Below, one piece after another: positions 1 through 64,000 of a stretch of DNA of 64,000 bases; within the stretch, counting starts at the first letter, position 1; the number at the start of each line of letters is the position of its first letter. Below the pieces are notes generated by a model. The model was given only the letters and a program-made list of their open reading frames with translations, was not told where the DNA came from and did no database searches. The position numbers and the translations under genes were made by a program. This DNA is from Enterococcus wangshanyuanii (GTDB taxonomy: Bacteria; Bacillota; Bacilli; Lactobacillales; Enterococcaceae), in assembly GCF_002197645.1 (NCBI RefSeq), contig NZ_CP021874.1, positions 2,976,001-3,040,000 of the forward strand. Direction: 5' to 3'.

Positions 1-516
1 TGCAAAGTCACCGCCGTCATCTAATTGTTTTTTGATGTCTTTTGCTTCATCTTCAGTAGCTACTTGAATTACTTGTGCTTCTACTTCTGGGTGGAAAGTT
101 TCCCAAGCTGCTTTTAAATCTTCATCAGTGATCTTGATGTGTGCTTTGATCCCAGCTTGGTAAGCTAAGTTTTGTTTGATTAATTGTTTGTAGCTCTTTT
201 CTGTGTAGCCAGCTTGTTTTAATTGATCTTCTAAGTTTGCACCTTGATCTTTAGCATTTTTCTTAGCTTCATCATATTTGGCTTGTACTTCTTTGTCAGA
301 AACGTCTTTGCCATATTTTTCTTCAAAGACTTTGAAGATGATCATGTTACGAACATCTTGTTGACTTTGTTGGCTTGTTTTCACTTGGTTGTAGAAATCA
401 TCGACAGTGATTGTAGCACCTTTCATTGTAGCGATTTCTTTTGATCCGCCTGAGCATGCTGCTAGTGCAAAAACACTGAACAAGCCCGCTGCGGCTAAAA
501 TTAATTTTTTCTTCAT
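1..516 (-). CDS. prsA: PrsA-type peptidyl-prolyl isomerase lipoprotein (N-terminal part)
   Basis: This is an extracytoplasmic foldase that helps secreted proteins fold after Sec export. The reading frame starts at ATG 516 on the minus strand, after an AGGAG ribosome binding site, and runs off the left edge of the window, so only about 172 residues are seen. It opens with a lysine-rich signal peptide and a lipobox (LAAC followed by SGG), so the mature protein should be anchored to lipid outside the membrane. After that comes the helical SurA/PrsA-like N-terminal region. The parvulin domain is expected beyond the edge. The family assignment is firm; paralogue identity is not checked. Confidence 0.9.
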   Translation of the reverse strand, partial: MKKKLILAAAGLFSVFALAACSGGSKEIATMKGATITVDDFYNQVKTSQQSQQDVRNMIIFKVFEEKYGKDVSDKEVQAKYDEAKKNAKDQGANLEDQLKQAGYTEKSYKQLIKQNLAYQAGIKAHIKITDEDLKAAWETFHPEVEAQVIQVATEDEAKDIKKQLDDGGDFA

Positions 517-780
517 TTTTCTAGCACTCCTAAGTTTATTTTATTTTTTATTATGTAGAAATTAATTCTCACGGTTATTACTATACCACACTATGTTTCA
601 TAAAAGAAATATTGAATTGTTAGTTTCAAGAAATTTTCGAATTTAAGACACATTTTCCTCGATAAATAGGATTATTTTCGACATTTTAGTGGTTTAAACA
701 GACGAAAAGAGCAATTGCAAAAAAATGCTAAATCATATAAATAGAAAATGAATCAAAATTAAACGATGATTAAATTAAAG
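517..780. other. Intergenic region before prsA
   Basis: No gene is seen here. On the minus strand there is an extended -10 motif (TGG then TATAGT) at 580-588, about 65 nt upstream of the prsA start, which is a likely prsA promoter. I did not find a convincing -35 hexamer. The rest is AT-rich spacer leading to the terminator of the upstream pair of genes. Confidence 0.4.
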
Positions 781-842
781 AAAAAGAGAATGAAATCAGC
801 GAGGTTAGAACAAAAGTACCCAGCTCTTTTTCATTCTCTTTT
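781..842 (-). terminator. Rho-independent terminator after the hit-ytxH pair
   Basis: A 14-bp stem (AAAAGAGAATGAAA at 782-795 pairs with 829-842) closes a larger hairpin. On the minus strand it is followed by a T-rich tail. It lies 12 bp beyond the stop of the YtxH-like gene and separates it from prsA. Confidence 0.75.
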
Positions 843-853
843 GATTAATCAAC

Positions 854-1189
854 TTATTCAGGAATCTCAGGTAATTCGTCCTGGATTTTTTCGATTTGTT
901 CTTGAATTTGCTCAATCCGAGGATCTGTTTGGAATTTAAAATTTTCGATATCTTGGTTAATACCTTCAATGAATGGTTCAATATAAATTTCAGCTGTCGC
1001 CTGTAAGGCTTGAGCAGATTCTTTAAATTGATCAAGTTTATCAGAGAAGTCTTCTCTTAAGTCTGACCATTCATCTAATTCATCGACAAATTTTTGGCGG
1101 GTCGCTTTTCCGCTTCGTGGCGCAAAAAGTAAACCGCTGGCAGCACCAACGATGGCACCAAAGAATAACCCTTTAGAAAATTTACTCAT
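854..1189 (-). CDS. YtxH-domain protein
   Basis: This 111-residue protein has one N-terminal hydrophobic segment (about residues 7-25, glycine/alanine rich, ending in FAPRSGK), the hallmark of the YtxH family. The rest is charged and helical, probably coiled coil. Members are small membrane-associated proteins, often stress related, with no defined biochemical role. The start codon follows the hit stop codon directly (no gap), so the two are co-transcribed. Confidence 0.75.
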   Translation of the reverse strand: MSKFSKGLFFGAIVGAASGLLFAPRSGKATRQKFVDELDEWSDLREDFSDKLDQFKESAQALQATAEIYIEPFIEGINQDIENFKFQTDPRIEQIQEQIEKIQDELPEIPE

Positions 1190-1618
1190 TTATGCTTCCT
1201 CCTGTTGTCTGATTTTATCAGCGATTTCCTGCATTTCTTCAGCTGTATACTTTCCTTGATTATTACCAAAGTGAATCGAAAAATCATCTGTTTCTTCATA
1301 ACGTGGAATCAAGTGGATATGGGAATGAAAAACAGATTGATAAGCTAATTCCTTATTATTATTGATAATGTTTAATCCTTGCATCTCAGGAAACGCTTTT
1401 TCGATGGCACGGGCAACGATCGGCACACGGGCAAACACTTCTCCGGCAAGTGTCGGTTCATAGTCGAAAATATCTGTCACATGCTCTTTAGGAACAAGTA
1501 AGGTATGTCCTTTAGTTACTTGGGTAATGTCTAAAAATGCGTAGACTTTGTCGTCCTCATACACTTTATAACTAGGAATTTCCTGATCGATGATCTTGCA
1601 AAAAATACAATCTGTCAT
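1190..1618 (-). CDS. hit: HIT family protein
   Basis: This is a histidine-triad nucleotide hydrolase of the Hit/HinT branch, 142 residues, which is normal for the family. The zinc-like N-terminal CIFCKI motif is present and the catalytic triad reads HSHIHLI near residue 100. Such enzymes hydrolyse adenylated or phosphoramidate nucleotides in the cytoplasm. It is transcribed divergently from ecsAB, the same neighbourhood seen in Bacillus and other lactic acid bacteria, which supports the assignment. Confidence 0.9.
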   Translation of the reverse strand: MTDCIFCKIIDQEIPSYKVYEDDKVYAFLDITQVTKGHTLLVPKEHVTDIFDYEPTLAGEVFARVPIVARAIEKAFPEMQGLNIINNNKELAYQSVFHSHIHLIPRYEETDDFSIHFGNNQGKYTAEEMQEIADKIRQQEEA

Positions 1619-1710
1619 GGGGTCCCTTCTTTCTTTAAACTCTTTCTTTTACTTTACCACAACTTGAATTTCAATTGGGAGTAAAAGTTCATGAAACCTT
1701 CAAAAAGTTC

Positions 1711-1720
1711 GTGGTATAAT
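1711..1720 (+). promoter_or_regulatory. Extended -10 promoter of ecsAB
   Basis: The sequence TGG-TATAAT at 1712-1720 is a consensus extended -10 element about 34 bp before ATG 1754. Because the promoter lies inside the longest open frame (open from 1691), it argues that translation starts at 1754 and not upstream. Confidence 0.65.
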
Positions 1721-1753
1721 AGATTCACGATAAAATTTAGTTGGAGGTACCAC

Positions 1754-2491
1754 ATGAGTTTAGTAATTGAACACTTAACAGGCGGCTACGGTCATATTCC
1801 TGTTTTAAAAGATATTAATTTTGAAGTAAAGTCTGGTGAAATGGTCGGCTTGATCGGATTGAATGGTGCAGGGAAAAGTACAACGATCAAAAATGTGATC
1901 GGCTTATTGACGCCACAAAAGGGAAAAATTTCGATCGATGGCGAAACGTTGAAACAACAGCCTGAAAGCTATCGTAAAAAAATTGGTTATATTCCAGAAA
2001 CGCCTTCTTTATATGAAGAATTAACCTTAAGAGAGCATATCGAAATCACTGCGATGGCTTATGATATCCCAATCGAAGAAGCATTTAAACGGGCAGATGG
2101 ATTATTGAAAACTTTTCGACTTGAGAATAAGTTGGATTGGTTTCCGGCGAATTTTTCAAAAGGGATGAAGCAAAAAGTCATGGTTTTATGTGCATTTTTG
2201 ATTCAGCCAAGTCTATATATCATTGATGAACCATTTTTAGGGCTTGATCCATTGGCTATCCACGCGTTGTTAGAGTTGATGGATAATATGCGTAAGCAGG
2301 GAGCGGGGATTTTGATGTCTACTCATATTCTTGCGACAGCTGAACGTTACTGTGATCGCTTTGTTGTCTTGCATGATGGTGAGGTTCGAGCAGTCGGTTC
2401 AATGGAAGAACTTCGTAAAGAATTTGATTTACCAGATTCATCTTTAGATGATATTTATATCGCACTAACAAAAGAAGAAAAGGTGGGGTAG
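1754..2491 (+). CDS. ecsA: ABC transporter ATP-binding protein EcsA
   Basis: This is the ATPase subunit of the Ecs transporter, which in Bacillus affects secretion, regulated intramembrane proteolysis and competence. The Walker A motif reads GLNGAGKST, the signature is FSKGMKQK, the Walker B region ends in IIDEPF, and the switch histidine is in STHI. The start at 1754 follows a GGAGGTAC ribosome binding site and gives 245 residues, normal for EcsA. The next gene, ecsB, starts 1 bp after the stop. Confidence 0.93.
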   Translation: MSLVIEHLTGGYGHIPVLKDINFEVKSGEMVGLIGLNGAGKSTTIKNVIGLLTPQKGKISIDGETLKQQPESYRKKIGYIPETPSLYEELTLREHIEITAMAYDIPIEEAFKRADGLLKTFRLENKLDWFPANFSKGMKQKVMVLCAFLIQPSLYIIDEPFLGLDPLAIHALLELMDNMRKQGAGILMSTHILATAERYCDRFVVLHDGEVRAVGSMEELRKEFDLPDSSLDDIYIALTKEEKVG

Positions 2492-2492
2492 T

Positions 2493-3710
2493 ATGTCTGG
2501 ATTTTTTGGCATTCGTTTGACACGCCACTTGAAAAAAATGATGAAGTATATGCGTTATGTGTTCAATGATCACTTTATCTTGGTTTGTGTCTTTTTGTTA
2601 GGCGGATTAGGCTTTTATTACTCTCAGGTGCTGAAAACCTTGCCCGCAAATTTCATCTGGGGCAGACCGATCGTGCTGATTTTTTGGCTAATGTTACTGC
2701 AGATCGGTAGAATCGCAACGCTGGCTGAAGAAGCAGATAAGGTTTTTATCTTAACGAAAGAACCTGAAATGAACAGCTATTTGAATCGTGCGATGCGTTA
2801 TTCATTTTGGTTGCCGTTAGTCGTCTTAGGATTGATGAGCGGGATGTCGATGCCATTAGTTGTTGTGTCGACAGGTTGGGCTTTTTCTACCTTTGCTTAC
2901 TTTTTAGTGATGCTTGGAATACTAAAGGCTAGTCACTTACGCCTGCAAAAGTATGAGCTTTATCAAATTTCTACTAATGAGCGTCATCAATGGTTTGCTC
3001 TATGGTTTGTGACCAGTTTGGTAGCTGTTGGTCTGAGCTTGTATCTAATGCCTTTAGCAGGACCCATCGCAGCGTTCATTCAGTTTATTTGTTTCTATTA
3101 TATTTTAGGGAAAAAAGAGCAGCAGGTATCATTGGATTGGGAAAAAATGATCCAGCTGGAAAAAAATCGGATGCACCGGATCTATCAGTTCATCCATTTG
3201 TTCACAGATGTACCGGAAATTTCCAGCAGTGTCAAACGTCGGAAATTTTTGGATCCGTTTTTGGCAAAAATCAAAAAGACGACTCAAAATACGTACCTGT
3301 ATTTATATGCTCGCAGCTTTTTGCGAGGCTCTGAATATAGCGGCTTATTTGTCCGATTGGTTTTAGTTTGCGGTGTGATCCTCTTTTTCCTTAAAGAGTT
3401 TTGGATTTCTATGGGCGTCTCAGTATTATTTATCTATCTGATCGGCTTTCAGCTGATCCCGATTTATACGCAATTTGATTATATGGTGATGACGCAGTTG
3501 TATCCAGTGCCAAATGAACAGAAAAAACAAGCGGTCAGCCGTTTGGTCACGGTTTTACTTTTTGCTGCAGCTGTATTATTTAGTGTATTTGTCTTGATTG
3601 CGTTGCCGGATATCAAAGAAGGATTGATGATTATTGCAGCGTTAGTAGTGGAAGTTGTATTATTCGCTAAGTTTTATGTTCCTTATCGTCTGAAGAAAAT
3701 GGAGGCTTAA
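2493..3710 (+). CDS. ecsB: ABC transporter permease EcsB
   Basis: This is the membrane partner of EcsA, 405 residues, with several hydrophobic stretches in the N-terminal half (about residues 28-50, 60-75, 105-150, 170-210) and again near 285-320 and 345-400. The order ecsA-ecsB-dat and the very tight spacing indicate one transcription unit. The transported substrate is unknown for this family. Confidence 0.9.
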   Translation: MSGFFGIRLTRHLKKMMKYMRYVFNDHFILVCVFLLGGLGFYYSQVLKTLPANFIWGRPIVLIFWLMLLQIGRIATLAEEADKVFILTKEPEMNSYLNRAMRYSFWLPLVVLGLMSGMSMPLVVVSTGWAFSTFAYFLVMLGILKASHLRLQKYELYQISTNERHQWFALWFVTSLVAVGLSLYLMPLAGPIAAFIQFICFYYILGKKEQQVSLDWEKMIQLEKNRMHRIYQFIHLFTDVPEISSSVKRRKFLDPFLAKIKKTTQNTYLYLYARSFLRGSEYSGLFVRLVLVCGVILFFLKEFWISMGVSVLFIYLIGFQLIPIYTQFDYMVMTQLYPVPNEQKKQAVSRLVTVLLFAAAVLFSVFVLIALPDIKEGLMIIAALVVEVVLFAKFYVPYRLKKMEA

Positions 3711-3712
3711 AC

Positions 3713-4573
3713 ATGCATATTTTGTGGAATGATCAAATCGTTGAACGTAATGAAGTGAAAATCGATATAGAAGACCGAGGCTATCAATATGGTGATGGAC
3801 TTTATGAAGTCGTTCGTGTATATAATGGACATTTGTTTATGTTGGAAGAGCATTTAAATCGCTTGTGGGAAGGCGCAGAAAAAATTCGTATGACTCTACC
3901 CTTTACGAAAGAAGAGCTGGCAGCAAATTTACAAAAGTTAGTGGTACTTGAAGGGATTCCAGAAGGAAAGCTTTATTTTCAAGTCACTCGCGGGATCGAT
4001 GCCCCAAGAAATCATGCGTTGCCTGATCCTAAAAAGGTCAAAGGGGTCTTAACTGCCAACATCACTGCTTGTGAACGTCCAGTGAAAAAAATGGAGGATG
4101 GGATCACTGTAGCGGTTGTTCCTGATACACGTTGGTTGCATTGTGATATTAAATCATTGAGTTTGATGGGAAATATTTTATCTTTAGATGAAGCAAGACG
4201 TCAAGGATTCGATGATGCTGTGCTTGTTCGTGATGATAAAGTTACAGAAGCATCAGCAGCGAATTTTTGGGCAGTCAAAGATGGAACAGTTTATACGCAT
4301 CCAGATGGAAATTTGATTTTACCGGGAATTACAAAACGGAAAATTTTAGAATTGGCACAAGAATTAAATATTCCTGTCAAAGAAGAAGCGATTTTTAAAG
4401 AAGAATTATTCACAGCAGACGAATGTTTCGTTTCCGGATCAGTGACAGAAATTGTACCAGTCGTAAAAATCAACGAGCATATCGTTGGTTCTGGCAAACC
4501 AGGGGAAATCACGAAACGGTTAATAAATGCCTATATTGCAAGTGTCGATCAAGCATGTGCTGTATCAGAATAG
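3713..4573 (+). CDS. dat: D-amino acid aminotransferase
   Basis: This is a pyridoxal phosphate enzyme of fold type IV that converts D-alanine and 2-oxoglutarate to pyruvate and D-glutamate, feeding cell-wall precursor synthesis. It has 286 residues. The PLP lysine is Lys147 in the motif DIKSLSLMGN, and the conserved DRGYQYGDGLYE stretch is at 21-32. It starts 2 bp after the ecsB stop. A branched-chain or 4-amino-4-deoxychorismate enzyme is less likely because the active-site strings follow the D-amino acid subgroup. Confidence 0.88.
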   Translation: MHILWNDQIVERNEVKIDIEDRGYQYGDGLYEVVRVYNGHLFMLEEHLNRLWEGAEKIRMTLPFTKEELAANLQKLVVLEGIPEGKLYFQVTRGIDAPRNHALPDPKKVKGVLTANITACERPVKKMEDGITVAVVPDTRWLHCDIKSLSLMGNILSLDEARRQGFDDAVLVRDDKVTEASAANFWAVKDGTVYTHPDGNLILPGITKRKILELAQELNIPVKEEAIFKEELFTADECFVSGSVTEIVPVVKINEHIVGSGKPGEITKRLINAYIASVDQACAVSE

Positions 4574-4654
4574 AGAAAGAAACCGAAAGAACAAGAGAGA
4601 TGCTTGACGTGAGGTGCTATGGAAGCTAAAATGATAAGTATTGTAAACAATGAA

Positions 4655-4692
4655 CGATAGACATAAGGCTTTCATATGAGTGTTGATCATTT
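4655..4692 (+). repeat. Partial copy of the 195-bp structured repeat
   Basis: The stretch GGCTTTCATATGAG followed by TGTTGATCATTT ends exactly where full copy 1 begins. It resembles the internal segment of the full copies around their first hairpin (GACTTTC...GTGTTGATCATTT). This suggests a remnant of a further module upstream of the two tandem full copies. Confidence 0.45.
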
Positions 4693-4887
4693 GCTGAGAA
4701 ACACAGTGAATGAAGTGAACTGATGTAGAACAGTACAAGACTTTCGAAAGAAAGAGTTGATCATTTATATTATCCAGCTGTACAGGCTAGCTCTTCGGAA
4801 AAAAGATAAAAATGAATGATGGCAAAAAGCACCATCTTTCATTTTTCCTATTTTTCAGTCGAGACTAAACGGGCTCATTCCGCTTTT
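4693..4887 (+). repeat. Structured intergenic repeat, copy 1
   Basis: This is the first of three full copies of a 193-196 bp element (others at 4888 and 8630). It starts GCTGAGAAACACAG and ends TTCCGCTTTT. It has a small hairpin around ACTTTC/GAAAGA and a long second hairpin whose apical stem is 4808-4822 paired with 4832-4846. The structure and size recall the EFAR elements described in Enterococcus faecalis, but I cannot confirm identity. It lies between dat and ccrZ. Confidence 0.8.
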
Positions 4888-5080
4888 GCTGAGAAACACA
4901 GTGAATGAAGTGAACTGATGTAGAGCAGTACAAGACTTTCGAAGAAAGTGTTGATCATTTTTTATTATCTAGCTGCACAAATCAATCCTTCGGAAAATAG
5001 ATAAATTGCCAGTGAAACAAGAAGCGTTTCAATGTCAATTTCCTAATTTTCTACAGGATTAAGCGATTTGTTCCGCTTTT
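4888..5080 (+). repeat. Structured intergenic repeat, copy 2
   Basis: This is directly abutted to copy 1 in the same orientation. The first 60 bases are almost identical to copy 1. The apical stem has a completely different sequence but still pairs: 5003-5018 with 5026-5041. The terminal TTCCGCTTTT lies 33 bp before the ccrZ start, so this element forms most of the ccrZ leader. Confidence 0.8.
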
Positions 5081-5113
5081 ATTTAAATCGTGTTAAGATA
5101 GGAGATAATTTCC

Positions 5114-5893
5114 ATGGCATTTCAGTTGGATAAGGAATGGCGTTTGCAGCCGATAAAGGGTGCAACTGGCCAAACTTTTATGGGCATACGTGCGACTGAA
5201 CGAGTATTCATCAAACGAAATACGTCTCCTCTTTTGGCCGCTTTATCTAAAGAAGGAATCGCGCCGAAGCTGGTTTGGACCAAGCGGACAGTGACGGGAG
5301 ACATTTTGACCGCACAGGAATGGCTGGATGGTCAGGTTTTGCGTGCTCAGGAAATCGGTCAAAGGAACGATGTCGTTGATGTGCTTTATCATTTGCATCA
5401 TTCACACATGCTAAAGAAGATGTTAGGAAAAATCGGCGGGCAAGTGCAAACTCCTGCGATGCTGCTTCAAGCTTATGGTGAGAGGCTGCCGGCTGAACTG
5501 CAAAAAAATACGTATCTTGAGCGAGTATACCATCATTTACAACAAACGATTCCAAATTATTCTATTCATAACTACATGGTTGTTCATGGAGACGTGAATC
5601 ATCGAAATTGGATCGTGTCTAAAAATTATTTATATTTGGTCGATTGGGATTCCGTTATGGTCGCAGATCCGGCCTTGGATTTAGGGATGTTATTGGGGCA
5701 TTATGTGCCGCGGGCGAGCTGGAATAAGTGGCTCTTGTCATACGGTATGCATCCGACCGAAGAAAATTTGACCAGAATCAAATGGTATGCGTTATTTAAT
5801 TTTCTTCAAGAGATTTTGCGTCATTATCAATCTGGAGAGAAACGGGAAATGAATGCAGAGATTTTAAAATTGAAGCAAGCTTTTGGATATTAA
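5114..5893 (+). CDS. ccrZ: Cell-cycle regulator CcrZ (phosphotransferase family)
   Basis: This is an aminoglycoside-phosphotransferase-fold protein of 259 residues. The kinase motif HGDVNHRNW is at residues 158-166 and the metal-binding DWDS at 177-180. In streptococci and other Firmicutes the orthologue next to trmB is CcrZ, which couples division to DnaA-dependent replication initiation. Here it is also followed by trmB. Assignment rests on motif plus synteny. The in vivo substrate may be a ribose-type molecule, which is known only for homologues. Confidence 0.82.
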   Translation: MAFQLDKEWRLQPIKGATGQTFMGIRATERVFIKRNTSPLLAALSKEGIAPKLVWTKRTVTGDILTAQEWLDGQVLRAQEIGQRNDVVDVLYHLHHSHMLKKMLGKIGGQVQTPAMLLQAYGERLPAELQKNTYLERVYHHLQQTIPNYSIHNYMVVHGDVNHRNWIVSKNYLYLVDWDSVMVADPALDLGMLLGHYVPRASWNKWLLSYGMHPTEENLTRIKWYALFNFLQEILRHYQSGEKREMNAEILKLKQAFGY

Positions 5894-5909
5894 TGAAATT
5901 GATGAGATA

Positions 5910-5984
5910 GAATCAATTTATCGTTCTATTGATTTGAAATAGTAGAGGGCAGTGCAAAACCAACATGTTTTGTCCTACCCTCTT
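5910..5984 (+). other. Two hairpins between ccrZ and trmB
   Basis: The first hairpin pairs AATCAAT near 5917 with ATTGATT near 5931. The second pairs GAGGGCAGTGCAAAAC with GTTTTGTCCTACCCTC (about 5945-5982) and is followed by only a short T-poor tail. The second could act as a weak terminator or as a processing site within a ccrZ-trmB transcript. Confidence 0.5.
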
Positions 5985-6017
5985 AAAATTTGAGATAAAG
6001 AAAGGGTAAACAGAACT

Positions 6018-6653
6018 ATGCGTATGAGAAAAAGAGCAGGAGCTGCTGAATTGTTAGCCAGTCATCCTGAATTAGTCGTTGATAAACCGGAAAAATGGCA
6101 AGAACGTTTTGGAAATGAACATCCGATTCATATCGAAATCGGTTCCGGCAAAGGACAATTTGTTGTAGGAATGGCTAAGGCACATCCTGAAATCAATTAT
6201 ATTGGGATCGATATGCAATTAAGTGTTCTTTCAATTGCTTTAGATAAGGCTTTGGAAGAGGATTTGCCTAATCTGCAGCTGCTTCACGTTGATGGAAAAG
6301 CATTGTCTGAGTATTTTGCTGAAAACGAAATCGACCAAATCTATTTGAATTTTTCTGATCCGTGGCCAAAAACGCGTCATGAAAAGCGCCGTTTGACGTT
6401 TAAAACCTTTTTAGAGACAGATGAAACCATTTTGAAGCCTAATGGGGAAATCCATTTTAAAACAGATAACCGAGGACTATTTGAATATTCATTATGTAGT
6501 TTCTCTAAATACGGTATGATTTTAGAACAGGTTTGGCTGGATCTACATGCTAGCGATTACGAAGGAAATATCATGACGGAGTATGAGGAAAAATTCTCTG
6601 CAAAAGGGCAGCCGATTTATCGTGTAGAAGCGAGATTTCAGTCTAATCAATAA
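6018..6653 (+). CDS. trmB: tRNA (guanine46-N7)-methyltransferase
   Basis: This is a SAM-dependent class I methyltransferase that makes m7G46 in the tRNA variable loop. It has 211 residues, typical for the family. The SAM motif [10 protein letters not shown] is near residues 41-50 and the diagnostic [15 protein letters not shown] motif is at about 115-129. An AAAGGGTAAACAG sequence upstream offers a ribosome binding site. Confidence 0.95.
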
Positions 6654-6672
6654 AAAAATGCAAAAATAGCGT

Positions 6673-6701
6673 TTGACACCGGTTTCACACTGTGGTATAT
6701 T
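6673..6701 (+). promoter_or_regulatory. Promoter of the licT operon with overlapping cre-like site
   Basis: A perfect TTGACA (6673-6678) is separated by 17 bp from TATATT (6696-6701). The window TTGACACCGGTTTCA (6673-6687) matches the catabolite-responsive element consensus WTGNAANCGNWNNCW with one mismatch, so CcpA repression is likely. The promoter is seen directly; cre function is inference. Confidence 0.75.
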
Positions 6702-6716
6702 TTAACCATAAAACAC

Positions 6717-6747
6717 AGGGTGTAACTATTAAATTAGGCACGACCTA
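6717..6747 (+). promoter_or_regulatory. Ribonucleic antiterminator site 1 (RAT)
   Basis: The sequence AGGGTGTAACTATTAAATTA (start) through CGACCTA has the layout of BglG/LicT binding sites, and its 3' end overlaps the 5' arm of the terminator at 6740. A near copy lies at 7749. Binding by LicT would block terminator folding. Confidence 0.8.
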
Positions 6748-6777
6748 AGGAAAAGTCATTTTTCTTAGGTCGTTTTT
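6740..6777 (+). terminator. LicT-controlled terminator 1
   Basis: A perfect 10-bp stem ACGACCTAAG/CTTAGGTCGT (6740-6749 with 6764-6773) is followed by TTTTT. It sits in the leader of licT, downstream of the promoter, as expected for autoregulated antitermination. Confidence 0.85.
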
Positions 6778-6910
6778 GCGTAAAAAAGTTACGTTATTTT
6801 GTCTGTTTTTAACTCGAGTTTGTTAGAAATAAACGAAAAGGAGTGATCAGAAAATTTAGCGGATTTCAGTAGTAAAAAGTCACTTAGCCTTTTTGGAGAA
6901 GGGATTGTTA

Positions 6911-7738
6911 ATGAAAATGCATATCGTGAAAAAGATCAACCACAATGTTGTTTTAGTGGAGGATCACGGGGTAGAAAAAATTGCTATGGGAAAAGGGATC
7001 GGCTTTTCAGCTGTTGTAAATGAGGTATTTGATGAGTCATCAGCCGATAAAATCTTTGTGTTAGACTCAAAGGAAAAAACTAAAATGTTCAGTGAGATGG
7101 CTGCACAAATTCCATTGGAGTTTATTGAGTTTTCAGAAGAAATCATTCATTTTATTCAATCAAAGATTCAGGCATCATTAGACTCAAATATTTATATTGC
7201 ATTAACGGATCATATTTATTTTGCGATCCAGCGACAAAGGGAAGACAGTCAAGTAACAGCGATCATGCTTCCGGAGATGAAGCTGCTTTATCCAGAAGAA
7301 TATTCAACTGCGGTCGAAGTAGTCGAGTTGATCAATCAGCGCTATAATACGGAACTGGGAGCAAATGAAGTCGGATTTATCACGATGCATATCATCAATG
7401 CGGAATTAGGGGAGCGAAATAGTTTAAATAGCCTGAAGATTTTAGAAATGACGGCTACTATTTTGCAAATGTTAGAAAAAGAGTATTTTGGGGTATTAGA
7501 TAAAGAATCACTCACTTATCATCGGTTGATGATTCATGTGAAATTTTTAGTGAAGCGTTTGATCTATCAAGAAAAGGTGCCTGATGAGGATTTTTCATTT
7601 TTTAATCCATCATTTCAAGAAAGCGCGCCGTATAAAGTAGCAAAATTCATTACAAGTAAGATCGAAGAAACGTATCAAATCGTTATTCAGGAAAATGAAA
7701 CAGTGTATTTAGCGGTACATTTAGCGAGAATTAAATAA
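6911..7738 (+). CDS. licT: BglG/LicT family transcriptional antiterminator
   Basis: This is an RNA-binding antiterminator of 275 residues from ATG 6911, chosen because GGAGAAGGG lies 5-13 nt upstream. The N-terminal CAT RNA-binding domain (about 1-56, KKINHNVVLVEDHG and MGKGIGF) is followed by two PRD domains with their phosphorylatable histidines (DHIYFAI, MHI, H in TYHRLMIHV and AVHLARIK). PTS-dependent phosphorylation of the PRDs should set its activity. The RAT/terminator pairs on both sides of the gene are its obvious targets. Confidence 0.92.
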   Translation: MKMHIVKKINHNVVLVEDHGVEKIAMGKGIGFSAVVNEVFDESSADKIFVLDSKEKTKMFSEMAAQIPLEFIEFSEEIIHFIQSKIQASLDSNIYIALTDHIYFAIQRQREDSQVTAIMLPEMKLLYPEEYSTAVEVVELINQRYNTELGANEVGFITMHIINAELGERNSLNSLKILEMTATILQMLEKEYFGVLDKESLTYHRLMIHVKFLVKRLIYQEKVPDEDFSFFNPSFQESAPYKVAKFITSKIEETYQIVIQENETVYLAVHLARIK

Positions 7739-7748
7739 AACAACAATT

Positions 7749-7778
7749 AGGGTGTTACTATTCGGTAGGCGTAACCTA
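7749..7778 (+). promoter_or_regulatory. Ribonucleic antiterminator site 2 (RAT)
   Basis: The sequence AGGGTGTTACTATTCGGTAG through AACCTA is a close copy of the site at 6717 and overlaps the terminator that follows. It places chbG and the downstream PTS genes under LicT control. Confidence 0.82.
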
Positions 7779-7833
7779 ATGAGAGAGTATTCAGTTTTGT
7801 GCTGGAGTTCTTTTATTAGGCTGCGTCTTTTTT
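7775..7833 (+). terminator. LicT-controlled terminator 2
   Basis: The arm CCTAATGAGAG (7775-7785) pairs with CTTTTATTAGG (7810-7820) using two G-U pairs, followed by CTGCG and six T residues. It lies just upstream of chbG. Confidence 0.78.
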
Positions 7834-7863
7834 GTTGTCGATAGGAAAGGAAAGAGGAAGAAA

Positions 7864-8634
7864 ATGGGAAAAGTAATTATCAACTCAGATGATTTTGGCT
7901 ACAGCCGCGGTGTGAATTATGGGATTATCGATGCCTATCGTGAAGGAATCTTGACTTCAACGACACTAATGGCGAATATGCCAGGATTTGAACAGGCGGT
8001 CCAGTTGAAAAAAGAAAATCCAGATTTAGGTGTGGGGGTTCATTTGACCTTGACTTGTGGAAGACCATTATTAAAAAATGTTGATACATTAACCGACGAT
8101 CAAGGGGATTTTAAGAAATTAGGCTTTTATGAACAGCCTTTTGCAATCGATTTGGATGAGCTGTATCAAGAATGGAATAGTCAAATCCAAAAGGTATATC
8201 GTTCAGGTATCGTACCCACACATTTAGATAGTCATCATCACACACATACATTTGGACAAAATCAAGAGGTCGTCGTTGCTTTGGCAAAAAAATATGATTT
8301 ACCCGTTCGCGGAAATTTTCAAGAAAAAGAACAGGTGCGTCATGTTGATTACTTTGAACGATTCTTTGATGATGTCGGCGTAGATGAGCCGAATGAACGT
8401 CAAATAACTCAAACGATCGATGAATATCTGACAGAGTTACTGACAAAATTGAGGTCAATTGAAACAACTGAAATCATGTGTCACACAGCTTATATCGATC
8501 AGGAATTATATCAAGGATCAGGTTTTGTCTTTCCGAGAATCAATCAGGTAGAATTTTTGATTCATTCAGAATTTGCGAGGATAGTGAAACAGGATAAGGA
8601 GATAGAGTTAGTGACATATCGGGAGATTTGCTGA
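7864..8634 (+). CDS. chbG: ChbG/YdjC family carbohydrate deacetylase
   Basis: This is a metal-dependent deacetylase of 256 residues. The metal-site motifs are NSDDFG (residues 7-12), H60 in GVHLTLT and DSHHHTHTF at 122-130. In E. coli, ChbG removes an acetyl group from chitobiose-6-phosphate so that a GH4 enzyme can act. Here the gene also stands beside a GH4 gene. The last codons TGC TGA are the first bases of the structured repeat copy 3, so the C-terminal residue and stop codon appear to have been supplied by that element. Confidence 0.88.
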   Translation: MGKVIINSDDFGYSRGVNYGIIDAYREGILTSTTLMANMPGFEQAVQLKKENPDLGVGVHLTLTCGRPLLKNVDTLTDDQGDFKKLGFYEQPFAIDLDELYQEWNSQIQKVYRSGIVPTHLDSHHHTHTFGQNQEVVVALAKKYDLPVRGNFQEKEQVRHVDYFERFFDDVGVDEPNERQITQTIDEYLTELLTKLRSIETTEIMCHTAYIDQELYQGSGFVFPRINQVEFLIHSEFARIVKQDKEIELVTYREIC

Positions 8635-8825
8635 GAATCACAACAAAACTAGTTGAGTTGATGATGAACAGTACAAGACTTTCGTAAGAAAGTGTTGATC
8701 ATTTACGTTATCCAGCTGCACAGGCTAGCCTTTCGGGAAAAAGATAAAAATAGAGTGAGGCAGAAAGCGCCTCAATCGATTTTTCCTATTTTCCTGTCAA
8801 GGCTGAGCGAGCCTGTTCCGCTTTT
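8630..8825 (+). repeat. Structured intergenic repeat, copy 3
   Basis: This third full copy of the 195-bp element runs from GCTGAGAATCACA to TTCCGCTTTT. The small hairpin is ACTTTC-GTAA-GAAAGT. The long hairpin has outer pairs CAGGCT/AGCCTG and an apical stem TGAGGC/GCCTCA (8756-8761 with 8769-8774) that differs in sequence from copies 1 and 2 but is again fully paired. It fills almost all of the chbG to EIICB gap. Confidence 0.8.
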
Positions 8826-8844
8826 AATTTAAGGAGGAGTTATC

Positions 8845-10269
8845 ATGTCGAGTTTTAAAGCGAATATTCAAAAGTTGGGAAGAGCGATGTTACTTCCTGT
8901 TGCTGCAATGCCGTTGGCGGGTTTGATCATGCGTTTATCTGCGGATGATATGCTGAATATTCCGGTGATCGGTGCTGCCGGGAATGCTGTTTTTGGGAAT
9001 TTAGACATTTTGTTTGCTATTGGTGTGACCATTGGGTTTGCGAAGACGAAGGATAAAGGGATTCCAGCTTTGACTGGATTTCTAGCAATTGCAACGTTGA
9101 AAAAAGGATTGGAGATCATGAATCCGGCTGTAAGCATGGGGATTTTTGGCGGGATCATTTCTGGGCTGGTTGCTGCTTGGACTTATAATCGTTTCAAAAA
9201 TCAAAAGTTACCAATGGTGTTTTCTTACTTTGCCGGTGAAAAGTTTCCATTAACGATGGTCATGATTTTACAAACGATCACTGCAGTAGTTTTCGGTTTT
9301 ATCTGGCCGATCATCCAAACGGGAATCGATAGTTTCGCAAAGTTATTAGTAGATATGGGCGCATTTGGAGTCGGTATTTTTATGTTCCTGAATCGATTGC
9401 TGATTCCATTTGGGCTACATCATGTTTTGAATACTTATGTTTACTACGATCTAGGAAGCTATACTTCACCAAGCGGGGAAGTTTTCCGCGGGGAAATGAC
9501 TCGTTTTATCAATGGGGATCCGCAAGCGGGCTTGTTCTTATCTGGATTTTTCGTGGTCATGATGTTTGGTATACCAGCAATTTGTTTAGCAATTTATCGT
9601 GCTGCGTTCAAAGAAAATAAAGAAATGGTCAAAGGGATCATGGGTAGTGGTGCTGCAACATCATTTATCGCAAATATCACAGAACCGGTTGAGTTCAGCT
9701 TCATGTTCATTTCGCCAATGCTTTATGTCGTTCATGCATTCTTTGCTGGATTAGCAGGTTTTGTCTGTTACTTATTCAATATTCGAATTGGGTTTACTTT
9801 CGGTGCATGTATTGTCGATTATCTAATCAATTTTAGGATCGCTACAAATGCGATTTTGATTCTGCCAATTGGACTCGTTTTCTTCGCACTATATTATTTT
9901 ACGTTCTATTACTTGATCAAAAAACGCAATATTCCAACCTTGGGTAGAGAAGTTGCGACGGAGTTTGGAACAGAAACAATAGAAGAAGAGGAAAAAGAAC
10001 TGACGTTAGCAAGTAAAAACTATGAATATATGGCGAAAAAACTATTGGATGCTTTTGGCGGCGCAGGAAATATTGCGGATGCTTATAGCTGCAATACACG
10101 TTTGAGAGTAGAGGTTTTAGATAGTTCTGTAGTGAACGAGCAACGCATCAAACAGCTTGGTGTTAGTGGGATCATCAAACCGACGGAGAAAAATTATCAG
10201 GTGATCGTCGGATTGGAAGTAACGTACATCATGGCTGAATTTGATAAATTAATAGAAAATCAAGGATAG
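8845..10269 (+). CDS. PTS EIICB component, glucose/GlcNAc family
   Basis: This sugar permease has 474 residues. The EIIC membrane domain covers about 1-370, with motifs typical of GlcNAc-type transporters (FLNRLLIPFGLHHVLN, ITEPVEFSFMF). The C-terminal EIIB domain is about 395-474, and its phosphocysteine is in AYSCNTRLRVEV. There is no fused EIIA; a separate EIIA gene lies two genes downstream. The context (ChbG, GH4) suggests an N-acetylated disaccharide substrate, but specificity cannot be read from the sequence. Confidence 0.88.
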   Translation: MSSFKANIQKLGRAMLLPVAAMPLAGLIMRLSADDMLNIPVIGAAGNAVFGNLDILFAIGVTIGFAKTKDKGIPALTGFLAIATLKKGLEIMNPAVSMGIFGGIISGLVAAWTYNRFKNQKLPMVFSYFAGEKFPLTMVMILQTITAVVFGFIWPIIQTGIDSFAKLLVDMGAFGVGIFMFLNRLLIPFGLHHVLNTYVYYDLGSYTSPSGEVFRGEMTRFINGDPQAGLFLSGFFVVMMFGIPAICLAIYRAAFKENKEMVKGIMGSGAATSFIANITEPVEFSFMFISPMLYVVHAFFAGLAGFVCYLFNIRIGFTFGACIVDYLINFRIATNAILILPIGLVFFALYYFTFYYLIKKRNIPTLGREVATEFGTETIEEEEKELTLASKNYEYMAKKLLDAFGGAGNIADAYSCNTRLRVEVLDSSVVNEQRIKQLGVSGIIKPTEKNYQVIVGLEVTYIMAEFDKLIENQG

Positions 10270-10278
10270 GTGAAGACA

Positions 10279-11607
10279 ATGACAAAAAAACAAATCATTA
10301 CAATAGCAGGCGGCGGCAGCACATATACACCAGGAATTATTCAGGCCGTTTTGAATAATGCCGATCGTTTACCGATTGCCGAAATTCGTTTATATGATAT
10401 CGATAAAAAAAGAAATGATGACATGTATTTGATCATTGATTTCATGCTGAAAAAAGATGGCTACGATCAAGTAAAACTATCATCAACAGAAGACCCAAAA
10501 ACAGCATTTACGGGCTGTGACTTTATTTTCTCTCAAATTCGTGTCGGCGGAATGAAAATGCGGGAGCAAGATGAAAAAATCGCTTTGAAGTATGACTTAG
10601 TTGGTCAAGAAACTTGTGGCTTAGGCGGTTTTGCTTATGGGATGCGTTCAATGAGCGGGTTACTTGAAATCGTTGGATACGTTCAGGAATTTGCTCCAGA
10701 TGCTTGGATTTTGAATTATACGAATCCTGAATCAATCGTTTCAGAAGCCGTTCGTCGTACTTATCCAACCGCAAAAATGATCAATGCATGCGATATGACG
10801 ATTTCAATTGAAGAAACGATCGCTGTCAACTATGGTTACGATCGGAAAAATTGGATCCCTAGCTACTATGGTTTAAATCACTTCGGTTGGTACACATCGA
10901 TTTATGATAAATCTTTAGGCCGTGATGTGATGCCGGAAATCATCGAGAAACTGACAACACAGGAAATGGCAGTAGCTGATTTCAATGAAGGGGATAAGAC
11001 TTGGCAAGAAGCATTCAGTATGATGTCTGTGATCACTAGAAATTTCCCTACGCATATTCCAAACAACTATTTAGAATATTATTTATATCCAGATATGGTC
11101 GTTGAGCATGCGGATAAGAATTATACACGAGCTAATATGGTCATGGATGGACGAGAAAAAAATACACGTGAAATGGCGCAAAAAATTCGTGATGGTTTGA
11201 CAGAGGATGTCTTGAACTTCAACTTTGGCGAGCATGGTCAATATATCGTTGATATGGCAACCTCATTGCTGAATGACGAACGTCGTCGCTTCATGCTGAT
11301 CGTACCAAATCAAGGAGCGATCCCTAATTTAAGAGCGGATGCGGTAGTAGAGGTACCAGCTTATGTGGGCGCTACGGGCGTTGAACCGATTTCTTTAAGA
11401 CAACCGATTAATGATTTCCATAAAGGCTTGATGGAAGCGCAAGTCGCAGCGGAAAAATTATTAGTGGATGCTTACTTTGAAGGCTCTTATCAAAAAGCGC
11501 TGCAAGCTTTCACTTTAAATCAAACAGTACCGAATGCCCGAGTAGCGAAGTTAGTACTAGATGAAATGATCGAGGCAAATAAAGAGTACTGGCCGACATT
11601 GGCATAA
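10279..11607 (+). CDS. GH4 6-phospho-alpha-glucosidase-like enzyme
   Basis: This is an NAD- and metal-dependent glycosidase of family GH4, 442 residues from ATG 10279; a GTG at 10270 is possible but lies inside the upstream gene's ribosome-binding stretch. The nucleotide-binding loop IAGGGSTYTPG, QETCGLGGFAYGMRS, NYTNPES and YYGLNHFGWYTS resemble GlvA/MalH phospho-alpha-glucosidases closely. The cofactor-site motif reads ACDMT where alpha-type enzymes usually have CDMP and beta-type CNVP. It should hydrolyse a PTS-phosphorylated disaccharide. Pairing with ChbG is unusual for an alpha-type enzyme. Confidence 0.85.
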   Translation: MTKKQIITIAGGGSTYTPGIIQAVLNNADRLPIAEIRLYDIDKKRNDDMYLIIDFMLKKDGYDQVKLSSTEDPKTAFTGCDFIFSQIRVGGMKMREQDEKIALKYDLVGQETCGLGGFAYGMRSMSGLLEIVGYVQEFAPDAWILNYTNPESIVSEAVRRTYPTAKMINACDMTISIEETIAVNYGYDRKNWIPSYYGLNHFGWYTSIYDKSLGRDVMPEIIEKLTTQEMAVADFNEGDKTWQEAFSMMSVITRNFPTHIPNNYLEYYLYPDMVVEHADKNYTRANMVMDGREKNTREMAQKIRDGLTEDVLNFNFGEHGQYIVDMATSLLNDERRRFMLIVPNQGAIPNLRADAVVEVPAYVGATGVEPISLRQPINDFHKGLMEAQVAAEKLLVDAYFEGSYQKALQAFTLNQTVPNARVAKLVLDEMIEANKEYWPTLA

Positions 11608-11621
11608 AGGCTAGGTGAAAA

Positions 11622-12080
11622 ATGAGACTTTTTAAAAAGAAACGGGTTCTAAAAGCTGTAGCAAACGGGCAATTAATTCCTTTAGAAGAAGTGAACGATG
11701 CTGTTTTTTCACAGAAAATGATGGGTATTGGCTTTGCGATCATCAATCATTCAGGTCAAGTGTATTCGCCAGTTTCGGGAAAGATTTTAAGTATTTTTCC
11801 AACACTTCATGCAATTACACTGGAAAGTGAAGCTGGAGATACATTGCTGATCCATATGGGATTGGAAACGGTCGATTTAAAAGGAGCTCCTTTTTCGCTA
11901 CTTGCAGCAGAAGGCGAGACAGTTGAATGCGGACAAAAGCTGGCGGAAATGAATCTAGCAATGCTGAAGGATGAAAGGAAAGATTCCGTTGTGATTGTCG
12001 TCTTACCCGAAGCGGCTAAAGGTGATATGATCAAGGACCGAAAACAAGTTTCTATTGAAGATGATGTATTCAAACTTTGA
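11622..12080 (+). CDS. PTS EIIA component, glucose family
   Basis: This is a 152-residue EIIA-Glc-like protein. The phosphorylated histidine lies in LLIHMGLETVDLKG and the partner histidine in LHAITL. It presumably supplies phosphate to the EIIB domain encoded two genes upstream, and it closes the LicT operon. It starts 14 bp after the GH4 stop. Confidence 0.9.
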   Translation: MRLFKKKRVLKAVANGQLIPLEEVNDAVFSQKMMGIGFAIINHSGQVYSPVSGKILSIFPTLHAITLESEAGDTLLIHMGLETVDLKGAPFSLLAAEGETVECGQKLAEMNLAMLKDERKDSVVIVVLPEAAKGDMIKDRKQVSIEDDVFKL

Positions 12081-12096
12081 TCGAGTGAATTGAAGT

Positions 12097-12311
12097 AGAG
12101 GACTGGAACATAATTCTACAAGTTACGATCTATCCCTTTAAAAAGGATAAACGGTGGAAGCAGAAGTAACTCCTTCAGAAATAAGCTGAAATTGCTGTAA
12201 AACACAACGAAGAATGCGTTGATGCTTTCTCGTCAAAGACTCGTCGCAGATAAACAGTGTTGCACAGTACCTACTTGGTTCTCGGAGTTGAACACTTCTG
12301 TCCCAACCTCT
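12097..12311. repeat. Second-family intergenic repeat, long copy
   Basis: This is a 215-bp element with imperfect inverted ends (AGAGGACTGGAACATAA and, on the other strand, AGAGGTTGGGACAGAAG). Its right half (12246-12306) resembles 25233-25297 base for base over about 60 positions with scattered changes. The GGGACAGAAG end is of a kind often seen in lactic acid bacterial intergenic repeats. No coding sequence is visible. Confidence 0.6.
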
Positions 12312-12335
12312 CTTTGTAATTAAAAGGAGAACTAT

Positions 12336-13193
12336 ATGTATTTATTTTATTTTTTGCCCGCACTTGGCTGGGGCTTTATGCCGGTGATTGCTTCTTTAAC
12401 GAAAGCTAAACCAATCAATCAATTGATAGGAACCACGATGATGGCTTTAGTAAGCGGGTTATTTGTTTTATTCTTTATGCAACCGGAGTTGACAATACCG
12501 CTATTTATTGTCACTTTTTTATCCGGCTGTTTATGGGCAGTCGGCCAATATTTACAATTTCACTCCTTTCAAATGATGCCTGTGTCTGAAGCGATGCCGA
12601 TTTCAAATGGAACACAATTGATAGGAACAACCTTAGTTGCGGTGGTCTTTTTTCAAGAATGGCAGGGAGTGACGGCGTTTATTATCGGCGGTTTAGGGAT
12701 TGGTTTGATTATCTTAGGGATTATCTGCACCTCTTTTACTAAAGGGCAGAAGCAACAGAAATCACTAGGCGATTTTAAAAAAGGGGTATACTTTTTACTT
12801 CTTTCATCAAGTGCCTTAGTATTATATGTTACGTTGCCACAATTTTTTTCGATTTCAGGAACAGCGGTCATTTTTCCGCAAGCGGTGGGAATGTTTACAA
12901 CCTCACTAGTATTTGGGTGGCTGGAAAAAACAAAGATTGAACCTGTAGCAATCATGAGAAATTGGGCAACAGGAATTGCTTGGAGTATTGCAAATGTCAG
13001 CTTGTTTTTAGTCATTCCGCTGATTGGTGTTGCGAAAAGCTTTACTTTCTCTCAGCTAGCGGTACTTGTCTCAATCTTCGGCGGACTTTACTTTTTAAAG
13101 GTAGAAAAGACCAAGAAAGAACTAGGGCAAATCATTTGTGGAGCGCTTTTGATTGCTGTAGGAATCATGCTTGTTGGATCGATCAAGCAATAA
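12336..13193 (+). CDS. GRP-family glucose/ribose uptake protein
   Basis: This membrane protein has 285 residues and about ten hydrophobic helices. It belongs to the GlcU/RbsU sugar uptake family (conserved PALGWGFMPVI at the N-terminus and the MPVSEAMPISNGTQL loop at about 82-96). It works as a proton-coupled sugar importer in characterised members. The ribosome binding site is AAAAGGAGAA before ATG 12336. The sugar is not predictable. Confidence 0.85.
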   Translation: MYLFYFLPALGWGFMPVIASLTKAKPINQLIGTTMMALVSGLFVLFFMQPELTIPLFIVTFLSGCLWAVGQYLQFHSFQMMPVSEAMPISNGTQLIGTTLVAVVFFQEWQGVTAFIIGGLGIGLIILGIICTSFTKGQKQQKSLGDFKKGVYFLLLSSSALVLYVTLPQFFSISGTAVIFPQAVGMFTTSLVFGWLEKTKIEPVAIMRNWATGIAWSIANVSLFLVIPLIGVAKSFTFSQLAVLVSIFGGLYFLKVEKTKKELGQIICGALLIAVGIMLVGSIKQ

Positions 13194-13201
13194 TCATTGA
13201 A

Positions 13202-13240
13202 AGAGATTAGGACAGTAGTTCTAATCTCTTCTTTTTTTTA
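13202..13240 (+). terminator. Terminator after the GRP transporter
   Basis: A perfect 10-bp stem AAGAGATTAG/CTAATCTCTT (13202-13211 with 13222-13231) is followed by CTTTTTTTT. Confidence 0.88.
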
Positions 13241-13253
13241 CAAAAAATAAAGC

Positions 13254-13320
13254 AGGTACCTACATATTTTTATTGACATTTAAAACAGGTACCTTTATAA
13301 TTTGTTTTTGTAAGGTACCT
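13254..13320 (+). promoter_or_regulatory. Promoter of ABC exporter operon with AGGTACCT palindromes
   Basis: A consensus promoter, TTGACA (13273-13278), 17 bp, TATAAT (13296-13301), carries the palindrome AGGTACCT in its spacer (13287-13294). A second AGGTACCT is at 13313-13320 and a similar sequence is at about 13255-13262. The flanks extend the last two into 17-bp inverted arms (TTTAAAACAGGTACCTT against its complement). This looks like a repressor operator, but no regulator gene is adjacent. Confidence 0.8.
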
Positions 13321-13372
13321 GTTTTAAATTCAACTAATCGATTAAAAGAAATAAAACATAGGAGATGATGAG

Positions 13373-13456
13373 ATGTTAGCTTGTTTATTTTTATTTTATG
13401 ATTTTTGTAAGAAGCATCAATTAACAGTAAGACGAAAAATGACTGTCTATGCATAA
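13373..13456 (+). CDS. 27-residue leader peptide before the ABC exporter
   Basis: This short open frame starts with ATG 8 nt after AGGAG (13360-13364) and ends at TAA 13454-13456, 31 bp before the first exporter gene. The peptide is hydrophobic at the start (LACLFLF) and basic at the end, with a VRRKM segment. It does not resemble a protein I know. Its position matches leader peptides such as BmrB, which controls the related BmrCD exporter by translation-coupled attenuation, but I see no clear attenuator stem here. Confidence 0.6.
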   Translation: MLACLFLFYDFCKKHQLTVRRKMTVYA

Positions 13457-13487
13457 ACACTGGAAAATAGAGAAAAGAGGGAAATGA

Positions 13488-15206
13488 ATGAAAAAAATAA
13501 TCAAACGGCTTCCGCTAATGGCAACGGCAATGGCGATTTTATTTTTATTAGTGCAAACATTTAGTGATTTATATTTACCTACATTAACAGCCGAGTTGAT
13601 CAATCAAGGAGTTGTTCCAAACGATCAAGCGGTGATTTGGCAAAAAGGACTGTCAATGCTGGGATTTGCGGTTATTAGTTTTGGCGGAGCGCTGATCAAT
13701 ATTTATATTTCAGCCAAAATTTCCTACCGTTTAGGAGGCGAGCTGCGTGAAGCCTTATTCAAAAAGATCACCTCATTTTCCCAAAAAGAAGTGGATCGTT
13801 TTGGTTCTTCTTCATTGATCACTCGAAATACCAATGATGTGACACAAGTTCAAAATTTGGTTGAGATGGGCTTGAAGTTTTTGATTTTAGCTCCATTTTA
13901 TTTAGTTGGAGGAATTTATTTTGCGTATCGTTTAAGTCCGTCATTAACACTGATCTTTGTTTCTGTTACCCCAATCATACTACTTGTGTGTTGGCTGATT
14001 TTTCATTACACCAATCCTTTATTTGATAAAATGCAGCGAAAGATCGATCGATTGAACTTGATATTTAAAGAAGGATTAACGGGAATCAAAGTTATCCATG
14101 CGTTTAATAAAGAAGAGGTGGAATATCAACGCTATCAAAAAGAAAATGAATCGTATACCAAATTAGCGATTCGCTCAAACACAATATTTAGCTTCTTGAT
14201 GCCTTTTATGACCTTGATGATGAGCCTGGCAACAATCGCAATCACATGGTTAGGCGCAGGTTTCATTGATACAGGACAGATGGAAATTGGGACGATGATG
14301 GGTGTTGTTTCATATGCAGCGCAAATTTTAATGGGGGTAGCTATTTTAACAATGGTGATTTCTTCTATTCCACGTGGACAAATTTCTGCTAAACGAATCA
14401 ATGAAGTCCTAGATACAAAAAATGTGATTCAAGATGGTACAACTGAATTAGCGGAAAATCCCTCTATGATCGATCGAATTACTTTGGATCAAGTATCCTT
14501 CAGTTATGATGGCGCAGAGCAAGAAGCTTTAGCAAAGATCAACCTTTCTGTTAAATCTGGAGAAACTCTCGCAATTATCGGCAGTACAGGTTCAGGTAAA
14601 ACAACTTTGGTCAATTTGCTTGATCGATTGTACGACCCGAGTCAAGGGACGATTCGTTTTAATGAGCAAATACTTACACAGCTTTCTCAGGAAGACTGGC
14701 ATGAACAAGTTAGCTTAGTTCCGCAAGTGAATCAGCTATTTTTTGGAACGATTCGTGAAAATTTACTCGTAGGCAATCAAGCGGCAACAGACGCTGAACT
14801 ATGGAAAGCTTTAGACTTGGCACAGGCGTCAGAATTCGTGCAAATACAAGGGGGTCTGGATGGAGCAGTAGAAAAAAATGGCGGCAACTTTTCTGGTGGT
14901 CAAAAGCAACGACTTTGTTTAGCCAGAGCGTTTATAAAACAAGCAGCACTCTATATTTTTGATGATTCCTTTTCCGCATTGGATTTTAAGACAGATGCAA
15001 TGATTCAAAAAAATATGAAGAAAGACTTAAATCACGCAATCAAAGTGGTCGTTGCACAAAGGATCACTACAGTAAAAGAAGCGACGAAAATTCTCGTGCT
15101 CAATGAAGGTCGGGCAGTAGGTTTGGGCACGCATGAAGAGCTGGCGAAAACAAATCCAGTCTATCAGGAAATCATTCTTTCACAGGAAGAAAAGGAGGCA
15201 GCATAA
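13488..15206 (+). CDS. Heterodimeric ABC multidrug exporter, degenerate-site subunit
   Basis: This is an ABC half-transporter of 572 residues, with six membrane helices in about 1-310 and a nucleotide-binding domain in about 335-572. Walker A is GSTGSGKTT and the signature is canonical FSGGQKQR. The residue after the Walker B aspartate is Asp (FDDSFSALD) instead of the catalytic Glu, and the switch histidine is Gln (VVAQRITT). These two changes mark the degenerate-site half of exporters such as LmrCD, BmrCD and EfrAB/EfrCD. It overlaps nothing and its partner follows without a gap. Confidence 0.9.
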   Translation: MKKIIKRLPLMATAMAILFLLVQTFSDLYLPTLTAELINQGVVPNDQAVIWQKGLSMLGFAVISFGGALINIYISAKISYRLGGELREALFKKITSFSQKEVDRFGSSSLITRNTNDVTQVQNLVEMGLKFLILAPFYLVGGIYFAYRLSPSLTLIFVSVTPIILLVCWLIFHYTNPLFDKMQRKIDRLNLIFKEGLTGIKVIHAFNKEEVEYQRYQKENESYTKLAIRSNTIFSFLMPFMTLMMSLATIAITWLGAGFIDTGQMEIGTMMGVVSYAAQILMGVAILTMVISSIPRGQISAKRINEVLDTKNVIQDGTTELAENPSMIDRITLDQVSFSYDGAEQEALAKINLSVKSGETLAIIGSTGSGKTTLVNLLDRLYDPSQGTIRFNEQILTQLSQEDWHEQVSLVPQVNQLFFGTIRENLLVGNQAATDAELWKALDLAQASEFVQIQGGLDGAVEKNGGNFSGGQKQRLCLARAFIKQAALYIFDDSFSALDFKTDAMIQKNMKKDLNHAIKVVVAQRITTVKEATKILVLNEGRAVGLGTHEELAKTNPVYQEIILSQEEKEAA

Positions 15207-17006
15207 ATGAGTAAAAGTGGACCCATCGCTAGAGGAGTCAAAGCAAAACCAAAAAATCTAACAGGGACCCTCAAACGATTATTGAGTTATATGAAAGATA
15301 GTCGCTGGTTGATCGTTATGGTTGCTATAATAGCAATCACAGGAACATTACTTCAAGTAGTGAGCCCGAAAATCCTAGGAAATGCAACGACCTTGATTTT
15401 TGCAGGTGTAAAAGAGAAAACGGGAATTGATTTTACAAAGCTGGCAATGATTTTGTTGATTGTTGCATTGATGTATATAGATAAAGCCGTGACTGACTTT
15501 CTTCAACAATGGTTGATGACGATCGTTTCCCAAAATACGACTAAAAGATTGAGAAATGAGTTGAAGGCAAAAATCAATGAGTTGCCAAATGACTATTTTG
15601 ATAAGCATTCAAATGGCAATTTGATGTCGATTGCGATCAATGATATGGATAATATTGCAACGATGCTTCAACAAAGTTTGACGCAATTACTTTCAAGCAC
15701 GATTTTAATTATTGGTGTGCTTTGGTTGATGCTGACGATCAGTTGGAAGCTAACCTTGGTGGCGGGCTTGATTTTACCATTTAGTTTTTTGATTACCAAA
15801 TTATTAACACCTAAAGCACAAGAAAATTTCAAAAAATATTTACATGTGCAAGGAAGTTTAAACGGACAAATCGAAGAGGCCTACAATGGTCATACGGTCA
15901 TCAAAAGCTTTAATTATGAAAAAAAATCAGAACAACAATTTCAGACATTCAACCAAAACATGTATGAAGCTGGCTGGAAATCAAAATTTTTCGGTGGATC
16001 AATGATGCCGGCGATGATTTTATTAAAAAATATGGTGTATGTTGTCATTTGTACAATCGGTGCGGTCGAAGTAGCAGCAGGGGCGATTTTGATTGGGAAT
16101 CTGCAGGCATTTTTACAATATTCAACACAGTTTTCACAACCAATCAGTCAGTTTTCTCAAATCTGGAGCGGCCTGTTATCGATTGTGGCATCTGCAGAAC
16201 GTGTCTTTGAAGTATTAGACGAGGAAGAAAGAAAAAGTTATGAGCAATCGTTTCCTAATCGGTTGGCTGATGAGGCCAAAGTTCGTTTTGAGCATGTTCA
16301 GTTTGGGTATGGAGAAGAATTGTTGATGAAAGATTTTTCTTTAGCTGTTCAACCAGAAGAGACAATTGCGATCGTTGGCCATACAGGTGCGGGCAAGACG
16401 ACGCTAGTTCACCTATTGCAGCGGTTTTACGAAATTTCCGGCGGCAGTATTACCATTGACGGTATCGACAGTCGAAATCTTACGCATGAACAACTACATC
16501 AAAAAATCGGAATGGTCTTACAAGATACTTGGCTTTTTTCAGGAACGATTTATGACAACATCAAATATGGCAATCCCAACGCAACGAAAGAGCAAGTCTA
16601 TGCTGCAGCTAAAGCGGCATTTGTAGATGAATTTGTCCGGAAATTGCCTGAGGGCTATGACACAGTCTTGAATGAAGAAACAAATAATATTTCTCAAGGT
16701 CAACGACAACTGATCACGATCGCACGAGCATTCTTGGCTGATCCGGAAATCTTGATTTTAGATGAAGCAACATCAAATGTCGATACCAGAACAGAAATGT
16801 TGATTCAAAAAGCGATGAAACAATTATTAGTTGGGCGTACAAGCTTTGTAGTCGCACACCGTTTGTCTACGATTTATGATGCAGATAAAATCATCGTGAT
16901 GGATCAGGGAGACGTTGTAGAAGCTGGCAATCATCAAGAACTGTTAGAAGCTGATGGCGTCTACTCTGATATTTATAATAGCCAATTCTTAAGTGCTGTG
17001 GCTTGA
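15207..17006 (+). CDS. Heterodimeric ABC multidrug exporter, consensus-site subunit
   Basis: This partner half-transporter has 599 residues. Walker A is GHTGAGKTT, Walker B is intact with the catalytic Glu (LILDEATSNVD) and the switch histidine is present (VVAHRLST). The signature deviates (ISQGQRQ in place of SGGQ), so it completes the degenerate site of the other subunit. Together the pair forms one active and one inactive ATP site. It starts directly after the first subunit's stop codon, so the two are translated together. Confidence 0.92.
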   Translation: MSKSGPIARGVKAKPKNLTGTLKRLLSYMKDSRWLIVMVAIIAITGTLLQVVSPKILGNATTLIFAGVKEKTGIDFTKLAMILLIVALMYIDKAVTDFLQQWLMTIVSQNTTKRLRNELKAKINELPNDYFDKHSNGNLMSIAINDMDNIATMLQQSLTQLLSSTILIIGVLWLMLTISWKLTLVAGLILPFSFLITKLLTPKAQENFKKYLHVQGSLNGQIEEAYNGHTVIKSFNYEKKSEQQFQTFNQNMYEAGWKSKFFGGSMMPAMILLKNMVYVVICTIGAVEVAAGAILIGNLQAFLQYSTQFSQPISQFSQIWSGLLSIVASAERVFEVLDEEERKSYEQSFPNRLADEAKVRFEHVQFGYGEELLMKDFSLAVQPEETIAIVGHTGAGKTTLVHLLQRFYEISGGSITIDGIDSRNLTHEQLHQKIGMVLQDTWLFSGTIYDNIKYGNPNATKEQVYAAAKAAFVDEFVRKLPEGYDTVLNEETNNISQGQRQLITIARAFLADPEILILDEATSNVDTRTEMLIQKAMKQLLVGRTSFVVAHRLSTIYDADKIIVMDQGDVVEAGNHQELLEADGVYSDIYNSQFLSAVA

Positions 17007-17032
17007 TCGAGGCAATAAAGGAGGAGTGGTAG

Positions 17033-17671
17033 GTGGAAATTACAGGAAATAAATTAAGGATCGAATTATTCAGCGATGCAGTGATTGCTATTGTCATCAC
17101 GATTGCAGCGCTGGAAATTCCGATTCCACAGGTTGGAGACTATTCTGGCTTTTTTGAGAGTCTGCTGACATTTGCAATCAGTTTTTTTATTGTCGCTGGG
17201 TATTGGAATGATCATCGTAAATTGTTTGAGCAGATCAAAAAAATCAATGAGCCGTTCGTGATCAGAAATACATGTTTCCTTTTTTCTTTAGTATTGATCC
17301 CAGTTTTTACTAGCTGGTCAATGACTGCTGTAGATAAACCGTTGCCGACAATAGCGTATGGCGTGTTACTGATGGTCATCAATGCAACTTTCAGCAGTTT
17401 ATTCAAAAAGGGAATACCTTTAGTCATGAAGGGAAAGGAAGATCAAGAACAGTTAAAGCAGTTGTATGCGATAAGAGATCGGATTTATTATTTAGCGATT
17501 TTCTTAGTGATGCTTATCGGTTGGTTTATCCCGCAGGTAGCGCTTGTGCTATTCATTGGTGTACCGATCATCAGTTATTTTTTAAAAAGTAATGTGGAGG
17601 AGTCTGTTGGAAGAAAAAACAGGAACAGGCGACATATGTCTCGTAAAATAAGAAAGAGTAGAAAAAACTAG
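17033..17671 (+). CDS. TMEM175-family (DUF1211) membrane protein
   Basis: This protein has 212 residues and starts with GTG, chosen because AAAGGAGGAG lies 6-15 nt upstream. The diagnostic RxxxFSDAVIAIVIT motif is at residues 8-22, and six hydrophobic segments follow. Bacterial members form potassium-permeable channels. It ends in a basic tail. It is 26 bp after the exporter genes and probably co-transcribed with them. Confidence 0.8.
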   Translation: MEITGNKLRIELFSDAVIAIVITIAALEIPIPQVGDYSGFFESLLTFAISFFIVAGYWNDHRKLFEQIKKINEPFVIRNTCFLFSLVLIPVFTSWSMTAVDKPLPTIAYGVLLMVINATFSSLFKKGIPLVMKGKEDQEQLKQLYAIRDRIYYLAIFLVMLIGWFIPQVALVLFIGVPIISYFLKSNVEESVGRKNRNRRHMSRKIRKSRKN

Positions 17672-17695
17672 CGCCTAGTTTTTTCTACTCTTTCT
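17651..17695. terminator. Bidirectional terminator, 21-bp perfect stem
   Basis: Bases 17651-17671 are perfectly complementary to 17675-17695 with a 3-nt loop. A-rich and T-rich runs make it usable in both directions. It separates two convergent genes and includes the stop codon of the TMEM175-like gene. Confidence 0.85.
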
Positions 17696-17697
17696 CT

Positions 17698-18039
17698 TTA
17701 ATCCTTGATTCTTTTTACATCGATTACAGTACCAGTAAAGGCATCTGCAGTAAATTCGTATTGTACCATCACGCCATCTTCTAAGCGCGAAATGCCGCCA
17801 TTATAGGTTTTCGAATGAATCGCAAATTTGCGTAAGGGCTTTTTCTCGAATTCGATCCATGAGCCTTCGATCGGCCCTTCTTTTAAAAAGGCTTCTTTGA
17901 CGTTTTCTAAAACCAAATCAGCATCAACCGTTCGTTTTTTTTGATACCATAATGTAGAAGCAATCCCACTTATGATACCCAGACTTACACCAATCGCTAA
18001 GCCGCCTTTGAAATAGCTTAATTCATTTTCTTCATTCAT
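17698..18039 (-). CDS. Small membrane-anchored protein of unknown function
   Basis: This 113-residue protein has one N-terminal hydrophobic helix (about 10-28, GGLAIGVSLGIISGIAST) followed by a soluble domain of mixed strands and helix (to residue 113). The tail (EFTADAFTGTVIDVKRI) resembles the PepSY-like small secreted domain, which I suggest only weakly. The ATG follows GGAGGTTATTCCC. It is convergent with the TMEM175-like gene and divergent from pepA. Confidence 0.7.
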   Translation of the reverse strand: MNEENELSYFKGGLAIGVSLGIISGIASTLWYQKKRTVDADLVLENVKEAFLKEGPIEGSWIEFEKKPLRKFAIHSKTYNGGISRLEDGVMVQYEFTADAFTGTVIDVKRIKD

Positions 18040-18135
18040 GGGAATAACCTCCGAGTATAGTCAATGTTTGTCGAAAAAACTCGACCTTTCTTCTATTCTA
18101 ACACAACCTAGTGAAATAACGGAAAACAAAAAACG

Positions 18136-18164
18136 TGGGCAATTAAAAAAATTTGCGTTATAAT
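18136..18164 (+). promoter_or_regulatory. Probable pepA promoter
   Basis: TATAAT at 18159-18164 with a partial -35 (TGGGCA, 18136-18141) at 17-bp spacing. It would give a leader of about 115 nt, which contains the three-way junction described separately. Confidence 0.55.
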
Positions 18165-18190
18165 AAATGGTGATATTAGATGAAAGGAGT

Positions 18191-18275
18191 ATCTGCCGTT
18201 TCTGTATTGAGAGAGTGTTATTTTTACAGAAAAGAAAGGTTCATCCTTGAAGTTTAAAAAGGATAGCTGGCAGAT
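18191..18275 (+). promoter_or_regulatory. Three-way-junction leader upstream of pepA
   Basis: Three helices nest as a junction: P1 ATCTGCC/GGCAGAT (18191-18197 with 18269-18275), P2 TTTCTGTA/TACAGAAA (18199-18206 with 18225-18232) and P3 ATCCTT/AAGGAT (18243-18248 with 18259-18264). All are perfect. The 3' end of P1 is 9 nt from the pepA start and no clear Shine-Dalgarno lies between. This resembles a cis-regulatory RNA; it does not match a riboswitch class I recognise. Confidence 0.55.
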
Positions 18276-18284
18276 AATACAACG

Positions 18285-19361
18285 ATGGAAGAAAAAACAT
18301 TTCAACGCATCAAAGAACTGACTGAACTACAAGGAACCAGCGGATTTGAAGACGATATTCGCGGCTATATGAAAAAGCATATGACGCCTTTAGTTGATGA
18401 GATCCAGTACGATGGTCTAGGTGGTATTTTTGGATTGAAGAGAGCAAAAGAGCAAGATGCACCGCGTGTAATGGTTGCAGCACATATGGATGAAGTTGGC
18501 TTTATGCTGACTCAAATCAAAGACAACGGCTTATTCCAAGTCGTACCTTTAGGCGGTTGGAATCCTTACGTTGTTTCCGCACAACGTTTTACGTTAAAAA
18601 CAAGCAAAGGAAATTATCCATGTATTTCCTCTTCTGTGCCACCACACTTATTACGTGGGACAAGCGGTCAAAAACAGCTTGAAGTAACCGATGTGTTATT
18701 TGATGCCGGATTTGAATCGAAAGAAGAAGCAGAAAGCTTTGGTGTCCGTCCAGGAGACTCGATCGTCCCTCAAACAGAAACGATCAAAACAGCAAATGGT
18801 AAAAATATCATCAGTAAAGCTTGGGATAATCGTTACGGCTGTACATTAGTATTAGAAGCGCTGGAAGAATTACAAAATGAGCAATTAGGTCATACGCTGA
18901 TCGCTGGCGCCAATGTTCAAGAAGAAGTTGGTTTGCGTGGTTCTAAACCATCTGTTCATAAGTTTAAACCAGATTTATTCTTTGCAGTCGACTGTTCAGC
19001 TGCCGATGATCTCCAAACGAAAAAAGGAACATATGGTCATTTAGGTGAAGGAACGCTATTACGTATCTATGATCCAGGTTTGATCACATTACCTCGTGTC
19101 CGTGAATACTTACTGGATACTGCAGCGACACACAATATTCCATATCAATACTTTGTTTCTAAAGGCGGTACAGATGCAGGTGCGGCTCATACAACCAATA
19201 ATGGTGTTCCAAGTACCGTGATCGGCGTGTGTGGACGCTATATCCATACGCATCAAACGATGTTTAACATCAAAGACTACGAAGCGGCACGTGAAATGCT
19301 GATCCAAGTCTTAAAAGGCTTAGACAAAACCACTGTAAATACGATCATTTACGGAAAGTAG
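18285..19361 (+). CDS. pepA: Glutamyl (M42) aminopeptidase
   Basis: This is a cytoplasmic metallo-aminopeptidase that removes N-terminal Glu or Asp, 358 residues. Metal ligands and catalytic residues are visible in AAHMDEVGF, SKAWDNRYGC, VQEEVGLRG, FAVDCSAADD and HTHQTMFN. It is followed 9 bp later by a thioredoxin-like gene, the usual lactic acid bacterial arrangement. The start is ATG 18285 although its ribosome binding site is poor, which may be linked to the leader structure. Confidence 0.92.
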   Translation: MEEKTFQRIKELTELQGTSGFEDDIRGYMKKHMTPLVDEIQYDGLGGIFGLKRAKEQDAPRVMVAAHMDEVGFMLTQIKDNGLFQVVPLGGWNPYVVSAQRFTLKTSKGNYPCISSSVPPHLLRGTSGQKQLEVTDVLFDAGFESKEEAESFGVRPGDSIVPQTETIKTANGKNIISKAWDNRYGCTLVLEALEELQNEQLGHTLIAGANVQEEVGLRGSKPSVHKFKPDLFFAVDCSAADDLQTKKGTYGHLGEGTLLRIYDPGLITLPRVREYLLDTAATHNIPYQYFVSKGGTDAGAAHTTNNGVPSTVIGVCGRYIHTHQTMFNIKDYEAAREMLIQVLKGLDKTTVNTIIYGK

Positions 19362-19370
19362 AGGCAGAAT

Positions 19371-19685
19371 ATGATCATTCCAACGTCTTATGAAGAATTA
19401 GCGGGCTATGTTGACAAAGAAAAAAGTGTCTTTTTCTTTACTGCTGATTGGTGTGGTGATTGTCGATATATCAAGCCAGCCATGCCTGAGATCGAAGCCG
19501 AATTCTCAGACTTTCAATTTATTGAAGTCGATCGAGATAAATTTATCGATCTAGCTGCAGAGTGGAATATCTTTGGGATCCCAAGCTTTGTCGTAACAGA
19601 TAATGGCAAAGAGCTGGGCCGTTTGGTCAATAAAGATCGCAAGACTAAAGAAGAAATCACCACTTTTTTGAACAGTCTTCGTTAA
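19371..19685 (+). CDS. Thioredoxin family protein
   Basis: This is a 104-residue thioredoxin-fold protein with the redox motif ADWCGDC at residues 24-30 and the cis-proline in IFGIPSFVV. The motif CGDC differs from the CGPC of classical thioredoxin, so it is a thioredoxin-like protein with unknown partner. It is co-transcribed with pepA (9 bp gap). Confidence 0.88.
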
Positions 19686-19749
19686 GTAGAAGTAAGTAGT
19701 CAAAGAGCCAGTGTCAGAATCAAATGAACTTGATTGGGAGATGGGTATC

Positions 19750-20211
19750 ATGTTAACACAAACATATAAAAATATTTTAGTCGGTATCGATGGCAGTGAT
19801 CAAGGAAATTTAGCCTTTGAACAGGCAGTTGAAGTTGCTCGAAGAAACAATGGACGTGTCATTGTTGTTCATGTCATAGAAAACCAGGTATATACTATGA
19901 TGGGCTATTCATCCTTGAACGATAATCTGTTGGATCAAGAAACAGAAACTGCAAAAGAATTACTGGCAGATTGTGAAACGTATGCTAAGAGTGTCGATTT
20001 CACTCAAGTAGAAACCGTTGTAACCTATGGGTCTGCTAAAGATGTGATGTGTAATGATTTACCGAAAAAATACCAGATCGATTTGATCATGGTGGGACAA
20101 TCTGGACTGAATGCAGTCGAACGTTTTATGATCGGCAGTGTCAGCAGCTATATTATTCGGAATGCCCCTTGTGACGTGTTGATTGTTCGTCCTGATAAAA
20201 AGAAGAAGTAA
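19750..20211 (+). CDS. Universal stress protein (UspA family)
   Basis: This is a 153-residue single-domain Usp with the N-terminal ILVGIDGSD strand-loop and the ATP-binding G-2x-G-9x-G(S/T) type motif (VGQSGLNAVERFMIGSVSS). The start at 19750 is preferred over upstream ATG/GTG codons because GGGAG (19736-19740) is 9 nt away and homologues begin at this position. Confidence 0.88.
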   Translation: MLTQTYKNILVGIDGSDQGNLAFEQAVEVARRNNGRVIVVHVIENQVYTMMGYSSLNDNLLDQETETAKELLADCETYAKSVDFTQVETVVTYGSAKDVMCNDLPKKYQIDLIMVGQSGLNAVERFMIGSVSSYIIRNAPCDVLIVRPDKKKK

Positions 20212-20246
20212 ATTTCTCTAGGATCAACAAAATTGAAGAAGAATAG

Positions 20247-20301
20247 AAAAGAAGAATGCTACGGAAAGAAAAAATTCTTTCTTGACATTCTTCTTTTTTT
20301 T
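20247..20301 (+). terminator. Terminator after the universal stress gene
   Basis: The arms AAAAGAAGAATG (20247-20258) and CATTCTTCTTTT (20286-20297) enclose a second stem GAAAGAA/TTCTTTC and run into a T tract. The next promoter's -35 (TTGACA, 20282-20287) is embedded in the 3' arm. Confidence 0.8.
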
Positions 20302-20330
20302 GTTAATATTAAGACGTATTAAGACGTATT
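20282..20330 (+). promoter_or_regulatory. Promoter and direct-repeat operator of the GntR-PTS operon
   Basis: TTGACA (20282-20287) and TAATAT (20304-20309) are 16 bp apart. Just downstream the decamer AAGACGTATT occurs twice in tandem (20311-20330), giving a near palindrome ACGTATTAAGACGT. It probably binds the GntR-type regulator encoded 26 bp further on. Confidence 0.65.
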
Positions 20331-20355
20331 AAAAAGAGGACGAGGTGAGAGCAAC

Positions 20356-21087
20356 ATGGATAAATTAGAATCAAATAAAAAAGCACCACTATACAAGCAA
20401 TTGTATGATGCCATTTTAAATAAAGTCAGAAGTGGTGAATATCAGGTTGGAGATAAAATTCCTTCAGAAGAACAGTTGATGACGATTTATGGCATAAGCC
20501 GAGTCACTGTTCGTAACGCAGTCAAACAATTAGTGGATGAAAATATCCTAGTCAAGCGACATGGAAAGGGTACGTTTGTATCAATGCCATCCTACGTAGA
20601 AAGCATGACAGCTGGTGGTAGTTTTACTGAATCAGGACTAAAAATGAATCGCAAACCAACGACGAAAATCGTATCGATCAGCTCAAAGGAAGCAACAGGA
20701 CATGTAGCAGAAGCGTTGGGTATCGAAAAAAATAGCGAAGTGATCGTGATCGAGCGTATTCGTTCGCTAGATAATATTCCGGCAATTTTTGAAATCGATT
20801 ACTTTAGAAAAGAAGATGATTTTATGTTGGATTTGGACCTAACAGATACTTCTTTACTGGATGTTTTACGGCAGCACAGCGGTGTGATCGCTGGTTATTT
20901 TGATAATATCATTGAAATTGCTTTGGCAGATGAAAAATTAGCAGAAGCGTTAAGCATTGATGAGGAAGAAGCTTTAGTCAAAATCAACCAAACTGTTGTT
21001 GACAATGACAATCAAATTCTATATTTCAATGAACAGTATATTCGCAGCGAATCATACAAAGTCGCTATTCGCTCATATAATAAATAA
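20356..21087 (+). CDS. GntR/HutC family regulator with UTRA domain
   Basis: This repressor-type regulator has 243 residues. The winged-helix DNA-binding domain is about 10-75 (YKQLYDAILNKVRSGEYQVGDKIPSE pattern, read in part as GDKIPSEEQLM) and the UTRA ligand-binding domain is about 90-240. Family members respond to phosphosugars or amino sugars. It heads a mannose-family PTS operon and so most likely controls it. Confidence 0.9.
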   Translation: MDKLESNKKAPLYKQLYDAILNKVRSGEYQVGDKIPSEEQLMTIYGISRVTVRNAVKQLVDENILVKRHGKGTFVSMPSYVESMTAGGSFTESGLKMNRKPTTKIVSISSKEATGHVAEALGIEKNSEVIVIERIRSLDNIPAIFEIDYFRKEDDFMLDLDLTDTSLLDVLRQHSGVIAGYFDNIIEIALADEKLAEALSIDEEEALVKINQTVVDNDNQILYFNEQYIRSESYKVAIRSYNK

Positions 21088-21106
21088 AGTGAAAGAGGGT
21101 AGGGAA

Positions 21107-21517
21107 ATGAGAAGGCTCTATATTGCTTCACATGGCGATTTTTCTAAAGGAATCAAGCATTCCTTAGAAATGATCGCTGGCAATGCTGCGGCTGCAGTTA
21201 GTACGTACAGCTTATATCCAGGAGAAAGTGCTGTTGATTTTACCCAAACGTTAAAAAAGAAAATCGCACAAGCACCCGGAGATGAATTTGTTCTTATGGG
21301 CGATTTATTTGGAGCAAGTGTAGTTAATGAATTGCTCGAACTATCTACATTTGAAAATGTAATCGTTTTATCTGGTATGAATTTAAATTTAGCTTTGGAA
21401 ATCCTACTAGCTAGTCCAGAAAAATTAACGGAAGAAAAGATTCAGGAGATTATTCAAAATGCCCAACAGGGGATTCAGCGAGTTAGTATCGAATACTTAG
21501 AAAATGATGATTTTTAG
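21107..21517 (+). CDS. PTS EIIA component, mannose/fructose/sorbose family
   Basis: This is a 136-residue EIIA-Man-type protein with the phosphorylated histidine at position 9 in IASHGDFSKG. ATG 21107 follows AGAGGGTAGGG and is the natural start; an in-frame ATG at 20996 lies inside the regulator gene and is rejected. It would transfer phosphate to the EIIB encoded at 22275. Confidence 0.9.
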   Translation: MRRLYIASHGDFSKGIKHSLEMIAGNAAAAVSTYSLYPGESAVDFTQTLKKKIAQAPGDEFVLMGDLFGASVVNELLELSTFENVIVLSGMNLNLALEILLASPEKLTEEKIQEIIQNAQQGIQRVSIEYLENDDF

Positions 21518-21528
21518 GAGGAGAATAG

Positions 21529-22278
21529 ATGAGTAAAAAAACTGATTTTTTAGCGATGTTTTCAGTTGAAAAGCCGATCATTGGCGTGATCCATTTAAAA
21601 GGTGAAACAGAAGAAGAAATTCAGGAACGCGCCAAAAAAGAGATTCAAATTTATGTGGAGCAAGGCATAGACGGGATTTTGATGGAAAACTATTATGGTG
21701 ATTATGTCCAGCTGGAAAAAGCGTTACAATATATCACTTCGTTGAATTTATCCCTTCCGATCGGCGTCAATGTTCTAAATATGGACCCGCTTGGTTTTCA
21801 TCTAGCGAATAAATATGATTTACAGTTTCTGCAAATCGATTCAGTTGTTGGTCATGTAAAACCGAGAGATGAAGCCTCCTTACAAGAATTTTTCAACCTA
21901 TATCGAGCAAAAACGAAAGCCAAGTTGATCGGCGGCGTTCGCTTTAAATATCAGCCACTATTATCTGAAAAGTCAGTTGAAGCCGATCTACACATTGCCC
22001 AAAAGCGCTGTGATGCTATTGCGGTGACTGAAAATGCTACAGGCGAAGAAACGTCTATGGAAAAAATCGAATTGTTCAGACGTGAGTTGCCAGAGTTTCC
22101 ATTGATTGTCGCAGCCGGTTTGAATGACAACAACGTGAAGGAGCAATTAGCTATTGGTGATGCAGCGATCGTTGGCAGTAATTTCAAAGATACACGAAAA
22201 GACACTGGAGATATCTACGCTCCCTATGTCGCTAGTTTTATGAAAATCGTGAAAGAGGTAAGAGGTGAGCAAGCATGA
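21529..22278 (+). CDS. BtpA/SgcQ family protein
   Basis: This predicted TIM-barrel protein of 249 residues belongs to the BtpA family (IGVIHLKGE at the N-terminus, GILMENYYGD, GVNVLNMDP, AAGLNDNN, DAAIVGSNFK). The E. coli SgcQ homologue is likewise encoded in a PTS gene cluster, where its reaction is unknown. It lies between the EIIA and EIIB genes and its last 4 bases overlap the EIIB start (ATGA). A phosphosugar-processing aldolase or isomerase role is a guess from fold and context. Confidence 0.8.
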   Translation: MSKKTDFLAMFSVEKPIIGVIHLKGETEEEIQERAKKEIQIYVEQGIDGILMENYYGDYVQLEKALQYITSLNLSLPIGVNVLNMDPLGFHLANKYDLQFLQIDSVVGHVKPRDEASLQEFFNLYRAKTKAKLIGGVRFKYQPLLSEKSVEADLHIAQKRCDAIAVTENATGEETSMEKIELFRRELPEFPLIVAAGLNDNNVKEQLAIGDAAIVGSNFKDTRKDTGDIYAPYVASFMKIVKEVRGEQA

Positions 22279-22748
22279 TTAAAATGACAAGAGTAGACCA
22301 TCGTTTGATCCACGGACAAGTCGGCTTTACCTGGACAAAATTTTTAGAAGCAGATTGTATTTTGATCGCAAGTGACGCGCTAGTTGCTGATCCATTGAAA
22401 ATGAGTGCAATGAAAATGGCCAAACCTTCGGGCGTCAAATTAGTTATGAAAAGCATCGATGATTCTGTCACTGCACTTAATTCAGGCGTAACAGACAAAT
22501 ACAAATTATTTATTTTATGTGAATCCGTTGCAGACATGTATCGCTTAGTAAAACAGGTTCCAGCCATTAAAGAAGTCAATTTGGGCGGAATGAAAAATGG
22601 TGAAGACCGTAAGCAAATTTCAAAGGCTGTTCATTTATCAGAAGAAGATATTGCTCAAATCAATGAGCTGACGAATGAAGGGATCGAGTTGACTGTTCAG
22701 CTAGTTCCAGATGATCAAAAAGTTGCAGTAAGTAAGTTGTTAGCCTAA
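22275..22748 (+). CDS. PTS EIIB component, mannose/fructose/sorbose family
   Basis: This 157-residue EIIB has the phosphohistidine motif VDHRLIHGQV at residues 6-15. It overlaps the BtpA-family gene by 4 bp, so translation is coupled. It takes phosphate from EIIA and gives it to the sugar carried by EIIC/EIID. Confidence 0.93.
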   Translation: MIKMTRVDHRLIHGQVGFTWTKFLEADCILIASDALVADPLKMSAMKMAKPSGVKLVMKSIDDSVTALNSGVTDKYKLFILCESVADMYRLVKQVPAIKEVNLGGMKNGEDRKQISKAVHLSEEDIAQINELTNEGIELTVQLVPDDQKVAVSKLLA

Positions 22749-22769
22749 ACAAATAGGAGGTTCAAACAG

Positions 22770-23540
22770 ATGGAAGTGACATTTATAAACGTACTATTGA
22801 TGTTTTTGATTGCTTTTTTTGCTTACATGCATAGCTGGTTCGGCTCAACGATGTGGAATCGTCCTATTGTCGTTGCACCGTTGGTCGGGTTGGCATTGGG
22901 CGATTTAGATACAGGAATCAAACTTGGTGCAACGCTGGAATTGGTGTTCATGGGTGCGTTCCCCGTGGGTGCCAGCAATCCACCTGACTTTGTTTCAGGC
23001 ACGATCATTGCGACAGCTTATGTGATCATGAGCGGTCAGTCGATTTCTAGTGCAGTTGTTCTGGCGGTTCCAATCGCCACATTGGTTCTACTGATCGACA
23101 ATCTACAAATGACCTTCTTACTTACCGGTGCTAGTCATTTAGCTGATAAAGAAGCCAAAAAAGGAAATATCAAAGGAGTAGAACGAATTCAGATCATTGC
23201 GGGGATCGGCAATAAAGTACTGTTAGCTCTGATCGTAGCTCTAGGCTTTTACTTGGGCGTTCCGTTTATCGAAAAAGTACTATCCTATGTTCCTGATTTT
23301 ATTACGCACGGGTTGGATATTGCAGCAGGAATCATTCCCGCAATTGGGTTTGCTATGTTGGCACGAATGATGGTAACGAAAAAAATGATTCCATTTTTGC
23401 TCTTCGGCTTTTTATTAGCAGCGTATCTAAATATTTCTGTTGTAGGGATCGCTTTATTTGGGATCGTCGTCGTACTGCTTTATATGAACATGAGTGATAC
23501 TCAAACGAAGGAGGCTGCCGTTGATGACAACGAATTCTAA
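22770..23540 (+). CDS. PTS EIIC component, mannose/fructose/sorbose family
   Basis: This is an integral membrane sugar channel component of 256 residues with about seven to eight hydrophobic segments and the family motif GATLELVFMGAFPVGASNPPD near residues 50-70. A strong AGGAGG site precedes the ATG. It ends inside the start region of EIID (17-bp overlap). Confidence 0.92.
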   Translation: MEVTFINVLLMFLIAFFAYMHSWFGSTMWNRPIVVAPLVGLALGDLDTGIKLGATLELVFMGAFPVGASNPPDFVSGTIIATAYVIMSGQSISSAVVLAVPIATLVLLIDNLQMTFLLTGASHLADKEAKKGNIKGVERIQIIAGIGNKVLLALIVALGFYLGVPFIEKVLSYVPDFITHGLDIAAGIIPAIGFAMLARMMVTKKMIPFLLFGFLLAAYLNISVVGIALFGIVVVLLYMNMSDTQTKEAAVDDNEF

Positions 23541-24348
23541 AGAAACGAAAACAGCTATCACAAAAAAAGATTTTTGGTCTGTATTTTTCCGCTCGTTAAC
23601 CTTAGACTCGTCTTGGAACTATGAACGGATGCAGAATTTAGCTTATGCATACGCGATGGCTCCGATTTTACGTAGGTTATACAAAAATAATGATGAAAAG
23701 AAAGAAGCTTTGGAACGCCATCTAGAGTTTATGTCTGTCACTCCGCATATTTCTACTTTGCTATTAGGGATTTCCGGAGCGATGGAAGAGGAAAATGCTA
23801 AAAATCATGAGTTCAACTCAGCAAGTATCAACGCGGTAAAAACAAGTTTGATGGGCCCTATGTCAGGGATTGGTGATTCATTTTTCTGGGGCACATTAAA
23901 AGTTATTGCGACAGGTGTAGCTATTTCATTATCTAAACAAGGAAACATTTTCGGACCGATCGCCTTTTTGCTGATCATCAATGTTCCTCATTTTATTTTA
24001 CGCTATATTTGCTTAGACAAAGGCTTCAAGTTAGGTGCTAAATTTTTCAGTGATGTCGGTGATAGCGGTGTGATCGAAAAAATCACGACGGCAGCTTCTA
24101 TCCTAGGATTGATGGTTATCGGCGGAATGACCGCTTCCAATGTTGTCTTCGAATTAACAGCCAAAGTCGGCTCAGGAAAAATTGCGACGCCATTACAGGA
24201 ATATGTGGATCAAATCATGTTAGGCTTCTTTCCAGCACTGTTTTTCTTAGTCATTTATTGGCTACTAGGGAAAAAAGTCAAGACGACGACTTTGTTAGTA
24301 GGAGTGATCGTTGTATCTATTTTATTTGCGGCATGGGGGATCGCGTAA
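23524..24348 (+). CDS. PTS EIID component, mannose/fructose/sorbose family
   Basis: This protein has 274 residues from ATG 23524, selected by AAGGAGG at 23508-23514. The family pattern SWNYERMQNLAYAYAM and GPMSGIGDSFFWGTL is present. It forms the membrane complex with EIIC and closes the operon. Confidence 0.92.
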   Translation: MTTNSKETKTAITKKDFWSVFFRSLTLDSSWNYERMQNLAYAYAMAPILRRLYKNNDEKKEALERHLEFMSVTPHISTLLLGISGAMEEENAKNHEFNSASINAVKTSLMGPMSGIGDSFFWGTLKVIATGVAISLSKQGNIFGPIAFLLIINVPHFILRYICLDKGFKLGAKFFSDVGDSGVIEKITTAASILGLMVIGGMTASNVVFELTAKVGSGKIATPLQEYVDQIMLGFFPALFFLVIYWLLGKKVKTTTLLVGVIVVSILFAAWGIA

Positions 24349-24439
24349 AGAGATCAACAAATTCTATGTGCAACTTTCTTCTTTTTTTGTTACTATAGGA
24401 CAGGAGAGATTTTAGAACAGTATTTATAGGAGGAAAAAA

Positions 24440-25051
24440 ATGATTTTTGCATATAATAAAGAACATGTTGGTGACGTATTGTTCGTCATCGCAGCAGATG
24501 ATAAAGGACAAGAAAATCACGTTGAACGTAAGGGAAATGTTGCCCGCATCAGCGCTGATGGGCAAGTCGTTGCGTGGAATATTTTCGAAGCATCGACGAT
24601 TTTAGGGACGATCGAAGGGACTGGACAAGTTGAATTGACTGATGAACAATTAGATAAGTTAAATCAAGAACTGACAGCAGCTGGGTTTTCAGAAACGTTA
24701 GCTGTAGATCATGACCCAAAAATCGTTGTTGGCTTTGTCAAATCATGTAAGAAACATCCAGATTCAGATCATTTATCGATCACACAAACAGAAGTAGATA
24801 ATGGAGAAGTCCTTCAAATCGTTTGTGGAGCGCCAAATATCAAAGCCGGTCAAAAAGTCGTTGTAGCAAAACCTGGTGCAATGATGCCGGATGGTTTGAT
24901 GATTTGGCCAGGCGTATTACGTGGTGTGGAAAGCTATGGTATGATCTGTTCAGCAAGTGAACTTCATTTACCAGATGCACCGGCGAAAAAAGGAATTTTA
25001 GAATTACCATTCGATGCAATAGTAGGCGAAAAATTTGCTGTAGGGAAATAG
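24440..25051 (+). CDS. YtpR-like tRNA-binding domain protein
   Basis: This 203-residue protein has an N-terminal DUF4479 region (about 1-90) and a C-terminal OB-fold tRNA-binding domain (about 92-200; KHPDSDHLSITQTEV, VCGAPNIKAGQKVVVAKPGA, GVESYGMICSASEL) like the N-terminus of bacterial PheT. YtpR proteins are common in Firmicutes and may bind tRNA or act in quality control; function is not established. AGGAGG precedes the ATG. Confidence 0.87.
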   Translation: MIFAYNKEHVGDVLFVIAADDKGQENHVERKGNVARISADGQVVAWNIFEASTILGTIEGTGQVELTDEQLDKLNQELTAAGFSETLAVDHDPKIVVGFVKSCKKHPDSDHLSITQTEVDNGEVLQIVCGAPNIKAGQKVVVAKPGAMMPDGLMIWPGVLRGVESYGMICSASELHLPDAPAKKGILELPFDAIVGEKFAVGK

Positions 25052-25085
25052 AAAATACCTCGAGTTAAAAGTGAACTAGCATTTC

Positions 25086-25137
25086 AAAGTTAAAATGAGT
25101 CCTCAAGATTTTTTTGTGACTCGTTTTAACTTTTATT
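25086..25137 (+). terminator. Terminator after the YtpR-like gene
   Basis: A 16-bp stem (25086-25101 with 25118-25133, one G-T pair) has a T-rich loop and a T-rich tail. Confidence 0.78.
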
Positions 25138-25156
25138 TATTTTTAGAGTTATGAAT

Positions 25157-25300
25157 GAGGATGGAAAATAACCTCTTTCTAAATGCTAAACATCAAGAGC
25201 TGAAATAGAGAATACTTTATCATCAAAAACGAATCATAGATAAACAATATCGCGCAGCGCTTGTCTAGTTCTCGTAGTTAAGCACTTCTGTCCCAATCTT
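25157..25300. repeat. Second-family intergenic repeat, short copy
   Basis: This is a 144-bp degenerate relative of the element at 12097-12311. The ends read GAGGATGGAAAATAA and, on the other strand, AAGATTGGGACAGAAG. The shared core includes GATAAACA and TTCTCG followed by ACTTCTGTCCCAA. It lies just upstream of the RpiR-type regulator. Confidence 0.55.
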
Positions 25301-25348
25301 GCTTCTGTTATACTTACATTAAACATATTTATTATGGAGGACGATAGA

Positions 25349-26149
25349 ATGGAGAAGGCGAGTATTGTGGGCAAGCTTCAGGATCTTGTGATTTCCACGA
25401 CAGAAGGAAATATCAATACAACGATTGCACGTAGCTTGCTAAAAAAAGTCGGGCATGATGTTGCTGATATTTCAATTGAATCTTTAGCAGAAGAATGTTT
25501 TACCTCTACAGCCAGTATTAGCCGTTTTTCTAAAAAGTTAGGTTATTCAAAATTTTCTGATATGAAGCAAGCCTTCATTGATTACCAGTCTAATACAAAA
25601 AAGTTCATCAATAAAAATAATTTTGAATTATCAATTAATCAACGTGACAGTAGCCATTCTTTAAACGAATACATCAAAAAAATAACACAATCGTTTCAAG
25701 AATTAGAAAAGAATCTTGATCTAGAGCAAATAGATCATTTATGCGAGCGTATTTATACGACTGAAAATGTGTATTTTTTTGGCACTCATAGCTCAGGCTT
25801 ATTATTGGAACAATTGCAATATTTATTTTTTTCATGTGGGAAATATATTACTTATTTTAATGGACGAATGAGTCAGCGAAAGGCGTTTCAGCAAATCGAA
25901 AAAAATAGCTTAGTGATCATTCTTTCCACTGAGGGGAACTATTTTTTAAAATTTAGTGATCTATTATTCAATATGTCCTCTGGTGACAATTATACAGTAT
26001 TAATTACTCAAAATGATCAAATGAAAATTGCTAATATTTTTGATGAAGTCCTATTTTTAGGAAATAGTACAATCAAAAAAGCTGCTCCTTATCAGGCACA
26101 GCTCTTTATTGATATTTTGTATTCTCGCTATTGTCAATTATATTCATAA
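25349..26149 (+). CDS. RpiR/MurR family transcriptional regulator
   Basis: This regulator has 266 residues from ATG 25349; the in-frame ATG at 25334 would overlap the GGAGG site at 25336-25340 and is rejected. The N-terminal helix-turn-helix (about 1-75, CFTSTASISRFSKKLGYSKFSDMK) is followed by a SIS sugar-isomerase fold domain (about 110-250) that senses phosphosugars. It converges on the GH1/EIIC pair on the other strand and is the probable regulator of that pair. Confidence 0.87.
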   Translation: MEKASIVGKLQDLVISTTEGNINTTIARSLLKKVGHDVADISIESLAEECFTSTASISRFSKKLGYSKFSDMKQAFIDYQSNTKKFINKNNFELSINQRDSSHSLNEYIKKITQSFQELEKNLDLEQIDHLCERIYTTENVYFFGTHSSGLLLEQLQYLFFSCGKYITYFNGRMSQRKAFQQIEKNSLVIILSTEGNYFLKFSDLLFNMSSGDNYTVLITQNDQMKIANIFDEVLFLGNSTIKKAAPYQAQLFIDILYSRYCQLYS

Positions 26150-26235
26150 GGATAAAAAAAGACTATTAGAGACTAAAGAATGGTTTAAATTAGATCGTTC
26201 CTCGCTAAATGTAGTCTTTTTCTAGTGTTTCTAAT

Positions 26236-28984
<2,749 letters not shown>

Positions 28985-29000
28985 TCGTTTTACTCTCCTG

Positions 29001-29032
29001 ATTTTTTTGTAATCGATTACAAAAAAATCATA
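29001..29032 (-). promoter_or_regulatory. cre-like 28-bp palindrome over the celB promoter
   Basis: Bases 29001-29028 form a perfect palindrome centred on ATCGAT. Its core TTGTAATCGATTACA fits the catabolite-responsive element consensus WTGNAANCGNWNNCW fully. It overlaps the minus-strand extended -10 (TGA-TATGAT, TATGAT at 29027-29032) and the likely start of transcription, so CcpA binding would block the promoter. Confidence 0.75.
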
Positions 29033-29063
29033 TCACAAGAGGTTCAAATAAAAGGAGACAATA

Positions 29064-29106
29064 TTTGTAAGACTTACAAAATCTGTATTTTTTACAAAGT
29101 TTGTAA
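29064..29106 (-). promoter_or_regulatory. Two TTTGTAAG dyads upstream of celB
   Basis: A dyad TTTGTAAG-A-CTTACAAA (29064-29080) and a dyad TTACAAA-G-TTTGTAA (29092-29106) have centres 27 bp apart, just upstream of the celB -10 element. They are good candidates for binding sites of the RpiR-type regulator encoded at 25349. Confidence 0.6.
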
Positions 29107-29147
29107 GTTTTGAAGAGTCTTTAGTGAAAAATTTACTGTAGGAAAAC

Positions 29148-29190
29148 AAAAAAAGCGGGACATCATTTTGGAAGATGTCCCGCTTTTTTT
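29148..29190. terminator. Bidirectional terminator between htrA and celB
   Basis: Bases 29148-29164 (ending GCGGGACATC) pair perfectly with 29174-29190 and are flanked by A and T runs. Because htrA is transcribed toward it, it is primarily the htrA terminator. Confidence 0.9.
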
Positions 29191-29193
29191 ATG

Positions 29194-30486
29194 TTATTCA
29201 TTTGTTTGAGCATTTGATTTTAAAGCTGTTTGGTCGATCGTTAATTCAACATTGACACTTTGTTCTTTCCCATCACGGTAGAAGGTGACTTTCATTTTAT
29301 CGCCGACTTTTTTCTTATACAGTGCACTTTGTAATTCTGTCACTGAGCTGATATCTTCATCATCGATTTTTGTGATGACATCGTATCGTTCAAGCCCCGC
29401 TTTGTCTGCTGGAGTTGCAGTTTGGACAGTACGGACAAGGACCCCAGTTTGAACATCTTCAGGCAAGTTCAAAATTTCTTTTCTTTGCTGAGTTGAGACA
29501 TTCGTTAATTCTTCCATTGAAATACCTAATGCTGGACGAGTCACTTTCCCATCTTTTTCTAGCTGATTGATGATATTGACTACGTCGTTACTAGGAATCG
29601 CAAAGCCCATTCCTTCAACGCTGACTTGACTTTCAGATTGAACGATCTTAACGGAGTTGATTCCGATGACTTGACCTTCGATGTTGACTAAAGGACCGCC
29701 GGAGTTCCCTGGATTGATCGCTGCATCTGTTTGGATCGCATTGATGTTGATTGCTTGTCCATTGTTTTCATTTTGGATATTTCTGTTAACAGAAGAGATG
29801 ATCCCTTGTGTTACAGAGTTAGCGTAAGCAGAACCCAATGGAGAACCGATCGCTAAGGCTGGCTCACCGATTTTTAGTTTATCTGAGTTGCCGAATTCTG
29901 CGATTGAATCAACTTTATCAGAAGAAATCTTGATCACCGCAAGGTCAGTGTATGAGTCTGTGCCGACTAACTCGCCTTGTACTTTTGTTCCATCATGTAG
30001 TACAACTTCAAGACCTTTTGCCTGATCGACTACGTGATTATTCGTAACAACATACGCTGTTTTGCCGTCTTTCTTATAAATGACCCCACTACCTTCACTG
30101 GCTGCTTCAAGGTCACTGCCGTTCGATTCCTCACCATTTGATTCGCTGCCATTTTGACCGCCAAATAAGCTGCCAAAATCAGAATTTTGGCTAGTATTTT
30201 GTAAGTTGATCACGGAAACCACAGAGTTTTGGACTTTTTCTACCGCTTTTGTAACATCACTGTTGACGTCTAGGCTGACATTTGTAACTTTCGTATCACC
30301 TTTGTTCTCTTTCACAGTTGTATTTGTCGTTGTATTATTAGAAGAAGAATTTTGTCCCGTAATCGCGTAAGCCCCGCCAAAAGCTAAAGCCCCACCAAGT
30401 AACCCTCCGACTAAACCAATCCCAAATTTTTTGAATACGCCATTTTGTTTTTTATCTGAATCAGGTGTAACATCTTTTCTTTGCAT
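29194..30486 (-). CDS. htrA: Serine protease HtrA/DegP
   Basis: This membrane-anchored trypsin-like protease and chaperone has 430 residues. One signal-anchor helix (about 20-43) is followed by a Ser/Asn/Thr-rich linker, the protease domain with His151 (TNNHVV), Asp181 (YTDLAVI) and Ser262 (GNSGGPL), and one C-terminal PDZ domain (about 320-415). It handles misfolded exported proteins. In streptococci htrA is the neighbour of rlmH, as here. Confidence 0.95.
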   Translation of the reverse strand: MQRKDVTPDSDKKQNGVFKKFGIGLVGGLLGGALAFGGAYAITGQNSSSNNTTTNTTVKENKGDTKVTNVSLDVNSDVTKAVEKVQNSVVSVINLQNTSQNSDFGSLFGGQNGSESNGEESNGSDLEAASEGSGVIYKKDGKTAYVVTNNHVVDQAKGLEVVLHDGTKVQGELVGTDSYTDLAVIKISSDKVDSIAEFGNSDKLKIGEPALAIGSPLGSAYANSVTQGIISSVNRNIQNENNGQAININAIQTDAAINPGNSGGPLVNIEGQVIGINSVKIVQSESQVSVEGMGFAIPSNDVVNIINQLEKDGKVTRPALGISMEELTNVSTQQRKEILNLPEDVQTGVLVRTVQTATPADKAGLERYDVITKIDDEDISSVTELQSALYKKKVGDKMKVTFYRDGKEQSVNVELTIDQTALKSNAQTNE

Positions 30487-30911
30487 ATAAGCAACCTCCT
30501 AATTATCTATCATTATTTATTATATTTAGTATAGTCTTTCAAGACAACTTTAGTCTACCGAACAGCTTTGAATTTTTTATGAACAAGTTAGGGAGAAAAA
30601 CAGATATAAACAATGAAAAAATGTTTTGAACACGCTACTTATACACAAGAATATGTGAAAAACTATCGAAAAAGGGAGGAAAACTCCTGTGAAAAAGTTA
30701 TCCACAAAATGTGGATAATGTGGAAAAGTAAATGGGAATATGTGTTTGTATCTAAAAATACCATGAAATAAAGGATAAATGACCTTAGTTCTGTGGATAA
30801 GTCTGTGCATATGTGCATAACTTTGTGGGAAAGTATGTGGAAGAGTAAAATCATTCATGATAAAATTGTTAACAACTGAAAGAATCAAACATAGGAAGAG
30901 ACGTGAATCTG
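30487..30911. other. DnaA-box cluster between htrA and rlmH
   Basis: This 425-bp gap contains no credible gene. Within 30639-30820 there are at least eight 9-mers fitting TTWTNCACA: 30639 (plus, TTATACACA), 30654 and 30688 (minus, TTTTTCACA), 30698 (plus, perfect TTATCCACA), 30710 (minus, perfect), 30719 (minus, TTTTCCACA), 30792 (minus, perfect) and 30812 (minus, TTATGCACA). The box density is like that of an origin or a DnaA-titration site, although dnaA is not in the window. Confidence 0.8.
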
Positions 30912-31391
30912 TTGAAAATAAAAATCATTACAGTAGGTAAGCTAAAAGAGAAATATCTGGTTCAAGGAATCAATGAATACTTAAAACGACTGCAAAGCTA
31001 TGCGAAGGTTGAAATCATCGAAGTCGCAGACGAGAAAGCACCAGAGAATCTAAGTGAAGCAGAAATGCTGCAGGTCAAAGGCAAAGAAGGCGAACGGATC
31101 TTGGCGAAAATTTCTGATCAGGATCATGTATTTGTTTTAGCGATCAATGGCAAGCAGTATAGCAGTGAGGAATTTTCAAAAGAAATTGAACAGTTGGGGA
31201 TCGATGGAAAAAGTCAATTAGCCTTTGTGATCGGCGGGTCACTTGGGCTAAGTGATGAGGTGATGAAGAGAAGCCAAAAGCAGATGTCGTTTGGCAAGCT
31301 GACTTATCCACATCAGCTGATGCGGTTGGTATTGGTGGAGCAGATTTATCGCGGATTTCGGATTATGCGGGGGGAACCTTATCATAAATAA
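30912..31391 (+). CDS. rlmH: 23S rRNA (pseudouridine1915-N3)-methyltransferase RlmH
   Basis: This SPOUT-class methyltransferase acts on helix 69 of 23S rRNA. Starting at TTG 30912 gives 159 residues, exactly the family length; AGGAAGAG (30893-30900) is 11 nt upstream, while a GTG at 30903 is too close to it. The C-terminal knot motifs [13 protein letters not shown] and [20 protein letters not shown] are intact. The prophage begins just beyond its stop codon, the same chromosomal niche used by SCC elements in staphylococci. Confidence 0.95.
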
Positions 31392-31401
31392 AATATGTAT
31401 G

Positions 31402-31422
31402 AATCCTTATTTGTTAAGGATT
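31402..31422 (+). other. Hairpin just after rlmH
   Basis: AATCCTTA (31402-31409) pairs with TAAGGATT (31415-31422) across a 5-nt loop. It may be the rlmH terminator (T tract is weak) or part of the attachment region. Confidence 0.45.
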
Positions 31423-31451
31423 TATGTTATGTTCATCAATTCGATAATGTG

Positions 31452-31471
31452 AAAAGGGGCATAAAAGGGGC
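31452..31471. repeat. Tandem AAAAGGGGC repeats at the prophage left end
   Basis: The 9-mer AAAAGGGGC occurs at 31452-31460 and again at 31463-31471, two bases apart, just beyond the integrase stop codon. Such direct repeats near int often serve as arm-type integrase binding sites; this role is inferred. Confidence 0.5.
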
Positions 31472-31473
31472 AA

Positions 31474-32619
31474 TTATAGTTCGATTTCTTCGAGGGCTTC
31501 TATAATGTCCCTTTTCATTTCTTCAGTAACATGGGTATAAATTCTTGTTGTTATTTCTGCATCGGTATGACCTACCCGTTCCATGATGGCCTTTATAGGT
31601 ATTCTCTTTTCAGCCAGCATTGAGATATGAGTGTGCCGGAGAATGTGGGAAGATAGGTTTTTATCAACGCCAGCATGCTTCGCAGCGCGTTTCAATGAAT
31701 CATTAAAATTACATATTGCTATAGGGTTGCCAAGAAGACTTGAGAAAAAGAAACCTTTATCAGTGAAGCGCTTGGAAATGTTCAGATTGTTTTCCAGTTT
31801 GCATTCATTCAATATATCCACAGCACGCTGGTTCAATTCTACTTTTCTGATGGCTGCAGCAGTCTTTGGCAACGTTTTGTGCAGCTCAGGGGTCCCTTTT
31901 GTTGTATAGTCCAGTGTTCCATCAATATTCAATATATTAGCATCTAAACATGAATAATCTAAGGCAATAGCTTCTCCAAACCTTACGCCAGTGAGTGCCA
32001 TGAACTCAGCCAAATCAGCAAACCGTTTGCTTTTAAATAAGTTACGCTGAATAAAGAGTATTTTTTTCAGTTCATCCTTTTCCAGATATTTGTTTTCAAT
32101 TTTTTCTAAGTCTTCATATTTCATTGCTTTCTGGTGAATGGTTACGTCATTGACTGGGTTGTGTTCGATCAAGTTTTTCTTTCGTGCATGCTCCAAAATA
32201 ATTCTGATAAGCGATTTACAATTTTTCACAGTGGAAAGTGAGTAATTATCTTCATAGTATAGTTTATCTAATCCCTGTTGGATCAGTGGGGTATCAATAT
32301 TTTTCACAATTATATCGTCTTTCAGGAATCTGCGAATGAGCTTCACATTCCATTCGTTGCGCCAGTATGTTGTTTCTTTGACGGTATGTTTGTATTTTTC
32401 CAGCCATTCTTCAAGGACATTTTTAAAGGTGTCCGATCCTTCTATTTTAATAGATAGCCGTTTGCGTATTTCCTCATTTAAGTATCGTTGAGCCTTATTC
32501 TGAGCTTGTCTTGAATTACTCAAAAGCGTAACTGATACAGTACGGTATTTTTCTGTGTAAGGGTCAGTGTATCTTTCCCGATACTTAAATTTACCGTCAT
32601 ATGTTTTTTCCATCCACAT
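31474..32619 (-). CDS. int: Tyrosine-type phage integrase
   Basis: This site-specific recombinase has 381 residues. The arm-binding and core-binding domains fill about 1-165 and the catalytic domain 175-375. Catalytic residues are Arg213 (TGVRFGEA), His325 and Arg328 (HILRH), His351 (GHTDAE) and the nucleophile Tyr361 (RIYTHV). AGGAG lies 10 nt before the ATG. It should mediate integration beside rlmH. Confidence 0.95.
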   Translation of the reverse strand: MWMEKTYDGKFKYRERYTDPYTEKYRTVSVTLLSNSRQAQNKAQRYLNEEIRKRLSIKIEGSDTFKNVLEEWLEKYKHTVKETTYWRNEWNVKLIRRFLKDDIIVKNIDTPLIQQGLDKLYYEDNYSLSTVKNCKSLIRIILEHARKKNLIEHNPVNDVTIHQKAMKYEDLEKIENKYLEKDELKKILFIQRNLFKSKRFADLAEFMALTGVRFGEAIALDYSCLDANILNIDGTLDYTTKGTPELHKTLPKTAAAIRKVELNQRAVDILNECKLENNLNISKRFTDKGFFFSSLLGNPIAICNFNDSLKRAAKHAGVDKNLSSHILRHTHISMLAEKRIPIKAIMERVGHTDAEITTRIYTHVTEEMKRDIIEALEEIEL

Positions 32620-32643
32620 TGTTCATACACTCCTATTTGTGTT

Positions 32644-32728
32644 AAAATAGGCATAGTAAATAAGCCTATTTAGGTTTTATTTTGATTAGTACATCCACTT
32701 AGCTTGCCGGCAGGGGGATGTATTTTTT
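32644..32728. terminator. Hairpins between integrase and repressor genes
   Basis: AAATAGGC pairs with GCCTATTT (about 32645-32672) and could terminate repressor transcription on the minus strand. A second stem TACATCC/GGATGTA (32690-32696 with 32716-32722) is followed by six T residues in the plus direction, which fits an antisense or incoming transcript. The gap of 153 bp holds no gene. Confidence 0.5.
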
Positions 32729-32772
32729 GTTCAGAAAATTCCTAGACATTTTATCTATTCCATTTTAGAATT

Positions 32773-33399
32773 CTATAAATTGTAAATCACTTGTACGGCT
32801 TTTCCTATAATTCTAGCAGGCATATCAGAAGTAACGATGATAGGCTGATAATTAGGGTTGTCAGCAATCAGAAGCATAATTCCATTTTGTCTTTTTACTC
32901 TTTTTAGTGTTGCTTCTGTATCTCCATTCAACTGAACAGCAGCTACTTCTCCATCTTCTACTTCGGGTTGCAATCTTATTAACACTTGAGAGCCATTAGG
33001 GATTCCAGGGCTCATACTATCACCGCGAATATCTAAAGCAACAATATCACCAGAAGGGAGACTGGATGCTACCATTGGAATATATTGTTCAATATTTTGA
33101 TCTGCAATAATTGGTTTTCCAGCAGCTATTTCACCCAAAACAGGAACTTGTACTATCTTCTCTATAAAAACAAGATTAGATGGCTTACTGAAATCGATTC
33201 CCAAAAGATATTCTGGTTTAACACTAAATGCTCTAGCGAAGTCATCAACTCTATTTAAAGGAAATTCTCTTGTCCTATTAAAATATCTAGACACAGCTGA
33301 TTTCGCCATATTTACACGGCGAGCAATTTCGCTAATAGATAGATGTTTCTCTTCTTTTAGTTGGTCTAAGATATCCATTATTTCATCATTTGATCTCAT
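32773..33399 (-). CDS. CI-like phage repressor with S24 peptidase domain
   Basis: This repressor has 208 residues from the ATG at 33399, chosen for its AGAGGTGAG site; upstream codons lie within the promoter. The helix-turn-helix is at about 15-60 (ISEIARRVNMAKSAVSRYFN). The C-terminal LexA/CI autoprotease domain shows the Ser motif GDSMSPGIPNGS, the Lys in EATLKRVKR, and a probable Ala-Gly cleavage site in GEIAAGKP. RecA-dependent self-cleavage would trigger induction. Confidence 0.92.
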   Translation of the reverse strand: MRSNDEIMDILDQLKEEKHLSISEIARRVNMAKSAVSRYFNRTREFPLNRVDDFARAFSVKPEYLLGIDFSKPSNLVFIEKIVQVPVLGEIAAGKPIIADQNIEQYIPMVASSLPSGDIVALDIRGDSMSPGIPNGSQVLIRLQPEVEDGEVAAVQLNGDTEATLKRVKRQNGIMLLIADNPNYQPIIVTSDMPARIIGKAVQVIYNL

Positions 33400-33427
33400 T
33401 TTCTCACCTCTTTTAAGTAATATATAC

Positions 33428-33456
33428 ATAATACCACCGTTCCCGAAAGAGTGCAA
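33428..33456 (-). promoter_or_regulatory. Repressor promoter with operator O1
   Basis: On the minus strand TTGCAC (33451-33456) and TATTAT (33428-33433) are 17 bp apart. The operator-like GTTCCCGAAAGAGTGC (33439-33454) covers the spacer and -35, so the repressor or Cro can regulate this promoter. Confidence 0.72.
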
Positions 33457-33502
33457 TACGTGTTGTTTAAAAAGTCTTTTTGTTCCGTTTTAAGTTTTTT
33501 TG

Positions 33503-33553
33503 TTGACAAAAGAGAACAAAGGTGTTAAATTTATTTTGTTCCCAATAAAGAAC
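33503..33553 (+). promoter_or_regulatory. Early (cro) promoter with operator O2
   Basis: TTGACA (33503-33508), 17 bp, TAAATT (33526-33531) faces rightward. The dyad GTTCCCAATAAAGAAC (33538-33553) lies just downstream of the -10 and ends at the ribosome binding site of the Cro-like gene. Confidence 0.72.
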
Positions 33554-33566
33554 GGAGGTGGATTCA

Positions 33567-33806
33567 ATGACATTAGATTTAAAAAGGCTTAAAGCTGAAC
33601 GGATAGCAAAAGGATTTACGCAAGATGAAATGGCTGAGAAGATGGGATGGCATACTAGAACGCCGTATGCTAAAAGAGAGAACGGTATTGTTTCTATAGG
33701 AGCTAACGAACTGGTGAGAATGGCAAGTATTTTGGGGTATGAAAGCGATAACCTAGGAATTTTTTTTACCAGTGTCGTTCCCGAAAAAGAACGAAAAATG
33801 GCTTGA
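33567..33806 (+). CDS. Cro-like helix-turn-helix regulator
   Basis: This is a 79-residue XRE-type protein. ATG 33567 sits 7 nt after GGAGGTG; a GTG at 33558 overlaps that site. The helix-turn-helix spans about 12-40 (GFTQDEMAEKMGWHTRTPYAKRE read in part as FTQDEMAEKMGWHT). It is divergent from the repressor and should act as the lytic-switch partner. A third operator dyad lies inside its 3' end (33777-33792). Confidence 0.85.
   Translation: MTLDLKRLKAERIAKGFTQDEMAEKMGWHTRTPYAKRENGIVSIGANELVRMASILGYESDNLGIFFTSVVPEKERKMA
33777..33792. promoter_or_regulatory. Operator-like dyad O3 inside the 3' end of cro
   Basis: GTTCCCGAAAAAGAAC matches O2 in both arms and O1 in its left arm and centre. It lies within coding sequence, about 250 bp from the main operators, so it could support repressor looping or a roadblock. 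Confidence 0.6.
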
Positions 33807-33822
33807 AAAGGAGGTTACAAAC

Positions 33823-34110
33823 ATGCCGACTAAATCAAATTGCGAAAAGCTTCTTGAAATTATTCGCAAAGATCCAGATAAGGAAAAAACAGATTATATG
33901 ACTAAAGAAGTTGTATTAAAAAAAATTGATGGTCTAAAGTTGGGAACATTGAATGATTATATCGCAGACTGTAGGGATAATTACCCGATAAAACATACAA
34001 TCTTAAATCCATCACACAAAATTTGTCTTATCCACTATGGTCAGTTTGAAGAATACTTGCAGTGGCGGTCTGATAATAGGCTGAAAGCCAGAAAAGACAA
34101 AGTATCATAA
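33823..34110 (+). CDS. Phage early protein, unknown function
   Basis: This 95-residue basic protein starts at ATG 33823 after AAAAGGAGG. It has charged helices and ends in a lysine/arginine-rich tail (NRLKARKDK). Small size, basic charge and position after cro fit a DNA-binding or excision-related protein, but no family is recognised. Confidence 0.7.
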   Translation: MPTKSNCEKLLEIIRKDPDKEKTDYMTKEVVLKKIDGLKLGTLNDYIADCRDNYPIKHTILNPSHKICLIHYGQFEEYLQWRSDNRLKARKDKVS

Positions 34111-34146
34111 TTCAAAAACCTATTAAATAAAGGAGGAAGACAGAAA

Positions 34147-34506
34147 GTGAGTCTAATTGACCAGATTAATAAAATCACTGATGAATCATTTGAAAAATGG
34201 TTTGATCGTTGGTACAAGAAATTGGATTTAGAAAAACAGATAATCAACGTTGCTGAAAAGGGTTTTGTCGAATATCAAATATGTATAAAAGAAGAAAGCG
34301 ATGTTGAAAGTAAATTTAGCACTAAACAGAGCTATTACGTTAGACGATTACGTGATGTTCGAACTGTGAAATGCTTAAAAGAAAAACTAGGTAATGGTTT
34401 TCAAGTTGAACACAAGGAGCAGACTAGAGAAGGAAGGTTCTTTGGTTTAACGATTTATTGCACTAGCGAATGGATAAATATCAGTTGGAAGGAGCATGTT
34501 GAATGA
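34147..34506 (+). CDS. Phage protein, unknown function
   Basis: This 119-residue protein starts with GTG after AAAGGAGGAAGA. It is mixed alpha/beta with a tyrosine-rich region and no motif that I recognise. Its stop overlaps the next start by 4 bp, so the genes are coupled. Confidence 0.68.
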   Translation: MSLIDQINKITDESFEKWFDRWYKKLDLEKQIINVAEKGFVEYQICIKEESDVESKFSTKQSYYVRRLRDVRTVKCLKEKLGNGFQVEHKEQTREGRFFGLTIYCTSEWINISWKEHVE

Positions 34507-34775
34507 AACACAAATTCTTTAAAGCACTTGACGAAACGCCGTTTGTATTATTTCTAGCGATCATGTCGAGCCTATGGGTAGTTGCTGGAATGATGATCAT
34601 CATTCTTTGCATTTTTAACAGCACATTGAAACTGAAAGATATTCCTATGGCTCTGTTTGTTGTCGCTACGTCACACATGTCAATTTGGATAGGCTTAGCT
34701 GTAATTGTCGCTTATGTCATTGTTCGGACGTTGGATTTTCACTCGTATGTATATGGACGGAAAAGATTAAATTAG
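34503..34775 (+). CDS. Small phage membrane protein
   Basis: This 90-residue protein has two hydrophobic helices (about 16-38 and 50-75) joined by a short polar loop, with a basic C-terminus. It may be a membrane protein acting in lysogeny (for example exclusion of other phages), which is only a suggestion from its topology and early position. Confidence 0.68.
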   Translation: MKHKFFKALDETPFVLFLAIMSSLWVVAGMMIIILCIFNSTLKLKDIPMALFVVATSHMSIWIGLAVIVAYVIVRTLDFHSYVYGRKRLN

Positions 34776-34790
34776 AAGGGAGATTGTATA

Positions 34791-35240
34791 ATGGGGAAAT
34801 TTAATTTTGGAGAAGTTGGAGTGAAAAGTAATTTTGGTGAGTTTGTTCCAATTGCAATCAAACAAGGAAATCCAAATTTAGGAAAGATTTCTAGGCCAAT
34901 TTTGAGCATGAACAAAACAACATGTCGAGTGGGTGCCTTTCTAGGTGAAGAATTAGTTGAAAAAGGCTATAAATTCGCAAGGTTCATGTATTCGAGAGGA
35001 ATGTTGGCGATTCAGTTTTTAAAAAATGAGGAACCAGATTGCGTGAAAATGATCATTAATAAAAAACAAGGTTCAGCAGTTACGCTTGCTTTTACAAGTG
35101 TGGCTAATTATCTGAGTGAATCTACAGATGCAGTAAATTTAGAATCATTTAATTATCAGTTTGATATAAAGCATGATGAAGGATCTATCTATTATGTGGA
35201 GCTGGACAAACCTTGGTCAAAAAGGAAAAAGAAAAAGTAG
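34791..35240 (+). CDS. Phage protein, unknown function
   Basis: This 149-residue protein is rich in short strands and ends in a lysine-rich tail (WSKRKKKK). AGAAGGGAG precedes the ATG. The N-terminal repeat of FNFGE and NFGEF is a small internal similarity. No family is recognised. Confidence 0.65.
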   Translation: MGKFNFGEVGVKSNFGEFVPIAIKQGNPNLGKISRPILSMNKTTCRVGAFLGEELVEKGYKFARFMYSRGMLAIQFLKNEEPDCVKMIINKKQGSAVTLAFTSVANYLSESTDAVNLESFNYQFDIKHDEGSIYYVELDKPWSKRKKKK

Positions 35241-35267
35241 TCTTTTTAAATACTAGGAGGTGTTGAA

Positions 35268-36074
35268 ATGGTAAAGAATTGGACCACAAAAGAGATTGCT
35301 TATATAAAGAAACATGCTCTATTAGCTGAAACGAATGCTGTTCTTAATGTCGATCAATTGGCCAAGAAGCTTTCACGCCCAATAAAATCAGTTGAAATGA
35401 AGATATACAAAATGCGCAAGGATGGTCTATTACCTAAAACAGACTATACAAAATCATTTGAGGCTGCGGGTAGGCGATTTTCTCCTGATGAAGACAAACG
35501 AATTATAGCAATGTATAGGCAAAATGAGACCTATAAGGATATTGGAGAAAGTCTTGGAAGATCCGAACAATCTATTTCAGGTAGAATTTTTACACTGAAG
35601 AAAAATGGAAAAATTAAGCGGAATAATTCACAGAAAAATTGGTCAGAAAAAGAAATACAACTGGTTATTGAAAATATCCAATTTGACGAAAATGGATTTG
35701 TTTCCAACTATCCTGAGTTAACTCGGTTAATCGTCAATAAGCGACTCACTCAAATTCAACATAAGGTTTATAGCCTGAGAAAAGAGAATTTAATCACAGT
35801 TCAGGCTGATAGAAGCAAGACCAGTATTAGGTCTAAAAAAGCGATGGATCGTTTCAATTGTGCCAGATTTGGCAAAAGAATGGAGGAGCAACCTGTGAAA
35901 GATAATTCAGTTCAAACGAGTGTGAAAGTGGAAACACAGTCAAAAATGATCCAGGTTATCATGACTACCACTATCGCTGGTGATGAAAAAACAACTAGTT
36001 TCTTTACATCAGAAGGTGAATTATTAGCAGTAAAACAAGAGCCAACTTCGTTTGCAGACGAAGAAGGCCAATAA
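35268..36074 (+). CDS. Phage protein with three Myb/SANT-like repeats
   Basis: This 268-residue basic protein has three similar segments: about 1-55 (NWTTKEIAYIKKH...AKKLSRPIKSVEMKIYKMRKDG), about 65-120 (RFSPDEDKRIIAMY...IGESLGRSEQSISGRIFTLKKNG) and about 125-180 (NWSEKEIQLVIEN...RLTQIQHKVYSLRKEN), each like a tryptophan-led trihelical DNA-binding unit ending in a recognition helix. The C-terminal 80 residues differ and may bind a partner. It is probably a DNA-binding regulator. Confidence 0.7.
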   Translation: MVKNWTTKEIAYIKKHALLAETNAVLNVDQLAKKLSRPIKSVEMKIYKMRKDGLLPKTDYTKSFEAAGRRFSPDEDKRIIAMYRQNETYKDIGESLGRSEQSISGRIFTLKKNGKIKRNNSQKNWSEKEIQLVIENIQFDENGFVSNYPELTRLIVNKRLTQIQHKVYSLRKENLITVQADRSKTSIRSKKAMDRFNCARFGKRMEEQPVKDNSVQTSVKVETQSKMIQVIMTTTIAGDEKTTSFFTSEGELLAVKQEPTSFADEEGQ

Positions 36075-36120
36075 TATAAATCAATTTTATTAATTATACC
36101 ATGAAAGGACGTGATCTGAA

Positions 36121-36288
36121 ATAGAGACTACTATTGAACATTTAGACTGGATAATTTCGGAACTAGAGGAGCGAGGAACTGATGTAGTTTATGTAGATCA
36201 CGAATTTTTTGATGATGTAATTGTATTCAGCCTAGAAAAGGCGAAACAGATGAGAAATAATTTAATCTCGAAAGGACGTGAGAGGTAA
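36121..36288 (+). CDS. Small phage protein with ATA (non-canonical) start
   Basis: An open frame of 55 residues runs to TAA 36286-36288, directly followed by the next ATG. It begins ATA GAG ACT ACT, and the only upstream in-frame codons before a stop are TCT and GAA. The context GAAAGGACGTGA before it recurs before the next gene's ATG. The acidic helical product (for example DWIISELEERGTD) looks real. Either ATA initiates at low level or a former ATG has been lost. Confidence 0.5.
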   Translation: METTIEHLDWIISELEERGTDVVYVDHEFFDDVIVFSLEKAKQMRNNLISKGRER

Positions 36289-36579
36289 ATGGCACAACTT
36301 TACTGGCATGATACGATACCTAATCGTTTGATTATGCATGAAAACAATGGACGTCCAGGTTCTTCACTAATTATGGATCTATTTTCAGGAAACGTCATTT
36401 CTGTTTATCAGGATTCGGATGTCCCAGTAGTGAGAGACAAATTCGAAGCAATGGATGAAAGTGTGAATTTCGAGTTAGATGATTACATTTTCTTATTACA
36501 AAGCCAAATAAACCTATTGGAGGGATGGAAGAAAAATGAATACAAGAAAGAAACGGGTAGCGAAATTCATTCAAGCTAA
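36289..36579 (+). CDS. Phage protein, unknown function
   Basis: This 96-residue acidic protein starts immediately after the stop of the preceding small gene, with GTGAGAGG as ribosome binding site. It overlaps the next gene by 44 bp. Composition is mixed alpha/beta and no motif is recognised. Confidence 0.65.
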   Translation: MAQLYWHDTIPNRLIMHENNGRPGSSLIMDLFSGNVISVYQDSDVPVVRDKFEAMDESVNFELDDYIFLLQSQINLLEGWKKNEYKKETGSEIHSS

Positions 36580-36892
36580 TCCGACTGCGACCAATCAAGA
36601 AATTGCACAAGAATTGGACATTAATGAAAATTCTGTAAAAGCGTACATCAGCCAGTTGAAGCGAGATAACTTTATCAAGGTAAAACAAGATACAGATGGT
36701 CGTAAAATCGAAACGCTCGACGAATATGAGGCGGAAAATATAAATTCTGCTACCGCGCAGAAGATTGAGATCAAAAAAGAGGCATATACAAAATTATTAA
36801 ATCGTTACATGGATGACTTTGATTTAACAGATGATATCGACATCCATTTAAAACTAGGTAATTCTATTTTGCGAATTTTAGATAATTTATAA
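36536..36892 (+). CDS. Winged-helix phage protein
   Basis: This 118-residue protein has an N-terminal helix-turn-helix (about 8-50, AKFIQANPTATNQEIAQEL and NSVKAYISQLKRDN in sequence) typical of small phage regulators, then an acidic helical tail. A GGAGGG sequence 11 nt upstream supports ATG 36536 in spite of the overlap with the previous gene. Confidence 0.72.
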   Translation: MNTRKKRVAKFIQANPTATNQEIAQELDINENSVKAYISQLKRDNFIKVKQDTDGRKIETLDEYEAENINSATAQKIEIKKEAYTKLLNRYMDDFDLTDDIDIHLKLGNSILRILDNL

Positions 36893-36906
36893 GAGGATGT
36901 GGAAAT

Positions 36907-37692
36907 ATGACAACTTTGAATGATGAAAATTATTATGAGAAACAATGGGAGTTCATGTCCGCATCACAGTATAAAAGCTTCACAGTGTGCGAAGCAAAAG
37001 CGTTAGCAGAATTGACTGGTGAAATACCTAAAGAGAACACAGAAGCCTTTTTAGTCGGTAACTATGTCCACTCAGCATTTGAAGGTGATGAAGCACACGA
37101 GCAATTTAAAAAAGATCACGAACCCGAAATGTTAACGAAGCAAGGGAAGTTAAGAGCAGCTTTTATTGTAGCAGAAGAGATGGTGCAACGACTGAAAAAA
37201 GATACTTTTTTTAACAATCTATATCAAGGTGAGAAAGAAGTTATCATCACTGGAAAATTGCACGGAGAACATTGGAAAGGGAAAATCGACTGCTTAAATA
37301 TTGAACAAGGGTATTTTGTAGATATAAAAACTACTGCAGATATTCATAAGAAAATTTGGTCTGAAAATCGTAGAGTTTGGATACCTTTTGTTGAAGCCTA
37401 TGGCTACTACGAACAAATGGCCATTTATAAGAATCTTTTGGAGCAGAAATACAAAAAAGAATTCACACCATATATTATCGCGGTCAGCAAACAATCCCCT
37501 TGTGATTTAGAAGCAATCGAAATTAGGGAAGAGTTACTTGTTGTATCGTTGAATAACATCAAAGGGAATTTAGAACGAGTTTCAGGTGTAAAGAATGGTG
37601 AAATAAAACCTAGAATGTGCGGAAAATGTGATTATTGCAGGGGGCATAAAGAATTATCTGGGTTTGTATCTTCAGAAGAATTAATTAGTTAG
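36907..37692 (+). CDS. PD-(D/E)XK nuclease-like phage exonuclease
   Basis: This 261-residue protein is of the RecE/YqaJ-like DUF3799 type. Active-site features in order are GNYVHSAFEG (about 50), GKIDCLNI (about 122) and FVDIKTT (about 135), which supply the acidic and lysine residues. Near the C-terminus the cysteines in CGKCDYC plus an upstream Cys may hold a zinc or iron-sulfur site. It should resect DNA ends for the annealing protein encoded next. Confidence 0.8.
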   Translation: MTTLNDENYYEKQWEFMSASQYKSFTVCEAKALAELTGEIPKENTEAFLVGNYVHSAFEGDEAHEQFKKDHEPEMLTKQGKLRAAFIVAEEMVQRLKKDTFFNNLYQGEKEVIITGKLHGEHWKGKIDCLNIEQGYFVDIKTTADIHKKIWSENRRVWIPFVEAYGYYEQMAIYKNLLEQKYKKEFTPYIIAVSKQSPCDLEAIEIREELLVVSLNNIKGNLERVSGVKNGEIKPRMCGKCDYCRGHKELSGFVSSEELIS

Positions 37693-37703
37693 GAGGGGAT
37701 TTA

Positions 37704-38408
37704 ATGGCTAAAATACTCAAATCAGAGAACATCAATCGGTTTGATCATTGGACTACCTTAGTTTACTCAGAACCTGGTAAAGGCAAAACGAGCATGGTTA
37801 AATCATTAACTGGTCGAACGATTCTGTTTTCAGTCGATGGAATGTATCACGTTTTAGCAAAATTAAAAGATATTGAAATCCATGTAATGGACAATAAGAA
37901 GCCATTTGATGAGTTAGGCGATTTTTATCGTTACTTATTAAAGCACAGTTCTGAGTTCGATAATGTAGTAATTGACAATTTATCAACTTTCCAAAAGTTT
38001 TGGTTGAATGAGAAATCAACTGAATCAAAAAGCGGAATGCCCGAAATTAAAGACTACGGTGTAATTGATCGTGTATTGCTTGATTTTATCGCGAGTTTAA
38101 AATCATTAGGTAAAAATATATTGATTTTCGCTCACGAAAAGAAAGTAGAAGTGACGATGGAATCAGGCAGAGTCTACACGCAGTTTCAACCAGACGTCAG
38201 GAACCTTGACGCTATTATGGGGATCGTCCCTTTGGTAGGTCGTTTAGTTATTATCAACAATCAAGAAACCCAAAAAGAAGAGCGAGTAATCGTTCTGCAG
38301 CCAACACAAACAACCCGAGCAAAAGATCAACTAATCGGTAATTTGCAAACCATTAATCAAATGGATTTGCTTCCAATATTACAAAATACAAATGAGAAGG
38401 AGAAATAA
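37704..38408 (+). CDS. Sak4-like phage recombination ATPase
   Basis: This 234-residue P-loop ATPase has Walker A YSEPGKGKTS (about 21-30) and Walker B VVIDNLSTF (about 91). This RecA-core family (AAA_24, Sak4-type) assists single-strand annealing in phages, commonly with an exonuclease and an SSB-like protein, as here. It is followed by a DUF669 gene with 2 bp between them. Confidence 0.82.
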   Translation: MAKILKSENINRFDHWTTLVYSEPGKGKTSMVKSLTGRTILFSVDGMYHVLAKLKDIEIHVMDNKKPFDELGDFYRYLLKHSSEFDNVVIDNLSTFQKFWLNEKSTESKSGMPEIKDYGVIDRVLLDFIASLKSLGKNILIFAHEKKVEVTMESGRVYTQFQPDVRNLDAIMGIVPLVGRLVIINNQETQKEERVIVLQPTQTTRAKDQLIGNLQTINQMDLLPILQNTNEKEK

Positions 38409-38410
38409 AC

Positions 38411-38932
38411 ATGGGACTATTAGACACTTTAAGCAACATCAAAAAAGAAGGATTTGATCCAAAGAAAGATAAGGTAGCAACAAACTCTAAGCTAGACTCA
38501 GGAACATACCCTGTTCGATTGAAATCAGCACAAGCGGACGTAAATAAACATGAACAAACGCAACTTGCGATTACTTTGGAGGTTGTTTCAGGGAAAGACA
38601 AGAATCGCTTAGAAGTGATTTATATTTCATTTGATGATGGACTTCCAGTTTTTGTATTAGAAAAAAATGGACGTACATTGCTCAAATTAGCAGCAATGGC
38701 AGGAATTGAATTTACAAAGAAAGATTTGGAAGATGAGTATACGGCGGCAATGGCATTGGAAAAAGTACTTGGTAGTCAATTCTTGATGAATTTATCAATC
38801 ACCGAAAACAAAAAGAATCCCAATTATCCTTATCGAAATTACGATTTTGGACCAATGGAAGATGAAATCAATGATCCATTCGGTGGAACAGGATCGACTA
38901 TTGACATTTCAGATGATGATTTACCGTTCTAA
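38411..38932 (+). CDS. DUF669 protein (single-strand DNA-binding-like)
   Basis: This 173-residue protein starts with the typical LLDTLSNIKKEGFDP region and has a beta-rich core and an acidic tail ending DISDDDLPF, which is the style of SSB C-terminal tips (here DDDLPF). DUF669 proteins replace SSB in Sak4 recombination modules. Confidence 0.8.
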   Translation: MGLLDTLSNIKKEGFDPKKDKVATNSKLDSGTYPVRLKSAQADVNKHEQTQLAITLEVVSGKDKNRLEVIYISFDDGLPVFVLEKNGRTLLKLAAMAGIEFTKKDLEDEYTAAMALEKVLGSQFLMNLSITENKKNPNYPYRNYDFGPMEDEINDPFGGTGSTIDISDDDLPF

Positions 38933-38937
38933 AAAGT

Positions 38938-39242
38938 GGTTACAAACATGGTTACAAACGTATTTTTCACAAAGTGCCAAAAACCTATTTGAGCTTTAGA
39001 GCCACATGAGATTGAGCGAGGTTACAAAAAAAGTTACAAAGTGGTTACACAGAGCAATAAATAACCTCGGATTTCAAAAAATACTAAAAACTTTTGTAAC
39101 TGTAACCATGTTTGTAACTTTTCTGTAACCACTCTAAGTCTTACTCTCCCAAAGGATGTAGCGATTTGGTTACAAAGTTACACCTAGTATATTTAAATAC
39201 TAATAATATAGATAAATAGAAAGATATACCCTTTTTTGTAAC
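38938..39242. repeat. GTTACA iteron field, probable phage replication origin
   Basis: This gap of about 390 bp between the SSB-like and primase genes carries about twelve copies of GTTACA(A) in both orientations: plus at 38938, 38950, 39020, 39032, 39043, 39168, 39177; minus at 39093, 39101, 39111, 39124, 39235. The 18-mer GTTACAAACATGGTTACA near 38940-38957 reappears inverted around 39101-39118. No gene fits here. Iterons before a replication gene suggest the origin. Confidence 0.75.
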
Positions 39243-39326
39243 TTTTCACAAAGTTTTAAGGGTATATCTGATAAATTGCTATTCGAATGTTTAACTAAGT
39301 TTACCATGAAAGGAGTGATAAAACAA

Positions 39327-41147
39327 GTGGGAGAAATAATTTTCGACAAATCGAAAAAGAACCTAAAAAAGATATATAACAGAATTAATTCTACTAGTTT
39401 GACAAAACATACGAGAATGGACGAGGTTTTATTTGTGGCCATTGGAGGATACAGCAGAACGTTTGAATTGCTCCTTAAAATGGGCTTAGACAAAGAGGAC
39501 ATTGCAACATTTTCCAGTTTGAACTTATCGCAAAACTTTATTACTGAGACGCACAGAAAAAAAGTTGTTTATGTAAAAAAAATAAATTATGTGACTAGTG
39601 TTATCAAGGGAAGCACATTTTCAAGTAAAAATCTTGATTTGAATATTGCCGATGCTTTTGAAGAAAGCATGATGATCTATAAAAATGCTGAACGCACCCT
39701 TGTTATCGATAAACGAAGAGTGGTATGGAATAAACCATCTATAGTGGTCTTGGATGATCAATCACTCAATCTACAATATGATGGACATCGCTTTCTTTAT
39801 CAAAGTGAAATTGGTTTCGTTCAAATCAGAAACAGAAATGCTGATCCAACAATCATTGTTAACGAGTTAGGTGACGTGGAAGAGGCAGATAGAATGATGT
39901 TTGCACTTTACCAAAAAGGACTTGTGGCAGAAGAAGAGATATTGAACGCTCTTACTAAATTACAAGCAACAGTTTTTCGCCAAGTCGATCAAGAATGGTT
40001 CATGAAGCCTACAGAATATAAAAGTATTGTAGGTTCTCATGATTTAGCGAATGCAATGAAAGATATCAAAGAATTAGGGATTTATCAACTAACTTCTAAT
40101 AAAAAAATTGGGCGTGAAAATGCTCGCTGGATCGTTATCCCGAATGTTGCATTTGAATTTACTGGTTTTGAATATAAAGATGAGACAGATATATTCGAAG
40201 AGGAATTGCGAACAGAAGAACAACAAGAAGAGGCTTTGGCCTCTCAACAAGAACAATTATTGCAAAGTATTTTGTCAATAGAAATCCCTTTGAACATAAA
40301 AAAAGGATTTGTTGGAAGCGATATGCAACATAGTCCTTCGGAAACCTTACAATCATTCCTGGATGACGTCGACAATATAGAGGCTGAAAAAGTTGGTGGC
40401 ATTGAATTACTATCAGGCGCTACCACCGAACAAGAATATAAACATATCAAGAAGTATCAGCTCGCGTATTTTATTGATGGAACTTTTAAAAACAACGAAC
40501 GATCAGATAACAATTACATGGGAGGCCGTCGCTTAATTTCAATAGATATCGACAATGTTGAGTATACACGAGAAGAATTAGAAGAGAAATTAGAAGGTCA
40601 AGGATTATTCGGTTTAATTTACCCAACAGCAAAATACTACTTTGATCGATCTAACCGTTGGAGAATCATCTTGATGGCAGATTGTGAAATGAACAAAGAA
40701 GAATATAAAAATGTTGTTACTGGTGTAGCGAAAATGTTGGAACTAGAAATAGATGAGGCAAGTAAAAAAGTAGCTCAACTTATGGGCTATCCACTGGCAG
40801 TTTCAGACGTTTCGACAATTATTGGCACAATGGTCAACGTGGAACAGTTTAGACCTGCTAAACGAAAAACAATGAGTAATGTGGTCGATTTTTCTAATAG
40901 TTCTAAGTCATTGTTAACGTTTAATCACGCACAAGCTAGATTGTTAGCAGAGGTATTGGATCACGGTGTCCCAGAAGGTAGCCGAAATGAAACATACAGA
41001 CAAGTATATATGTATTTAAAGGACACCTTAGACAACCCTGAAATGGAAAAATGGCATGACGAAGCGACTGAATTAATAGAGAAAACAAAAGCTCAAGCAA
41101 TCTTAGACGGATTGCCTGAAAAAGAAGTGGAAGTGATATATCGATGA
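39327..41147 (+). CDS. AEP-type primase/replication protein
   Basis: This 606-residue protein starts at GTG 39327, 11 nt after AGGAG. The N-terminal 300 residues are a winged-helix-like replication region (for example WFMKPTEYKSIVGSH, TSNKKIGRENARWIVIP). The C-terminal half carries primase-polymerase style motifs ISIDIDN (about 415), YPTAKYYFDRSNRWRIIL (about 445-462) in which DxD and RxR are recognisable. It overlaps the helicase start by 4 bp. No DnaG, DnaC or DnaD homologue is present, so this pair is likely the phage replisome. Confidence 0.65.
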   Translation: MGEIIFDKSKKNLKKIYNRINSTSLTKHTRMDEVLFVAIGGYSRTFELLLKMGLDKEDIATFSSLNLSQNFITETHRKKVVYVKKINYVTSVIKGSTFSSKNLDLNIADAFEESMMIYKNAERTLVIDKRRVVWNKPSIVVLDDQSLNLQYDGHRFLYQSEIGFVQIRNRNADPTIIVNELGDVEEADRMMFALYQKGLVAEEEILNALTKLQATVFRQVDQEWFMKPTEYKSIVGSHDLANAMKDIKELGIYQLTSNKKIGRENARWIVIPNVAFEFTGFEYKDETDIFEEELRTEEQQEEALASQQEQLLQSILSIEIPLNIKKGFVGSDMQHSPSETLQSFLDDVDNIEAEKVGGIELLSGATTEQEYKHIKKYQLAYFIDGTFKNNERSDNNYMGGRRLISIDIDNVEYTREELEEKLEGQGLFGLIYPTAKYYFDRSNRWRIILMADCEMNKEEYKNVVTGVAKMLELEIDEASKKVAQLMGYPLAVSDVSTIIGTMVNVEQFRPAKRKTMSNVVDFSNSSKSLLTFNHAQARLLAEVLDHGVPEGSRNETYRQVYMYLKDTLDNPEMEKWHDEATELIEKTKAQAILDGLPEKEVEVIYR

Positions 41148-42604
41148 AGAACTATTCAAAAGCATTACAAGAAAATATTAAAAGTACGTATACTTATGCC
41201 TTTGTCAAGAACACAAAAAATTATAATGGACGAGCCGATCGATACAACCCGGTTGATTTCTTTGATCAGCTCTTGGAAGTAGAAAATCCGTTCATGGTTT
41301 TTATGGAACTTGACAGGTACGCGTTCAAAAATGCTAAAAATGCAATCGTGCGATATGGAATTAATTATACTGAAGAACAAGAAAGAGCAGCTAAAGTTTT
41401 CGTTGATGTTACTACAAAGATGCAACAAACAAGGAGTGATATCGTAGCCCTTCACATCGATGATTTGAAAGGAACTGGTGTTGTCTTATATGAAGAACCA
41501 TATTATCTAACGACAAAAGACACACTTTATGTTGCAAAATCGATCCGGAGTCTTCCTCGAAACAAATTAACATTTAATCAGGTATATGACCAACACTTGA
41601 ATATAAGTAAAGAACAACGAGAAGCTTTGGAAACTTGTGTAAAACATCAATTTTCATGTTTGGTTGGTGGAGCCGGAACTGGAAAGAGCTTTGTGACTGC
41701 AGAAATAATCAAGCAGTTGGAATTGAATGGAAAGCATGTGGCTGTGCTGGCGCCTACTCATAAAGCAAGAGAGGCATTACAGTCAAAAATAAAGGGGAGT
41801 AAAGTAAAAGTTCAGACAATCCACAGTTTTGTTTATAATCCCGCAAATTGTGATGCAATCGTAATCGATGAAAGCGGCATGTTATCAACCCCATTATTTG
41901 CTAAATTAATGCGAATCTATGATCAGCAGCAGCTAATTTTTGTTGGGGATAAAAACCAACTTGAACCAATTGAGTACGGTCGTCCTTTTGAACGTCTGCA
42001 AGAAATTTTCAAAACGGCTGAGTTAAAAGAAAACTGGCGGTCTGAATCTGCAGACATCATCGCATTGGGAAGAGAAATATTAGGTATTCCACAAAATTCC
42101 AATATGCCAATGCCAAATATAGAGGTCGTAAGTGATTCAGATGAAGCATTCAAAAGAGGGGCAGAAGTAGCATTATCCTTTACGAATCATAATGTCAAAG
42201 TGATCAATGAACAGCAACGAGTCAAACATGGTTCGGTCACTGTATCACCTAATTTTAGTATCAATGACATGATTGTTGCGAAAACAAACGAAAAAGACCG
42301 ATTTTACAATGGCCAAATTTTCCAAATCATTTCTGCATATAGTGCCAAAAAGAAAGATAGTGAAGAAATTATCACTTTTAAGAATCAAAAAGATTTAGAA
42401 AATAATTTTGATTTAGCTTACGGCTTGACCATTCACAAATCCCAGGGGAGCGAATGGGATGTGGTTGCCTATCAACCAAGTGAAAATGACTATCAAAACT
42501 TGGCGTATGTTGCTGTCACTCGGGCTAGAAAAAAACTGATTATCATCGGTGATGCAATAAAAACAAATTATAAGCCTAATCGGGAATGGAGGCATATTGA
42601 ATGA
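41144..42604 (+). CDS. SF1B (RecD/Dda-like) helicase
   Basis: This 486-residue helicase has an N-terminal region of about 150 residues and the SF1 motifs: I (VGGAGTGKSF), Ia (LAPTHKAREAL), II (IDESGML), III (FVGDKNQLEPI), V (TIHKSQGSEWDVV) and VI (YVAVTRARKKL). It should move 5' to 3' on DNA in phage replication, with the upstream primase. Its coding end overlaps the next start by 4 bp. Confidence 0.92.
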   Translation: MKNYSKALQENIKSTYTYAFVKNTKNYNGRADRYNPVDFFDQLLEVENPFMVFMELDRYAFKNAKNAIVRYGINYTEEQERAAKVFVDVTTKMQQTRSDIVALHIDDLKGTGVVLYEEPYYLTTKDTLYVAKSIRSLPRNKLTFNQVYDQHLNISKEQREALETCVKHQFSCLVGGAGTGKSFVTAEIIKQLELNGKHVAVLAPTHKAREALQSKIKGSKVKVQTIHSFVYNPANCDAIVIDESGMLSTPLFAKLMRIYDQQQLIFVGDKNQLEPIEYGRPFERLQEIFKTAELKENWRSESADIIALGREILGIPQNSNMPMPNIEVVSDSDEAFKRGAEVALSFTNHNVKVINEQQRVKHGSVTVSPNFSINDMIVAKTNEKDRFYNGQIFQIISAYSAKKKDSEEIITFKNQKDLENNFDLAYGLTIHKSQGSEWDVVAYQPSENDYQNLAYVAVTRARKKLIIIGDAIKTNYKPNREWRHIE

Positions 42605-43071
42605 ATCTTATTGCATTTGATCAATCAACAACAGCAACTGGTTGGTGCGTAATGGAAATGGATAGCTCTAAAATTGTAGCTTATGGAGTTATCCGTCCTT
42701 TGGGACCGACAAATGAGCGGATACGAGAAATTATAAAAAAGTGCATGACTTTGTGTAAAAAGTTTGAAGTAACGTTTGTTTACATCGAAGGTATTCAAGT
42801 ACAACGGAATCCAGTAGTCTATGAAGTTTTAGCCAAGTTAAAAGGTACCCTAGAAATATGCTTAGAGGAAAAAGGCTATTTTGTAAATGTGGTCAAAGCA
42901 ACAGAATGGAGAAAACGTGTTGGCATTAAAAATAAAAAAAGAGACCTTGTGAAACAAGAGGCCCTAGATATGGTAAAAGACATATACAAAATTGAGCCAT
43001 CAGAAGACGAATGTGAAGCAATCCTTTTTGCCAAAGCATTTTCAGCATTAGATATTAGTAAAGGAGACTGA
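42601..43071 (+). CDS. RuvC-like Holliday junction resolvase
   Basis: This 156-residue RNase H-fold nuclease has acidic residues in IAFDQSTTATGW (Asp7), VYIEGIQ and SEDECEAILFA. Phage RuvC-like enzymes resolve branched DNA before packaging. It is coupled to the helicase gene (4-bp overlap). Confidence 0.85.
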   Translation: MNLIAFDQSTTATGWCVMEMDSSKIVAYGVIRPLGPTNERIREIIKKCMTLCKKFEVTFVYIEGIQVQRNPVVYEVLAKLKGTLEICLEEKGYFVNVVKATEWRKRVGIKNKKRDLVKQEALDMVKDIYKIEPSEDECEAILFAKAFSALDISKGD

Positions 43072-43074
43072 AGA

Positions 43075-43467
43075 ATGAATAAACCGAAGTTTCGGGCGTG
43101 GGATAAGGAACGAGGAATGATGAAATGTCACGGATTGTTTCAAGGGTGTACTATAGCCCAATTATACAATGATGATTATCAAAATTACATGAGGTTTTTG
43201 GATGAGATCATCCTCATGCAATACACCGGACTAAAAGACAAGAACGGTGTTGAGATTTATGAGGGGGATGTGGTTAGGCAAGTGGCTGGCGAATATAGTT
43301 ATATCGGTGCTGTAGAAAAAGACTGTTATCAATTTTATATTGATGGTATTGATCCACTTGATGCTTACAGTTTTGATGATGTAGCAGATACCAGTAATTG
43401 TACTGCGGATTTGGAAGTCATCGGAAACATCCACGAAAACCCAGAACTACTAAGTGGGGTGGAGTAA
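43075..43467 (+). CDS. YopX family phage protein
   Basis: This 130-residue protein has the family start KPKFRAWDKERGMM and the core MQYTGLKDKNGVEIYEGDVV. YopX proteins are widespread in Firmicute phages and have no known activity. Confidence 0.88.
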   Translation: MNKPKFRAWDKERGMMKCHGLFQGCTIAQLYNDDYQNYMRFLDEIILMQYTGLKDKNGVEIYEGDVVRQVAGEYSYIGAVEKDCYQFYIDGIDPLDAYSFDDVADTSNCTADLEVIGNIHENPELLSGVE

Positions 43468-43668
43468 ATGGAAAAAGCACATTACGTCATAGAATCAAAG
43501 CCAGTTAGAATAAGTGTTGTCTGCCCAAGTTGTGATGAAACTCAGTCATATGATTATGATTCGGTTTATAACAAATTTGGTGCCGATGCATATTACGGAA
43601 ATTGTGGCAGCGTTGAATGCAAAAATTGCCAAAAAGATATTGAGCTAGGAAGCTGCGAATACGATTAA
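43468..43668 (+). CDS. Small zinc-ribbon phage protein
   Basis: This 66-residue protein has two Cys pairs (VVCPSCDE and VECKNCQK), a likely zinc ribbon. It starts directly after the YopX stop codon. Confidence 0.7.
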   Translation: MEKAHYVIESKPVRISVVCPSCDETQSYDYDSVYNKFGADAYYGNCGSVECKNCQKDIELGSCEYD

Positions 43669-43680
43669 ACAACAAAAAAG

Positions 43681-43718
43681 CCTAGAGCCACAACTCTAGG
43701 TCCGAGCGGTGATCGCTC
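43681..43718 (+). other. Twin hairpins in the accessory gene region
   Basis: CCTAGAG/CTCTAGG (loop CCACAA) is followed by CGAGCG/CGCTCG (loop GTGAT), separated by 2-3 nt. No T tract follows, so it is not a normal terminator. It may be a transcript processing or protein-binding site in the 109-bp gap. Confidence 0.5.
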
Positions 43719-43777
43719 GTAAATAGTGTATCAAAGATATAGCGTGATTTCAAATAGATTTTAGATGAGGTGGAGAA

Positions 43778-43981
43778 ATGACAATGAAACGATATCTGCA
43801 ATTTTATGATAATCATGAAATGGAAGTATCAGCTATAACAAAACTGAATGACTTTGCGGAGCGTTACAACAATCTAGAAGTAATAGGTTATCAAGTGGTA
43901 TGGAACGAACAGATAAATAAAAAAGTAACTTATGTTTTAGTTAGTTATACAGTGGAGGACACAGCACATGGAAAAGATTGA
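43778..43981 (+). CDS. Small phage protein, unknown function
   Basis: This 67-residue protein follows GAGGTGGAG. It is mixed alpha/beta and overlaps the next gene by 14 bp. No family is recognised. Confidence 0.65.
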   Translation: MTMKRYLQFYDNHEMEVSAITKLNDFAERYNNLEVIGYQVVWNEQINKKVTYVLVSYTVEDTAHGKD

Positions 43982-44492
43982 GAAATTGATAGATGAAAAG
44001 ATCAATGATTGGGATGATTGCTTAAACCGTCATTATGCTGGTGAGATACAGAATTCGGATGTATTAATCAGAGCTGCTTTATCGGATATGGAACAGCTCA
44101 AATCATCACTACCCAAACCAGTTGAGGTGCCGGAGTTTGTGGTGAAATGGTATGAACTCCATAAACGAGATTTAGAGCAGGAGATTTTTGACTTACATGT
44201 AGATTTGTATCAAAAAAATCTTGGCGATCGTACAGAGTTTGAAAAATGGGCTTCTTTTACCGAGAACAACCCAATCGAAACACTGATCCGCATGAAAGAC
44301 GGCTACAAAGTGAAAAAAGAGCCGTTGTATTATATGCCAGTGCCGTGTCTTGATGAGACGTATTATGTGATTAATGAGAGTGGCATGGATGTCGCTTATG
44401 GTATAGGAGATAAATTTATGGGAAGTGAATTAGATAAATATTTTCCGGATATCAAGAAACTTGCTGTACCAGTGGAGGAGGATGCGGAATGA
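43968..44492 (+). CDS. DUF1642-type phage protein
   Basis: This 174-residue protein has the DUF1642 features: PKPVEVPEFVVKWYE in the middle and ENNPIETLIRMKDGYKVKKEP before the C-terminal region. Such proteins are frequent in enterococcal and streptococcal phages; function is unknown. Confidence 0.78.
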   Translation: MEKIEKLIDEKINDWDDCLNRHYAGEIQNSDVLIRAALSDMEQLKSSLPKPVEVPEFVVKWYELHKRDLEQEIFDLHVDLYQKNLGDRTEFEKWASFTENNPIETLIRMKDGYKVKKEPLYYMPVPCLDETYYVINESGMDVAYGIGDKFMGSELDKYFPDIKKLAVPVEEDAE

Positions 44493-44683
44493 AACTAATT
44501 GTGACTAATCAAAATGGCGTAACGGAATATCAGCCGGATACAGAATCAATAACTTATGCCGATATCATTGATTGTCTTTGTTACAATAAACCTTTTGCTT
44601 TCCATGATAATAAGGAACAAGTATTTACGTTTATCAATCCGAATTTGTGTGGTGTTATCACCATTGAGGAGGAAACGCTATGA
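44489..44683 (+). CDS. Small phage protein, unknown function
   Basis: This 64-residue acidic protein is coupled by 4-bp overlaps (ATGA) to both neighbours. No motif is recognised. Confidence 0.62.
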   Translation: MKLIVTNQNGVTEYQPDTESITYADIIDCLCYNKPFAFHDNKEQVFTFINPNLCGVITIEEETL

Positions 44684-45290
44684 CAGAGAAAACAAACATC
44701 GCAAAATTAAAAGAGACTGCAGAACAACTGCAAAATATCAAAAATGGTATTGGCACTAATGATAACAAAGTCAAGATGGATGCTTTTGTTGCTCTCAATA
44801 AGTTAAATAAAGTCATCGGACGATTAGAATCGGCTTGTGAAACAACTCCACCCTTTGCGGTCGGGGAGTATTACAGTTCTGATGGTGGCGAAAAAATAGT
44901 CAAAATATTAGGTAACGTAGCCAATCAAATTGAATATTGTGTATATGATGCTCAGTATGGCACTTTTAAAAAGTGGTACATTCCTGAAAAAGACATGACA
45001 GCTGTTTTTCCTAATTTAACACCAGCCACCGCCGAACAGATAGAAACGTTTAAGCGTGCCGAACAGTTTGCTGCTAAAGGACGTAAGTTGGATGAGTTTC
45101 GAGTGGGGATAGAATTGTCTTCGATGGAAAAGATGAAATAGTTGAAATCGATTCTTTAAGAGGAGATTGCGGTTTCAGCGGAACGTCTGATTTAGGAAAT
45201 TATTACATCATATCAACACCGTCACATTTTGGAATAACCCTCATCCAAACAGCCGAAGAACTGCAGGAGGTAAATGATGAATCTATTTGA
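44680..45290 (+). pseudogene. Phage accessory gene broken by a frameshift
   Basis: The first frame (44680-45141) encodes 153 residues and ends with a short unrelated tail after RVG. The -1 frame from 45108 to TGA 45290 continues sensibly (GDRIVFDGKDEIVEIDSLRGD in part: GDRIVFDGKDEIVEI, then GNYYIIST and GITLIQTAEELQEV). The join is in the run GTGGGGATAG at 45103-45112, where one missing G explains the shift. It is either a mutation, an assembly error, or less likely programmed slippage on GGG. Confidence 0.7.
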
Positions 45291-45387
45291 TTTTATAGAA
45301 AAACATCCAGCTCTGACAATATTTATCGTATTAATGATTTATTACACAGTGGTTGATGGAATAAAAGCTCTTTATGGAAAGGGATGA
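45277..45387 (+). CDS. Tiny single-span membrane protein
   Basis: This 36-residue frame starts at ATG 45277, 6 nt after GGAGG (45266-45270). Residues 12-28 (ALTIFIVLMIYYTVVDG) form one hydrophobic helix. It overlaps the end of the frameshifted gene, and a small membrane protein at this spot is common in such phages. Confidence 0.6.
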   Translation: MNLFDFIEKHPALTIFIVLMIYYTVVDGIKALYGKG

Positions 45388-45393
45388 GTAGGG

Positions 45394-45573
45394 ATGACCG
45401 ACAAATGCAAAAAATGCGGAACGGAAATACTGGAGTGCGATTGCCACCAGTGTCACGAATGTCATCCAGAAGAAATATGTGAAACGTGTGGTGGTTGCCA
45501 CATAGACCACTGGGAAGCAGTAGATTGTTGGGCATCAGTAAATGATCCCGACTATGATCCGTGGGATATATAA
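45394..45573 (+). CDS. Cysteine-rich zinc-binding phage protein
   Basis: This 59-residue protein starts at ATG 45394 after GAGTAGGG. It contains at least nine cysteines and several histidines in pairs (CKKCGTE, CDCHQCHECH, CETCGGCH), followed by an acidic aromatic tail (DPDYDPWDI). It probably binds two zinc ions. Function unknown. Confidence 0.7.
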   Translation: MTDKCKKCGTEILECDCHQCHECHPEEICETCGGCHIDHWEAVDCWASVNDPDYDPWDI

Positions 45574-45637
45574 ACTAAAAGGGAGGAGTAGGAGATTTGT
45601 CCGGACGCAAAAAGCTTTTTACTCCTTTGTGATTATT

Positions 45638-45817
45638 ATGGAATACGCAGTTTATAAAGGCGATGACCTTGTCGCTGTAGGCACTAAACAGGAATGTGCA
45701 AATCAACTAAACGTTAAGCAATCAACGATTGAGTTTTGGGCAACACCTAGTAATTTGAAACGTGATAAAGGCAAGAGGACGGTTGCAGTGAGGATGGATG
45801 GTGATATCTGTGACTAA
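45638..45817 (+). CDS. Small helix-turn-helix-like phage protein
   Basis: This 59-residue protein (MEYAVYKGDDLVAVGTKQ at the start) has a central KQECANQLNVKQSTIEFW segment like a minimal DNA-binding helix pair. Similar short proteins occur in enterococcal and lactococcal phages. The ribosome binding site is poor; an in-frame GTG at 45629 is an alternative start. Confidence 0.65.
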   Translation: MEYAVYKGDDLVAVGTKQECANQLNVKQSTIEFWATPSNLKRDKGKRTVAVRMDGDICD

Positions 45818-46277
45818 GAAAATACTAGATGCCTGTTGTGGCAGCCGAATGTTTTGGTACGACAAACAGAATAAAGATGTCCTGTACATGGATAACCGAC
45901 AACTTGATGACACTCTCTGTGATGGTCGAGCGTTAAAGGTTGAACCTGATGTGATAGCAGACTTTAGACAGATGCCATTTGAGGATAATAGATTTTATCA
46001 TGTGGTATTTGATCCACCGCATTTAGTAAAAGCAGGCGAAAATAGTTGGTTGGCCAAGAAATACGGAAAGCTTGATGAATCAACTTGGCCAAGCGATATC
46101 AAACAGGGATTTGATGAATGTATGAGAGTTCTTAAGCCTAACGGAACGCTAGTCTTCAAGTGGAATGAAGATCAAATTAAACTATCAGAAATTCTAAAAG
46201 TGATTGACTGCGAACCCTTATACGGTAACAAAAGAGCTAAAACTCATTGGATTGTATTTATGAAACCCACCAACTAA
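45798..46277 (+). CDS. Phage class I methyltransferase-like protein
   Basis: This 159-residue protein has the SAM-site start KKILDACCGSRMFWYDK, an acidic strand end (VLYMDNRQ) and a catalytic-type FDPPHLV motif (DPPH). It probably methylates DNA or a small target; specificity is unknown. It overlaps the previous gene by 20 bp. GTG 45810 is an alternative start that gives MTKKILDACC, the form expected from relatives. Confidence 0.75.
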   Translation: MVISVTKKILDACCGSRMFWYDKQNKDVLYMDNRQLDDTLCDGRALKVEPDVIADFRQMPFEDNRFYHVVFDPPHLVKAGENSWLAKKYGKLDESTWPSDIKQGFDECMRVLKPNGTLVFKWNEDQIKLSEILKVIDCEPLYGNKRAKTHWIVFMKPTN

Positions 46278-46310
46278 CAGCACAGTTGGCGGAGGATTGG
46301 AGGGGTGAGG

Positions 46311-46517
46311 ATGTGTCAGTATTGCCAAGGTACAAGTTTTATCGATAATGATTTATTGATTGAGTTCGATGATAGCGAGGAACTCGTGGACACAGTAAAG
46401 GTTTATGTTACATCAGAAGCTAAACTATTTCTGCATAATGACTATGGAGCAGTAGCGGTACCAATTAATTATTGCCCGATGTGTGGCAGGAAGTTAGAAA
46501 GAGAGGGAAATGAATGA
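46311..46517 (+). CDS. Small zinc-ribbon phage protein
   Basis: This 68-residue protein starts at ATG 46311 after GGAGGGGTGAGG. The pairs CQYCQG at the N-terminus and CPMCGRKL at the C-terminus form a split zinc ribbon. It overlaps the next start by 4 bp. Confidence 0.72.
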   Translation: MCQYCQGTSFIDNDLLIEFDDSEELVDTVKVYVTSEAKLFLHNDYGAVAVPINYCPMCGRKLEREGNE

Positions 46518-46732
46518 TCAGAAAAATATATAAGCATTGGGAAGCAATTTTAATGGTTCTACTGTTTATCTCAGCAATAGTCCACATGTCATTTGGCTAT
46601 GAGCTTAGAGCCTTGATATATGTAATCTTATTATTGGGTATAGGTCTGCAAACAAATTTAGAAGAACTGGTCAAATGGGTAAAGACTTTATGCAGTTTGC
46701 TTTACTGGAAAGAAAAAGGAAGAGAGGAGTAA
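46514..46732 (+). CDS. Small phage membrane protein
   Basis: This 72-residue protein has two hydrophobic helices (about 10-25 and 32-48) and a basic/acidic C-terminus. Function is unknown. Confidence 0.65.
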   Translation: MIRKIYKHWEAILMVLLFISAIVHMSFGYELRALIYVILLLGIGLQTNLEELVKWVKTLCSLLYWKEKGREE

Positions 46733-46736
46733 TGAT

Positions 46737-47180
46737 TTGTACGAATGGTTGAGTAAATACCAGGAATGGGAACAGAAAATAGCTGTGCTCGATTGGGAGC
46801 TAGGTACCTATAAAAATGAGCTTAAACGTTGGAAAGATTCTAATGATCTTGGTAAATACTCTCTTGTTAAAGAGTCAAAAGCCAGTAAATTAGAAGATAT
46901 CATCGAATCTCTTGAATATGATTTAGCTTTGAACATGAATAATCTATATGATTTGAAGAAAGTTATTCATTCGTTCAGAGGTATTGAACAGCACATCATT
47001 AGAATGAAATATGTAGAAGGATTGACTCTAAAAGAAATCGCCAGTGAATTAGGGTATACCTATGATCATATAAGAAGAAAACACAGTAAAATACTAGGGA
47101 AAGTGGAATTTAAAGAAAAATATGTGATTTTAAGGTCAAAAAGCCACAAAGAAGCCACAGACCCTATTGAAAAAACGTAA
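46737..47180 (+). CDS. ArpU/sigma-like late transcription regulator
   Basis: This 147-residue protein starts at TTG 46737 after GAGAGGAG. The C-terminal half resembles sigma-70 region 4 (IEQHIIRMKYVEGLTLKEIA followed by GYTYDHIRRKHSKIL). Proteins of this type lie just before the packaging genes and activate late transcription. Here the next 1 kb is non-coding, which makes it a plausible regulator of that RNA as well. Confidence 0.8.
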   Translation: MYEWLSKYQEWEQKIAVLDWELGTYKNELKRWKDSNDLGKYSLVKESKASKLEDIIESLEYDLALNMNNLYDLKKVIHSFRGIEQHIIRMKYVEGLTLKEIASELGYTYDHIRRKHSKILGKVEFKEKYVILRSKSHKEATDPIEKT

Positions 47181-47194
47181 TATAATAGTATTAT
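47167..47194 (+). promoter_or_regulatory. Probable promoter of the giant RNA candidate
   Basis: TTGAAA (47167-47172) and TATTAT (47189-47194) are 16 bp apart. A perfect TATAAT (47181-47186) also occurs there with a poor -35. Transcription would start near 47201. Confidence 0.5.
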
Positions 47195-47406
47195 CAAAAG
47201 TTTGCAAAATTTACCTACAGCAAACAATTACACAGCTATCTTCCCTATTTTAAAAGACGGTGATTATTGCTGTAGGTAGTTTTATAAGCACTCACAGGCT
47301 AACAACAAAAAAATTATAAAAGGATGGTGTAACATCTCCTCAAAAGGTTTACGCATTCTTGCCTGTGGGTGTATTACATAAAAGCTATGTAAAAGGAGGT
47401 AATAAA

Positions 47407-47469
47407 ATGAATTGGTTTTGGTATTGGCATTATATCAATAAAAACGGTAAACACGGCATCATGTGTTAG
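47407..47469 (+). CDS. 20-residue aromatic micro-ORF in the RNA region
   Basis: ATG 47407 lies 6 nt after a very strong AAAAGGAGGT. The peptide is rich in Trp/Tyr (NWFWYWHYINKNGKHG) and ends at TAG 47467-47469. It lies between two copies of TTGCCTGTGGGTGT. It may be a real micropeptide or a decoy ribosome site within the structured RNA. Confidence 0.45.
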   Translation: MNWFWYWHYINKNGKHGIMC

Positions 47470-47620
47470 TTGATTGAAACGAACAAAGCTTGCCTGTGGG
47501 TGTTTTACACAGGACCAATGCTCTGCAACTTTGAGTTGTAGGCAGCATCCGGCATCTACTGGATGTTAAGAAAAACTAGGGAGACGTTCCAGATACAGGC
47601 AGTTTGGTTAGTCCTGTATT

Positions 47621-47705
47621 GTCACTGTGGCGAAATGAGAAACGCTAAGGGCATTATCTCGGATAGTGAAACTTATAGTGCAAGGTTTGATTCCTTGTCA
47701 GTGGC
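47621..47705 (+). ncRNA. tRNA-like domain 1 within the RNA
   Basis: A 7-bp closing helix GTCACTG/CAGTGGC (47621-47627 with 47699-47705), a D-arm-like GCG...CGC (47630-47645) and a T-arm-like CAAGG-TTTGATT-CCTTG (47681-47697) are in tRNA order. The middle does not form a normal anticodon arm (CATTATC/GATAGTG with a 3-nt loop), so it is not a standard tRNA. Confidence 0.5.
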
Positions 47706-47708
47706 AAA

Positions 47709-47839
47709 TGCTAAGTGACGGAATAGGTAGACGTATTGCGGGAAAGATCAGATAAGGAACTAGAACGTAGGCTAATTCCTGAAGAATCCCTGATAAAAAA
47801 TTAATCTGATCATGTGTGGTGCAAATCCACACCTTAGCA
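47709..47839 (+). ncRNA. tRNA-like domain 2 within the RNA
   Basis: The closing helix TGCTAAG/CTTAGCA (47709-47715 with 47833-47839), a leucine-tRNA style D-arm (TGACGGAATAGGTAGACGT) and a T-arm GTGTGG-TGCAAAT-CCACAC (47814-47832) are present. The anticodon arm is replaced by an 8-bp helix GATCAGAT/ATCTGATC (47746-47753 with 47804-47811) holding an inner stem AGGAACTAG/CTAATTCCT. Confidence 0.5.
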
Positions 47840-47912
47840 ATTGGGAGGACTAAATTGCCCTTGGCTTTTAGTATCTGACCCATTAAACAGCGGGACGTAT
47901 GCCCCCACAAAT

Positions 47913-47989
47913 AGCAACCGAGGATGTGGTAGGGTTAGAGCCTGACGAGGTGGAAGCGGTGATACTGACGGAGTATCGTGTAGGTTGTT
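47913..47989 (+). ncRNA. Structured domain 3 within the RNA
   Basis: AGCAACC (47913-47919) pairs with GGTTGTT (47983-47989) and encloses a perfect hairpin GATACT/AGTATC (47961-47966 with 47972-47977). It lacks a T-arm, so it is not tRNA-like. Confidence 0.45.
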
Positions 47990-47996
47990 AAAAAAT

Positions 47997-48071
47997 AGGT
48001 GAGGCGCTAGCACAATGGTAGTGCGCCAGATTGATAATCTGGAGATGTTGTTCGAATCGACGGCTGAGCCT
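47997..48071 (+). tRNA. tRNA-like domain with GAU (Ile) anticodon loop
   Basis: D-arm GCAC-AATGGTA-GTGC (48010-48024), anticodon arm CCAGA-TTGATAA-TCTGG (48026-48042, anticodon GAT) and T-arm with TTCGAAT loop (48046-48062) are close to a normal isoleucine tRNA. The acceptor does not pair in the normal register. Instead 47997-48005 pairs with 48063-48071 through a helix containing a tandem G-A mismatch. It may be a decayed phage tRNA or a mimic inside the giant RNA. Confidence 0.4.
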
Positions 48072-48105
48072 TAAAATTGTGAAAAGGGCGGTTTAGCCTA
48101 GATAT

Positions 48106-48135
48106 ACAGCATCATTTCAAGTGGTGCTGTTTTCT
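48106..48135 (+). terminator. Terminator at the end of the RNA region
   Basis: ACAGCATCA (48106-48114) pairs with TGGTGCTGT (48122-48130, one G-T pair), followed by TTTTCTT. Confidence 0.78.
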
Positions 48136-48197
48136 TACATAAGTACAAGATCAGTCATTGACTGTAGCATATTTCATAAAAGTTAGGAGTGAAAGAA

Positions 48198-48488
48198 ATG
48201 TTTATCCCAAAAGAAGTAGAAAGATTAATGACAATATACAAAAGTGTGTCGGAAAAAGAATTTGCTAAGATTATCAAAGATGATGCACAAGCAAAAGCGG
48301 ATATGGAATTTACAGCAAAATGGTTAGAATCAGAATTGCAGCCATTTATAGACACGATAAAAGGAATTTTTAGACAAGTCATGGAGTCACTAGAACCATT
48401 AGTAGCTCAAATTTCAGAAAATCCCGGAGTGTTAAATTCATTAAACAAAAGCTTGACCAAAGAAAATGGTTTTAGTCTAGGTGCTTAA
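48198..48488 (+). CDS. Phage protein before terminase, unknown function
   Basis: This 96-residue helical protein starts at ATG 48198, 8 nt after AGGAG; an in-frame GTG at 48189 overlaps that site. It is charged with likely coiled coil in the middle. No family is recognised. Confidence 0.7.
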   Translation: MFIPKEVERLMTIYKSVSEKEFAKIIKDDAQAKADMEFTAKWLESELQPFIDTIKGIFRQVMESLEPLVAQISENPGVLNSLNKSLTKENGFSLGA

Positions 48489-48549
48489 TATTATTTAAAG
48501 GTCATCGCATTGCGGTGGCTTTTTATATTGTTTAGAAAGGGGTGAGGTC

Positions 48550-49026
48550 ATGGCGAAGTTGACAGAAAAACAAAGGGCTTTTGCTGAAGAGTATGTATTG
48601 AATTTCGGTAACGGAACGCAAGCAGCAATTAAAGCAGGGTATTCCAAAAAGACCGCAAGAGTAATAGCGAAAGAAAACCTTACAAAACCTAACATTCAAG
48701 ATTACATTAAAAAAATCACTGCTCAAGCGAATCAAGAACGAATAATGAGTGTTGAAGAAGCTCTTTCTATTTCTGCATCAATAGCACGTGGTCAGCCTCA
48801 AAAGTATGAATTTCAAGAATTCGATCCGGAAACGAATGAAGTTGTGAGCGCAGAGAAAAAAGCTTTTTCTGCTGGCATCAAGGAGCGAAACCAAGCGCTT
48901 GAGCATATTTATAAAGCGAATATGGTGTTTGAGAAGCCAGAAGATAGTAATAAGAATGCAGACGCTATCGAATGGGCTGAAATGGTTGCAGAAGCTGAAA
49001 AAGAACTAGGTGCTGCAGATGGATAA
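48550..49026 (+). CDS. terS: Terminase small subunit
   Basis: This 158-residue DNA-recognition subunit has the Terminase_2 start LTEKQRAFAEEYVLNFGNGTQA (read as LTEKQRAFAEEYVLN) and AAIKAGYSKKTARVIA, a helix-turn-helix for pac/cos binding. It overlaps the large subunit's start. Confidence 0.92.
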   Translation: MAKLTEKQRAFAEEYVLNFGNGTQAAIKAGYSKKTARVIAKENLTKPNIQDYIKKITAQANQERIMSVEEALSISASIARGQPQKYEFQEFDPETNEVVSAEKKAFSAGIKERNQALEHIYKANMVFEKPEDSNKNADAIEWAEMVAEAEKELGAADG

Positions 49027-50425
49027 AAAAGCGATGAAAAAACTCATTATCATCTGGCGTAAAAATCCTGTTATCTTCGCCAAGCAGGCGTTAGGATTCG
49101 TTCCTGACGAATGGCAGCTCGAAGCATTGAACGATGTACGTGACAATCCACAGGTAGCAATCAGGTCTGGTCAAGGTGTTGGTAAAACATCTATCGAGGC
49201 AATTATTATTCTGTGGTATCTTGTCTGTTTCCCGAATGCCAAAGTTATTTGTACAGCCCCGACGATGCAACAGTTAAACGATGTGCTTTGGGCTGAGGTT
49301 GCTAAATGGTTAAACGCTTCTAAAATTAAGAATATTCTCAAGTGGACGAAAACCAAAGTCTATATGATCGGCAATGAAGAACGTTGGTTTGCAACGGCAC
49401 GGACAGCAACAAAGCCTGAAAATATGCAAGGGTTTCACGAAGATTACATGTTATTCGTCGTTGATGAGGCTTCGGGTATTGATGATAACATCATGGAAGC
49501 CATTCTAGGAACGCTGACTGGTGAACACAATAAAATCATCATGATGGCCAACCCAACAAAAACAAGCGGAATTTTTTACGATGCCTTTCATAAGGATCGC
49601 GCAGATTGGAAAACGAGAAAAGTTTCGTCTCTCGACAGCAGCCGAACTAATAAGAAAAATATTGAACGACTAATTCGTCGTTATGGTCCAGATAGTGACG
49701 TTGTAAGAGTCCGTGTTTATGGTGATTTTCCTCTTGGTGAGCCAAATGCTTGGATTTCGTTGTCAGCAGTAGAAGCGGCAATCAATCGAGAGCTGCCGGA
49801 AGAATATGAACTAATTAATTTAAAAGAAAATCTATATGACATTCCTGATCACGCGCCTATTGATTTAGGATTGGATGTTGCCAGATTTGGTGATGATGAA
49901 ACAGTCCTTGCTATTCGATTAGGGGCTATTTGTTTGCCGTTAAAAAGTTTTCAAGGTCAGAACCTCATGAAGACAGTAGGAATGACTATGAAAGAGGCAA
50001 ATAAATTACACGAGCAATATCCAACTCATAATATCCGCATCAAACTTGATGACACTGGTGTGGGTGGAGGTGTTACTGACAGACTGAGAGAAATCATCTG
50101 CGAGGAGGATCTCGAATGGCTGTCTGTTCATCCAATCAATTTTGCTAGTAAAGGGAATAAAGAGTATGACGGAATCATTTCTTTGATGTATGGCAAGTTT
50201 AAAGATGATTATTTAAATGACATCATCTTACCCAAAGATGATGATCTGATGGGTCAATTATCAATCAGGCGTTATTCATTGACCTCAAAAGGAAAAGTTC
50301 TGATTGAACGTAAAAAAGAAATGAAAAAAAGAGGGCTTCCGTCGCCCGATAGAGCTGAGGCGGTAATCATGACATTCTACGAACCGCCGGTAATTGGTAT
50401 GCAATTTATGAAAGGGGGAATTTGA
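49019..50425 (+). CDS. terL: Terminase large subunit
   Basis: This packaging motor has 468 residues from ATG 49019. The ATPase has Walker A SGQGVGKTS and Walker B MLFVVDEASG. The C-terminal RNase H-like nuclease shows DLGLDVARFGDDE and KLDDTGVGGGV. The stop codon TGA shares one base with the portal's ATG. Confidence 0.95.
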   Translation: MDKKAMKKLIIIWRKNPVIFAKQALGFVPDEWQLEALNDVRDNPQVAIRSGQGVGKTSIEAIIILWYLVCFPNAKVICTAPTMQQLNDVLWAEVAKWLNASKIKNILKWTKTKVYMIGNEERWFATARTATKPENMQGFHEDYMLFVVDEASGIDDNIMEAILGTLTGEHNKIIMMANPTKTSGIFYDAFHKDRADWKTRKVSSLDSSRTNKKNIERLIRRYGPDSDVVRVRVYGDFPLGEPNAWISLSAVEAAINRELPEEYELINLKENLYDIPDHAPIDLGLDVARFGDDETVLAIRLGAICLPLKSFQGQNLMKTVGMTMKEANKLHEQYPTHNIRIKLDDTGVGGGVTDRLREIICEEDLEWLSVHPINFASKGNKEYDGIISLMYGKFKDDYLNDIILPKDDDLMGQLSIRRYSLTSKGKVLIERKKEMKKRGLPSPDRAEAVIMTFYEPPVIGMQFMKGGI

Positions 50426-51795
50426 TGTTTGTAAGCAATAACGACTGGTATTTTCCTTTACCAGAAATAATGACGTGTAAGTCTGATGTTGAAATCGATA
50501 ATAAGTTATTAGCAAAATATATCACGCTGCATAAAAAAGAAATTCGGCGCTATGAAATGTTAAAACAAATGTATCGAGGACGACATAGCATTGTTGATCA
50601 GCCAAAAAAGGACACATACAAACCAGATAACCGCATTGTTGTAAACTTTGCTGAGTATATTACAGAGACATTCAATGGTTATTTTATTGGGAAGCCGATA
50701 AGCGTTAGCCATGATTCTCCTGTAGTATCAGAAAAAATCAATACAATCTTAAAGCTTAATGATCAAAATGACAATAATGCTGAATTGTCTAAGAAGGTAT
50801 GCATCTTTGGCAGAGCTTACGAGTTTTTATGGCAGGATGAAGAAGCACAAACTAAAATCACTTACAATGATCCGTTGGATATGTTTATGGTTTATGACAA
50901 GTCAATCGCACAAAGAAAACTTTTTGCAGTTCGTTATTATCTCAACGATGACAATCGTCTTGAAGGTGAAATTTATACTCGTGATAAGATCATTTATTTT
51001 AAGCAAGGCGAACGTGGGTACGAATTGGTAGATGAGGTACCACACTATTATCATGATGTACCGGTTGTTGAATATATTTTCAATGAAGAACGAAAAGGAA
51101 TATTTGAGAATGTTATTTCAATGATTAATGCATTCAATAAAGGTATTTCTGAAAAGGCGAATGATGTTGATTATTTCGCTGATGCCTATCTTTCTATTCT
51201 AGGCGTGCAGCTAGATAAAAACGGGCTGAAAAGTATTCGAGACAATCGCATTATCAATTTCTTTGGTACAGACAATCCGGAACAGATCAAAAATATTGTG
51301 GTTGAATTTTTGCAGAAACCTGATGGTGATCAATCACAGGAACATTTATTAGATCGATTGGAACGTTTGATTTATCAAATGGCTATGGTAACGAATCTAA
51401 ACAGTGAAACATTCGGAAATGCTTCGGGTGTAGGTCTTTCATTCAAGCTGCAGGAAATGGAAAACTTAGCATTAGCAGCTGAAAGGAAGTTTACTTCTGG
51501 AATGAATCAGCGTTTTAAAATGATATTCCAATTACCCACTAATATACCAGCAAGCCAAAAAGATGAATGGATCAATTTAGAATACACTTTTTACCGAAAC
51601 ATTCCTCGTGATACAGCAAGTGAGGTTGAAACAGCTCAATCAGCAGCTGGTTTGTTACCGCTTGAAGATCGTATCGCATTTGTTTCAAGTATCAGGGATC
51701 CCAAAGAAACGGCCCGCCAAATGAAAGAAGAATCAGGCGGACCTGCTACCGATAATTTTAATCGTACTCAAAGAAGTGATTTAAATGAAGAATGA
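50425..51795 (+). CDS. Portal protein (SPP1 gp6-like)
   Basis: This 456-residue protein forms the dodecameric DNA entry channel. ATG 50425 is preferred after GAAAGGGGG. Features of the SPP1-type family are visible, for example RYEMLKQMYRGRHSI, PDNRIVVNFAEYITETFNGY in part (NRIVVNFAEYITETF), and the C-terminal acidic tail. Confidence 0.93.
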   Translation: MFVSNNDWYFPLPEIMTCKSDVEIDNKLLAKYITLHKKEIRRYEMLKQMYRGRHSIVDQPKKDTYKPDNRIVVNFAEYITETFNGYFIGKPISVSHDSPVVSEKINTILKLNDQNDNNAELSKKVCIFGRAYEFLWQDEEAQTKITYNDPLDMFMVYDKSIAQRKLFAVRYYLNDDNRLEGEIYTRDKIIYFKQGERGYELVDEVPHYYHDVPVVEYIFNEERKGIFENVISMINAFNKGISEKANDVDYFADAYLSILGVQLDKNGLKSIRDNRIINFFGTDNPEQIKNIVVEFLQKPDGDQSQEHLLDRLERLIYQMAMVTNLNSETFGNASGVGLSFKLQEMENLALAAERKFTSGMNQRFKMIFQLPTNIPASQKDEWINLEYTFYRNIPRDTASEVETAQSAAGLLPLEDRIAFVSSIRDPKETARQMKEESGGPATDNFNRTQRSDLNEE

Positions 51796-52681
51796 TTATT
51801 GGAAGAAACGTCAAGATGCTTTGATGTCTGGTCTTGATAAGAAAGATGAACGTTTTTCTTTAAAGTTAGCGAAAGAATATGATCGCATCCAAAGAGAATT
51901 AGAGAAAGAAATTGCCTATTATTATCAAAAGTATGGAGCAGATGACATTCTCGAATATAGAACGATGATGGCGGAGCTAAGTGATTCAGAACGTGAGGAG
52001 ATATTCAAAGACTTTGATAGCTTTGTTCAGAATCATCCAGAACATGCTAACTTATTACCTATCAGACAAAACATTTATAAGTTGAACCGACTAGAAGGGC
52101 TGCAGATGTCCGTTAGAATGAAGATGGCTGAATTAGGATTAATTGAACAGGATCTAATGACGGAATATCTAAAATTGTCTTATAAATACGGATATGAAGC
52201 TACAATGAGAAACTTGAAGAATCCTTCGAGTTTTTTTAGTATCAATAATTCTTTGCTTCAGCAAGCTTTATCTGATAAGTGGTTCAACGAGAAAAACTAC
52301 TCTGACCGTATTTGGGACAATAAAGACACATTGAGAAATTGGCTGACCATTGATTTGAAGGATGGCATAATCGCAGGTAAGAATTATGATGCAATGATCA
52401 AATCGTTAATGCAACGTGTAGATACTGGCAAATTCTATGCAAAACGTCTCGTTTGGACGGAATCGGCCTTCTTTATGAATACAGCTAATGCACATGCTTT
52501 TATGGCCGAGGGCATTCTGAGATACCAATACACGTCAATTATTGATGACCGTACAAGTAAAGTGTGTAGAACGCTCAATAAACAGTTTTTCGAGTTTAAA
52601 GATTATAGACCGGGACTAAATGCGCCGCCAATGCACAGTTTTTGTAGGTCTACAATAATTCCAATTGAAAATGAGGAGTGA
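51785..52681 (+). CDS. Minor head protein with MuF-like domain (SPP1 gp7-like)
   Basis: This 298-residue protein carries, near its C-terminus, the MuF-type motif DDRTSKVCRTLNKQFF with a downstream MHSFCRSTIIPI. It is thought to enter the head with the portal and affect DNA ejection. It overlaps the portal gene by 11 bp. Confidence 0.88.
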   Translation: MKNDYWKKRQDALMSGLDKKDERFSLKLAKEYDRIQRELEKEIAYYYQKYGADDILEYRTMMAELSDSEREEIFKDFDSFVQNHPEHANLLPIRQNIYKLNRLEGLQMSVRMKMAELGLIEQDLMTEYLKLSYKYGYEATMRNLKNPSSFFSINNSLLQQALSDKWFNEKNYSDRIWDNKDTLRNWLTIDLKDGIIAGKNYDAMIKSLMQRVDTGKFYAKRLVWTESAFFMNTANAHAFMAEGILRYQYTSIIDDRTSKVCRTLNKQFFEFKDYRPGLNAPPMHSFCRSTIIPIENEE

Positions 52682-52689
52682 TGGTGTAA

Positions 52690-52911
52690 ATGCATAAGTC
52701 TTATCGAGTAATCTACTGGAAAGGCGCAAATGATGAAGAAGGATCGTTTAAAGAAATAGAGTGTTTGATTGATTCTGAGACAATAAAGAAAATGTTAGCA
52801 GCTATACCACCTAAATTCATAAGTGTACTGGTGGATGATGGTGAGCAGATGATTTTTCCAACTGAGAATATAAATACTATAAAGCAGGTATTTAGTCCTA
52901 GATTTATTTAG
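52690..52911 (+). CDS. Small head-region protein, unknown function
   Basis: This 73-residue protein (WKGANDEEGSFKEIECLIDS, mostly strands) lies between the MuF-like and scaffold genes. Its stop codon is inside the terminator stem that follows. Confidence 0.62.
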   Translation: MHKSYRVIYWKGANDEEGSFKEIECLIDSETIKKMLAAIPPKFISVLVDDGEQMIFPTENINTIKQVFSPRFI

Positions 52912-52919
52912 GGCTTTTT
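52894..52919 (+). terminator. Terminator inside the head module
   Basis: AGTCCTA (52894-52900) pairs with TAGGGCT (52909-52915) and runs into TTTTT. It could lower downstream expression or serve as an RNase-protected 3' end between minor head and scaffold genes. Confidence 0.6.
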
Positions 52920-53005
52920 ATTATGTCCAAGCATTGAAGACTTTAAAAGCTATGGAAGTGCAAGCATTTATCCACGTTAAAAGATATGGGAAAGGAAAGA
53001 TTATC

Positions 53006-53653
53006 ATGAAAAAAACAAGATTAGGCATGAACTTACAGTTTTTTGCGGAAGACACTGGATCTAACGGTGGTGGGGATAATCCGGATAACACTACTACCGA
53101 GGAAACCGTCGAACTGAATGTAGATGAATTGAGTGAAGACCAACTGACTGCAATCAAAGAAAAATTCGGCTTTAAAGATGATGACGACATCGACACTATC
53201 ATAAAAGGCAGAAAAGCCAAATGGCAGAAAGAGCAAGATGCCAAGCAAAAAGAAGCCGATCGTCTCGCATCCATGAATGAAGATGAAAAAGCTGAGCATG
53301 AAAAACAAAAATTGTTAGATCGTATTGCCGAGCTTGAGAAAAAAGACAATTTTACCGCAATGTCAAAAGAAGCGTCTAAAATGCTTTCTGAAGCTTCTAT
53401 CACTGCAGACGATGAAATACTCAACTTTGTTGTTAAAGACACAGCAGAGGACACGCAACAAGCGGTGAACTCATTTATTTCACTTATCGATAGAAAAGCA
53501 GAAGAAAAAACAAAAGCAGCTTTGTCAGGCAAACCACCAGTGGTCAATTTAACACCAGGGAAACAAATGACAAAAGACGAGATCATGAAAATTGCTGATC
53601 CGACTAAACGTCAACAAGCAATCAAAGAAAATATTCATTTATTTAGAAAATAG
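53006..53653 (+). CDS. Phage capsid scaffolding protein (DUF4355)
   Basis: This 215-residue protein starts at ATG 53006 after AAAGGAAAG; a longer frame from 52934 lacks a site. It has a short N-terminal LGMNLQFFAED segment, an acidic low-complexity part, then a long charged coiled-coil region (WQKEQDAKQKEADRLA and on). Scaffolds shape the procapsid and leave before maturation. The capsid protein follows 12 bp later. Confidence 0.85.
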   Translation: MKKTRLGMNLQFFAEDTGSNGGGDNPDNTTTEETVELNVDELSEDQLTAIKEKFGFKDDDDIDTIIKGRKAKWQKEQDAKQKEADRLASMNEDEKAEHEKQKLLDRIAELEKKDNFTAMSKEASKMLSEASITADDEILNFVVKDTAEDTQQAVNSFISLIDRKAEEKTKAALSGKPPVVNLTPGKQMTKDEIMKIADPTKRQQAIKENIHLFRK

Positions 53654-53665
53654 GAGGAACTACAC

Positions 53666-54619
53666 ATGAAAAATATCTCAAAAACAAACAAAGAAAAACT
53701 AATGAACATGGATCTACAATATTTTGCAGCAGAGGCAAACTTAACAACGACTGACGGATTAGGTGAGATTAAATCTATTGATTTTGTAAACCTATTTGGC
53801 TATTCAATCGAAGAATTGTTACAAGTTCTAGGTGTTACTCGTCGCATGACTTTAAGTAAAGATCAAAAAGTGCAGACTTATAAATGGGTGCGTACAATGG
53901 CAACAAATAACGCAGTAGGTGAAGGGGAAACTATCCCATTGTCTAAAATTGAACGCAAGAAAGATCGTGACTTCGTTGTTCCGTTGCATAAGTATCGTAA
54001 AGTAGTATCGGCTGAAGCGATTGATCGTCATGGCTACGATATGGCAGTGAACGAAACAGATCGTGAAATTTTAGAAGAAATCCAAGATGCAATCAAATCT
54101 CAATTCTTCACTTATTTAGGTACTGCGCCAACGAAACAAGATGCCGAAGGCTTCCAAAAAGCATTGTCTCTTGGTTGGGCGAAAGCGAAAACATTCTTCC
54201 GCGGAAATGTTCCGATGGTTTCTTTTGTCAGCGCAATGGATGTAGCTAAATATTTAGGAGAAGCACCGATTCAATCAGGGCCTTCTACAGCTTACGGATT
54301 TACTTTGTTGACTGGTTTCTTAAATCAAACTGTTTTAGTGTTTGATAGTATTCCAGAAGGCAAAGTTTACACTACAGCAGTAAACAACATCGTTTTAGCG
54401 AATAAAGATGTTGCTTCCTCTGAAATGGCGACAACATTTGGCTTAACAAGTGATGAATCCGGCTTAATCGGTGTGACTCATGGTAATACTTTGAACAATT
54501 TAACTGTTGAAACAGTTGCCGTTGAAGGGATTCAATTATTCACTGAAGTATTAAATGGAGTAGTTGAAACAACAATCACTGAACCAACAACTGAACCTGA
54601 AACGAAATCAACAAAATAG
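53666..54619 (+). CDS. Major capsid protein (HK97 fold)
   Basis: This 317-residue protein has the fold pattern of HK97-type capsids (NAVGEGETIPLSKIERKK region at the N-arm, AEAIDRHGYDMAVNETDRE in the spine helix and beta-rich C-terminal part). It begins with MNMDLQYFAAE, which parallels the scaffold's MNLQFFAE. A strong AGGAGG site fits its high output. Confidence 0.9.
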   Translation: MKNISKTNKEKLMNMDLQYFAAEANLTTTDGLGEIKSIDFVNLFGYSIEELLQVLGVTRRMTLSKDQKVQTYKWVRTMATNNAVGEGETIPLSKIERKKDRDFVVPLHKYRKVVSAEAIDRHGYDMAVNETDREILEEIQDAIKSQFFTYLGTAPTKQDAEGFQKALSLGWAKAKTFFRGNVPMVSFVSAMDVAKYLGEAPIQSGPSTAYGFTLLTGFLNQTVLVFDSIPEGKVYTTAVNNIVLANKDVASSEMATTFGLTSDESGLIGVTHGNTLNNLTVETVAVEGIQLFTEVLNGVVETTITEPTTEPETKSTK

Positions 54620-54633
54620 GGAGCTGATTCCTT

Positions 54634-54987
54634 ATGACTGAGAAAAAAGAAAATAAAGAGTTGATAAAAGATCGTGTAATTGTCCGTGAGCCTGAACTTG
54701 CGGACAATTCTGCTTTAGTTGATGAATACATCATTGCTGCTGTTGACCGTATTGTTTTATACGCTGGATTAGGTACTTTTCCTGAGGCTTTGAACTCTAT
54801 CGCTGTTGATGTTGTGCTTGCAATGTATCGCAGGAAATATCACGAGGGCATTTCTAGCGAGAATGTGGACGTTATGAGTGTCACATTTGTGAATGGATTA
54901 TTAGCAGAATATGATCGGGAGTTCGCTAACTACAAAAATACGCTAAAAGATGATCAAGGAAACGCTGGAATGTTGGTGATTATGTGA
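54634..54987 (+). CDS. Head-tail connector protein
   Basis: This 117-residue helical protein follows the capsid gene, as the gp6/gp15-type connectors do (VDEYIIAAVDRIVLYAGLG region). It should sit under the portal. Assignment rests mainly on position and size. Confidence 0.7.
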   Translation: MTEKKENKELIKDRVIVREPELADNSALVDEYIIAAVDRIVLYAGLGTFPEALNSIAVDVVLAMYRRKYHEGISSENVDVMSVTFVNGLLAEYDREFANYKNTLKDDQGNAGMLVIM

Positions 54988-55295
54988 GGCTATTTGAGGT
55001 TGCTCTAAAAAAGAAACAAAAGATAGATACGGATAAATTAGGAAACCCAATCTATGAATTGACTACCTTTAAAACAGGAAAAGGTAGAAAAAGTATTTGG
55101 ACTGTTCAAGAAATTGCTCTAGATAGTCGGATTGTTTCAAAAAAAATGCAAAAAATTATTACAACTTTAAGTAGAGAACAACTCCTACAAGCTTCGCATT
55201 TGAGCCTAAAAGGCGAAACATTTTCAATTGAGGAAATCAAAGGGGAAGATGAGGATCGTTGGCGTATCTTATCTGTTATTTCTTATGGGAAGTGA
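54984..55295 (+). CDS. Head-closure protein
   Basis: This 103-residue beta-rich protein starts with GTG in a 4-bp overlap (GTGA) with the connector gene. Size and order match SPP1 gp16-type stoppers. Confidence 0.68.
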   Translation: MRLFEVALKKKQKIDTDKLGNPIYELTTFKTGKGRKSIWTVQEIALDSRIVSKKMQKIITTLSREQLLQASHLSLKGETFSIEEIKGEDEDRWRILSVISYGK

Positions 55296-55299
55296 TTAA

Positions 55300-55641
55300 A
55301 TGGGTTGGGGAATAAGTATGGACGGAACTGCTGCTTTAGAGCGCGAACTTCAGAAAAAATCTGAACTAGACTTGATCGATGTTCAAAAAAAGCAGATGCG
55401 TGATATATACACCAGAGGACAACAACCAGGAGGCACACCAGTAGATACTAGTGAGCTTCGTATGTCCATGAAATACTCTGGCGAAGAGGTAGGGTACGTG
55501 AAAGATTATGGTCCACATGTTGAATTTGGCCATCGTTTGAGAAACGGCCTTTTTTTACCAGGGCAATATTTCTTCAAGACGAATGTAGATTCACAAAAAG
55601 AGATCTATTACCAAGACTTAAAAAATAAATTAAAGGAGTGA
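55300..55641 (+). CDS. HK97 gp10-like neck/tail protein
   Basis: This 113-residue protein shows the gp10-like pattern (PVDTSELRMSMKYSGEEVGYV, read as VDTSELRMSMKY, then YGPHVEFGHRL). It belongs to the head-tail joining set. Confidence 0.78.
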   Translation: MGWGISMDGTAALERELQKKSELDLIDVQKKQMRDIYTRGQQPGGTPVDTSELRMSMKYSGEEVGYVKDYGPHVEFGHRLRNGLFLPGQYFFKTNVDSQKEIYYQDLKNKLKE

Positions 55642-55645
55642 TCTG

Positions 55646-56059
55646 ATGATTGAGCAATTAGCTTTATCTGATTTATTGTCAGGAGTGCTTAAAGTATTAA
55701 GAACAACAATCCAAGACATTCCGATTCTAGATTATGTGCCCAAAAATCAAGATATTCCATTTGTGAATGTGGAGGTCGTAGGAGTAGAGCCAGTGCCGTC
55801 TAAGACCTTATGGAAGGATAAATATATCATCTATATTCATGGCTGGGCGGATGGCTCTGAAAGCTCTGTCCCTGTGTTTGATTTAGCGGATAAAATCCGT
55901 GAGGCGATGACAAACGCAGTTCAATTGCCTGAAGGGTATGACTTGCTTATACAAAAGCCTGAGGGTGTTCAGCGAATATTACAAGAAGAAGACGATGTGA
56001 GGCATGTTGTTATCGGTTATGCGTTAACTGTGACATACGGCTTCAAAATGAAAATATAG
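55646..56059 (+). CDS. Tail terminator/minor tail protein
   Basis: This 137-residue protein lies where SPP1 gp17-like tail terminators lie, and its length fits. The core KYIIYIHGWADGSES and alpha/beta composition agree. Family assignment is by position. Confidence 0.7.
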   Translation: MIEQLALSDLLSGVLKVLRTTIQDIPILDYVPKNQDIPFVNVEVVGVEPVPSKTLWKDKYIIYIHGWADGSESSVPVFDLADKIREAMTNAVQLPEGYDLLIQKPEGVQRILQEEDDVRHVVIGYALTVTYGFKMKI

Positions 56060-56071
56060 GAGGAAATAACT

Positions 56072-56611
56072 ATGCCAGAAGTAACAGGATTTGAGAATGA
56101 ACTGTATTGTGATTTTTCATCATCAGCTACAAAAGCGGTAGCAGGTAAAAACATTCTTTTAGCGATTTTCAATTCAACGGGTGATAAATTATTGGCTATT
56201 GCTGGTCAACAAGGGTTAACAATTAACCGTTCAAAAGATTCCATTGAAATTACATCAAAAGATACAAAAGGCGGATGGAAGTCTAAAATCGGCGGAATGA
56301 AAGAATGGTCGATCGACAACGACGGATTATATGTTCGTGGGGATGAGTCTCATAAGGAATTGGGCGCTTATTTCGATGGAGATGATCCAGTATGTATCAA
56401 AGTTTTAGATATGCAGGAAAAGAAAGGGATGTTCGGTGGTTTATGTATTGTCACTGATTATTCTTTTGAAGCACCTTTCGACGATGCCATGACTTATTCT
56501 ATTAAATTAGATGGTATGGGCGCATTAGTAGATTTAGCGGATAAAGATGCGAATCAAATGCCAGGTGAAACTGTTCCACCCGTAGAAACTAAATCTGGAG
56601 GTAAAAGCTAA
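56072..56611 (+). CDS. Major tail (tube) protein
   Basis: This 179-residue beta-rich protein starts after AGGAGGAAATAAC. The pattern INRSKDSIEITSKDTKGGWKS and GLYVRGDESHKELGAYFDGDD (in part) is typical of major tail proteins of the TP901-1 type. It polymerises around the tape measure. Confidence 0.88.
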   Translation: MPEVTGFENELYCDFSSSATKAVAGKNILLAIFNSTGDKLLAIAGQQGLTINRSKDSIEITSKDTKGGWKSKIGGMKEWSIDNDGLYVRGDESHKELGAYFDGDDPVCIKVLDMQEKKGMFGGLCIVTDYSFEAPFDDAMTYSIKLDGMGALVDLADKDANQMPGETVPPVETKSGGKS

Positions 56612-56955
56612 TGACAAAAGAAAATATTGAAGAAACTGAATTACAGGATGGTCAATTTGAAGTGGATGGCGTGATCTATGAGCTGCGCTTCAATTTCACA
56701 AAAATCAAAACCATTGAAAAAATGACTGGCCGAAGCGTAAATGCCGAAGCGATTAAAAATGATGGGGTGTTGTCGCTCCAGATGATGGAAACTTTATTTA
56801 GCTTTGGTTTAGTGGAAGCTAAGGGATTAAAAGCTGTTCCACAAAAAAAGGCTATTAAGATGTTTGAACCATTCATTGAAGAAAACGGAGCTTTAACAGT
56901 AAATAATTTGATTGTGGATAAGCTTCAAGAGGATATGGGTTTTTTATTCCAATAG
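56611..56955 (+). CDS. Tail assembly chaperone, short form (gpG-like)
   Basis: This 114-residue protein begins on the last base of the tail tube gene's stop codon (TAATG). A slippery T TTT TTA at 56940-56946 lies six bases before its stop, allowing production of the longer form. Confidence 0.85.
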   Translation: MTKENIEETELQDGQFEVDGVIYELRFNFTKIKTIEKMTGRSVNAEAIKNDGVLSLQMMETLFSFGLVEAKGLKAVPQKKAIKMFEPFIEENGALTVNNLIVDKLQEDMGFLFQ

Positions 56956-57389
56956 AACTCATTGATTATGAGTATTGGGATTCTAAGACTTCAAACACTC
57001 CTGAAGAAACAAGAAAAATAAAATTATCAAGGCCATATCAAGATGAGATTGATTTGGCTTTTTTTGTTGTTAACTTTGGCTACACCAAGTCTGCGTATTT
57101 AGAACTTACTGAAACCGAGAAATCATTTATCAGAAAAGAATACGAGCGCAAGACAATAAATGATGCCACTTATTTACGGGATTCTGTGTTAAATGCCGTT
57201 TCAAATGCTATGCGTAAGAAAGGTTCAAAATTTCAAGAATTATTCAAAAAGAAACAATCTAAAGCAGATGTTGCATTTAATGAGCAGGCGATGGATGTGG
57301 TGCTTGAAGTTGAAGAAAGAGACGGAAAATCTTGGGTTGATCAAATCTACCATGCGAATGGACTTAGAACACCGAAGGGAGGGAACTAG
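56611..57389 (+). CDS. Tail assembly chaperone, frameshifted long form (gpGT-like)
   Basis: Slippage by -1 on TTTTTTA (56940-56946) continues translation as ATT CCA ATA GAA from 56946 in an open frame to TAG 57387-57389, giving about 259 residues (112 + 147). This is the conserved siphophage G/GT arrangement before the tape measure. The C-terminal half (YTKSAYLELTETEKSFIRKE) has no in-frame start with a good ribosome site other than an internal ATG-less stretch, which supports the fusion. Confidence 0.87.
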
Positions 57390-59660
57390 ATGGCAGATTA
57401 TACGTTAAGTGCAAAAATCACTGGTGATCCCTCTGGTTTTAAAGGTGCTATTTCTGAGGCCAAAGGAGCTATTGATAGTCTACAAAGTAAAATTTCAGCA
57501 GCCGGATCAAAAATGCAGTCCATCGGGAAAAGTGTCAGCGGTGTCGGTGATACGTTAACCAGTAAAATTACAAAACCCGCAATGGTTGCTACTAGTGCGT
57601 TAGCTGGTATTGCTTTAGTCAAAGGTTTTGATCGTTTAACCGGAATCGATGATGCCAGAGCTAAATTAATGGGGTTAGGTCATGATGCGGCATCCGTTGA
57701 TAAAATCATGGAATCTGCATCAGCTTCCGTAAAAGGAACGGCTTTCGGTATGGCAGAAGCAGCAACCACAGCAGCAGGAGCGACGGCGGCAGGTGTGAAA
57801 CAAGGGGAAGAATTAACAAGGTACCTATCTCTAACAGCTGATGCGGCGGCTATTGCAGGTACTTCCATGTCAGAAATGGGATCGATTGTAAATAAAGTTA
57901 CAACTAGTGGTCGAGCCATGACTGAGAACTTGGAGCAACTGTCAGACAGAGGGTTGCCGATTTATCAATGGTTAGGAGATGCTGCAGGAGTTGCAGCTTC
58001 CGATATTAAAGAAATGGCTTCAGCTGGTGAGATATCATCGGAAATGTTTATGAATGCCATAGAAAAGAATATCGGTGGTGCCGCACAAATCATGGGGCAG
58101 AACTCTTTCAAATCTACTATTGCAAACATTGGCGCATCTATTGGACGTATTGGAGCAAACTTTTTGGACGCTGGAGGAAAAGGCGGAGGTTTCTTCTCTA
58201 CACTTAAACCGATGTTAGCGGATTTTAACACAAAATTAGGATCCGTAGAGGCTGTAGCAGGTGAGTTAGGCGTGAAGTTTGGAGAATCTTTCCAAAAAGC
58301 GATAACAACCGTGAAGGATTTGAAGGCCAAGTTTGATGGGCTATCACCTTTCATGCAAAGCTTAATACTAAAAGGTGCTGGGATAGGTGGAGCAATAGCC
58401 GTAGGAATTGGTCCAGCGTTGAAAGTAATAGGCCCTTTGATCACAGGATTTGGTACATTGATTAAAGTTATCGGTTTTATAGCCAGTCCTGTTGGTCTCG
58501 TGACTGCAGCAATTGTTGCGTTGGTAGCTGGATTTGCTTATCTTATGGCTACCAATGAAGAGTTTCGAACGAATGTACTTGCAGTATGGGATCAGTTGAA
58601 AGCTAGTGTAGCAGAAATTTGGCCGTCTATTCAAGGAATTATCACTACTGTATTCCAAGTTATTTCTGATATGTGGAATACAGTCTTAAAGCCTGTGTTT
58701 GATATGATGTTGGATTTAATTGTTAATGCAGTGATTCCTTTCATTGTAGATGCCTTTCAGAACGTTTTTCTCCCAGCAGTTCAAACAACTTGGGATATGA
58801 TAAAAACGTTGTGGGAATCAGTGTTAAAACCAGTTTGGCAAGCCATTCTCCCAGTGGTTCAATGGCTAGTTGATGGCGTTAAGGTCGCATTACCAATTAT
58901 TAGTGATGTTTTTGCCACAATTGTTGGCGCCATAAAACAAGTGTGGGAAAGTTTGTTAAAACCAATATTCACAGCAATAAAGTTCATTATTGAAACAGTA
59001 CTTGTTCCAGCTTTTACAGTGCATTTTAACACGATAAAGGAAGTAGTTAATGTTGCATTTTCTGCAATAGGTGATTTATGGAACAATTCATTAAAACCAA
59101 TCTTTACAGGAATAATTGATTTCATAACTGGCGTATTTACAGGAAATTGGAGCCAAGCTTGGGACGGATTAGTAAGTATTGCTGGTGGGATTTTTGATGG
59201 ACTTGTTACAGTAATCAAGACACCGATAAACTTAGTGATTGGAATAATTAACGGATTTATCAATGGACTGAATACTTTGAAGGTTCCAGATTGGGTTCCA
59301 GGTATTGGCGGCCAAGGAGTTAATATCGGCACTATCCCTTACTTACAATCAGGAACAACCTCATGGCAAGGTGGATTTGCTCGAATGAATGAGGGTGGTC
59401 GCGGAGAACTAGCTCTGTTACCATCGGGAACTCAAGTTATTCCACACGATGTGAGCATGAAATATGCGAAAGAATCAGCTAAACATAGCGCTGTTACTAA
59501 TAATCGCGTTGATAATGGATCAGTCATTTATGACTATAGAGGAATGAATGACGGTGCCACTTTTATTGTTCGAGAAGATGCGGACATTGATAAAATCGCA
59601 ATGGCTTTACAACAAAGACAAGATAAAGCTGACGGAAGAAAGGGGCGGAAAAGAATATGA
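57390..59660 (+). CDS. Tape measure protein
   Basis: This 756-residue protein sets tail length. The N-terminal part is glycine/alanine/serine rich and helical (about 1-300), followed by hydrophobic segments (about 330-400) and tandem amphipathic stretches with WDQLKASVAEIW, WNTVLKPVFDMML, WESVLKPVWQAIL and WESLLKPIFTAIK repeats at about 405-560. The W-x-x-x-L/K-P repeats have spacing near 40-50 residues. It shortens the expected tail relative to long siphophages. Confidence 0.92.
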   Translation: MADYTLSAKITGDPSGFKGAISEAKGAIDSLQSKISAAGSKMQSIGKSVSGVGDTLTSKITKPAMVATSALAGIALVKGFDRLTGIDDARAKLMGLGHDAASVDKIMESASASVKGTAFGMAEAATTAAGATAAGVKQGEELTRYLSLTADAAAIAGTSMSEMGSIVNKVTTSGRAMTENLEQLSDRGLPIYQWLGDAAGVAASDIKEMASAGEISSEMFMNAIEKNIGGAAQIMGQNSFKSTIANIGASIGRIGANFLDAGGKGGGFFSTLKPMLADFNTKLGSVEAVAGELGVKFGESFQKAITTVKDLKAKFDGLSPFMQSLILKGAGIGGAIAVGIGPALKVIGPLITGFGTLIKVIGFIASPVGLVTAAIVALVAGFAYLMATNEEFRTNVLAVWDQLKASVAEIWPSIQGIITTVFQVISDMWNTVLKPVFDMMLDLIVNAVIPFIVDAFQNVFLPAVQTTWDMIKTLWESVLKPVWQAILPVVQWLVDGVKVALPIISDVFATIVGAIKQVWESLLKPIFTAIKFIIETVLVPAFTVHFNTIKEVVNVAFSAIGDLWNNSLKPIFTGIIDFITGVFTGNWSQAWDGLVSIAGGIFDGLVTVIKTPINLVIGIINGFINGLNTLKVPDWVPGIGGQGVNIGTIPYLQSGTTSWQGGFARMNEGGRGELALLPSGTQVIPHDVSMKYAKESAKHSAVTNNRVDNGSVIYDYRGMNDGATFIVREDADIDKIAMALQQRQDKADGRKGRKRI

Positions 59661-60595
59661 TGGATGATATTTCTCCGCTTTTGAAACTTCAATGCGAATC
59701 TCCACTCGAAGGATTACCGACCGAAGCTCTAAACTTCGGCGGTAACTTTTTAGAAGATCTCATTCCAGGGTATCGTACTCTAAATGTACAAGGAAGAGAG
59801 CTTTTTGAAACGTCAAATGAATATGCACAACTTGGAATCCGTGACGGTGAGCGCCATATTTACAATCGTATTCCAGCACGTGAAATTGTTATTCAGTATT
59901 ATCTGAAAGCCGAAAATGATTCGGACTTTAGAGATAAGTTCAATAAGCTGAACGTGGCTTTATATTCTGAAAAAGAAGTCAAGCTTTGGTTCAACGATGA
60001 GCCTGAAATGTATTTTCAAGGAACGAAATCGATGATTGATCCAGTAGACCCAGGTATTAACTGGTGCATTAGCACATTCACGCTTAGATGCGGCGATCCA
60101 TACAAATATACCAAAAGTGATGCTACTTCTGTTATGTGGGGATCTACGGTCATTACTTTTCAAGCTAATTACTTGATGGGAAATACCGGATCTGGGGCAG
60201 TTAATATGCCAATTGTCATTGAAGGTGGCGCTTATTGGGGATCGACAATGATCACTTTTCAAAATAGGTCGTATTTGATGGGTGATGATGGGAAAGAATC
60301 AAAACCAATTGAAGTGTACCCAACGGTAGAAGGAATGAAAGTCAAACCTACAATCACAATAAAAGGCACTGGTCGTGGCGTTTGGATCAAAACACGAAAT
60401 GATACAGTTGATTTAGGTGATTTTGATAATTCTACAATTATTGTAGATACTGAAACATTCAACATCACTAAAAATGGTAAGCCAATGATCCGACCAATGA
60501 ATGATTTCTACATTTATCCAAATGAGCCACTTTACATTCAAGCGAAGGATAGCGACTTTAAATTGACGATTGAATATCCAAACAGATACTTATAA
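59657..60595 (+). CDS. Distal tail protein (Dit)
   Basis: This 312-residue protein starts with a 4-bp overlap with the tape measure. The N-terminal Dit domain is recognisable (ALNFGGNFLEDLIPGYRTLNVQGRELFETS in part: PGYRTLNVQGRELFE) and RDGERHIYNRIPAREI follows. It forms the hexameric hub at the tail tip. Two internal pieces (MWGSTVITFQANYLMG at about 155 and YWGSTMITFQNRSYLMG at about 193) are duplicates of each other. Confidence 0.88.
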   Translation: MMDDISPLLKLQCESPLEGLPTEALNFGGNFLEDLIPGYRTLNVQGRELFETSNEYAQLGIRDGERHIYNRIPAREIVIQYYLKAENDSDFRDKFNKLNVALYSEKEVKLWFNDEPEMYFQGTKSMIDPVDPGINWCISTFTLRCGDPYKYTKSDATSVMWGSTVITFQANYLMGNTGSGAVNMPIVIEGGAYWGSTMITFQNRSYLMGDDGKESKPIEVYPTVEGMKVKPTITIKGTGRGVWIKTRNDTVDLGDFDNSTIIVDTETFNITKNGKPMIRPMNDFYIYPNEPLYIQAKDSDFKLTIEYPNRYL

Positions 60596-60608
60596 GAGGT
60601 GATCAACA

Positions 60609-60794
60609 ATGGAAGAATTGTTCAAACAAATTTTATCCGAGCAGAAAGAACAAACAAAACTGCTCCAAACTATTGTGGATAGTCTAGAGCAGAACATTAA
60701 TGTGGAACTTGCAAGCATTGTCAGAGGTGATAAGTTTGAAGATATCGCACAACGTCTTAGTGCTGCTACTGAATTATCTCGACGAATTTTTTAA
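60609..60794 (+). CDS. Small coiled-coil phage protein
   Basis: This 61-residue helical protein (LFKQILSEQKEQTKLLQTI) lies between Dit and Tal. Its 3' end overlaps by 21 bp with a gene on the opposite strand. Function unknown. Confidence 0.65.
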   Translation: MEELFKQILSEQKEQTKLLQTIVDSLEQNINVELASIVRGDKFEDIAQRLSAATELSRRIF

Positions 60795-60962
60795 ATGTTT
60801 AATTGCTACATTTTGAAGTTCAATTTCAAGCTTGTTCATCAATTGACCTGTTGATGAGTTACTTCTTATTGAATTTTCTTTCAAAAAGTTACTAAGAGTG
60901 TCTAGCATATCTTTGGTTAGTTCGAATTCTTTTCTCGTTGGTATGTTGGAAAAATCAGACAT
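60774..60962 (-). CDS. Moron-like small gene on the opposite strand
   Basis: This 62-residue hydrophilic helical protein is encoded against all surrounding tail genes. A GAGAGGTG site lies 7-9 nt before its ATG, and an extended -10 (TGA-TATAAT, 60990-60998) about 30 bp upstream. A gene with its own promoter, reversed within the late operon, matches the definition of a moron expressed from the lysogen. No family is recognised. Confidence 0.62.
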   Translation of the reverse strand: MSDFSNIPTRKEFELTKDMLDTLSNFLKENSIRSNSSTGQLMNKLEIELQNVAIKHLKNSSR

Positions 60963-60989
60963 ATAATATTCACCTCTCTCTCTAAAAAA

Positions 60990-60998
60990 ATTATATCA
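60990..60998 (-). promoter_or_regulatory. Extended -10 promoter of the moron-like gene
   Basis: On the minus strand TGATATAAT is a consensus extended -10. No good -35 is seen. It would start transcription near 60983, just before the ribosome site at 60971-60980. Confidence 0.6.
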
Positions 60999-61022
60999 GA
61001 ATGAAAGGAGATGTGATAATCC

Positions 61023-62984
61023 TTGTTAATGACAATGGATTTAAAACGTGAGTATACAGCCATTCTAGAAAATGCAACAAAAGTTAGTTACGAAAAAATA
61101 GAAAATGAAATCGGGAGTATAGAGTTTACAATGCCGATTGATGATCCAAAAAATGAACAAATCCAAGCGTTATTGTGGGTAGAACTTACAGACAATGAAA
61201 ATGAATACATTGGACTGTATCGAGTGATGCCTTCTGAAATAAAGAAAGATCGAAGTAACTTCACTATCCATTACACTGCATACCATGTTTTAGGGACACT
61301 TCTTGATAGTGTCCTTTTTGGTTACCATGAATTAGTCAATAAAAAGACTGTTGATGTAATCAATTATGTATTATCAAAACAAAAAGTGAAACATTGGGTA
61401 TTGAAGAAGTGTGAATTTACTCGTTATTTCTCCTATGCTTGGGAAAATGAAAATGGTTTAGCAGATGCGCTTTTCAGTATACCCAAAGCCTTTGATGAAG
61501 ATTATATCTGGGAATGGAATACACAAGTTTATCCCTTTGAATTATCCCTAGTCAAACCAAAAACAGAGCCAGTCTGTCGGATCCAAGAAGGGTATAACAT
61601 GGAAGGCTTTGAAATCAAGGTGGATCCTAACAGTCTTGTCAATCGTGTGTATCCATTAGGTTCTGGTGAAGGTGTAAATCAAATTAATATAAAATCAGTC
61701 AATAATAACGTGTCTTATGTGGAGGATAAAGCTTCTATACAGAAATATGGGCTAGTTGAATATGTTTGGGTAGATCAACGGTTTACTATTCCTCAGGCGC
61801 TTAAAGACAATGCTCAAGCGATGTTGAAAAAATGGGGAGAACCTAAAGTTAGTTGGACAGTAACTGCAGCTGATTTGATTAAGCTGACAGATGAGCCACT
61901 TGAAATTGATAAACTTCGCCAAGGTTCGGTAGTAATGATCAATACAAATGACTATGGTTCCGTTAATTTGCGGATAAAGAAAGAATCAAAATCAGATGTA
62001 TTTGGTCAACCACAGAAGCTTGATTTGGAAATTGGTAATCTTAAAGGTGATATCAATACAACCATGTCCGACTTGGGAAGGAAACAAGAAATCAATGAAA
62101 CCTATTCTCAAGGCGCGACAAATATTCTGAATTATAGCTATCAGGATAATTGTGAAGCCGCCTATCCTGCGAATATTGAATTTTATCTTGATGATGATGT
62201 ATTTCATGTAAACACGGTTGAGCTGACGTTCAAAACTAAACGTTACAGAGGATACACTAAAGCTGTTAAAGGTGGAGGTGCTAGAGTACAGTCAACCTCA
62301 GCGGGTGGCTCTTCTACCCAAACGAGTACTGATGGTGGTAGTTATTCTACTGGTTCAACTACTTCTGGTGGAGGTGGAAGTAGTCAAACCAGTAGTGTGA
62401 ATGGTCAAAGTACACAGACGAGTAGTGCGGGAGGTTCTCATGATCATAGAATGTTTAGAAAAATATCTAATGCAGATCAGACTCCAGTCGGAAAGCAAAG
62501 ATATTCGGCTAAGGGTGCAGTATTCGAAATTACTTCTGGGAGTGGTAATGATATTTTAACAGACCAAGCTAGCGACGCTCATTCTCACACAGTATCAACA
62601 CCAGCTCATTCTCACAATGTAAATATCCCAAACCATACTCATAACTTTAGTATCAATATTCCAAATCATTCACACAAGATAACTATTCCAGCACATACTC
62701 ACCAAGTTGTTTTACCTGATCATACCCACCCGCTTGAATGGGGAATTTATGAAGCGCCAAACAGTGCAACTAGCGTGGATATTGTCGTAGATGGTACAAC
62801 TATTCCATTACATGAAACAAACCAAGACAGACTTGATCTTGTCAAATATTTGAAAAAGACTAGCTCTGGTAAAATATCCAGAGGGAATCACACAATCCAA
62901 ATAAAACCGAATAAACTTGCGAGGATTGAAGCGCAGGTTATTTGTCGTGTATTTATTCAATCACAATTAGGAGGGCAATTCTAA
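61023..62984 (+). CDS. Tail endopeptidase-like/tip protein (Tal) with His-x-His repeats
   Basis: This 653-residue protein starts at TTG 61023 (ATG 61029 is the alternative) after AAAGGAG. About 1-360 is the prophage endopeptidase tail domain that caps the Dit hub. Then follow a Ser/Gly/Thr linker (about 415-480) and a run of HxH motifs every 7-11 residues (HSH, HSH, HTH, HSH, HTH, HTH at about 522-575) that in other phage tips bind iron along a trimeric spike. A receptor or cell-wall piercing role is likely. Confidence 0.85.
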   Translation: MLMTMDLKREYTAILENATKVSYEKIENEIGSIEFTMPIDDPKNEQIQALLWVELTDNENEYIGLYRVMPSEIKKDRSNFTIHYTAYHVLGTLLDSVLFGYHELVNKKTVDVINYVLSKQKVKHWVLKKCEFTRYFSYAWENENGLADALFSIPKAFDEDYIWEWNTQVYPFELSLVKPKTEPVCRIQEGYNMEGFEIKVDPNSLVNRVYPLGSGEGVNQINIKSVNNNVSYVEDKASIQKYGLVEYVWVDQRFTIPQALKDNAQAMLKKWGEPKVSWTVTAADLIKLTDEPLEIDKLRQGSVVMINTNDYGSVNLRIKKESKSDVFGQPQKLDLEIGNLKGDINTTMSDLGRKQEINETYSQGATNILNYSYQDNCEAAYPANIEFYLDDDVFHVNTVELTFKTKRYRGYTKAVKGGGARVQSTSAGGSSTQTSTDGGSYSTGSTTSGGGGSSQTSSVNGQSTQTSSAGGSHDHRMFRKISNADQTPVGKQRYSAKGAVFEITSGSGNDILTDQASDAHSHTVSTPAHSHNVNIPNHTHNFSINIPNHSHKITIPAHTHQVVLPDHTHPLEWGIYEAPNSATSVDIVVDGTTIPLHETNQDRLDLVKYLKKTSSGKISRGNHTIQIKPNKLARIEAQVICRVFIQSQLGGQF

Positions 62985-63200
62985 ATGAAGCAATTAGTCG
63001 TTACTTTAAAAAATGGTATTCATGTTTATATGTATTTTGAGCACGAAAAAGAAGCGAAGGCTATTCGCGACAAGATTTTAAAATGTAAAAGTGAGTTTTG
63101 CGAAATGATTGATACTGCAACCGTTCGAGTAAAGGAAGTTGTTCTAATCGAAATAATGGATGTTGAAATGGAGGAAAACAAAGATGAACTTAACAATTAA
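62985..63200 (+). CDS. Small tail-region protein, unknown function
   Basis: This 71-residue protein starts directly after the Tal stop (LVVTLKNGIHVYMYFEHEKE). It overlaps the next gene's start by 17 bp. No motif is recognised. Confidence 0.68.
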   Translation: MKQLVVTLKNGIHVYMYFEHEKEAKAIRDKILKCKSEFCEMIDTATVRVKEVVLIEIMDVEMEENKDELNN

Positions 63201-63357
63201 ATTAATTAGTGACATGCAGCCTTTTACGATTACGGATAAGACTGGAAAAACGTTAGATGATTACTACGAACAAATGATTGATCAAAGTACACCGTTTATA
63301 AAAATTGGGAATAAGATTTTACAAAAATCAACCATTGAATATATTGATGGAGAATAG
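63184..63357 (+). CDS. Small tail-region protein, unknown function
   Basis: This 57-residue protein starts at ATG 63184 after ATGGAGGAAAAC. No family is recognised. Confidence 0.62.
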   Translation: MNLTIKLISDMQPFTITDKTGKTLDDYYEQMIDQSTPFIKIGNKILQKSTIEYIDGE

Positions 63358-63369
63358 AGGTGAGAATAA

Positions 63370-64000
63370 ATGGCAGTTGAAAAAATTCTAGAAACAGACA
63401 CGCTCAATCAAGGGCGTGTAAAAATCAATGCAGTTTTAGATCAGTCAAATGCTTCTTCTGAAAAGGTTGATAATTACAAAACAGAATTAACCCAGGGGAT
63501 TGATGAAGCCAAGAAGATTGCTACAGATGCAGGTGACGAGGCAAAAAACATTGCGGAACAAGCTGGAGCACTTGCTAATCAAAAAGCTGATCAAGCTGTT
63601 GCTGATTCTAAGACTGCTGTCGATACAGCTAATCGAGCAGTAGGTACTGCGAATCAAAATAAGCAAGAGTTTGATGCTTTAAGAAATGAATTTGATGATT
63701 TAGTCGCTGAATCAGGTGATAGTAATCCTGAAATTGTGCAATCAAGAACTGATACAGAGGGGATCAAACAGGCAACATTACAGGCAAGGTTAACAAGTGA
63801 CTTTAATAGCCGCTTAACAACTGCCGATGCAATGCAGCTGTTTTCGGGATCTGTCAATACTCCTAAGATGATGGATTTTAAAGGTAAAACAGCAGGGAAC
63901 ATTGCTAGCAATCCCCATCAGGCTTTTTCTGATTACACTGCAGCTACATTGAAAAAGCCTTCAGCAAATTGGAATGAGTTTACTCAAGACAACTATAATA
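63370..64000 (+). CDS. Tail fibre/baseplate protein, N-terminal part
   Basis: The open frame starts at ATG 63370 after AGAGGTGAG and is cut by the window end (210 residues seen). It opens with LETDTLNQGRVKINAVLDQ, a common start of BppU-like upper baseplate or fibre proteins in lactic phages, followed by an alanine-rich coiled coil (about 40-100) and a region with ADAMQLFSG. Receptor-binding domains are expected beyond the edge. Confidence 0.8.
   Translation, partial: MAVEKILETDTLNQGRVKINAVLDQSNASSEKVDNYKTELTQGIDEAKKIATDAGDEAKNIAEQAGALANQKADQAVADSKTAVDTANRAVGTANQNKQEFDALRNEFDDLVAESGDSNPEIVQSRTDTEGIKQATLQARLTSDFNSRLTTADAMQLFSGSVNTPKMMDFKGKTAGNIASNPHQAFSDYTAATLKKPSANWNEFTQDNYN

Follow-up and report, generated by a model that had tools for sequence, protein, structure and literature searches.

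The question raised by this locus is what a prophage of Enterococcus wangshanyuanii carries in the roughly 1 kb between its late regulator and its terminase, where a preliminary description had found no protein gene and had proposed a giant structured RNA, possibly of the GOLLD class. The window (the whole 64,000-nt stretch of DNA analysed) has an integrase at 31474-32619, and the interval lies inside a prophage, with the regulator, a 99-aa ORF and the terminase as its neighbours. The regulator gene that adjoins it (46737-47180, + strand) is sigma-70 region 4-like (phrog_36 transcriptional regulator, E 1.1e-23; Sigma70_r4, E 4.8e-8), and downstream stand the genes of the terminase small subunit (TerS; 48550-49026, + strand; PF03592, E 1.1e-29) and of TerL, just as had been described. 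Between ORFs 46737-47180 and 48189-48488 there is indeed no + strand ORF of at least 60 aa, and the - strand of the interval holds one 70-aa ORF at 47698-47910. The stretch 47195-48140 folds at -283.3 kcal/mol, against a mean of -244.8 kcal/mol for 20 shuffles (z -5.28; 0 of 20 as good). An intrinsic terminator, seen in the fold, closes the RNA on the + strand at 48106-48136; terminator-like sites are commoner than in shuffles (4 found, 0.7 expected), and the best of them is 48106-48130. Together with the tRNA-like units described below, the fold and the terminator support the first part of the proposal, that of a large, structured RNA of phage origin which includes tRNA mimics and ends in a terminator.

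Comparison and folding divide the interval, after a leader, into units termed here beads F, A, B, C, J, D and E, all on the + strand and mostly a few nucleotides apart. Bead F (47515-47619) is structured (fold -34.4 kcal/mol) and also occurs in viral contig L147; its pattern scan matched one viral contig, and beads F and A searched against 276 genomes gave, apart from the copies in their own genome, a 32-nt piece as the best match (E 1.3e-4). Bead A (47622-47705) folds into a tRNA-like unit with acceptor CACTG/CAGTG and T loop TTTGATT but without an anticodon arm of normal form, and its acceptor is seen by eye with other middles in L018, L149, L152-L154, L162 and L166. Bead B (47710-47838) is an anticodon-less tRNA-Leu-like scaffold with an 80-nt payload. 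There follow hairpin C (47841-47882; fold -12.7 kcal/mol; similar by eye in L018 and L013), the short bead J (47884-47909), bead D (47913-47989), and bead E (47997-48072), which is tRNA-Ile(GAU)-like with an odd acceptor stem and has relatives in L018 and L003. Beads A and B are the two tRNA mimics with non-standard middles that had been noted earlier, and bead E is the near-normal tRNA-Ile-like domain, with a tandem G-A mismatch visible by eye in the acceptor stem. The single Rfam match above cut-off in the window region is to bead E (tRNA, RF00005, 43.3 bits at 48008-48061). No full cloverleaf with an anticodon arm was found, as ARAGORN returned 0 tRNA over the whole window and the Rfam tRNA model matched bead E only (positions 8-63 of 71).

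Loci L023 and L024 share a block with window 43329-48567; in one of them it stops where the array ends, in the other inside terS. The host genome holds, besides the window copy, a second identical copy (961 bases) and a third over 897 bases with 4 differences; at a fourth locus there is a single diverged bead. Over 4440 bases (second copy) and 4748 bases (third copy) of the stretches compared, identity to the window is 99.9%. The third copy diverges at 48076, where bead E ends, and the second within terS at 48567, which gives the array the look of a recombination boundary among these copies. Within the genus, 13 of 22 genomes, the host included, match at E<=0.001, one of the 13 (L016) being rejected because it looks like coding DNA. 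By eye, these relatives have a common leader (promoter and hairpins H1 and H2) followed by varied content: an amidase-like ORF (L006), another ORF (L007), small ORFs (L012, L019, L020) or subsets of beads (L008, L013, L014, L018, L021).

Further afield, beads stand in other order and company in viral contigs L147, L149 and L152-L155, lie between an ArpU-family regulator and terS in an Enterococcus faecium plasmid record with terS and terL (L166), and also occur in E. hirae phage EH-TP1 (L167) and in IME197 (L168). In the lytic Schiekvirus EFP01 (L162) they sit in a tRNA cluster, immediately 3' of a ROOL RNA (264.8 bits). One slot of some relatives holds a normal tRNA (L152, 61 bits; L166, L167, L168). 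A search of phages and plasmids with the whole RNA gave no match at E<=1e-5; at E<=10 it reached Listeria phages at weak E-values of 0.05-0.2, among them B054, which carries a relative of bead B, and two plasmids (E 2 and 7). In the viral contigs, matches to the pattern TTGCCTGTGGGTGT, among those listed, were taken to be mostly chance and were set aside, and one of four stretches with TAGCAACCGAGGAWGYG was relevant (L149). Because a relative may have just one bead, a different subset or a different order, as the comparison proposed in the preliminary description brought out, an array of short, interchangeable RNA beads describes the interval better than a single giant RNA does. The alternative offered there, an undescribed giant RNA, comes nearer than GOLLD but does not capture this string of exchangeable units. 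Also beyond what had been listed are the two further near-identical copies in the host genome, the sharing of bead D with other Enterococcaceae, and the likeness of bead J to a toxin-linked RNA. Two side observations belong here: EFP01 positions L162:1788-2730 comprise ROOL RNA and, at once after it, beads of the array kind, and very short tRNA-like units of acceptor and T arm only are seen by eye at L172 ~1613-1660, at L162 ~2890-2935 and, in L352, before the K core discussed below.

Anticodon-less tRNA-Leu-like phage beads form a family, defined in the present analysis. Its D arm was sought in viral contigs (at least 120 stretches), 395 Lactobacillales genomes (26 with a match) and the other collected loci, giving at least 146 distinct sites, true tRNA genes included (ARAGORN called 31 of 147 first-pass candidates, among the matches listed). 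Pairing was then assessed with the acceptor and T arm left free, and with 600 random anchors as the control. Among the matches listed, at least 11 of the 12 acceptor and T-helix positions are paired at 108 of 146 sites versus 31 of 600 random anchors, and all 12 at 87 of 146 versus 1 of 600. The T loop TGCAAAT occurs in 90 of the 108 well-paired sites among the matches listed, though this loop too had been left free, and at least 61 acceptor sequences are represented, with all four Watson-Crick pairs at five of the six acceptor positions. At least 95 distinct beads have a TGCAAAT-type loop; of the 95 listed, 71 are from viral contigs, 15 from Lactobacillales genomes, 6 from named phages (SPP1 included) and 3 from the host's own genome or genus. 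Bead B, represented in this count by its L159 entry, combines the D arm, covarying acceptor and T helices, the TGCAAAT-type T loop and a payload replacing the anticodon arm, whereas bead A differs from this type in D arm and T loop and was left out of the count. In the loci scanned, B-type beads had no Rfam match.

The scaffold is constant and the payload variable. Payloads stand where the anticodon arm would be and fall into at least 70 clusters, 62 of them singletons, among the matches listed; some payloads are kept between phages, in clusters of up to 11 members among the matches listed. Their folding is slightly better than that of shuffles (mean z -0.76; 12 of 94 below -2, among the matches listed). 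The same payload is found under different acceptors in L146, L271 and L293, and that of L146, searched against 276 genomes, has a full-length match only in its own genome and one congener. By eye, three sequences suggest a short pseudoknot in the payloads of window bead B, EH-TP1 and B054 (GGGA/TCCC vs AGGT/ACCT). Five near-alike relatives of bead B (L316-L318, L322, L324) come from different species of one genus (g44) and may go back to vertical inheritance or to a common prophage. Relatives that stand alone are found in Listeria phage B054 (L170), SPP1 (L172, between genes 9 and 11), Latilactobacillus phages (L173-L175), Weissella phage PWc (L176) and Leuconostoc phage Ln-9 (L177). A packaging RNA was set aside as an explanation since the stand-alone beads of SPP1, PWc and Ln-9 lie away from the terminase. 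CRISPR mimicry was rejected: the L021/L022 payload has 14 nt in common with what we take to be the SpCas9 tracrRNA, but its same-payload relatives L210, L261, L271 and L293 differ at that stretch.

Bead D is like bead B in that its ends are kept and its middle is variable. Aligned over 16 of 18 distinct forms, its closing stem, conserved together with its flanks, has 97.3% paired cells and two pairs changed on both sides, a number reached by 7 of 500 shuffles. Model R1, with which window bead D scores 51.4 bits as one of the 16 training rows, found a match in 7 of 295 genomes of Lactobacillales, the 7 belonging to a single family. Ten bead D loci came from the model; by eye, four of the five new ones examined are clear bead arrays, and L453 has little beyond D.

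Among known architectures, tRNA scaffolds have been engineered for RNA expression, with a foreign RNA replacing the tRNA anticodon arm; these are laboratory constructs, whereas the beads are a natural phage family. Phage tRNA arrays likewise consist of tandem tRNA-like units a few nucleotides apart, and some relatives of the present array hold a true tRNA in one slot; unlike such arrays, beads A and B have no normal anticodon arm, bead B has the T loop TGCAAAT, and ARAGORN finds none of them. No description of such bead arrays was found in the open-access literature.

Bead J is like RNA that lies beside PemK-fold genes, aligning locally to L408 (27 nt) and L416 (35 nt). The alignment of the window array to the RNAs of these two loci was better than 300 of 300 shuffles, a test that overstates the relation because bead J had been picked by scanning for J; among ten others, the best alignment (L424) was reached by 18 of 300 shuffles. 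With this caveat of selection, bead J has the sequence relation to a toxin-linked RNA that would be looked for in a type III antitoxin. The pattern scan of viral contigs for bead J gave 20 stretches. The J sites represent 17 distinct contexts: 10 bead arrays, 3 with a PemK-like gene (L408, L412 and L416, the first two near-alike), 1 RNA without a PemK gene (L419) and 3 in coding-looking DNA (L402; L403 with L413; L410), and thus the pattern also matches by chance. The PemK domain is recognized in the J-linked genes (PF02452, 6.4e-10 and 2.4e-11), for which PADLOC gave no match. Two J repeats are seen by eye in L404, L407 and L418 and in the gene-linked L408 and L416; in window J a single repeat is clear, and its 18-nt core region contains two mismatches. 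No toxin gene lies beside window J, and a search of the host genome for the PemK-like protein gave no match.

Related PemK-like genes were found in 21 of 295 genomes (many matches weak) and in 4 plasmids. Each of the 11 examined (L421-L428, L445-L447) is followed, by eye, by a short stretch containing two or three small hairpins and a terminator, the sequence of this stretch being different in each. Together with L408, L412 and L416, these loci may represent a type III-like system with its RNA downstream of a PemK/MazF-fold gene. Type III toxin-antitoxin systems, as described, have the antitoxin RNA upstream of the toxin (PMC5086642), and the J-linked systems would therefore be a variant. In both, a PemK/MazF-fold protein is linked to a short structured RNA with repeats; they differ in the side on which the RNA lies, and window J differs also in having no toxin gene.

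A second bead, K, is absent from the window but present in the sister array L149, and matches RNA beside DUF3644 + EC042_2821 genes in Listeria, Corynebacterium and Streptococcus phage records. At L163:2501-3580, L164:2490-3683 and L165:1300-2377, and in viral contigs, a conserved small RNA adjoins such genes (PADLOC PDC-S19) and is oriented opposite to its gene. The gene with its small RNA is a candidate for an RNA-linked defence system, and DUF3644 is counted among the HEPN families by Anantharaman (2013). The viral scan (74 stretches) and the loci already collected gave 77 K sites, 52 of which have a DUF3644-like ORF nearby. Under an automatic rule (bead sequence or ARAGORN tRNA within 700 bases), K lies near beads or tRNAs at 0 of the 52 gene-linked sites versus 11 of the 25 others (Fisher p 7e-7, the sites not being independent; one of the 11, L329, counts only via a 10-mer 578 nt away), and 14 of the 77 have neither. 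Counted by distinct 60-nt K core, 31 are gene-linked, 10 near beads or tRNAs and 14 neither, with none common to the groups; this gives 0 of 31 gene-linked cores versus 10 of 24 others near beads or tRNAs. A tRNA-like bead directly follows K in L331 and L371 and a short one precedes it in L352, and K stands beside tRNAs in L341, L374, L380, L386, L393 and L347.

By analogy, the array may be an RNA counter-defence array whose beads are stable decoys or antitoxin mimics, a reading to which we give an even chance. Its precedent is pseudo-ToxI of phage PhiTE, a phage RNA that mimics an abortive-infection system's antitoxin RNA and that was gained and altered through expansion and recombination (Blower 2012, PMC3475682); unlike the array, pseudo-ToxI has one repeat type, no tRNA-like scaffold and no series of unlike beads. 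From a late promoter, the RNA would run through a leader of two hairpins and the tandem beads to the terminator just before the terminase, giving a temperate enterococcal phage an abundant modular non-coding RNA at the head of its packaging operon. Several of the beads have a tRNA-like fold with a payload in place of the anticodon arm, and others are short structured RNAs. Released or protected as tRNA-like units and acting in trans, the beads would bind toxins or RNases from abortive-infection, toxin-antitoxin or similar systems, whether these belong to the host or to rival prophages, and prevent their activity throughout the lytic cycle; the tRNA fold would probably serve processing (RNase P and Z) and stability. 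What the sequences themselves establish is the array with its families of beads, a fixed scaffold under a changing payload, beads taken up again by different phages, and relatives of J and K linked to genes; transcription, processing, binding and neutralisation, and the targets of beads other than J, are steps that we infer.

The decoy reading draws on the fold of the interval, on the covariation of bead B around a conserved T loop and on the diversity of payloads, since a constant shell with a variable core is as expected of inhibitors in an arms race. It also draws on the recurrence of beads, differently ordered, among prophages, in a phage-like plasmid and in the tRNA cluster of a lytic phage, on the resemblance of J to RNA beside PF02452 genes, and on the split of K between DUF3644-linked copies and copies near beads or tRNAs, with DUF3644 being a HEPN family and a PADLOC candidate. 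The gene-linked relatives suggest binding partners for J and K; from this resemblance we infer inhibition. The reading is weakened by the absence of K from the window, by the single, mismatched repeat of window J, by L419 without a PemK gene, by the 3 of 17 J contexts that look coding and by a host without a PemK-like protein, as well as by payload folding near that of shuffles and by the 14 K sites with neither gene nor beads.

The folding of the payloads bears on the rival that survives best, in which the scaffold acts by itself, binding a tRNA-modifying, processing or synthetase protein, or serves only stability and processing, with the payload as filler. The D arm and T loop being the conserved parts and the near-random folding of payloads are what it would predict; it is nonetheless unlikely, given that some payloads are conserved between phages (the clusters of up to 11 among the matches listed) and that J and K have gene-linked relatives.

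Somewhat less probable is a cis-acting late leader, that is, put-like antitermination or attenuation into the packaging operon with a 20-codon ORF as leader peptide. Its position suits such a role, after a late promoter and before terminator and terminase. The promoter first proposed, TTGAAA-16-TATTAT, is present (10 of 12 matches), but such sites are no commoner than in shuffles (3 found, 3.6 expected), and the pattern scan by itself puts promoter-like sites not above chance; by-eye alignment with TATTATGATA-type sites of relatives makes TATAAT at 47181-47186 (+ strand) the more likely -10. Hairpins H1 (47212-47278, + strand; fold -20.0 kcal/mol) and H2 (47291-47371, + strand; fold -23.0 kcal/mol) are common to relatives with different downstream genes, which favours a leader function. 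Their alignment (7 sequences, 3 with a shortened H2) has two-sided changes in 6 of 26 predicted pairs and an unfavourable overall covariation term of +1.67. The ORF MNWFWYWHYINKNGKHGIMC (47407-47469, + strand), absent from the earlier list, is a candidate with a strong ribosome-binding site and has a 23-codon counterpart in L157/L021. A cis role can hold for this leader, and may coexist with trans-acting beads, yet it leaves the beads unexplained, which stand elsewhere in SPP1 (genes 9/11), PWc, Ln-9 and the EFP01 tRNA cluster. As further observations, the tiny post-leader ORFs of the window (47407-47469) and of L157 (after 1381) have a similar aromatic start (WYWHY and AYWHW) and identical last two residues, MC, and 47489-47509 is a second copy of the H2 3' arm directly before the beads, likely a recombination trace.

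That beads A, B, D and E are a decaying phage tRNA cluster, tRNA genes whose anticodon arms are being lost and which have no function today, is improbable: bead E still scores as tRNA and a normal tRNA occupies one slot of L152 (61 bits), L166, L167 and L168, but decay would hardly leave at least 61 paired acceptor sequences and a T loop kept over at least 95 beads of unrelated phages, or stand-alone beads in SPP1 and others. Least credible of all is a GOLLD- or ROOL-class RNA, both being described as large structured phage RNAs of unknown function, often near tRNA islands, and as single integrated cage-forming folds (PMC12286853): size, phage origin, tRNA neighbourhood and the ROOL directly before such beads in EFP01 recall them, but neither the GOLLD (RF02032) nor the ROOL (RF03087) covariance model matches the window region up to E 10, and the relatives are modular (RF02032 matched 0 of 60 relatives, a count that does not prove absence since the search matched 0 of 14 control genomes).

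Returning to the decoy reading, a wider form of it, to which we lean rather less than to the reading itself, is that phages of Firmicutes, and perhaps others, carry RNA counter-defence islands: strings of exchangeable inhibitors, many of them presenting a hypervariable payload on an anticodon-less tRNA scaffold that does not vary, with one toxin or nuclease for each bead to match and with the window as one such island. If so, these would parallel, at the level of RNA, the islands of anti-CRISPR and anti-defence genes, and the catalogue of payloads would point at undiscovered RNA-guarded defence systems. The comparison adds a large phage RNA family, without Rfam match in the loci scanned, that keeps its tRNA shell and changes its contents; two links outward, to PemK-fold and DUF3644 genes with RNA partners; and, for ROOL, a new neighbour and perhaps a setting. 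Should the decoy reading be true, phage genomes would hold readable lists of RNA inhibitors, each payload leading to a defence protein.
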